From an uncultured Pelagibacteraceae bacterium (GTDB taxonomy: Bacteria; Pseudomonadota; Alphaproteobacteria; Pelagibacterales; Pelagibacteraceae), in NCBI GenBank assembly GCA_902522325.1, contig CABYVA010000012.1, forward strand, positions 1-32,534: a stretch of DNA of 32,534 nt. The letters are read 5' to 3'. Numbering within the stretch: the stretch's first letter is position 1; each line of letters opens with the position of its first letter. Shown here in pieces: positions 1 through 32,534 of the stretch. A program made the position numbers and the translations under genes. The notes below the pieces were generated by a model that saw only the letters and a list, made by a program, of their open reading frames with translations, made no database searches and was not told where the DNA came from.

Positions 1-927
1 ATTGCCGTTGAGGAGAGAAAAAAATTTGCATCAGAATTAAATTCAATTAAAGATGAAATTCAAACTGCAATATCAAAAAAAATTCAAGACCTAGAAATTA
101 TAGAAATCAATTCAAAGCTTCAAAATGAAAAAATTGACGTTACTCTTCCTGAAAGAAGTTTCAATCAAGGGAAAATTCATCCAGTTTCACAGGTAATTGA
201 TGAGATATCCTCAATTTTTTCTGAAATAGGTTTTAATGTTGAAGAAGGACCAGATGTTGAAAATGAATATAATAATTTTACAGCACTAAACACTCCCGAT
301 AACCATCCAGCTAGAGATATGCATGATACTTTCTATTTAGACAATAATAAGGAATATTTATTAAGAACACATACTTCTCCTGTACAGGTTAGAACAATGT
401 TAAAAGGAAAACCACCTTTTAAAATAATAGCTCCAGGTAGAACCTATAGATCAGATAGTGACCAAACACATTCCCCAATGTTTCATCAAGTTGAAGGTCT
501 TCACATAGATAAAAATATCAACATGGGACATTTAAAAGGTTGTTTAAATTATTTTATAAAGAACTTTTTTGAAGTTAATAAGATAAAAATGAGATTTAGA
601 CCAAGCCATTTTCCATTTACAGAACCATCAGCTGAGGTTGATATTGGATATAAAATAAAAGACGGCAAGATAATTATTGGCGAAGGGGATAAGTGGCTAG
701 AAATTTTAGGATGTGGAATGGTTCATCCTAATGTACTAAAAAATGTGAAAGTAGACCCATCAAAATATCAAGGTTATGCATTTGGAATAGGTATAGATAG
801 ATTGGCTATGCTTAAGTATGGAATAAACGACCTAAGATCTTTTTTTGAAACAGATTATAGATGGTTAAATCATTTTGGATTTGATCCATTGGATGTTCCC
901 ACAAGTTATAGAGGTCTAAGCAGATGA
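1..927 (+). CDS. pheS: Phenylalanine-tRNA ligase alpha subunit, 5' truncated
   Basis: Catalytic alpha subunit of the alpha2-beta2 phenylalanyl-tRNA synthetase, which charges tRNA-Phe in the cytoplasm. The frame is open from base 1, so the N-terminus lies outside the window; the first ATG in this frame (319) is internal. The visible part begins in the N-terminal coiled coil and runs into the class II catalytic core. Motif 2 is seen around [16 protein letters not shown] (bases 597-642) and the motif 3 glycine/arginine signature GIGIDRLAM near 787-813. The end overlaps pheT by four bases (ATGA), implying translational coupling of the two subunits. Family assignment is firm; only the N-terminus is missing. 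Confidence 0.97.
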
Positions 928-3332
928 AATTTACAATAGACTGGCTCAAAGAACATTTGAATACCAAGCATGATGATAAAAAAATTTCTAATAAATTAAC
1001 TGATATTGGACTTGAGGTAGAAAGTTTTCAAAGTCCGACATCAGAATTAGATAATTTTATTGTTGCAAGGATATTAAATTCAGAGCAACATCCAAATGCA
1101 GATAGACTAAAAGTATGTGATGTAGATATAGGTAAGAAAGAAATTGTTAAGGTTGTTTGTGGGGCTCCAAATGCAAAGAAAAATCTTTTAACTATATACG
1201 CTCCTCCAGGTTCAGTTATACCCAAAAATCAAATGAAACTATCTGTTAGTAAAATAAGGGGAGTTACTTCATATGGAATGCTTTGTTCGGAATCTGAACT
1301 AAATTTATCTAATGAAAGTGAAGGCATTACAGAACTTTCTTCAAAAAAATATAATAATCAAGTTGGTAAGAAATATTTTAAAAATATTAATTCGAAAATA
1401 ATAGATCTTTCAATAACTCCAAATAGAGCAGATTGTCTCGGAGTTAGAGGAATCGCTAGAGATTTAGCTGCAGCTGGTACAGGAAAATTAAAAAAATTAA
1501 ATTTAAAAAAAATAAAAAGTCCTATTCCTCAAAAAATAAATATAAAAATTACTAAAGAAAAAAATCAAGGATGCTTAGCTTTCGGAAGTTGCTTAATTCA
1601 AGGAGTTAAAAATACAGAAAGCCCTAATTGGTTAAAAAATAAAATTATAGCATTAGGACAAAAACCAATTTCAGCAATTGTAGATATTACAAATTATGTA
1701 ATGATAGATTTAAATAGGCCACTTCATGCATATGATGCGGACAAAATAGAAAAAGGAATAATAGTTAGAAATTCAAAAAAAGGAGAGACTTTTAAGGCTT
1801 TAGATAATGAAAATTATTCACTCGATAATAACATGTGCGTTATATCAGATAGTTCTGGAGTATTAGGGCTTGGAGGAATAATTGGAGGAACTAGAACTGG
1901 TACAGAACTTAATACTAAAAATATATTATTAGAGTCTGCGTATTTTGATCCCAGGTCGATAAGAAAAACCTCAAAATTATTAAATATCGATACTGATGCT
2001 AAATATAGGTTTGAAAGAGGAATAGACCCTGAATCAATTGAATTGGGATTATTAAAAGGAGCGGAATTAATTTTAAAAATATGCGGCGGGGAGATTAGTA
2101 AAATTGATATTAAAAAAAATATAAATATAAAAAAATCTCAAGTCAAATTTGAAATTCCTTTTTTTGAAAAAATTACCGGATTTAAAGTGAGTGATAAGGA
2201 AATTACTACAATTTTATCTAATTTAGGATTTAAAATAAAGAAACAAAAAAATATTTTAAATCTACAGGTGCCTTCATGGCGACCCGATATAATTGAGCCA
2301 ATAGACATAGTAGAAGAGATTGTGAGAATTAAAGGTTATGATCAGATAAAAATTGAAGAACCAGAAAAGACAAGATTAAAGCCAACATTGAATAAACAGC
2401 AAAAATTATTTCATTTTTTTCAACGCTCTATTGCTTCTAAGGGATATATGGAAACAGTAACTTGGTCTTTTACAGATTCTAAAGTTAATCAATTGTTCAA
2501 TGAAAATAGTTCACAAATTCAGATTATAAATCCGATTAGCTCAGATCTAAATGTATTAAGAAATTCTATTTTTTCTAATTTAATAATTTATCTAAAAAAT
2601 AATTTAGATAGAGGTTTTAAAGATATTTCACTTTTTGAAATTGGACCAATTTTTAGTGGATCAAAACCAGGCGATCAACAAACTGTTATATCAGCCTTGA
2701 AATCAGGCAAAGTATCTAGACTTAATTGGTTAGAGAAAGAGAGAGCTGTTGATGTATTTGATGCTAAGAGAGATGTAATACAAAGCTTAATAGAAGCTGG
2801 TTTTAATAAAGATAAATTTTTTATAAATGACAAAACTCCAAGTTATTTTCATCCAGGCAAGTCAGGAGCCATATATTTAAATAAAAATGAAAATAAGCCC
2901 GTGGCCTATTTTGGAGAAATACATCCAAATATTATAAAAAAACTTGATATTAAGACCGAAGCTCTAGCAATCTTCCAAATTTACTTAGATAATATTAAAA
3001 AAAGTGAGAACAAACTAAAAGATCAAAAACCTCAGTATAAATATTCAGATTATCAAAAGTCTGAGCGTGATTTTGCTTTTGTTTTGGACAAAACTTTCAA
3101 AGCTCAAGATCTTGTTCAAATAATATCTGAAATCGATAAAAGTTTAATTAAAGGTATTAAAGTATTTGATATTTATGAAGGTGACAATATACCAGAAAAT
3201 AAAAAATCAATTGCTTTAAATGTTACTATTCAATCTTCAGATAAAACTCTAACTGATGAAGATCTTGAAAAAATTAATAAGCTTATAATTTCTACTGTTG
3301 AAAATAAAACTGGTGCAAAAATAAGATCGTAA
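924..3332 (+). CDS. pheT: Phenylalanine-tRNA ligase beta subunit
   Basis: Beta subunit of phenylalanyl-tRNA synthetase, contributing tRNA binding and the editing site that hydrolyses Tyr-tRNA-Phe. At 802 residues it has the usual bacterial length. Domains in order: an N-terminal OB-fold tRNA-binding domain (about residues 40-150, with [10 protein letters not shown]), the B3/B4 editing region (about 215-370), B5 (about 400-470), the class II-like core, and a C-terminal FDX-ACB anticodon-binding domain (about 705-800, starting near [14 protein letters not shown]). The ATG overlaps the pheS stop, and its own TAA shares its last A with the lepA ATG (TAATG), so the three genes probably form one transcript. 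Nothing looks broken. Confidence 0.97.
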
Positions 3333-5140
3333 TGTCAGTAATCGATCACATTAGAAACTTTGCTATAATTGCACACATTGATCATGGCAAATCTACAATA
3401 GCAGATAGAATAATCCATAAATGTGGAGGCCTAACAGAGAGAGAAATGAAAGACCAAGTTCTTGACTCAATGGATATTGAAAGAGAAAGAGGGATAACCA
3501 TTAAGGCTCAGACTGTTAAACTTAATTATAGAGCAAGAGATGGAAAAGATTATATTTTGAATATTATTGACACTCCAGGACATGTAGATTTTAGTTACGA
3601 AGTTAGCAGATCTTTATATGCATGCGAAGGATCTATTTTAATAGTTGATAGTACACAAGGTGTAGAAGCCCAAACTTTAGCAAATGTCTATCAAGCTTTA
3701 GATATTAATCATGAAATAGTCCCTGTATTAAATAAAATTGATTTACCAGCCTCTGATATAGAAAAAACAAAAAAACAGATCGAAGATGTAATAGGCATTG
3801 ATACAAGTAATTCAATAAAATGCTCCGGAAAAACAGGTGAGGGAATTGAAGAAATATTAGAACAAATAATAAAAGTATTACCTTCTCCGAAAGGTATTAA
3901 AGATGAAATTTTAAAATGTTTATTGGTTGATAGTTGGTATGACTCATATTTAGGTGTAGTTATTTTAGTAAGAGTTATTGATGGAAAAATTACAAAAAAC
4001 ATGAAAATAAAAATGATGTCAACAAATCAAGAATATATTATTGAAAAAGTTGGGGTTTTTACTCCAAAACCAAAAAATATAGAAGAATTAAATACAGGTG
4101 AAATTGGATTTATTATTACAGGAATTAAAAAGTTATCAGAAACTAAAGTTGGTGATACAATTTGTGAAGCAAATAAGTCATTAAAAAAAGCTTTACCAGG
4201 ATTTAAACCAAGTAAACCAGTTGTATTTTGTGGATTATTTCCTGTTGATAGTTCAGAATATCAAAAGTTAAAAGATGGTTTAGGAAAACTTCAATTAAAT
4301 GATGCAAGTTTTTCTTACGAACCAGAAACATCATCTGCTCTTGGTTTGGGTTTTAGATGCGGTTTTTTAGGTTTATTACATTTAGAAATAATAACTGAAA
4401 GATTAGAAAGAGAATTTGATATAAATTTATTAACTACTACACCAGGAGTAGTATACAAGATACATTTAAATAGTGGTAAAGTAGTTGAATTACAAAATCC
4501 TTCGAGCTTACCTGACCCAACTTTAATTAAATTTATTGAAGAACCTTGGATTAAGGCTACAGTAATTACTCCTGATCAGTACTTAGGTTCTATAATTAAA
4601 TTATGCCAAGATAAAAGAGGAATACAAACAAATTTAAGTTACTCCGGAAATCGAGCAGTACTTAATTATGAAATTCCATTGAATGAAGTGGTTTTTGATT
4701 TTAATGATAGACTTAAATCAATGACAAGTGGGTATGCAAGTTTTGATTATGAAATCATAGGCCATAAAGAAGGAAACTTGGTTAAATTAGGTATTTTAGT
4801 AAATTCTGAACCCGTAGACGCACTTGCAATGATGGTTCACAAAGATTTTGCTCAATCAATAGGAAGAGAGGTTTGTGAAAAATTAAAAGATTTAATTCCA
4901 AGACATAATTTTATGATACCTGTGCAAGCTGCTATAGGTGGAAAAATTATAGCAAGGGAAACTATTAAAGGATTCAAAAAAGACGTTTTAACAAAAATTC
5001 ATGGCGGAGGAGCAAGAGATAGAAAAAGAAAATTATTGGATAAACAGAAAAAAGGAAAAGTCAGGTCAAAGCAATTTGGCAGAGTAGAAATTCCCCAAGA
5101 AGCTTTTATCGGTGTATTAAAAATTAGTAAGGACAAATAA
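3332..5140 (+). CDS. lepA: Elongation factor 4 (LepA)
   Basis: Ribosome-associated translational GTPase that remodels or back-translocates stalled ribosomes; also called EF4. The 602-residue length is normal. The G domain shows G1 AHIDHGKST (residues 14-22), G3 DTPGHVDF near residue 80 and G4 NKID near 134. EF-G-like domains II, III and V follow. The C-terminal LepA-specific domain includes the [11 protein letters not shown] segment and ends in a lysine-rich tail. The start is an ATG overlapping the pheT stop by one base. The stop is followed with no gap by the ATG of a glycosyltransferase, so this housekeeping operon appears to read into the glycan cassette. Confidence 0.97.
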
Positions 5141-5953
5141 ATGAAAGTTTATGATTGTTTTTCTTATTGGGATGAAGATTTACTTTTGGATTTAAGATTA
5201 AATATTTTAAATGAATATGTTGATTACTTTGTAATAATAGAAGGAAATAAGACCTGGCAAAATAATAAAAAAAAATTTAGATTTAATATTAACAATTTTT
5301 CGAAATTTAAAGATAAAATTATATATATAAAAGTTCAAGATTTACCCGATGGAGATAACCCTTATTTAAGAGAAAATTTTCAAAGAAATGCTATGATCAG
5401 GGGTCTTCATAAAGCAGAAGATAATGACTTAATAATAATTTCTGATTTAGATGAGATACCAAATCCTAATTCATTAAAAAATTTTGATCCGAAAAAAAGG
5501 TTTGCTGTTTTTAAACAAATGCATTTTTACTATAAATTTAATCTTTTAAGTAAATCTAATCCATTTTGGTATGGAAGTAGATTATGTATAAAGAAATTTT
5601 TAAAATCCCCACAATGGTTACGAGAATTAAAATTTAAAAAAAGACCATTTTGGAGAATAGATAAATATAGATTAAATAATATTATAGAAAATGGAGGTTG
5701 GCACTTTTGTAATCTTAAATCACCTGAGGAGCTTTTATATAAATATAAAAATTTATGTGAAACAAGTGATCCATATGCATTTAAAGAGAAAATAGATGTC
5801 AAATTTTTAGAAATAGAAGCAGTTAAAGCAAATGTAAAAAGTAAAAAAGATATAATAGGAAGAGATGATGAGTTTAATGCAATACCTGTAGATCAAAATT
5901 TCCCTAAATATCTTTTAGATAATTTACAAAAATATAAAGAGTGGATTGAATAA
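5141..5953 (+). CDS. GT17-family glycosyltransferase
   Basis: Predicted glycosyltransferase of family GT17 (relatives of beta-1,4-mannosyl-glycoprotein N-acetylglucosaminyltransferase), 270 residues. Supporting signatures are the N-terminal YDCFSYWDEDLLLDLRLN, the conserved YFVIIEGNKTW strand, RENFQRNAMIRGL, the DLDEIPNP metal/nucleotide-sugar motif (about residues 107-114) and GGWHFCNL (about 185-192). There is no signal peptide or membrane segment, so it probably works on the cytoplasmic face. In bacteria such proteins usually sit in surface-polysaccharide loci, as here. The ATG directly follows the lepA TAA, and AAGGA about ten bases upstream, inside lepA, is a plausible ribosome-binding site. 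Donor and acceptor sugars cannot be told from sequence. Confidence 0.88.
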   Translation: MKVYDCFSYWDEDLLLDLRLNILNEYVDYFVIIEGNKTWQNNKKKFRFNINNFSKFKDKIIYIKVQDLPDGDNPYLRENFQRNAMIRGLHKAEDNDLIIISDLDEIPNPNSLKNFDPKKRFAVFKQMHFYYKFNLLSKSNPFWYGSRLCIKKFLKSPQWLRELKFKKRPFWRIDKYRLNNIIENGGWHFCNLKSPEELLYKYKNLCETSDPYAFKEKIDVKFLEIEAVKANVKSKKDIIGRDDEFNAIPVDQNFPKYLLDNLQKYKEWIE

Positions 5954-5961
5954 TTTTTTAG

Positions 5962-6765
5962 CTATTTTTCAGTATCAAAAAAAACCCAAGGACAAAGTTT
6001 TATTTTAGAGTATTTCTCAAACCAAAAAGGAAGATATCTTTCAGATAAATATGCATAAAGTCTATTCTGATCGTAACCAGTCAAATCTTTAAAGCCAAAT
6101 ATTTTTTCACAATCATTAAGCCATTTAAAAAGACTTTGAAACCAATCATCTGCAATTTTTTTTTTTGATATAAACATAATATGTGGACTAAATTTTATTC
6201 TGCTATTAACAAATTTTCTAAAATCTTCTCTATCATTTGTGTTCATTACATTGATTGCTTTATCAAGTGTGCCATAGCCGTGGTGCATATCAAACTGAAG
6301 TTTTATTGTTTGTTTTTTATTGTTAAAAAAAATAGTAGGATCTTTAATAAGATTTTTCCATCCTCTTTTAATCATTTTTATTTTTTTAGCTGGGCTCACA
6401 TTTATAGGTTTGCATAAAATTGTATCATATTTTTCCCATTCTTCAGGTATAGATCTTAAAATATTGTTATTCAAATCATCTAAGTTTGAAATATTTAAAT
6501 TATCATTTTTTAACCAAAATCTTCTTTTTTGACAAAACCCTAACCAAATGTTTTTATCAAAACTTTGCAACTTATTTTTCCAAAACCAGTAATGAAAGGT
6601 AAGTTCAGAGTAATATTCTTCTTTGAATTCAATATTATCTCCATTTTTACAATTAATATAATTTTCAGGGAATTTTTTTTTACCTACAGAAGCTAGAGTT
6701 AAATTTAATTTTTCTAATTTATTTGAAACTATGTCGGTAACACAGTATGTTTTTAAATTATTCAT
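5962..6765 (-). CDS. DUF4422-type putative glycosyltransferase
   Basis: A 267-residue protein resembling the DUF4422 domain found in capsule and exopolysaccharide loci, often in or beside glycosyltransferases. The recognisable features are the ELTFHYWFWKNK segment (about residues 53-64), WLGFCQKRRFW (about 74-84, compare the family's YIGxxHYRR), and a C-terminal YDQNRLYAYLSERYLPFWF (about 228-246, compare the family's Y..R..aYLAER...WF). No signal peptide or membrane helix is evident. It lies convergent to the GT17 gene with 8 bp between stops and divergent from the DUF6492-like gene. The biochemical role is unproven; sugar transfer or modification of a surface glycan is inferred from family and context. 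Confidence 0.72.
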   Translation of the reverse strand: MNNLKTYCVTDIVSNKLEKLNLTLASVGKKKFPENYINCKNGDNIEFKEEYYSELTFHYWFWKNKLQSFDKNIWLGFCQKRRFWLKNDNLNISNLDDLNNNILRSIPEEWEKYDTILCKPINVSPAKKIKMIKRGWKNLIKDPTIFFNNKKQTIKLQFDMHHGYGTLDKAINVMNTNDREDFRKFVNSRIKFSPHIMFISKKKIADDWFQSLFKWLNDCEKIFGFKDLTGYDQNRLYAYLSERYLPFWFEKYSKIKLCPWVFFDTEK

Positions 6766-6928
6766 TTTTTATATTTTTTTGATTTTATTTGTAATAAATT
6801 TCTAGTACTCATATTTATTGTAAAGAATTTTAGATTTATGAACATTAAGTATAATACAATAATAATTTTATTACATAAAACAACATTAACTCTTTTAAAA
6901 AACTTAAAATATACAAAATTTACATTGT
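6766..6928. promoter_or_regulatory. Divergent intergenic region of the glycan cassette
   Basis: This 163-bp A+T-rich gap separates two divergent glycan genes and must hold promoters for both. On the plus strand a perfect TATAAT lies at 6850-6855, but no convincing -35 box stands 16-18 bases upstream (TTTTAG at 6828-6833 is the nearest by spacing). Given the base composition, a chance match is quite possible. No RNA gene or coding frame was seen. Confidence 0.35.
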
Positions 6929-7903
6929 ATGAATGATGAAAAACTAAATATTTGTCAAGTTTCTTTAGCTAGAGACATCTCCCTGGTTAAAGAAAACTAT
7001 TTTAATTTTATAAGTTTTTATAAAAATTCGAATTTTTTTCTTATTTGTCCAAAAAAAGATTATAATTTATTTAAAAGTACTTTTAATTTTAATAATTTTA
7101 ATATTATTAATGAAGATGAAATTTTGCCTTTTGAAAAGTTTAAAAATATATTTTTTCAACTGTCAAAAAACATCTCATATAAAAAAGATTTTCAAAAAAG
7201 ACTTAGTTGGTATTACCAACAAGTATTAAAACTATCTTTTATTATAGATTTTATAAATAAATCAAAAGAAAAAATTATTATCTGGGATGCTGACACGGTA
7301 ATTTTAAGAAAGATAAAATTTTTCGATAAACACAAATCAAATAGCTTTGGAACACTCTTTGAGTTTCATAAAGCATATTATTTAACAATAAAAAAAATAT
7401 TCGGCGCTTTACCCACATTTTTTGTTTCTTCATTAACTCAATTCGCAGCTATTAGCACAGAAGATAATAGAATTTTATGGATAAAATTAAATAATTATTT
7501 GAAAAAAAATTCAATGAATACAGCAGAATGGATATCGACGATAATTTTAAAATCTGTTTTTGAAGAACACAAAATTTACAATGGTTCAATGTTTTCTGAA
7601 TATGAATTAATAGGCTTGTCAAAACTTATAGAAAAAAATTTTAAGCAAAAAACTATCTTTAGTTTAAGGTCAGGCTTAGATGGCAAACTTACAAATATAC
7701 AAAAAAAAATTAGTATATTTTTGAATACTTATCATATTACATATGAGCATTCTCATCCCATAGAAAAAAGTAGAGGAATGTTAGAAAGAAAACAAACATA
7801 TACTGTTTTTTTCAAAATTATATTTAAGGATTTATTTAAATTTTATTTAAGAAAAACAAGATACAATTTTTTATTCTATTTAAGAAAAATTAAAAATTTT
7901 TAG
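6929..7903 (+). CDS. DUF6492-like putative glycosyltransferase
   Basis: A 324-residue protein with glycosyltransferase-A-like features. WYYQQVLKL (about residues 94-102) is followed by IIIWDADTVIL (about 116-126), whose DAD is a candidate DxD metal/sugar-nucleotide motif. FSEYELIG (about 224-231) matches the SEYE..G signature of DUF6492 proteins. The C-terminal 50 residues are strongly basic and aromatic, suggesting membrane association rather than a clear transmembrane helix. It ends one base before the ATG of the GT2 gene, so the two are very likely co-expressed. The start has only a weak ribosome-binding site. Assignment to sugar transfer rests on these motifs and the surrounding cassette; substrate unknown. 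Confidence 0.65.
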   Translation: MNDEKLNICQVSLARDISLVKENYFNFISFYKNSNFFLICPKKDYNLFKSTFNFNNFNIINEDEILPFEKFKNIFFQLSKNISYKKDFQKRLSWYYQQVLKLSFIIDFINKSKEKIIIWDADTVILRKIKFFDKHKSNSFGTLFEFHKAYYLTIKKIFGALPTFFVSSLTQFAAISTEDNRILWIKLNNYLKKNSMNTAEWISTIILKSVFEEHKIYNGSMFSEYELIGLSKLIEKNFKQKTIFSLRSGLDGKLTNIQKKISIFLNTYHITYEHSHPIEKSRGMLERKQTYTVFFKIIFKDLFKFYLRKTRYNFLFYLRKIKNF

Positions 7904-7904
7904 T

Positions 7905-8711
7905 ATGACTAATGATATTACTGTTATAATAACACTTTATAAGACTAATGAAGATAAAATAAAATTATTGTCACAATACAGGAATTTTAAAGTAATAATT
8001 TTTGAACAAGCAGTTAAAAAAAATTATAAAAATAAAATAAAAAAAATTTCTGGAATAAAATTTGATTATTATTTTTCTAATCACAATATAGGATTAAGTA
8101 GGTCATCAAATTTTTTACTGTCTAAAGTAAAAACAAAATATTTTTTATTTACTCAACCAGATGTAATAATAAACGAAAAGTCAATCAAACTTCTGCAAAA
8201 AGGCATGTCGCATAAAAAAAATATAATTTTTGCAGGACCTAGGTTTATAAAAAATAACCAACTTAAAAATAAACAAAAAATAAAATATTTAACTAAAAAA
8301 AAGTTAGATGCTGCCTGCATGTTATGTAATACGAGTGAAATAAAAAAAATTGGTTTTTTTGATGAAGATTTCTTTTTATATTGGGAAGATATTTTTTTAA
8401 TGAGAAAAATTAATCAATTTGAATACAAAATGGTACAAGTTGCAAATTCATTTGCAAATCATCAAAGCGGTCATTCTTCAAAAAAAAACTTATCTGTAAA
8501 TTTAATTCGAAATTTAAATTTTAAATACGGAGAATATTTATTTGAATATAAGATAAATAAGCTTAGAAAATTAAAAATAATTAGACAATTTTTACAAAGT
8601 CTATTATTTATTATTCCTAATTTTTTTTTATTAAGAAAAAATAAGGCATTAATTAATGTTTCAAATTTACTTGGTATTTTAAAATTTATTAAATTTTATT
8701 TAAAAAATTAG
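7905..8711 (+). CDS. GT2-family glycosyltransferase (rhamnosyltransferase-like)
   Basis: A 268-residue family 2 glycosyltransferase. The Rossmann-like N-terminus ITVIITLYKTNEDKI, the NIGLSRSSNFLL segment (about residues 63-74), LFTQPDVII (about 83-91, in the place of the usual DxD) and FFDEDFFLYWEDIFLM (about 149-164, carrying the ED general-base motif) match bacterial rhamnosyl- and related transferases. A hydrophobic patch near residues 225-245 could be a peripheral membrane anchor. It starts two bases after the previous stop and ends 8 bp before the methyltransferase. Codon use is extremely A/T-biased with many AAA runs, even against this genome. Specificity cannot be called. Confidence 0.82.
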   Translation: MTNDITVIITLYKTNEDKIKLLSQYRNFKVIIFEQAVKKNYKNKIKKISGIKFDYYFSNHNIGLSRSSNFLLSKVKTKYFLFTQPDVIINEKSIKLLQKGMSHKKNIIFAGPRFIKNNQLKNKQKIKYLTKKKLDAACMLCNTSEIKKIGFFDEDFFLYWEDIFLMRKINQFEYKMVQVANSFANHQSGHSSKKNLSVNLIRNLNFKYGEYLFEYKINKLRKLKIIRQFLQSLLFIIPNFFLLRKNKALINVSNLLGILKFIKFYLKN

Positions 8712-8719
8712 AATTATAT

Positions 8720-9901
8720 ATGTTTAAAAAATTTCTTGATTTGGGACAACAGCCTTTAGCAAACTCTTTTATTAAAAAGAAGAATTTACATAAAAAAGAA
8801 AAAAAATATAAACTAAAAGTAGGATTTAATAAAACAAACTTTTTAGTTTCTATTATAAATAAAGTTCCGAAAAAACTAATGTTCAATGAAAAGTATCCTT
8901 ACAGATCTTCTCAATCTACAACAATGAAAGTAGAATTTGAAAAATTAGCAAATAAAATAAAAAAGAAATTTAATCCAAAACTTATTATTGAGATAGGAAG
9001 TAACGATGGTGCTTTTATAAAACATTTTAACAAAAAAATAATAATAGGAATTGAGCCATGTGCTAATTTAGCGGAAATTACAAGAAATCTAAAATATAAA
9101 ACTTTACAAAAATATTGGAATACTCAGCTAGCCAATAAGATAACAAAAAAGAAAAAAGCCGATATAATTTATTCTGCAAACACTTTAAGTCATATAGAGA
9201 ATTTAAATGAAGTTTTTAAAGCTGTAAATTTAGCTTTATCTGATAAAGGAATATTGATTTTAGAGGATCCATCACTTTTTGAATGTGTAAAAAAAAATGC
9301 TTACGATCAGTTTTATTGTGAGCATATTTACGTTTTTTCTAGTATTGCAATTCAAAAATTTATTTCCAAATATAATTTAGAAATTTTTGATATTGAAAAT
9401 TTAGATACTCATGGAGGATCAAATAGGTATTATATTAAAAAAAAAATAAATAAATCATTTAAAATTAATAAAAATGTTAAGAAAGAAACACAAAAAGAAT
9501 TAAAATATGGCCTAGATAAATATACCACTTTCAAAAAATTTGCTAGAAATGTAGTTAAGTCAAAAGTCGATTTGTTGAAAATTTTAAAGGAACTTAAAAG
9601 AAAAAAAATAAAAGTTATTGGATATGGGGCTACAGCTAAAGCAAGTACGGTTTTAAACTTTTGTAATATTGATAATAATTTAATAGAATACTTTATGGAT
9701 ACAACGCCTGATAAAATAAACAAATATATGCCTGGTAGTAAAATTTATATAAAAAAATATAACCAACTAGACAAAAAAAAAGTAGACGTAGCATACCTTG
9801 GGGCTTGGAATTTTAAAAAAGAAATATTTAAAAAGGAAAAAAGATTTATTTCAAAAGGTGGAGTTTTTTTAACACATATTCCAAAACCTAGACTAATTTA
9901 A
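8720..9901 (+). CDS. SAM-dependent C-methyltransferase-family protein lacking zinc ligands
   Basis: A 393-residue protein of the three-part sugar C-methyltransferase architecture. An N-terminal Methyltransf_13-like segment (LDLGQQPLANSF, residues 6-17) precedes a Rossmann SAM domain with IIEIGSNDGAF (near residue 90) and a C-terminal Methyltransf_14-like domain with HGGSNRYYI and GYGATAKASTVLNF. These enzymes usually methylate nucleotide-linked deoxysugars. The N-terminal zinc site is gone: the family's first CxxC should precede the LDLG segment, but the protein starts five residues before it, and an in-frame TAA at 8690-8692 bars extension. The second CxxC is replaced by NxxN in GFNKTNF. There is no cysteine in the first 90 residues. 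It may be a zinc-independent variant or act on a different sugar. Confidence 0.82.
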   Translation: MFKKFLDLGQQPLANSFIKKKNLHKKEKKYKLKVGFNKTNFLVSIINKVPKKLMFNEKYPYRSSQSTTMKVEFEKLANKIKKKFNPKLIIEIGSNDGAFIKHFNKKIIIGIEPCANLAEITRNLKYKTLQKYWNTQLANKITKKKKADIIYSANTLSHIENLNEVFKAVNLALSDKGILILEDPSLFECVKKNAYDQFYCEHIYVFSSIAIQKFISKYNLEIFDIENLDTHGGSNRYYIKKKINKSFKINKNVKKETQKELKYGLDKYTTFKKFARNVVKSKVDLLKILKELKRKKIKVIGYGATAKASTVLNFCNIDNNLIEYFMDTTPDKINKYMPGSKIYIKKYNQLDKKKVDVAYLGAWNFKKEIFKKEKRFISKGGVFLTHIPKPRLI

Positions 9902-9914
9902 TACTTAATTAAAT

Positions 9915-10004
9915 GGAGAGATGGCCGAGTGGTTTAAGGCGCACGCTTGGAAAGTGTGTGTACCCTTACAGGTACCGTGGGTTCGAATCCCACTCTCTCC
10001 GCCA
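9915..10004 (+). tRNA. tRNA-Ser(GGA)
   Basis: A complete 90-nt class II tRNA. The acceptor stem GGAGAGA pairs with TCTCTCC, then discriminator G and an encoded CCA. The anticodon stem CACGC/GTGTG closes the loop TTGGAAA, giving anticodon GGA (9949-9951), which reads UCC/UCU serine codons. The long variable arm (GTACC...GGTACC region) is typical of tRNA-Ser, and the T arm is GTGGG-TTCGAAT-CCCAC. It sits at the downstream border of the glycan cassette. No duplicate of its 3' end, as expected for an integration scar, was seen in the window. Confidence 0.97.
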
Positions 10005-10129
10005 AAAAATCAAAATTACGACTAAAAATGATGACTTTTTAACTAAATTTAAAAAATAGAAAAATAAATTTAAAACTGTCAGATTATCATTAATTACCAG
10101 GCCTTTTTAGGCATTATACGTTTATCAAA

Positions 10130-10149
10130 TTTTATTTAATTAAATAAAA
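10130..10149. promoter_or_regulatory. 20-bp A/T palindrome upstream of gyrB
   Basis: A perfect 10+10 inverted repeat (TTTTATTTAA then TTAAATAAAA) lies four bases upstream of a possible -10 box for gyrB. The position would suit an operator, but pure A/T palindromes of this size arise often by chance in such a genome. Upstream, GCCT-TTTT-AGGC (from about 10100) forms a short 4-bp hairpin of unknown meaning. The rest of 10005-10182 shows nothing recognisable. Confidence 0.25.
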
Positions 10150-10153
10150 ATGA

Positions 10154-12243
<2,090 letters not shown>

Positions 12244-12246
12244 GCA

Positions 12247-13533
12247 GTGAAGTTTGTTGAAATTTCGAAACTTTTTTCGTTAAATAAATCTACCTATGTT
12301 AATCTTAGATGGATTGCTTATATAGGTCAAATAGTTGCAATTTTAGTTGTTCAATTTTATTTTAAATTTAGTTTTAATTACACTATATGCATTGCAATTA
12401 TATTTTTAAGTGTTTTAAGCAATATTTATTTACAATTTTTAATAAAAGATAATCAAATAAATAATCTAACTTCCTCAATTTATTTAGGATTTGATATAAT
12501 ACAACTTGGAACTTTATTATATTACACTGGAGGAATAACTAATCCTTTTATTATTTTGTTAATAGTTCCTTCAGTGTTTTCTTCACAATATTTAAAAATA
12601 AAAAGTTCTATCTTTTTAGTTGCTTTAAGCACAATATCTTTAATTTTATTAACTTTTTATTATCAAGATTTACCAAGTCCAGGAAACCTTCATTTTCATG
12701 CACCAGATTATTATCTTTATGCAGTACCTTTATCTATATTTATAGGGCTAATTTTTTTAGTGTATTATGGAGTTAAATTTGGTGAAGAAAATAGGTTTAG
12801 AAAACAAGCTTACGATCAAATTCAAGAAATAATGGCAAAGGAAAATGAACTTCTTTCACTAGGAGGACAAGCCGCAGCAGCAGCCCATTCACTTGGAACT
12901 CCATTATCTACAATTTTATTAACAGCAAAAGAAATAAAAAAAGAGTATGGAAAAGATCAAAAACTTTCTAAAGATCTTGATTTATTGGTAAGTCAAAGTA
13001 ACAGGTGTAGTGAAATATTGAAAAAGCTATCTCTAAGTCCTAACATAGAAGATGAATTTATTAGTTCTAATATTTCTTTAAGTGAATATATTAATGAAAT
13101 TATTGATTCTTTTAAGGAAATTAGTAAGAAAAAATTTTTAGTTAATTTAGATCAATTTAAAAAAAAAATAAAAATTCATAAATCTGCTGAAATTGTTTAT
13201 GGAATAAGAAATTTTATTGGAAACGCAAATAAATTTAGTAAAAATAAAATAGAAGTTTTATTAGAAAGTAACGAAAAAGAAACTTGTATAATAATAAAAG
13301 ATGATGGCCTTGGTTTTCCCAAAGATTTAATTGATAAAAACAAATTAGGTGAGCCTTATATTAGATCAAAAGTCACCGGTGAAATTTCAAAATATGGATT
13401 CGGACTTGGAACTTTCATAGGCAAAACTCTTTTAGAAAAAAATTATGCATCTGTAAATTTTGAAAATATAAATGAAAATGGTGGTGCAATGGTAACAATT
13501 AAATGGAAAAATAAAGATTTAAAAAATATTTAA
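12247..13533 (+). CDS. regB: RegB/PrrB-type redox-sensing histidine kinase
   Basis: Membrane sensor kinase of the RegB/RegA (PrrB/PrrA) global redox two-component system. It has 428 residues and begins with GTG four bases after gyrB. About six hydrophobic segments occupy residues 20-175 and include the quinone-site motif GGITNPF (residues 95-101). The phospho-acceptor box [11 protein letters not shown] has His214. The N box (FIGNANKFS), G1 (DDGLGFP) and G2 (YGFGLGTF) complete the ATPase domain. A cysteine (Cys254, in SNRCSEIL) lies exactly 40 residues after His214, the same spacing as His225 to redox-active Cys265 in Rhodobacter RegB, so redox control is probably retained. The partner regulator RegA is not in the window. 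The stop overlaps that of convergent cobT by four bases. Confidence 0.9.
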
Positions 13534-15311
13534 TTAAGTTTATTTTTATTTTCAAATAATCCACTTAATTGGCTTATCATTACATCTCCAAGTTCCTGAA
13601 CATCTGCTATTTTGATTGCTTTTTTATAATATCTTGAAACATCGTGTCCAATCCCTATTGCTAAAATTTCAATTTCACTTTTTTCTTCAATAAATTTAAC
13701 TATTTTTTTAAGATGTTTTTCTAAAAAATCACCATTATTTACTGAGAGAGTCGAGTCATCCACAGGAGCCCCATCTGATATTACCATTAAAATTTTTCTC
13801 TCTTCTTTTCTTTTTTTAATTCTATTGAACGCCCATGTGATTGCCTCTCCATCAATATTTTCTTTTAACAAGCCTTCTTTAAGCATCAAACCAATATTTT
13901 TTTTTGAAATACGCCAATGAGTGTCTGCACTTTTATAAATTATGTGTCTTAGGTCATTAAGTCGACCTGGGTTTTTAGGTTTATTATTTTTATTCCATTC
14001 TTCTCTACTTTTTCCACCTTTCCAATTTTTTGTAGTAAATCCTAAAATTTCTACCTTTACCGAACATCTTTCGAGAGTTCTGGACAATATGTCTGCGCAT
14101 AAAGCCGCGATGGTGATTGGCCTCCCTCTCATAGAACCTGAATTATCAATTAAAAGAGTGACAATTGTGTCTTTGAAATCTAATTCTTTTTCCTTTTTAA
14201 AAGAAAGTGAATTGTAAGGATCCATAATAATTCTTGGAAGTTTTGAACTATCTAATAATCCTTCTTCTAAATCAAATTCCCAAGATCTGTTTTGCTTTGC
14301 CAGAAGTTGTCTTTGAAGTTTGTTGGCAAGTTTAGTTATAAGATCTTGAAAAGTTATAAGTTGTTGGTCTAAATTTTTTCTTAATTTAGAAATTTCTTCC
14401 TCAGTTTCTAACTTTTCTGCTTTAGCAATTTCATCAAATTTATCAGTATAAATTGTATAGTTTTTATCAACTGAACTAGCATTCATTTTTTGTATTATTT
14501 TTTCATGGTTTTGCTTTTCTGAATTTGTATCTATAATTTGTTCATCAATTGAATATTGATCAAGATTATAATCACCCTCTATTCCACTTTCACTTTCATC
14601 TTGTTTATTTTGTATTTGTTCCTGTTCATTATTTTGCTGGGTATTATTTTGATTACTACCTTCATTTTCTTGAGGGTTCTTTTCTTCATTTTCTGACTCT
14701 AGAATTTCCATTTTTTGAAGTATTTCTGAGAATTTAGAATTATATATTTCTTGTTTTTCAGTGTTTTTAATTAAATACTCAATTTGATCATTCAATGAAT
14801 CATTAAAATCTTTTTCCCAAAAACTTAAAATTTTAGAAGATAAATTATTCAATTGAATGTTCAAAAAATTTTTAAGCATATATAATTCAAAAGCCTCATT
14901 AATATTCACATCATCTTTGCTTTTTAGTTGATCTTTACGTTTTAAATTTATTTTTTGAATATAATTTTCATTTATGTTTTTAGAAATTCCTTTTAACATT
15001 TTTGAACCTAAAATTTCGTATCTGATTTTTTCTGCAATATCATATAAAGATTTGCAAGATGCGTTATTGGGTAGATATTTCTGATAAATTTCTTTATTAG
15101 AAAATTTTTTTTTTAAAGCTTCAGAATCTGCCTCTGCTCTAAATTTAATAAAATCACTTCTACTATTTAAATTATCTAATTCGAAAAAATTGTAGTCCTT
15201 TAAATTTTTGCTTTTTTTATCAAAACTAGGTTTGTAATCGTCAGATATTACTTTAATAGTAGATGTTAAAGCTTGCCTGAATTTTTCTTTTAAATTTTCT
15301 TCTTTCTTCAT
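13530..15311 (-). CDS. cobT: CobT-like cobaltochelatase subunit (VWA domain)
   Basis: CobT is the VWA-domain partner of AAA+ CobS in the CobNST cobaltochelatase, which inserts cobalt into hydrogenobyrinic acid diamide. The 593-residue protein has a helical N-terminal region, an acidic, Asn/Gln-rich linker (about residues 206-262), and a C-terminal von Willebrand A domain with a complete MIDAS start DNSGSM (Asp389, Ser391, Ser393) followed by [10 protein letters not shown] and [10 protein letters not shown]. Its ATG directly abuts the cobS stop. No CobN or other cobalamin genes are seen nearby, and SAR11-type bacteria generally lack de novo B12 synthesis, so the function here may differ from cobalt chelation (inference). 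Confidence 0.9.
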
Positions 15312-16286
15312 TTAAATCTGAATATTTATCATTGATTCAGGCAAATCTTCTCCAAAACATCTTTGATAATATTCAGCTATTATGTTCTTTTCTGCTTCAT
15401 CACACTTGTTTAAAAAAGTCACTCTAAAAGCATAACCAGTATCATTAAAAATTTCTGCATTTTCAGCCCAGTGTAATACTGTTCGTGGACTCATTACTGT
15501 AGATATATCTCCTGCTATAAAACCTTTTCTGGTTAATGATGCAACCTTTATCATGTTGGATACTTTTTCTTTACCTTTTGCATTATTTAGATTTTTATTT
15601 TTTCCTAAAATAATTTCCATTTCGTTTTCTAGACTTAAATAATTTAGAGTTGTTACTATATTCCATCTGTCCATCTGTCCTTGGTTAATTTGTTGAGTTC
15701 CATGATATAAACCAGTTGTATCACCTAATCCCACAGTATTAGTCGTAGCAAATAATCTAAAAAATTTATTTTGCTTTAATACTTTATTTTTATCTAACAA
15801 TGTAAAGTTTCCTTCCGATTCCAAAACTCTTTGAATTACAAACATTACATCTGGACGTCCAGCATCATACTCGTCAAAAACTAGCGCAACTGCGTTTTGA
15901 ATTGACCAAGGTAATATGCCTTCTTTAAATTCTGTTATTTGTTTTTTATCTTTAAGTACTATTGCATCTTTTCCTATCAAATCAATTCTACTCACATGGC
16001 TATCAAGATTCACTCTTACGCAGGGCCAATTTAATCTTGCCGCAACTTGTTCTATATGTGTAGATTTACCTGTTCCGTGGTATCCTTGAATTAAAACTCT
16101 TTTATTGAATTTGAATCCAGATAAAATAGCTAGGGTAGTATCTCTATCAAATTTATAATTTTTATCAATTTCAGGAACATAATCATTTTTTTTTGAGAAA
16201 GCATCTATTTCTAGATTTGAGTCAATTCCAAAAACTTGCTTTGTAGATATTTTTATATCTGGCTGTATGTTTAGATTAGTAGTCAA
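15312..16286 (-). CDS. cobS: CobS-like AAA+ ATPase
   Basis: MoxR-type AAA+ ATPase that forms a ring with CobT to drive the aerobic cobaltochelatase. It has 324 residues, close to the family length. Walker A is GYHGTGKST (residues 68-76), Walker B VFDEYD (136-141), sensor 1 LFATTNT near 180, and the family-typical [18 protein letters not shown] follows. The N-terminal [14 protein letters not shown] is also typical of alphaproteobacterial CobS. It overlaps the upstream J-domain gene by 11 bases and is followed by cobT with no gap, so the three are probably one transcript. As for CobT, the physiological substrate is uncertain without CobN. Confidence 0.93.
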
Positions 16287-16785
16287 TTTTTTCTCTATAA
16301 GTATTTTTTAGTTGAGTATAAGCTAAAGTAATTAGTTTTAGTTTTTCCTCATATTTTTTATTTCCTGGATTCATATCAGGGTGAAATTTTTTGACAAGAG
16401 TTTTAAATTTATCATGTATTTTTTCCCATTTTAAACCAACACTTAATCCCAAGATACCAAATGCCTTTATATCTTTATGATCAAACTTAAAATCATTTCT
16501 TAATTTTGATTTATCAAATTCGTCTTTCAAAGTGTTATTCCATAGGACTTTGAAAAAATTATCTGAAGAACTAAAGCTTTGCGTCTTTTTATGCCAAGTC
16601 ATATCAGATTTTAAAAAATTATAAATTTGCTCATCATTCATTCCTGAAAAATAGTTCCAATTTTTATTGAATTCCTTAACATGGTTTAAACATAATAATC
16701 TGTAGTTTTTACTATTATCTTTTTCAATTGGAGCCTTGTATTCTCCTATTTCAAAACAATTATTCCAATCACAAATATTTTTCAT
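16276..16785 (-). CDS. J-domain co-chaperone preceding cobS
   Basis: A 169-residue DnaJ-like protein of the kind found immediately upstream of cobS in many alphaproteobacteria. The N-terminus has a probable zinc-binding arrangement (Cys5, Cys10, Cys32, His35) and an [17 protein letters not shown] motif (about residues 38-54). A C-terminal J domain (about 107-165) carries the HPD tripeptide (135-137) that stimulates Hsp70/DnaK ATPase. There is no Gly/Phe region or cysteine-repeat domain, so it is a specialised type III J protein, perhaps assisting assembly of the CobST complex (inference from conserved neighbourhood). It is divergent from bolA with only 26 bp between start codons. Confidence 0.88.
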
Positions 16786-16792
16786 ATTATGC

Positions 16793-16798
16793 TATTAT
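16793..16798 (+). promoter_or_regulatory. Candidate -10 box for bolA
   Basis: TATTAT on the plus strand, overlapping the minus-strand TATAAT. Transcription would start near 16805, about seven bases before the bolA ATG (16812). No -35 box is clear on either strand. Confidence 0.35.
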
Positions 16799-16799
16799 A
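16794..16799 (-). promoter_or_regulatory. Candidate -10 box for the J-domain/cobST operon
   Basis: On the minus strand this reads TATAAT. A start site about seven bases downstream would fall one or two bases before the ATG at 16785, giving an essentially leaderless message. The opposite-strand TATTAT at 16793-16798 overlaps it. Confidence 0.4.
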
Positions 16800-16811
16800 C
16801 AAATATTTTTT

Positions 16812-17072
16812 ATGGATATAAATGAATTAATTTCAACTGTTAAAAAAAAAATTAGAGATAATATCTCATTAGAAAAAATAGATGTTGAAGATAAAACTTT
16901 TTTACATAAAAATCATGACTCTCACGAACTTGGAAAATTCCATTTAAAATTAATTATTACATCTATAGAATTAAAAAAAATGAATAAAATAGAGTCAACA
17001 AAGAGAATTTATAATGTTTTGGAAAAAGAATTAAAAACGCATATACATTCTATACAAATTTTAATTCTTTAG
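16812..17072 (+). CDS. bolA: BolA-family protein
   Basis: An 86-residue BolA/IbaG-family protein, a class that binds monothiol glutaredoxins and [2Fe-2S] clusters and affects iron and envelope stress responses. The conserved core is LHKNHDSHELGKFHLKLII (residues 31-49), followed by the helix with STKRIYNVLEKELKTHIHSI, in place of the family's terminal HAL motif. The frame is open further upstream, but ATG 16812 gives the normal length and avoids overlapping the divergent J-domain gene. The 3' end overlaps the convergent aroB end by 12 bases. Whether it is closer to BolA or IbaG cannot be settled by eye. Confidence 0.82.
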   Translation: MDINELISTVKKKIRDNISLEKIDVEDKTFLHKNHDSHELGKFHLKLIITSIELKKMNKIESTKRIYNVLEKELKTHIHSIQILIL

Positions 17073-18167
17073 TTCATTTTTTATAAAGGAACTTATTTTT
17101 TTCTGATTAAATTTTAAATCTATAATAGGACTACCAATTTTTTTTAATAAAATTAGATTAATTTTATCACTGTTATTTTTTTTATCTTTATTCATAAATG
17201 AAATTATAGTTTTAAAATTATTAATAGAAAAATATTTTTTAGGTGACATTTTTATCTTAAATTTATTTAAATGATTATTAATTAATTGAAATTCATTTTT
17301 CGATAATAAATTATTTTTTAAACTAAATTTAGACGCACTCATTATTCCCATAATGACAGCTTCACCATGATTTAATTTTTTTGAATATTTTAATGAAGCC
17401 TCATATGCATGTGCAAATGTATGCCCAAAATTTAGTACTTTTCTTAATTTTTTTTCCTTTTCATCTTTTTCAACTATTTTTTTTTTTATCAAACAGCTTT
17501 GATAGATTGATTTTTCTATAAAAGGTGTTTTTAAGTTTAAAATTTTCGATGCATTTTTATTTAAAAATAAAAAAAACTGTTTATTAGAAATTATTGAATG
17601 CTTTAATATTTCCCCATAACCACAGATTATTTCTCTTTTTGGAAGCGTTTTTAAAAAGTTAGTATCAGATATAACTATAGATGGCTGATAAAATGATCCA
17701 ATCAAATTTTTTCCACTAGATGTATTTATTCCTGTTTTGCCTCCTATTGATGAGTCTACTTGCGCTAAAAGTGTAGTAGGAATATTTATAAATTTAATTC
17801 CTCTTTTAAAAATACTTGCTGCAAATCCAGATACATCTCCTACAATACCACCACCTACAGATATTAAACAATCATTTCTATGAAAATTATTTTTTAAAAG
17901 TGTTTCCAATATCTTGTTAACATTTGTTTGATTTTTATTTAATTCACTTGCTTTAAAAAAATGAAAAAAATTTTTTTTTTTAGATAAGGATTTAATAATT
18001 TTTTTTACTAAAACTTTTGGAACTTTGCTGTCTATAATTAATAAAGATTTATTAAATTTTATTGAATTTTGATTTAGTATTTTGGATAATTTATTTATTA
18101 TTCCAGATCCAATAATTATTGAATATTTATTATTATTTGTATTTACTTTTAATTTAGTTATTTTCAT
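17061..18167 (-). CDS. aroB: 3-dehydroquinate synthase
   Basis: Second enzyme of the shikimate pathway, converting DAHP to 3-dehydroquinate using NAD+ and zinc. Its 368 residues are normal. Diagnostic segments are the NAD-binding GGGIVGDVSGFAASIFKRG (about residues 102-120), PTTLLAQVDSSIGGKTGIN, and the metal ligands in LNFGHTFAHAYE (about 245-256) and NHGEAV. It begins inside the end of aroK (14-base overlap), and the two adjacent-pathway enzymes are plainly coupled. It is convergent with bolA. Lysine and isoleucine content is high but no motif is damaged. Confidence 0.97.
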   Translation of the reverse strand: MKITKLKVNTNNNKYSIIIGSGIINKLSKILNQNSIKFNKSLLIIDSKVPKVLVKKIIKSLSKKKNFFHFFKASELNKNQTNVNKILETLLKNNFHRNDCLISVGGGIVGDVSGFAASIFKRGIKFINIPTTLLAQVDSSIGGKTGINTSSGKNLIGSFYQPSIVISDTNFLKTLPKREIICGYGEILKHSIISNKQFFLFLNKNASKILNLKTPFIEKSIYQSCLIKKKIVEKDEKEKKLRKVLNFGHTFAHAYEASLKYSKKLNHGEAVIMGIMSASKFSLKNNLLSKNEFQLINNHLNKFKIKMSPKKYFSINNFKTIISFMNKDKKNNSDKINLILLKKIGSPIIDLKFNQKKISSFIKNELKN

Positions 18168-18666
18168 ATAAGTGTAAAATTTTTTTTACTATTTCATTTT
18201 TTGTATGGTTATTACAGTGTATTTCAAAATTTGCTTTAGAATATATTTTTGAACGATTTAAAATTAGATCATTAATTTCTATATTACTCAAGTTAGCAGT
18301 CAAAGGTCTTGTTTTATTTTTATTAATTCTATTTATTAACGTTTTTGCATCCCAGTTTAACCAAAAAGATGAGTGATTTGATATTATTTCATCTCTTATT
18401 TTTTTATTTAAAAAACCACCACCACCAAGAGATATAACACTATTATAAGATTTTAAAAAATTAATTGTGGTTTTTTCTTCGAGCTTTCGAAAAAAAATTT
18501 CACCTTTTTTTTTAAAAATATCATAAATTTTCATTTTCATTTCTTTTTCAATAATTTTATCAATATCAAAAAAATTTATATTTAGTCTCTTTGAAACTAA
18601 ATAGCCTATTGTGGACTTTCCCGAAGCCATCATGCCTATTAAAACTAGGTTTTTTTTTGATTTCAT
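18154..18666 (-). CDS. aroK: Shikimate kinase
   Basis: Phosphorylates shikimate at the 3-OH in aromatic amino-acid synthesis; 170 residues, normal length. The P-loop is GMMASGKST (residues 11-19). FFDIDKIIE (near 33-41, with the substrate-binding Asp), FFRKLE and SLGGGGF (about 79-85) are the shikimate-binding motifs, and the lid has TRPL. It is first in an aroK-aroB pair, the common alphaproteobacterial arrangement, and divergent from a small membrane protein gene with 59 bp between starts. Confidence 0.96.
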   Translation of the reverse strand: MKSKKNLVLIGMMASGKSTIGYLVSKRLNINFFDIDKIIEKEMKMKIYDIFKKKGEIFFRKLEEKTTINFLKSYNSVISLGGGGFLNKKIRDEIISNHSSFWLNWDAKTLINRINKNKTRPLTANLSNIEINDLILNRSKIYSKANFEIHCNNHTKNEIVKKILHLYENN

Positions 18667-18725
18667 AAATTTCTTTTATTGAAAAAACACAAATATGTCT
18701 TAATTAATTGTATAGTGAAAATATT

Positions 18726-18908
18726 ATGAAATTTCATAAAAGACAAGGGGACAGGTCTGGCTTTTTTGTAAAAATTTTAATTAAACTTGCTTTGATTGTT
18801 GTTTTAGTTTTCGCAGTAATAATATTTATTGATAAAATAGATTTCCCTACTCCAAATAAAAAAATTGAAAAAATAATATCAAATGAAAATCTTAAAGTTG
18901 TTAAATAA
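18726..18908 (+). CDS. Small single-pass membrane protein, unknown function
   Basis: A 60-residue protein I do not recognise. It has a basic N-terminus (MKFHKRQGDR), one strongly hydrophobic helix (about residues 14-38) and a short polar C-terminus, so an N-in membrane anchor is likely. A TTG at 18708 is an alternative start in the same frame, but ATG 18726 fits better: TATAGT at 18711-18716 could be a -10 box giving a near-leaderless message. Its end overlaps the next gene by 26 bases, suggesting coupled expression with the exported 591-residue protein. Confidence 0.65.
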   Translation: MKFHKRQGDRSGFFVKILIKLALIVVLVFAVIIFIDKIDFPTPNKKIEKIISNENLKVVK

Positions 18909-20658
18909 AGTAAATTTATCAATTATTTTGATTTTTTTTTTTACGTTTGTTTTTAAATCCAGTTCAAATGAACCTGTAGATATATGGAATGTTGATACAA
19001 AAAAAGAGGCAGAGGAAACTAAAATTATCATAAACGAAAGTAGTGTACCAGATGATGATTTAGAAGAATCAATTTATGAAAAACAAATCAATAGTCAGAA
19101 TCAAAACATTTTGGAAATTGAACAAGATGAAACATTAATATCTAAAAAAATAAAAATAGCAGGATTATATGATCCTTCTGAAAACGATTTAAATATTAAT
19201 ATGTGGTCTAATTCTGACGGCAATCAAATATTAGATATTAACAACAGAATTAAAAATTTAAAATTATCACAAGATTCAAAAGAAATTTTAAATACATTAT
19301 TTTTAACAAATTCTTATTTTCCTAATAAAAATATTACTGAAGAAGAATTTGTTAAATTAAAAATAGATTTACTTATAAGAAATAAAGAAACTAAATTAAT
19401 TGAAGATTATGTAATTAAAAATAAAGGTTTCAAAGAAAATGTTGAATTAATTAAATTTGCAGTAAATGAAAACTTGTCAAAAGCGAAACTTGAAAAATCT
19501 TGTGATCTGTTATCAAAAGTAGAAGAAAATTTTAATGATAATTATTTAACTAAATTTATTATTTACTGTTTAATTAGTAATAATAAAAAAGAAGAGGCTC
19601 AACTACAATTTGATTTAAAGAAAGAACAAGGTTTTAAAGATAAATTTTTTGAAAATATATTTAATTATTTAATTGGTTATTCAGATAAAACTGATAATAA
19701 AATTTCAGAAAAATCGATTTTAGATTTTCATTTATCTCATAGAACGATTTCTAATTTTGAATTTGAACCAAATGAATCTACATCCAAAATTATATGGGCA
19801 TACCTTTCGTCTTCAAATTTACTTGATGATATTGCAAGTGTAGATTTAGAAGATAAAAATAAAATTGCTATTATTGAAAAAGCCACTCACGAAGGTAATT
19901 ATAGAGAAAAAGATTTATTTGATCTCTATAAAAGATTTCAATTTAATATAAATCAGCTTTTAACCATTAAACAATCTTATAAACTTTTGGAAAATTCAGA
20001 AGCAAGAGCTCTAGTCTATCAAGGTATTTTAATTACCAATGAAGTTAATTATAAATTAGAGCTTATTAAGCTTTTAAAAGATTTATTTTTAAAAGATGAC
20101 ATTACTAATGCATTTAAATTAGAGTTAGTTCGTCTTTTAAAAGAAGTAAAAGAAGATGATATACCCTCAAATTATTTAAGTTTTTACAATAATTTTTTAA
20201 ATGAGGAACAAAATAATTTTAAAAAAATTAAAATTAACAATAAAATTCTTCATAAATCAAAATTATTAAATTATTTTAGATCAGATATACCAAAAAAAAA
20301 TGTAGAAAAAGATTTAAATGATCTATTGAGAAAAATTAAAAAAAATAAAAATTATTTTTTTTCTACAAAAGATATAATTTTAATTGAGTCATTAAAATCT
20401 GACGGTATAAAAGTTTCAAAAAAATATGATAATCTTTATGAAAAAGAAACTTTAAACATGCCTGAAGATATACAAAAATTAATTAACAATAATGATGTTG
20501 GAATGGTTTTACTGAGATTAGTTGAAGTTATAGGACAAGATAATTTAAATGATATTGGATCTGAAACACTATATTTTATAATAAGTGCGCTAAATCAGCT
20601 TAATATTGATAAGTTAAGAAATAAAATTTTATTAAAAGTTCTTCCTTTAAAAGTTTAA
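18883..20658 (+). CDS. Exported protein of unknown function
   Basis: A 591-residue protein with no recognised catalytic motif. Residues 1-28 form a signal peptide (basic start, long Ile/Phe-rich core, then SSSNEP), so it is probably periplasmic or membrane-tethered. A charged, disordered-looking segment (about 30-90) precedes a long, mostly helical region rich in Lys, Glu, Asn and Leu, which could be a TPR/SEL1-like solenoid, though I cannot align repeats with confidence. It overlaps the small membrane protein by 26 bases and ends 21 bp before def. Unlike its neighbours it has no obvious link to formyl-Met processing. Start ATG 18883 is supported by the signal peptide. Confidence 0.75.
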   Translation: MKILKLLNKVNLSIILIFFFTFVFKSSSNEPVDIWNVDTKKEAEETKIIINESSVPDDDLEESIYEKQINSQNQNILEIEQDETLISKKIKIAGLYDPSENDLNINMWSNSDGNQILDINNRIKNLKLSQDSKEILNTLFLTNSYFPNKNITEEEFVKLKIDLLIRNKETKLIEDYVIKNKGFKENVELIKFAVNENLSKAKLEKSCDLLSKVEENFNDNYLTKFIIYCLISNNKKEEAQLQFDLKKEQGFKDKFFENIFNYLIGYSDKTDNKISEKSILDFHLSHRTISNFEFEPNESTSKIIWAYLSSSNLLDDIASVDLEDKNKIAIIEKATHEGNYREKDLFDLYKRFQFNINQLLTIKQSYKLLENSEARALVYQGILITNEVNYKLELIKLLKDLFLKDDITNAFKLELVRLLKEVKEDDIPSNYLSFYNNFLNEEQNNFKKIKINNKILHKSKLLNYFRSDIPKKNVEKDLNDLLRKIKKNKNYFFSTKDIILIESLKSDGIKVSKKYDNLYEKETLNMPEDIQKLINNNDVGMVLLRLVEVIGQDNLNDIGSETLYFIISALNQLNIDKLRNKILLKVLPLKV

Positions 20659-20679
20659 AAAATATAATAAAATTACCTT

Positions 20680-21204
20680 ATGGCAGTTAAAACAATTATT
20701 ACAGAGCCTAATAAGATATTAAGACAAATATCTAAACCAGTTGTAACAGTTAACGAAACTGAACAGAAATTAATGGATGATATGTTAGATACCATGTACG
20801 CAGCTAAAGGAATTGGTTTGGCAGCAATACAAATTGGTATACCCAAAAGAATAATAGTTATGGATATTTCAAAAGATCAAGACAAAAATGAACCAATGTA
20901 TTTTGTTAATCCTATAATTAAAAATAAAAATATTAAAAAATCTATTTATGAAGAAGGCTGTTTATCAGTTCCAGGCCAATTTGCTGAGGTAGAAAGACCA
21001 AGCAAATGTGAAGTTGAATATCTAGATTATCATGGTCAAAAAAAAGTTTTAAAAGCCGAAGGTCTTTTGGCAACTTGTATTCAACATGAAATGGATCATT
21101 TAGAGGGAATTTTATTTATTGATTATTTATCAAAATTAAAAAAATCAATGATTATAAAAAAACTATCCAAATTAAAAAATAATGAAGACAGAGTTGTTCT
21201 TTAG
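20680..21204 (+). CDS. def: Peptide deformylase
   Basis: Removes the formyl group from N-terminal Met of nascent proteins. The 174-residue protein has all three metallo-deformylase motifs: GIGLAAIQ (residues 44-51), EGCLS (92-96, metal ligand Cys94) and HEMDH (136-140, ligands His136 and His140, catalytic Glu137). It lies in the classic def-fmt pair with two bases between the genes, so the enzymes that add and remove formyl groups are co-expressed. The lysine-rich C-terminus follows a standard core. Confidence 0.98.
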   Translation: MAVKTIITEPNKILRQISKPVVTVNETEQKLMDDMLDTMYAAKGIGLAAIQIGIPKRIIVMDISKDQDKNEPMYFVNPIIKNKNIKKSIYEEGCLSVPGQFAEVERPSKCEVEYLDYHGQKKVLKAEGLLATCIQHEMDHLEGILFIDYLSKLKKSMIIKKLSKLKNNEDRVVL

Positions 21205-21206
21205 TT

Positions 21207-22130
21207 ATGAACAAAAAAATAGTTTTTATGGGAACATCAAGTTTTGCTGTACCTATTTTAAAGTCACTTTATCAAAATGGATATCCAATCTCTGTTGTTT
21301 ACACTCAACCGCCTAAAAAATCTAATAGAGGTTTAAAATTAGTTAAGTCACCAATAAATTTATTTTCTGAGAATATAAGCTTACATGTAAGAACTCCTCA
21401 ATCTTTAAAAAATAACAAGGAAGAAGAATTATACCTCACCGAATTAAAGCCAGATATTATTTTGGTAATTTCATTTGGTCAGATCATTCCTAAAAATCTT
21501 TTAAATATTCCAAAACATGGATTTTTAAATGTTCATGCTTCTTTACTACCAAAATGGAGAGGAGCGGCACCTATTCAAAGATCAATAATGAATTTAGATA
21601 AAGAGACAGGGATTAGCATTATGAGAATAAACGAAAATCTAGATGAGGGACCGGTTTGCAATCAATACTCTTTAAAAATTTCAGAAGAAATGAATTCTGA
21701 AGAATTGTCTGAACAATTATCATTAATAGCTTCAGAAAAGATTTTATATATTTTAGATAATATTGATGATGGTAATGTAGAATTTAAAGATCAAGATCAC
21801 TCCAAAGCAACCTATGCAAAAAAAATCCAAAAAATAGAAGGAAAAATTGATTGGAATGAAAATGCAGAAAAAATAATTGGAAAAATAAATGGACTTTATC
21901 CATATCCAGGCGCTTTTTTTTCATTTAATGGAGAAAGATATAAAATATTAAAAGCTGAAAAGTCTAGCACAACAGGAAAACCAGGGGATATAGTAAGTGA
22001 AAATTTTGAGATATGTTGTGGAGAAGGCTCAATAAAAGTACTAAGTATTCAAAGAGAAGGCAAAAGAGTTCAGCAAATAAATGAATTTTTACTTGGTACT
22101 CAAATTAAAAAAGGTACCAATATTGCTTAA
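21207..22130 (+). CDS. fmt: Methionyl-tRNA formyltransferase
   Basis: Formylates initiator Met-tRNA with 10-formyltetrahydrofolate. The 307-residue length is normal. The catalytic triad is visible as Asn108 and His110 in FLNVHASLLPKWRGAAPIQ and Asp146 in NENLDEGPV. The C-terminal OB-like domain starts around residue 205 (KIEGKIDWNE). Its stop shares a base with the truA start, so def, fmt and truA are one translational unit. Confidence 0.98.
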   Translation: MNKKIVFMGTSSFAVPILKSLYQNGYPISVVYTQPPKKSNRGLKLVKSPINLFSENISLHVRTPQSLKNNKEEELYLTELKPDIILVISFGQIIPKNLLNIPKHGFLNVHASLLPKWRGAAPIQRSIMNLDKETGISIMRINENLDEGPVCNQYSLKISEEMNSEELSEQLSLIASEKILYILDNIDDGNVEFKDQDHSKATYAKKIQKIEGKIDWNENAEKIIGKINGLYPYPGAFFSFNGERYKILKAEKSSTTGKPGDIVSENFEICCGEGSIKVLSIQREGKRVQQINEFLLGTQIKKGTNIA

Positions 22131-22870
22131 TGTATAGATATCAAATTTTGATTGAATATGTTGGAACTCCTTTCGTAGGTTGGCAAATACAAAAAAAAGG
22201 AAAATCTGTTCAAAAAACAAGTCAATCAATCCTGTCAAAATTATTGAAGCAAAAAATTATTTTATATTCTGCAGGGCGCACTGATCGTGAAGTTCACGCA
22301 ACGGAACAATCAGCTCATTTTGATGTTAAAAATAAAATACAAAATATAGATAAAATAATTAAATCTCTAAATTTTTTTTTAAGTCCAAAAAAAATTTCTA
22401 TAATTAATATTATTAAAAGAAATAAAAATTTTCATGCAAGGTATTCTGCAAAAGAGAGGATATACAGATATTTTATTATTAATCGTTTAGGCACACCTGT
22501 TATAGAAAATGAAAGAGCATGGCACATAAAAAAGAAACTAGATGTTAAATTATTAAAACAAGGAGCTAAAAAATTAGTAGGAACACATGACTTTAGTACA
22601 ATGAGAGCAAAAAATTGCTATGCTAAAAGTCCTATAAAAAAAATTAATAAAATAACTATAAAAAACATAAATAGTAAAATTGAAATTGAATTTAGATCAA
22701 AGTCTTTTTTAAGAAACCAGGTTAGATCAATGGTTGGATGTTTAAAATATTTAGCGGAAAAAAAATGGAATATTAAAAAATTTGAAAATGTCCTAAAATC
22801 AAAAAAAAGAAAAAATTGTGCACCACCAGCACCAGCCCACGGACTATATTTAGCAAAAGTTATTTATTAG
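22130..22870 (+). CDS. truA: tRNA pseudouridine(38-40) synthase
   Basis: Converts uridines 38-40 of the tRNA anticodon stem-loop to pseudouridine. The 246-residue protein has the N-terminal YQILIEYVGTPFVGWQIQ, the catalytic Asp52 in AGRTDREVHA, FHARYSAKERIYRYFI and the C-terminal FLRNQVRSMVGCL. The usual sequence after the catalytic Asp is AGVHA; here it is REVHA, so a near-invariant Gly is Glu, encoded beside two CG-type Arg codons (CGC, CGT) rare in this AGA-using genome. The rest is intact, so activity is likely but unproven. The stop region overlaps the convergent SET gene by 11 bases. Confidence 0.95.
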   Translation: MYRYQILIEYVGTPFVGWQIQKKGKSVQKTSQSILSKLLKQKIILYSAGRTDREVHATEQSAHFDVKNKIQNIDKIIKSLNFFLSPKKISIINIIKRNKNFHARYSAKERIYRYFIINRLGTPVIENERAWHIKKKLDVKLLKQGAKKLVGTHDFSTMRAKNCYAKSPIKKINKITIKNINSKIEIEFRSKSFLRNQVRSMVGCLKYLAEKKWNIKKFENVLKSKKRKNCAPPAPAHGLYLAKVIY

Positions 22871-23333
22871 TTCTATTGGATATTTTAAATCTTTTATTAA
22901 TCCTCCATCTGCTTGGTTCACGAACTATATAACCACAGCAGTTAACCGATCCACATTTACAAACAAAATTCTTAAGATCCTCTTTTGAATAAGAGAAACC
23001 ATAATCATAAGATAATTCTTCACCTTTTTTAATATCTTTAATTGCACTTATCCAAAGTTTAAGTCCTTTTCCTTCCACTTCACAGTTAGGGTTACAAGAA
23101 TGATTAATTAATCTAGCCGGATTCCAATGATAATTGCCATCTAGATCATATCTTTTATTTAAATTAAATAAGTAAATATCTTTTTCATTATCAAACTTTG
23201 GGTTGGTTTCCGTTTCTTTTTTGCTAATTAGCTTTCCAATATATTCAATAATTTTTTCTCCAGCTTTTATATTTTTTGAAGCACAAAGACCTTTTTTATC
23301 GATATTCGATTTTTTTATTTTATATAATTTCAC
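22860..23333 (-). CDS. SET-domain protein (putative protein lysine methyltransferase)
   Basis: A 157-residue protein that is almost only a SET domain plus post-SET motif. It shows the SAM-binding and pseudoknot segment RLINHSCNPNCE (residues 74-85), GEELSYDYGF (104-113, with catalytic Tyr111) and the post-SET zinc cluster CxCxxxxC (Cys125, Cys127, Cys132) that pairs with Cys80. All key SET residues appear present, so an active lysine methyltransferase is plausible; the target is unknown. It is the last gene of the long minus-strand block, 34 bp after an HDAC-family gene. SET proteins are mainly eukaryotic but known in scattered bacteria, so origin by old transfer is possible. Base composition matches its neighbours. 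Confidence 0.9.
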   Translation of the reverse strand: MKLYKIKKSNIDKKGLCASKNIKAGEKIIEYIGKLISKKETETNPKFDNEKDIYLFNLNKRYDLDGNYHWNPARLINHSCNPNCEVEGKGLKLWISAIKDIKKGEELSYDYGFSYSKEDLKNFVCKCGSVNCCGYIVREPSRWRINKRFKISNRTNK

Positions 23334-23367
23334 AAAAGCTATTTATAATATTGGATTAATTAATCAA

Positions 23368-24291
23368 TTAAAATTCTTGAAGTGCGTTAACATGTTCATT
23401 TGCACTTTCGGCAAGGGCGTTTAAGTCATATCCACCCTCTAGTACAGATACAACTTTTCCATTTGTAAACTTTTTTGTAGCCAATAATGTTCTTCGAGTA
23501 ATTTCATAAAAATCTTTTGATGACAATTCAAATTGTGCCAAAGGATCATCTTTATGCATATCAAAACCCATGCTAATAAGTAAAAATTCTGGCTTGAATT
23601 CAACTAATTTATTTAAAACTCTATCATGCGCGTTAAGATATTCCTCTGATGTTGTTCCTGCGGGAAGAGGGACATTAAAAATATTATTATGATTACCTTT
23701 TTCTTTTTCACTCCCAGTTCCAGGATAAAAAGGGTATTGATGTGTTGATAAATATAAAACATTTTTATTATCCCAAAAAATATTTTGATGGCCATTACCT
23801 TGATGGACATCTGGATCCCAAATTGCAACTCTTTTATAATTAAATTTTTCAATTAGATAATGTGCTGAGACTGCGCAATTATTATAGATACAAAAACCCA
23901 TAGCTTTATCTTTTTCACTATGGTGTCCAGGAGGGCGAACGGGACAAAAGGCATTTTTAAATTTTTTTTGCTCCACACCATCAATTGCTTTTATCACGGA
24001 ACCTACAGCATCAATTGTAGCATCTTTACTACCGGGCGAGATGACAGTGTCACCATCTAAAAATTTCATTCCCTCGCTTGGAAAACTTTTTTGAACCATA
24101 TTTATATAGTCTTCATCATGGGTTTTTTTTAAAATATTATGATCAAAGGTTGCTGGTTTATCCCAAATTAAATTCTTGTTTTTTTTTAGCCTTTCGGTAA
24201 TAGCTAATACTCTTTTAGGCTGCTCTGGATGACCATCACCGGTTAAATGATTTATCGATGTATCTGATGATATAATTGCTGTCTTATTCAC
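23368..24291 (-). CDS. Histone deacetylase-family (class II-like) deacetylase
   Basis: Zinc-dependent hydrolase of the HDAC/AcuC/acetylpolyamine amidohydrolase superfamily, 307 residues. The active-site features are RPPGHHSE (His123, His124), WDPDVHQGNGHQ (zinc ligands Asp161 and His163), STHQYPFYPGTG, MGFDMHKDDPLA (third ligand Asp244) and VLEGGYD (catalytic Tyr288). The residues needed for deacetylation are all present. Bacterial members deacetylate proteins, polyamines or other small molecules; the substrate cannot be called. The start codon overlaps the dapE stop by one base and the gene is followed by the SET gene, placing it firmly in the argB-dapDE transcription unit. Confidence 0.92.
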   Translation of the reverse strand: MNKTAIISSDTSINHLTGDGHPEQPKRVLAITERLKKNKNLIWDKPATFDHNILKKTHDEDYINMVQKSFPSEGMKFLDGDTVISPGSKDATIDAVGSVIKAIDGVEQKKFKNAFCPVRPPGHHSEKDKAMGFCIYNNCAVSAHYLIEKFNYKRVAIWDPDVHQGNGHQNIFWDNKNVLYLSTHQYPFYPGTGSEKEKGNHNNIFNVPLPAGTTSEEYLNAHDRVLNKLVEFKPEFLLISMGFDMHKDDPLAQFELSSKDFYEITRRTLLATKKFTNGKVVSVLEGGYDLNALAESANEHVNALQEF

Positions 24292-25445
24292 TAAAAATAA
24301 CTATCCAAAATATTAGAGTAAATCTTAGTTAATTTTTTTAAATCTTTTAAAGATACTGCTTCATCGACTTTATGCATAGTTTTCCCAACTAGACCAAATT
24401 CTAAACCGGGCGATATTGCTTTTATAAATCGCAAATCTGATGTTCCTCCCGTAGTGGATAACTTTGGTTTAATTTTCGTGATTTTTTTTACTATATTTTG
24501 TATCATAAAAGTTGTCTTGTTTGGTTTAGTTAAAAAAGGTTCACCGGAAACTCTATATTCAATTTTAAATCTAGATTTATTTTTTTTACTTATTTTATTA
24601 AAAATTTTATTAAGTTTTTTTTTAATAGATTTTGAAGAATGCCTGTTATTAAACCTTATATTGAATGTTGCTTCAGCTATTCCAGGAATAACATTATCAG
24701 CGTTATTATTAATATTTATTTTTGTTACCTCTAAGTTTGTTGGTTGAAAATCCTTAGTACCTTTATCAAACTTAATATTTTTTAATTTATTTAAAATTTT
24801 TATAAGTGTTGTTGAAGGGTTATTTGCTCTATGGGGATATGCAACATGACCCTGAACACCATTTATTGTGAGTTTACCAGTTAAACTTCCTCTTCTACCT
24901 ATTTTTATCATTTCACCTAACTTATTTGGATTTGTAGGCTCTCCAACTAGACAAAAGTTTATTTTTTCTTTTTTCCTTTTTAAATAATCTACAACTTTTT
25001 TAGTACCGTTGATTGCATCACCCTCCTCATCACCTGTTATTAATAAACTAATTGATCCATTAAATTTATTATTTTTTGCTAAAAAAAAACTTGCTGCTGA
25101 AACAAAAGCTGCGATTGAACTTTTCATATCATTGGCACCTCTACCTATTAAATGTCCTTTTTTTATGGATGGTTTAAAAGGATTTATTGTCCAATCTTTA
25201 ATATTACCTGGTGGTACCACGTCTAGATGCCCCGCATAACAAAAATTAGGTACTTTTGTTCCAATCCTTGCATATAGATTCTTAACAGGTTTGGAATTTT
25301 TTTCCTTAAATTCTAATATTTTTGTTTTGAAACCTAATTTTTTTAATTTTTTTTCTAAAAATTTCATAATCCCTGCATCAATTGGAGTAATTGAGGGGAA
25401 TTTGATTAGCTCTTTGGCTAATTGTAATTCATTAATCTTTTGCAT
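24291..25445 (-). CDS. dapE: Succinyl-diaminopimelate desuccinylase
   Basis: M20-family zinc amidohydrolase making LL-diaminopimelate in the succinylase branch of lysine/peptidoglycan precursor synthesis. At 384 residues it has normal length. Metal-binding motifs are FCYAGHLDVVPPG (about residues 68-80), GRGANDMKSSIAAF (about 96-109), TGDEEGDAINGTKK (about 131-144, catalytic Glu pair) and FCLVGEPTNP. The dimerisation domain has GRRGSLTGKLTINGVQGHVAYPH. The TGGTSDLRF and KTMHKVDE segments close the active site. It is two bases downstream of dapD, which makes the preceding pathway intermediate. Confidence 0.97.
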   Translation of the reverse strand: MQKINELQLAKELIKFPSITPIDAGIMKFLEKKLKKLGFKTKILEFKEKNSKPVKNLYARIGTKVPNFCYAGHLDVVPPGNIKDWTINPFKPSIKKGHLIGRGANDMKSSIAAFVSAASFFLAKNNKFNGSISLLITGDEEGDAINGTKKVVDYLKRKKEKINFCLVGEPTNPNKLGEMIKIGRRGSLTGKLTINGVQGHVAYPHRANNPSTTLIKILNKLKNIKFDKGTKDFQPTNLEVTKININNNADNVIPGIAEATFNIRFNNRHSSKSIKKKLNKIFNKISKKNKSRFKIEYRVSGEPFLTKPNKTTFMIQNIVKKITKIKPKLSTTGGTSDLRFIKAISPGLEFGLVGKTMHKVDEAVSLKDLKKLTKIYSNILDSYF

Positions 25446-25447
25446 AA

Positions 25448-26251
25448 TTAATCTCTTAAAAGATCGTTAATTGATGTTTTGGAACGTGTTTTTGAATCAA
25501 CTGTTTTAATTATATGAACAGCATAAAGATCTTTGTAAGTACCTGGTACCACAACCGAATAAGGCGGTATACGACCTTTTGTAACTTCTCCATTTGATCT
25601 ATTTACAATTTTTGTGCTTTGTCCAATATAGCATCCCATTGAAAGAACACTTCCTTCCTCTACAATTACGCCTTCAACAACTTCGGACATTGCTCCTACA
25701 AAAACATTATCTTCAATGATAGTTGGCAGTGCTTGAGCGGGCTCCAAGACGCCCCCAATTCCTGATCCAGCAGATATATGACAATTTTCTCCAATTTGAC
25801 AACAGCTTCCAGCCCTACTGAAAGTATCCATCATAGTTCCTGCCCCAATGTACGCTCCAATGTTTACATAACATGGCATAAGAACAGCATTCTTTCCAAT
25901 AAACGATCCTTTTCTAACAGGAGAGTTTGGAACCATCCTAAAGCCTGCTTTTTCAAATTCTTCTTTTGTCCATCCAGCAGTTTTTCCTTTTAATAAATTT
26001 TGACGGTCTCTCCATACTGAATATGGCCCTGAAAGAATATCATTTTCATAAACTCTAAAACTTAGCATGATAGCTTTTTTAAGATGTTGATGGGTTTTCC
26101 ATTCACCATTAATTTTTTCTGCAACACGAGACTTACCACTGTCTAAATCACTAATTACTTGATTTATTGCATCTTTTAAAGACTGATCTGAATTTTTATT
26201 TACTTGATCTTTATTTTCCCAAGCATCATTTATAATTTTTTCTATAGACAT
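25448..26251 (-). CDS. dapD: Tetrahydrodipicolinate N-succinyltransferase
   Basis: Transfers succinyl from succinyl-CoA to tetrahydrodipicolinate in lysine and diaminopimelate synthesis. It has 267 residues, the usual size. An N-terminal helical domain is followed by left-handed beta-helix hexapeptide repeats (about residues 115-225: the NIGAYIGAGTMMDTFSRAG region, GSGIGGVLEP, VVVPG near the end). It sits directly before dapE, so two enzymes of the lysine pathway are coupled, with argB and a phosphatase upstream in the same unit. Confidence 0.97.
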   Translation of the reverse strand: MSIEKIINDAWENKDQVNKNSDQSLKDAINQVISDLDSGKSRVAEKINGEWKTHQHLKKAIMLSFRVYENDILSGPYSVWRDRQNLLKGKTAGWTKEEFEKAGFRMVPNSPVRKGSFIGKNAVLMPCYVNIGAYIGAGTMMDTFSRAGSCCQIGENCHISAGSGIGGVLEPAQALPTIIEDNVFVGAMSEVVEGVIVEEGSVLSMGCYIGQSTKIVNRSNGEVTKGRIPPYSVVVPGTYKDLYAVHIIKTVDSKTRSKTSINDLLRD

Positions 26252-26254
26252 AAG

Positions 26255-26944
26255 TTATTTACTTTTTAATAACCTTATTTCTTTAAGAAATAAAGACAGA
26301 TTTTTAATTTTGTGTGAAATATAATCTTTATCAGAGTCCATCTTTCCAAAATGTTCATCGTTAATTAACCAAACAGTTGTACATCCTCTTTCGAAGCCAA
26401 TACCAAGATTTCTTGCAATATCTTCAATATAAATAGTTTCTTTTGGATTAATGCCAAATTTATTGACCATTTTATCAAAGGTTTTTGCATTAGGTTTTGG
26501 CACATATCCCGCATCTTGAATGTCAAAGACTTTTTCTCTTCCAAATAAGTCATATACTCCAAGATGGGTTAAAATATTTTCAGCGTGTTCAGCACTACCA
26601 TTGGTAAAAATAAATTTTTCCATATTTAATTGTTCAAGTTCATTTCTCATAACTTTATCCTCTTTCATAAATGAAATATCTACATCATGAACGAATTTCA
26701 AGAATTCTTCTCCGATAACATTATGATTCAACATAAGCCCATTTAATGAGGTATTATATTTATAGAAATAGTTTGTTTGAAGTTCCTTTGCCTCTTTATC
26801 GTTTAAATTTAGTTTTTCTTTTATGAATAAAGTCATTCGATTAGAAATCATCCCAAAAACCTTATCTAATGGGTAACCGTTATGTGAACCATAACAAACC
26901 CCATCAAGATCGAGCAAAAGGTACTTTTTGTTCTTAAAATTCAT
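26255..26944 (-). CDS. HAD-superfamily phosphatase (pyrimidine 5'-nucleotidase type)
   Basis: A 229-residue haloacid dehalogenase-superfamily hydrolase of the subfamily annotated as pyrimidine 5'-nucleotidase, which alphaproteobacteria often encode between argB and dapD. Motif I is LDLDGVCY (Asp12 nucleophile, Asp14), motif II IFTNG (about residues 110-114), the motif III lysine lies in VPKPNAKTF (about 146-154) and motif IV is IYIEDIARN (about 168-176). The family's LY..S..LF..I..RM cap segment is present as CYGSHNGYPLDKVFGMISNRM with Cys in place of Leu. It starts inside the argB stop (4-base overlap). The natural substrate is uncertain. Confidence 0.88.
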   Translation of the reverse strand: MNFKNKKYLLLDLDGVCYGSHNGYPLDKVFGMISNRMTLFIKEKLNLNDKEAKELQTNYFYKYNTSLNGLMLNHNVIGEEFLKFVHDVDISFMKEDKVMRNELEQLNMEKFIFTNGSAEHAENILTHLGVYDLFGREKVFDIQDAGYVPKPNAKTFDKMVNKFGINPKETIYIEDIARNLGIGFERGCTTVWLINDEHFGKMDSDKDYISHKIKNLSLFLKEIRLLKSK

Positions 26945-27789
26945 TTTCTTAACAAAGTTCCAGCACCTGTGTCAGTAAATATTTCAAATAAGCATGCGTG
27001 AGATACTCGGGCATCAACTATTGCAACACCAGTAACGCCATTATTTACAGCATCAATACTTGTTTTGATTTTAGGTATCATTCCACCTGAAATAGTTCCA
27101 TCACTTATCATTTCATTTGCAGCAGTAGAATTAATTTCTGGAATGAGTTTTTTATTTTTATCTAAAACACCTTCTATATTTGTCATTAAAAGTAATCTTC
27201 TTGATTTTAAAGACTTTGCTATAGCACCTGCTGCTGTATCTCCATTTATATTGTATGTTTGATTATTATTTCCTAAGCCTAGAGGAGAGATGATAGGAAT
27301 CATTTTTTTTTTTAATATATTTTTTATAATATCATTATTAATTTTATATGGCTTTCCAACAAAACCTAGCTCTTCTGACTCAGGAACAACTTCAATGACA
27401 TTATTTTTTTTGGTGTTTATAGAAACAGCTTCAGTTCCTTTTTTTTTAAGAGAATTAACAATATCATCGTTAAAATCAATTAGTACGCTCTCAACAATGT
27501 TTATAATTTTTTTATCTGTGACTCTTAAACCTCTTATAAATTTAGTTTGAATATTTGACTTATCCAATTCTTTTTTTATTCTTGGTCCACCACCATGAAC
27601 AACTACAATTGATATTCCTAGTTTATTTAATGTACTTATATCTGCTATAAAATTATTAAATATATTTCTATCAATAAAAACATTTCCACCGTATTTTATA
27701 ACAATTAACTCATTTTTATATTTTTCAATATATTTAGATACTTGTTCTATTGGCGGTCCATCGATTGGTAAAATATTTTCAAATTTCAT
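26941..27789 (-). CDS. argB: Acetylglutamate kinase
   Basis: Second step of arginine synthesis, phosphorylating N-acetylglutamate. The 282-residue protein has the amino-acid kinase fold: IVIKYGGNVFID (about residues 30-41), VVVHGGGPRIKKEL (about 62-75), SINTKKNN, SPLGLGNNNQTYNINGDTAAGAIA (about 173-196) and GMIPKIKTSIDAV near the C-terminus. It is 16 bp downstream of yidC and overlaps the HAD gene by four bases. Many alphaproteobacteria have the GTPase gene engB/yihA between yidC and argB; it is absent here. Confidence 0.97.
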   Translation of the reverse strand: MKFENILPIDGPPIEQVSKYIEKYKNELIVIKYGGNVFIDRNIFNNFIADISTLNKLGISIVVVHGGGPRIKKELDKSNIQTKFIRGLRVTDKKIINIVESVLIDFNDDIVNSLKKKGTEAVSINTKKNNVIEVVPESEELGFVGKPYKINNDIIKNILKKKMIPIISPLGLGNNNQTYNINGDTAAGAIAKSLKSRRLLLMTNIEGVLDKNKKLIPEINSTAANEMISDGTISGGMIPKIKTSIDAVNNGVTGVAIVDARVSHACLFEIFTDTGAGTLLRK

Positions 27790-27805
27790 TTTTTAGATTT
27801 AAGAT

Positions 27806-29482
27806 TTACACTGTTTTGACAGTCATCTTTTTTTGAATGTAATACTGCTGAATTAGAGTCAATATATTGTTAAAAGTCCAATAGATAACTAGACCAGCTG
27901 GAAATGGAGCAAGGATCACTGTTAGAAAGACAGGAAAGAATGCGAAGATTTTTTGTTGTATAGGATCTGGAGGTTTTGGATTTAATTTTTGCTGAATCCA
28001 CATCGACACTCCCATCGCAACGGGCCATGCTCCTATTATCAAAAATGACGGAACATCGTACGGAAGTAGTCCAAATAGATTAAATAGACTTGTTGGATCA
28101 CGATCACTCAAGTCATGAATCCATCCATAAAAAGGCATATGTCTCATTTCAATAGTTACAAACAATACTTTATATAATGCAAAGAATACTGGAATTTGAA
28201 CAAGTATTGGCAAACAACCGCTCATAGGATTTACCTTCTCTCTTTTATAGAGAGCCATCATTTCTTGCTGTAATTTCATTTTGTCATCTTTGTGAAGTTC
28301 TTTTAATCTTGTCATTTCAGGCTGAAGGAGTTTCATTTTACCCATTGATCGAAAAGAAAATGAAGCCAATGGAAAAAATAATAATCTAATACAAACAGTT
28401 ACCGCTATGATTGCTAAGCCATAATTCCCAAGTAATTTAAAGAAATAATCAATTGCATGCCAAAGTGGCTTTGTGAGCCAATATAAGATTCCAAAATCTA
28501 TAACTAAATCAAATTTATTAATGTTTAAGCTTGCAGCATAGTCATCAATTGTTTCTACTCTTTTTGCTGCAATAATTATTTGTATTTCTTCTTCTATAGT
28601 TTGATTTGGACCAACTTCAATTCCCTCTGCAGATATATAATTTGCCTTAAATTTATTTTTATAATCAAAATTTGTTTTAAAATCCCTATTTCTAGGAGGG
28701 ATAATACTTGTAATCCAGTATTTATCTCCAATTCCTAACCAACCTGTAGAAGCATTTCTAGAAAACTTTTTTTCCTGAATATCGTCATAATCTTCTTCAA
28801 TCAATTCATCATTTAATACTGCTTGGAAACCTTCGTGCAAAATATAAAAACCGGAAATTTCTGGTTTCTTGTTACGAATTATTTGGCCATAAGAATAAAA
28901 ACTATAAGTTTTATCAGTTGAATTAATTATCTTTTCTTTAACAGTAAATAAAAATTGATCATCCAAATTTATTTGTTTCTCAAATGTAATACCTTGTGGG
29001 TTTTTCCAGGTTAATTTTATAGGATTATTTTTAGTCAATTTTTTATTTCCTAAAATTTTCCACAACGTAGATGAGTTAGGCATATCTATATTTTTATTAT
29101 TAGTTACAAATCCGCTCTCTACAAAATAACCATTTTCAACTTTTCTTGGGTTTAATAAAACAACTTTTTCTTTACCATTAAGTTCAAAATTATATTTTTT
29201 AAATGTTAAATCATCTATTATTGCACCTTTAAGAGAAATAGATCCAGCAACATCATTATTTTCAAATTGAATTCTACTGTTTTCTTTTAGAGCTTCATTT
29301 CTACTTATTTTTATAAAATTTTCGTTTTTATCAATACTAGGTGTGTCCGAGTCTTTTTGAACTTGCTCTTGTTTAATTTTATTTTCTTTCATTTCTTCTG
29401 GAGATGGAGCAAAAAATAATGAATATAATATTATAACTGCAGCAGATAAAGAAATTGCAGCTATTACATTTTTTGTATCCAT
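27806..29482 (-). CDS. yidC: Membrane protein insertase YidC
   Basis: Inner-membrane insertase and chaperone acting alone or with SecYEG; 558 residues, Gram-negative type. An N-terminal membrane helix (about residues 5-26) is followed by a large periplasmic beta-rich domain (about 50-320). The conserved C-terminal five-helix region includes NYGLAIIAVTVCIRLLFFPL with the positively charged groove Arg. The cytoplasmic hairpin region (FRSMGKMKLLQPEMTRLKE), NPMSGCLPILVQIPVFFALY and the final QQYYIQKK follow. It is two bases after yidD, in the standard rpmH-rnpA-yidD-yidC order. Confidence 0.97.
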   Translation of the reverse strand: MDTKNVIAAISLSAAVIILYSLFFAPSPEEMKENKIKQEQVQKDSDTPSIDKNENFIKISRNEALKENSRIQFENNDVAGSISLKGAIIDDLTFKKYNFELNGKEKVVLLNPRKVENGYFVESGFVTNNKNIDMPNSSTLWKILGNKKLTKNNPIKLTWKNPQGITFEKQINLDDQFLFTVKEKIINSTDKTYSFYSYGQIIRNKKPEISGFYILHEGFQAVLNDELIEEDYDDIQEKKFSRNASTGWLGIGDKYWITSIIPPRNRDFKTNFDYKNKFKANYISAEGIEVGPNQTIEEEIQIIIAAKRVETIDDYAASLNINKFDLVIDFGILYWLTKPLWHAIDYFFKLLGNYGLAIIAVTVCIRLLFFPLASFSFRSMGKMKLLQPEMTRLKELHKDDKMKLQQEMMALYKREKVNPMSGCLPILVQIPVFFALYKVLFVTIEMRHMPFYGWIHDLSDRDPTSLFNLFGLLPYDVPSFLIIGAWPVAMGVSMWIQQKLNPKPPDPIQQKIFAFFPVFLTVILAPFPAGLVIYWTFNNILTLIQQYYIQKKMTVKTV

Positions 29483-29484
29483 AA

Positions 29485-29733
29485 TTATTTTTTTATTTTT
29501 AAATTTTTAACTGGGTCGAATCCTTCCCCACCACCAAGAAATTTAATTGGATGACAAGAAAGTATCCTCTTTAAACTAATAAAAGAACCTTTAAAGAAAC
29601 CATAAGTTTTCAGTGCTTCTATAGTGTAATCTGAACAAGTAGGTAAATATCTACAGGAATTTCCAAACCAAGGGCTAATTAAAAATTTATATGCCTTGAT
29701 GAGTTTAATAAATGCGTTTGTAAAAATATTCAT
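29485..29733 (-). CDS. yidD: Membrane protein insertion efficiency factor YidD
   Basis: An 82-residue amphipathic membrane-associated protein of the YidD family, which assists YidC-dependent insertion. Family signatures are YKFLISPWFGNSCRYLPTCSDY (about residues 15-36, with three conserved Cys across the small protein), EALKTYGFFKGSFISLKRIL and CHP...GG.GFDPV. Its ATG overlaps the rnpA stop, and it is followed by yidC after two bases. Confidence 0.95.
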   Translation of the reverse strand: MNIFTNAFIKLIKAYKFLISPWFGNSCRYLPTCSDYTIEALKTYGFFKGSFISLKRILSCHPIKFLGGGEGFDPVKNLKIKK

Positions 29734-30074
29734 TATTTAATTCCTTCAAAATTTGAAAACATAGTTTTTTTTACACTACTGTATTCATCTTTTAAAACTG
29801 TACTTTTTGCAATAATTAAATACGAGTAATTAAGATTTAGTGAAATTTTATTTATAGCATCATGCATAATGTGTCTTAATCTTCTCTTAATTTTGTTTCT
29901 TTTAACAGCATTACCGAGTTTTCTTTTTGCAACAAAGCTTATATTTAAAAATTCAGTATTTTTATTAATTAGTTTTTTAAAAAAAATAGTAAAATATTTA
30001 TTATTAATTCTTTTGCCCTTGATTATATTTTTGAACTCTTCGTTATTTGAAAGACTAACCATTTTAATCTTCAT
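29733..30074 (-). CDS. rnpA: Ribonuclease P protein component
   Basis: Protein subunit of RNase P, binding the pre-tRNA 5' leader. The 113-residue protein is basic, and the RNR signature is seen in KLGNAVKRNKIKRRLRHIMHD (about residues 52-72). Two candidate starts lie close together (Met1 and Met5 of this frame); the first is given because it leaves the usual short 4-bp gap to rpmH. It overlaps yidD at its end. Confidence 0.94.
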   Translation of the reverse strand: MKIKMVSLSNNEEFKNIIKGKRINNKYFTIFFKKLINKNTEFLNISFVAKRKLGNAVKRNKIKRRLRHIMHDAINKISLNLNYSYLIIAKSTVLKDEYSSVKKTMFSNFEGIK

Positions 30075-30078
30075 TTGA

Positions 30079-30213
30079 CTAAACAGTTAAAGATCTTCTT
30101 CCTTTGGCTCTTCTTCTTGCTAAAGTTTTTCGACCTTTGCTGGTTCTCATCTTTTTTCTGAATCCGTGCCTTCTTTTTCTTACTAGTTTACTTGGTTGAT
30201 ATGTTCTTTTCAT
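30079..30213 (-). CDS. rpmH: Large ribosomal subunit protein bL34
   Basis: A 44-residue, extremely basic protein starting [18 protein letters not shown] and ending in the family-typical [11 protein letters not shown], so identity is certain despite the small size. It binds 23S rRNA in the large subunit. It is first gene of the rpmH-rnpA-yidD-yidC unit, four bases ahead of rnpA. The stop is TAG at 30079-30081 and the ATG is at 30211-30213. Confidence 0.98.
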
Positions 30214-30246
30214 AAAATATGATCAAATTTTAAATAAATTTCGCTC

Positions 30247-30275
30247 TTTATATTAATTATATATATAAATAGCAA
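30247..30275 (-). promoter_or_regulatory. Candidate sigma-70-type promoter for rpmH
   Basis: On the minus strand TTGCTA (30270-30275) and TATAAA (30247-30252) are separated by exactly 17 bases. Transcription would begin near 30240, giving a leader of about 27 nt before rpmH. It is the best-spaced promoter in the window and fits the start of the long minus-strand block. Chance remains possible in this A/T-rich gap. Confidence 0.5.
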
Positions 30276-30306
30276 ATAGAAGATTTTATATTTACGATTA
30301 GAATTT

Positions 30307-31029
30307 ATGGAAAAATCTAAAAAAATTAAATTATTTGTAGGTTTATTTTACATAATCTTGGTTACAATATTTTTATATTATTTATTTTCGAAATATAGTT
30401 TTCAACAACTAACTTCATATGATTTTATTAAGAATAATATTGATTATTTATCAGAATTAAAGAAATCTAACTTGTTTTTATTGTCGTTATTTTTTTTGTT
30501 ATTTACAATTTTGTGGGTATTTCCTTTTTTGGGATTTGGATCGCCAGTTGCATTGTTAGGAGGTTTTATTTTAGGGAAATGGCTAGGATTAATATTAGTA
30601 GTTCTTGGCCTTAGCCTTGGAGCAACATTTTTATATATTTTTGGAAATTATTTTTTAAAAGATTTCGTTAGAGAAAAATTCTTAAGTAAATTTGAGAACT
30701 TAGAGATTAAATTTAAAAAATCTGAATTTAACTATTTATTGATTTATAGATTTATCGGAGGTATTCCTTGGCAACTTAGCTGTATTTTGCCAACTCTTTT
30801 TAATGTTAAAGTAAGAAATTTTTTCTTAGCAACAATGATAGGAATTATACCACAAACCTTTTTAATTGTTTCTATTGGAAGTGGGTTAGAAACTATTATT
30901 CAGAAAAATTTAGAGCCACCAAAAATAATGGATATAATTTCTTCCCCAAACATTTATTGGCCTTTAACTATCTTCATTTTTTTAGTCATCATTACAATTT
31001 TTTTGAGAAAGTTATTTTACAAGAAATAA
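30307..31029 (+). CDS. VTT-domain (TVP38/TMEM64, DedA-like) membrane protein
   Basis: A 240-residue integral membrane protein of the VTT (formerly SNARE-associated/DedA-like) family, whose members include lipid scramblases and transporters. Hydrophobic segments occur near residues 8-27, 56-74, 80-105, 165-187 and 213-236. The diagnostic FGSPVALLGGFILGKWLG (about 77-94), YRFIGGIPWQLSC (about 147-159) and the re-entrant Gly/Pro-rich loops are clear. It is divergent from rpmH and ends 3 bp before the convergent tRNA-Thr. The specific lipid or solute handled is unknown. Confidence 0.88.
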   Translation: MEKSKKIKLFVGLFYIILVTIFLYYLFSKYSFQQLTSYDFIKNNIDYLSELKKSNLFLLSLFFLLFTILWVFPFLGFGSPVALLGGFILGKWLGLILVVLGLSLGATFLYIFGNYFLKDFVREKFLSKFENLEIKFKKSEFNYLLIYRFIGGIPWQLSCILPTLFNVKVRNFFLATMIGIIPQTFLIVSIGSGLETIIQKNLEPPKIMDIISSPNIYWPLTIFIFLVIITIFLRKLFYKK

Positions 31030-31032
31030 TTC

Positions 31033-31106
31033 TGGTGCCCCCACCAAGAATCGAACTTGAAATTCATCCTTACCATGGATGTGTTATGCCATTTAACTAT
31101 AGGGGC
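31033..31106 (-). tRNA. tRNA-Thr(GGU)
   Basis: A 74-nt cloverleaf on the minus strand. The acceptor GCCCCTA pairs with TGGGGGC (one G-U), discriminator A, encoded CCA. The D stem is GTTA/TAAC and the anticodon stem CATCC/GGATG closes loop ATGGTAA, giving anticodon GGT (31072-31074). The T arm is TCAAG-TTCGATT-CTTGG. The variable loop is only four bases. It lies 3 bp beyond the stop of the convergent VTT gene. Confidence 0.9.
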
Positions 31107-31177
31107 AGAATTTATAGTCTTAAAAAAAGCCAATGTATTAAACCACTTTTTTCAAATTATTGCCTTAATTTTTTTAT

Positions 31178-31183
31178 TATAAT
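31178..31183 (+). promoter_or_regulatory. Candidate -10 box for the small-protein/dcd/murA operon
   Basis: TATAAT 26 bases before the start of the 67-residue gene. No -35 hexamer stands at the right spacing (TTGCCT at 31160 is only 12 bases away). The ribosome-binding site AAGGA at 31199-31203 lies six bases before the ATG and firmly supports the start at 31210. Confidence 0.35.
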
Positions 31184-31209
31184 GATTTATATCTATTTAA
31201 GGAAAATTT

Positions 31210-31413
31210 ATGGGAATTCATTACGATTACAAAAGTACAAAATCTGCTAAGCTAATGGAAAAGCAAGCCAAGAGAGAGAAAAAACTTGCGGAGAAAAGAG
31301 CAAAAAAATTAGCTAAAAGTGGTTTTCAAAGAGGAGCAAATCCTGAAAATACTAATGATGTTACAAAACCCATTACTCTTGACGACATAACTAATCCAAA
31401 TAAAGGCAAATGA
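31210..31413 (+). CDS. Small charged protein, unknown function
   Basis: A 67-residue protein I do not recognise. Residues 10-36 are a run of Lys, Glu, Ala and Arg (EKQAKREKKLAEKRAKKL is the core), predicted to be one charged amphipathic helix, possibly nucleic-acid binding. The C-terminal half is polar with Asn, Thr and Asp and ends DDITNPNKGK. A good Shine-Dalgarno (AAGGA) supports the start. The stop overlaps the ATG of an even smaller basic ORF (ATGA), suggesting a coupled pair ahead of dcd. Confidence 0.68.
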   Translation: MGIHYDYKSTKSAKLMEKQAKREKKLAEKRAKKLAKSGFQRGANPENTNDVTKPITLDDITNPNKGK

Positions 31414-31523
31414 ATATTAGTATAAAAAAAGTTAAGCTTTCTAAGCTTGAACTTGCCTTAAGAAAAAATTTAAAAAAAAGAAAAAAATTTCAAAAAAAAT
31501 TAAAGGATAAAAAGAACAAATAA
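31410..31523 (+). CDS. Tiny Lys-rich protein, unknown function
   Basis: A 37-codon ORF starting at ATG 31410, overlapping the previous stop by four bases, and ending one base before the dcd ATG. It encodes 15 Lys and 2 Arg against one Glu and one Asp, following a short N-terminus (MNISIKKVKLSKLELALRK). The tight fit between two genes in a genome that keeps little spare DNA favours a real gene, but A-rich sequence readily yields Lys-rich frames, so it is less certain than its neighbours. Any nucleic-acid-binding role would be inference from charge alone. Confidence 0.5.
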   Translation: MNISIKKVKLSKLELALRKNLKKRKKFQKKLKDKKNK

Positions 31524-31524
31524 A

Positions 31525-32076
31525 ATGATTTTGAACGACAAACAGATAAAAAAAATAGTTAAAGAAGAAGATATGATCAATCCTTTTGTAGACAAGTTAG
31601 TTCACAAAGGGATTAGTCATGGACTTGGAACTTTTGGTTATGATATTCGCTGTGGAGATGAGTTTAAAATTTTTAGCAATGCAAAGGGTGCAGTTTGTGA
31701 TCCAAAAAATTTTACTGAAGATAGTTTTATAACTGTAAAAGGCGAGGAGTCAGTATTAGTTCCGCCTAACTCTTTTGCTTTAGCGGCTAGTATAGAATAT
31801 TTCAAAATGCCAAGACGAATAACTGGTTTGGTCACTGCAAAAAGTACATATGCTAGAACTGGACTTGGAACACCTTCTAGTGTTCTTGAAGGAGGTTGGT
31901 GTGGAAATTTGGTAATGGAATTTGCTAATCATACTAATCTACCAATAAGACTTTATGCAAATTCGGGCGCAGCCCAAATACTTTTTTTTGAAGGGGATGA
32001 ACCTGAAATTTCTTATGCTGAAGGTTCTCGAAAATATCAAGATCAGCGTGGCATAACACTCGCTAAATCAAAGTAA
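31525..32076 (+). CDS. dcd: dCTP deaminase, divergent form
   Basis: Trimeric enzyme deaminating dCTP to dUTP for thymidylate synthesis; 183 residues. GYDIRCGDEFKIF (residues 38-50), VPPNSFALAASIEYFKMP, the STYAR motif (catalytic Ser and Arg), the catalytic Glu in LVMEFANHT and LYANSGAAQILFFEGDE match the family. The strongly conserved segment after STYAR, usually close to VNVTPxEPEWEG, is here GTPSSVLEGGWCG, so the substrate and feedback hairpin differs from that of most proteobacterial enzymes. It may be a distinct subfamily, possibly with altered dTTP control or dUTPase activity, or may have been acquired. It is followed by murA after four bases. Confidence 0.87.
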   Translation: MILNDKQIKKIVKEEDMINPFVDKLVHKGISHGLGTFGYDIRCGDEFKIFSNAKGAVCDPKNFTEDSFITVKGEESVLVPPNSFALAASIEYFKMPRRITGLVTAKSTYARTGLGTPSSVLEGGWCGNLVMEFANHTNLPIRLYANSGAAQILFFEGDEPEISYAEGSRKYQDQRGITLAKSK

Positions 32077-32080
32077 ATTT

Positions 32081-32534
32081 ATGAAAAAATTTTTGATAGA
32101 AGGTCCTTGTAAAGTTAAGGGAACTATTAATATTTCTGGTAGTAAAAATAGTGCATTGCCCATTTTAGCGAGCACTATTTTGTTTGACAAATATGTGGAA
32201 ATAAAAAATTTGCCTCGAGTTAGTGATATTGAAACTATGCTTAATTTACTAAGATCACTAGGTTCAAAAGTTGTAATTTCTAAAAAAAAGAATTCTGTTA
32301 AAATTTACAATAAAAAAAGAAATAAAACTTTTGCATCTTATTCATTAGTCAAAACTATGAGAGCAGGAATACTAGTGCTAGGCCCATTAATTGCAAAAAA
32401 TTGTAAAGCGAAAGTTAGTCTTCCAGGTGGTTGCTTAATTGGATCAAGACCAGTTAATTATCATTTAAATTCCTTAAGAAGATTGGGTATGAGTTATAAA
32501 ATAACCAAAGGATATATTTACGCCAAGGTAAAAA
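32081..32534 (+). CDS. murA: UDP-N-acetylglucosamine 1-carboxyvinyltransferase, 3' truncated by window
   Basis: First committed enzyme of peptidoglycan synthesis, adding enolpyruvate from PEP to UDP-GlcNAc. Only the first 151 codons are visible. They carry the N-terminal SGSKNSALPILA (the family's Lys-Asn pair), LPRVSDIETM, KTMRAGILVLGPLIA and the catalytic loop LPGGCLIGSRPVNYHL with the fosfomycin-target cysteine retained. The gene runs off the end of the window. Confidence 0.96.
   Translation, partial: MKKFLIEGPCKVKGTINISGSKNSALPILASTILFDKYVEIKNLPRVSDIETMLNLLRSLGSKVVISKKKNSVKIYNKKRNKTFASYSLVKTMRAGILVLGPLIAKNCKAKVSLPGGCLIGSRPVNYHLNSLRRLGMSYKITKGYIYAKVK

Follow-up and report, generated by a model that had tools for sequence, protein, structure and literature searches.

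The window, which is the whole stretch of 32,534 nucleotides analysed here, belongs to a SAR11-type genome (G000), with named relatives in the Pelagibacteraceae, whose assembly of 0.99 Mb in 51 contigs is 87% complete. The minus strand of the window carries six genes in the order argB, HAD hydrolase, dapD, dapE, HDAC and SET, with successive spacings of -4, +3, +2, -1 and +34 bp. Pfam and NCBIfam identify argB (acetylglutamate kinase; 26941..27789), dapD (tetrahydrodipicolinate N-succinyltransferase; 25448..26251) and dapE (succinyl-diaminopimelate desuccinylase; 24291..25445), and the HAD hydrolase gene (26255..26944) comes nearest to a pyrimidine 5'-nucleotidase model with a score just under the cut-off of that model. 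The stop codon of dapE overlaps by 1 bp the start of a gene for an HDAC-family zinc deacylase of 307 amino acids (23368..24291), and the run ends with a gene for a SET-domain methyltransferase of 157 amino acids (22860..23333). Both of these last genes start with GTG and are probably transcribed together. A convergent neighbor, truA (22130..22870, plus strand), shares its last 11 bp with the end of SET. An earlier note on this DNA had described SET and HDAC as adjacent and colinear genes, 34 bp apart, at the end of a lysine/arginine operon and with their catalytic residues retained. Both open reading frames were located as described, the argB-dapD-dapE run precedes them, and all of the motifs named in that note are present in the two proteins.

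The HDAC gene of the window is contiguous and its product possesses every catalytic residue of the family. It matches PF00850 over the full model with 291.4 bits, compared to a cut-off of 27.9, and is the sole match to this model at E <= 0.001 in its own assembly, so that no second HDAC was found in this 87% complete genome. The motifs are HH (123-124), DVH (161-163), GFD (242-244) and EGGY (285-288), and H123, H124, D161, H163, D244 and Y288 are invariant in 22 of 22 aligned rows; the zinc ligands (two Asp and one His), the HH dyad and the catalytic Tyr of a classical zinc-dependent HDAC are thus all in place. The DVH motif reads DVHQGNGHQ in the window and in L188, and DVHHGNGTQ in most rows. 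A structure model (pLDDT 95) is closest to 5ji5 and 5zmp (TM by query 0.94 and 0.91; identity 35-37%), two compact bacterial proteins that resemble the HDAC of the window in size and fold, of which 5zmp is a lysine deacylase and 5ji5 is apparently known as a structure only. Further matches of the model include HDAC4, HDAC6, HDA15 and bacterial HDAH. Leu251 aligns with a Leu of HDAC6 domain 2 in an alignment made without HDAC10; in HDAC10, a Glu gatekeeper occupies that position after GFD.

The SET protein consists of a SET and a post-SET domain, and other domains were not found in it. It matches PF00856 with 86.4 bits (Pfam cut-off 22.4) and is likewise the sole match at E <= 0.001, no second SET being found in the 87% complete assembly. 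NCBIfam provides a single match, to AnkI/LegAS4 (4.5e-6), whose 25.7 bits lie far below the cut-off of 550. The protein carries NHSCNPN (77-83), YDYG (109-112) and the post-SET cysteines C125-x-C127-x4-C132, and Asn77, His78, Cys80, Tyr111, Cys125, Cys127 and Cys132 are invariant in all 32 aligned SET rows. Comparison of the window with seven relatives gave dN/dS values of 0.07-0.17, which are rough since dS is above 1 and which show, at the level of sequence, purifying selection on this gene. SET is not always kept whole, because the open reading frame of one relative (G161) is shortened to 106 amino acids that cover residues 1-103 and lack the post-SET domain. A search for relatives in viruses yielded 13 stretches with the pattern and no true relative among them.

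The structure model of SET (pLDDT 87) finds its best matches in the SET domains of MLL1 and MLL3 in complex with peptides of H3K4 (Z 16.4-16.6; 134-135 residues aligned at 34% identity), and the best sequence match in the PDB is KMT2C (1.3e-22). Eukaryotic enzymes are numerous in the PDB, and the KMT2 match therefore signals a peptide-lysine methyltransferase architecture rather than a eukaryotic origin; according to a review, bacterial SET genes are bacterial in origin (PMC3980110, in part). The MLL/KMT2 (COMPASS) enzymes, e.g., 7w67 and 7w6l, share with the protein of the window the SET and post-SET fold, the NHSCxPN motif and a Tyr two positions before the catalytic Tyr, but the latter is a stand-alone protein of 157 amino acids. 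Several relatives have Cys at this position, where a Tyr favors the addition of one or two methyl groups. The organism of the window is not known to have histones.

SET genes were present in 215 of 247 genomes of the order and in 50 of 308 genomes of the class; HDAC genes were present in 237 of the 247 order genomes, a figure that includes a second, distant paralogue carried by many members of the family. Among the closest named SET loci (the best 80 of 314), HDAC lies directly upstream of SET in 71, three of them with an interrupted HDAC. Five of the 80 loci have dapE directly upstream of SET and no HDAC, two have a gene for an SBF-family transporter between HDAC and SET, one has SET elsewhere and one ends with the contig. 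A search with the HDAC of the window (tblastn) found no HDAC within up to 1.5 kb of SET in 24 loci of the sister family, where in several genomes about 60 kb of a single contig separate SET from HDAC. The earlier note had proposed to follow this adjacency across Pelagibacterales and beyond. It does extend past this genome, as the 71 loci indicate, but it is not conserved across the order, and outside Pelagibacterales it was not found in any of 26 loci of other Alphaproteobacteria, again within up to 1.5 kb of SET and with the same query.

The two genes also occupy the dapE site separately. HDAC stands behind dapE without SET in eight genomes (G036, G211, G164, G217, G234, G009, G109 and G097), the site holds neither gene in three (G054, G158 and G032), and SET and HDAC are apart in G001 and G007. 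In genus g5, HDAC and SET are adjacent in four genomes (G070, G136, G219 and G242), and the best HDAC match is on another contig than SET in 11 genomes for which the best places of both are listed; two of these 11 (G189 and G198) have dapE beside SET and no HDAC there. The genomes examined in g3, g4 and g6 have HDAC behind dapE without SET, or neither gene at the site, and those examined in g2 have SET far from the dapE site. Within the genus of the window, HDAC and SET hardly ever occur apart, as one would expect of a functional pair: of the genomes examined there, G036 is the only one whose assembled dapE locus has HDAC and no SET, and G210 is the only one in which SET is accompanied by a mere remnant of HDAC. 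The SET-less genomes of this genus were dropped as evidence for joint loss, since five of the six listed (G103, G128, G159, G163 and G246) also have no close dapE match and are uninformative, which leaves G036 as the informative one. The SET neighborhoods examined in the sister family and in g2 contain genes for O-antigen ligase, UDP-sugar dehydrogenase, rhodanese, phosphatase, transporter or GcrA and have no common theme that would indicate a conserved partner. Collectively, these observations place the HDAC-SET pairing in one SAR11 family, where it is strongest near the window and does not persist as a unit, and the link between dapE and HDAC is wider than that between HDAC and SET.

We lean, by a small degree of belief over doubt, toward a view of the locus as two ordinary, probably active and independently kept genes for protein-lysine modification at the dapE-truA junction of one SAR11 family. 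The HDAC would be a zinc-dependent amidohydrolase that most likely deacylates lysines in proteins, the SET protein would be a minimal SET and post-SET methyltransferase that most likely adds one or two methyl groups to a lysine of a cellular protein, and the two would share the end of an operon with neither depending on the other. The earlier note had suggested that they could form a lysine methylation/deacetylation pair that acts on a nucleoid or ribosomal protein. In such a pair, the HDAC would free certain lysines of acetyl so that SET can methylate them. Such cooperation has a precedent in Legionella, which, like the window, combines a SET protein (RomA/LegAS4) with an HDAC (LphD) in one bacterium and in which the removal of acetyl from host H3K14 by LphD opens this lysine to methylation by RomA (PMC10104843, in part), and the order retained in 71 of the best 80 of 314 loci would fit it as well. 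However, the Legionella proteins are secreted effectors that act on the host, and LphD has GLPSHH where the HDAC of the window has RPPGHH (PMC11532494, in part). The occurrence of each gene without the other at the same site speaks against a strict dependence of the LphD/RomA type; moreover, the genes lie apart in the sister-family loci and the loci outside the order that were examined, and the other SET neighborhoods share no partner. We consider cooperation unlikely. A joint function is possible and has its precedent, but it is not required, because each gene keeps the dapE site alone and the adjacency is not order-wide.

In another view, the HDAC would act on an acylated small amine from the metabolism of lysine/arginine or of polyamines, with SET unrelated to it; the earlier note had likewise considered a small acetylated metabolite. 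The overlap of the HDAC start with the dapE stop in the window and the occurrence of dapE-HDAC adjacency in SET-less genomes as well, which makes it wider than HDAC-SET adjacency, are in line with this view. We find it improbable in light of the closest structures, which are the lysine deacylase 5zmp, 5ji5 and enzymes of the HDAC4/HDAC6 type, and of Leu251 at the place aligned with the Leu of HDAC6 domain 2. Bacterial polyamine deacetylases form a separate cluster, number 4 of five bacterial ones (PMC11532494, in part). For SET, too, a small molecule has to be considered: BurB, which has a bacterial SET fold in common with the protein of the window, methylates a small-molecule substrate, methionine, on the way to DMSP (PMC12542666, in part) and so shows that bacterial SET folds are capable of it, which makes the substrate class of SET a matter of probability. 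By sequence and by fold, SET is matched best by methyltransferases of histone peptides, and its post-SET cysteines do not vary in any of the 32 rows; a small-molecule substrate is very improbable here. BurB (9L4T/9L4V) is absent among the 50-60 sequence and fold matches listed for SET, and it may well follow further down. Among the papers listed by one open-access library without preprints, no study of the function of SET or HDAC in SAR11 was seen; one figure legend dealing with the HIMB59 clade mentions a gene with a SET domain (PMC10734472, in part). Neighboring genes for SET and HDAC in bacteria that abound in the ocean offer a simple setting for "chromatin" enzymes without chromatin and let one ask whether bacterial lysine methylation and deacetylation are coupled.

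More surprising than this pair, whose parts are ordinary, is a hairpin insert in the HDAC gene of relatives. In at least eight genomes (G142, L093, G260, G044, G300, G416, G543 and G236), the reading frame of HDAC is broken in two at a single position, between Pro-Pro-Gly and the catalytic His-His. The corresponding codons of the window, GGA CAC for Gly122-His123 (23923..23928, minus strand), are uninterrupted, and a scan with models built from the HDAC insert found no match in the genome of the window. The same scan found an interrupted HDAC in at least 6 of 399 genomes of the genus, this and the other counts of carriers being lower bounds, as the filters of the scan lose weak matches. The insert is laid out as CCGCCTGGG, 41 nt (43 in G236) and GGACATCAY, with the gap between GGG and GGA, and forms a stem of 11-15 pairs. 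Across eight rows, 6 of 17 modelled pairs changed on both sides with pairing kept, and G236 has lost three modelled pairs. By sequence, the rows form about three groups and hence represent few independent events. In a tree built from the downstream half of the protein (95 rows, eight of them interrupted), the insert needs four gains or losses, and the well-supported branches force four.

Both halves of the interrupted gene are, by their substitution ratios, under purifying selection: five pairs of interrupted copies gave dN/dS values of 0.04-0.18 upstream and 0.025-0.16 downstream of the insert. Behind the insert, the first ATG comes after the HH dyad, and the eight codons between the landing codon and this ATG contain 46 synonymous and 14 other pairwise differences among seven distinct rows. 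Directly before the insert, CCG CCT GGG is found in 10 of 10 interrupted rows (eight genomes, two of them represented twice) compared to 0 of 91 uninterrupted ones. The last 60 nt upstream of the insert are 70-83% identical to near uninterrupted relatives, compared to 80-97% for other upstream windows, and were the lowest in identity in seven of eight comparisons with the amino acids largely kept. The divergence there looks as if the RNA matters in this stretch or as if the stretch had moved with the insert.

Use of the insert models on other genes and genomes revealed six more inserts in four genes, each gene in one genome. The trxA gene of G302 has two, one of 43 nt between KFG and VRG (GGG/GGA) and one of 25 nt between DFW and AEW (TGG/TGC); the latter, with a stem of five pairs, comes first in the gene and fits the pattern least well. 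A 48-nt insert separates NIG from FDDE in the exonuclease I gene of G309 (GGG/GGA). In G371, infA is cut by 44 nt between KLR and KNR (AGG/AGA) and by 50 nt between LQG and DNV (GGG/GGA), and an unnamed gene on the same contig is cut by 40 nt between LQLG and AYTL (GGG/GGA). The scores of the models outside HDAC (23.7, 17.7, 23.2 and 16.2 bits) are weak on their own, and these inserts are credited because an exact break falls in a gene that relatives have in one piece, as is the case for all four genes. The halves of infA match models of IF-1, and the gene keeps its place beside tRNA-Phe and tRNA-His. The downstream half of exonuclease I matches residues 105-475 of the 477 of exodeoxyribonuclease I with 110.8 bits, under the cut-off of 260, and its upstream half has no Pfam or NCBIfam match; the unnamed gene has no family match (Pfam and NCBIfam for the upstream half, Pfam for the downstream half). 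The cases outside HDAC come from one genome each and from assemblies of limited completeness (52% for G371), and a second, intact copy is thus possible.

The inserts share several features that bear on how the interrupted genes are read. The codon phase is the same at all seven distinct insert sites, for which the chance under random phase would be (1/3)^6 = 0.0014, with the sites parsed by eye and the pairs within one gene not independent. Similarly, the take-off and landing codons are identical in bases 1 and 2 and different in base 3 at seven of seven sites. We propose, with belief and doubt in equal measure, that a family of small mobile hairpin elements has inserted into conserved genes of SAR11 chromosomes, repeatedly into HDAC, and that translation passes over them by programmed bypassing. 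In this view, the ribosome would leave the mRNA at GGG (or AGG or TGG), cross a gap of 25-50 nt and resume after the matching GGA (AGA or TGC). The inserts in trxA, infA (IF-1), exonuclease I and the unnamed gene, often within conserved motifs, look like further elements of this kind. Bypassing is known from one well-studied case, T4 gene 60, from a mitochondrial family and from a few poorly followed reports in bacteria and phages (PMC5009743, in part). As proposed here, T4 gene 60 and the byp elements of yeast mitochondria join gene halves over a short non-coding gap with a hairpin, their take-off and landing codons pair up, and several of them, like several SAR11 inserts, have UAG soon after take-off (PMC5009743 and PMC8211752, both in part). 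However, the SAR11 codon pairs are GGG/GGA, AGG/AGA and TGG/TGC and thus not identical, compared to GGA/GGA in T4 gene 60, and the inserts differ from both systems in that they lie in chromosomal genes of free-living bacteria and are known from sequence alone. Among the papers listed by one open-access library without preprints, no study of bypassing in SAR11 was seen.

Bypassing is favored because it explains the gap remainders, the codon phase, the matching codons, the hairpin and the selection together. A common -1 or +1 frameshift in HDAC was rejected, as the gap leaves a remainder of 2 in the 41-nt inserts and of 1 in the 43-nt insert, and as stop codons within the gap close the downstream frame in two of the insert types, G142 and G236; the G044 type keeps this frame open, and a frameshift is possible there. 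Restart at the downstream ATG was rejected as the whole story, since the codons before it, which include the catalytic HH, differ mostly silently. It is possible that the interrupted HDAC is a decayed pseudogene, a view against which the dN/dS of the downstream half (0.025-0.16 in five pairs) argues, and excision of the insert at the RNA or DNA level, or tolerated damage, is possible as well. A two-base target duplication could make matching codons trivially, but it would leave the shared codon phase unexplained. If the proposal is true, bypassing would belong to the native decoding of abundant, free-living bacteria, and "broken" genes in such genomes may be working; with several such sites in conserved genes of SAR11, both the mechanism and its spread would be open to direct tests.

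In a wider search for such inserts, a comparison of split genes (G302 C2, G142 C3, 40 kb of G300 C1 and the window) yielded eight candidates, of which only the two HDAC inserts were convincing. When the window and 41 other stretches were scanned for hairpins, 24 candidate parses resulted, the convincing ones being inserts already found. For trxA, a frame as short as 50 amino acids was seen only in G302 among 68 genomes with a match (78-100 amino acids in G046, G322 and G328), 133 of the 201 genomes compared having no match at 1e-8. One of 13 further matches to the insert models lies in an interrupted gene, that for exonuclease I, and the other 12 were rejected as lying between genes, resembling terminators or falling in open frames. 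Insert model R3, applied to 40 more genomes, gave two matches, both in G371 and both in interrupted genes.

Among relatives of the window's genome, orthologues of the HDAC-family deacetylase gene (HDAC) are split ahead of the catalytic His-His dyad, in eight loci, by a hairpin of 41–43 nt flanked by GGG and GGA (coordinates local to each contig stretch: L143:1565-1623, L144:1453-1511, L145:2473-2533, L183:1351-1409, L184:2781-2839, L185:757-815, L186:1473-1531, and L093:5388-5446). The two halves of these interrupted orthologues are both open frames and are both under purifying selection.

Similar inserts, which are candidate translational-bypass elements, were found in genes other than HDAC. 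The trxA gene of genome G302 (L232:5590-5987, minus strand) contains two, one of 25 nt between TGG and TGC and one of 43 nt between GGG and GGA, while the rest of thioredoxin is conserved. In the exonuclease I gene of G309 (L287:361-1842, minus strand), a 48-nt hairpin gap with GGG/GGA flanks and an in-frame TAG splits the NIGFDDE motif. Two inserts, one flanked by AGG/AGA and the other by GGG/GGA, interrupt infA (IF-1) of G371 (L292:1438-1768, minus strand), which lies at its usual place adjoining tRNA-Phe; infA in relatives carries no insert. The G371 gene adjoining exonuclease I (L293:1324-2080, minus strand), for which no family match was obtained, has one 40-nt hairpin gap with GGG/GGA flanks, and its counterparts in G142 and G309 are contiguous.

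An HSP20 gene adjoins HDAC in the position of the SET-domain methyltransferase gene (SET) of other genomes in G036 (L147:3077-3571) and is flanked by truA and HDAC in G234 (L172:2595-3059). In two loci (L074:4022-4870 and L081:5106-6000), HDAC and SET are separated by a sodium/bile acid symporter family (SBF) gene, a family assignment tested on the L074 gene only. HDAC of G210 is reduced to its first ~38 codons fused to a short tail in the dapE–SET interval (L146), beside an intact SET. The SET frame of G161 (L173:3046-3366) encodes just 106 amino acids and lacks the post-SET part, as it covers residues 1–103 only.

Many genomes of the window's family hold a second, distant HDAC paralogue (e.g., L174:2372-3154); that of G158 contains a stop codon. 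L064, a contig of a MAG labelled Cytophagales, has the SAR11 gene order and a SET protein 81% identical, and is probably a misplaced SAR11 contig.
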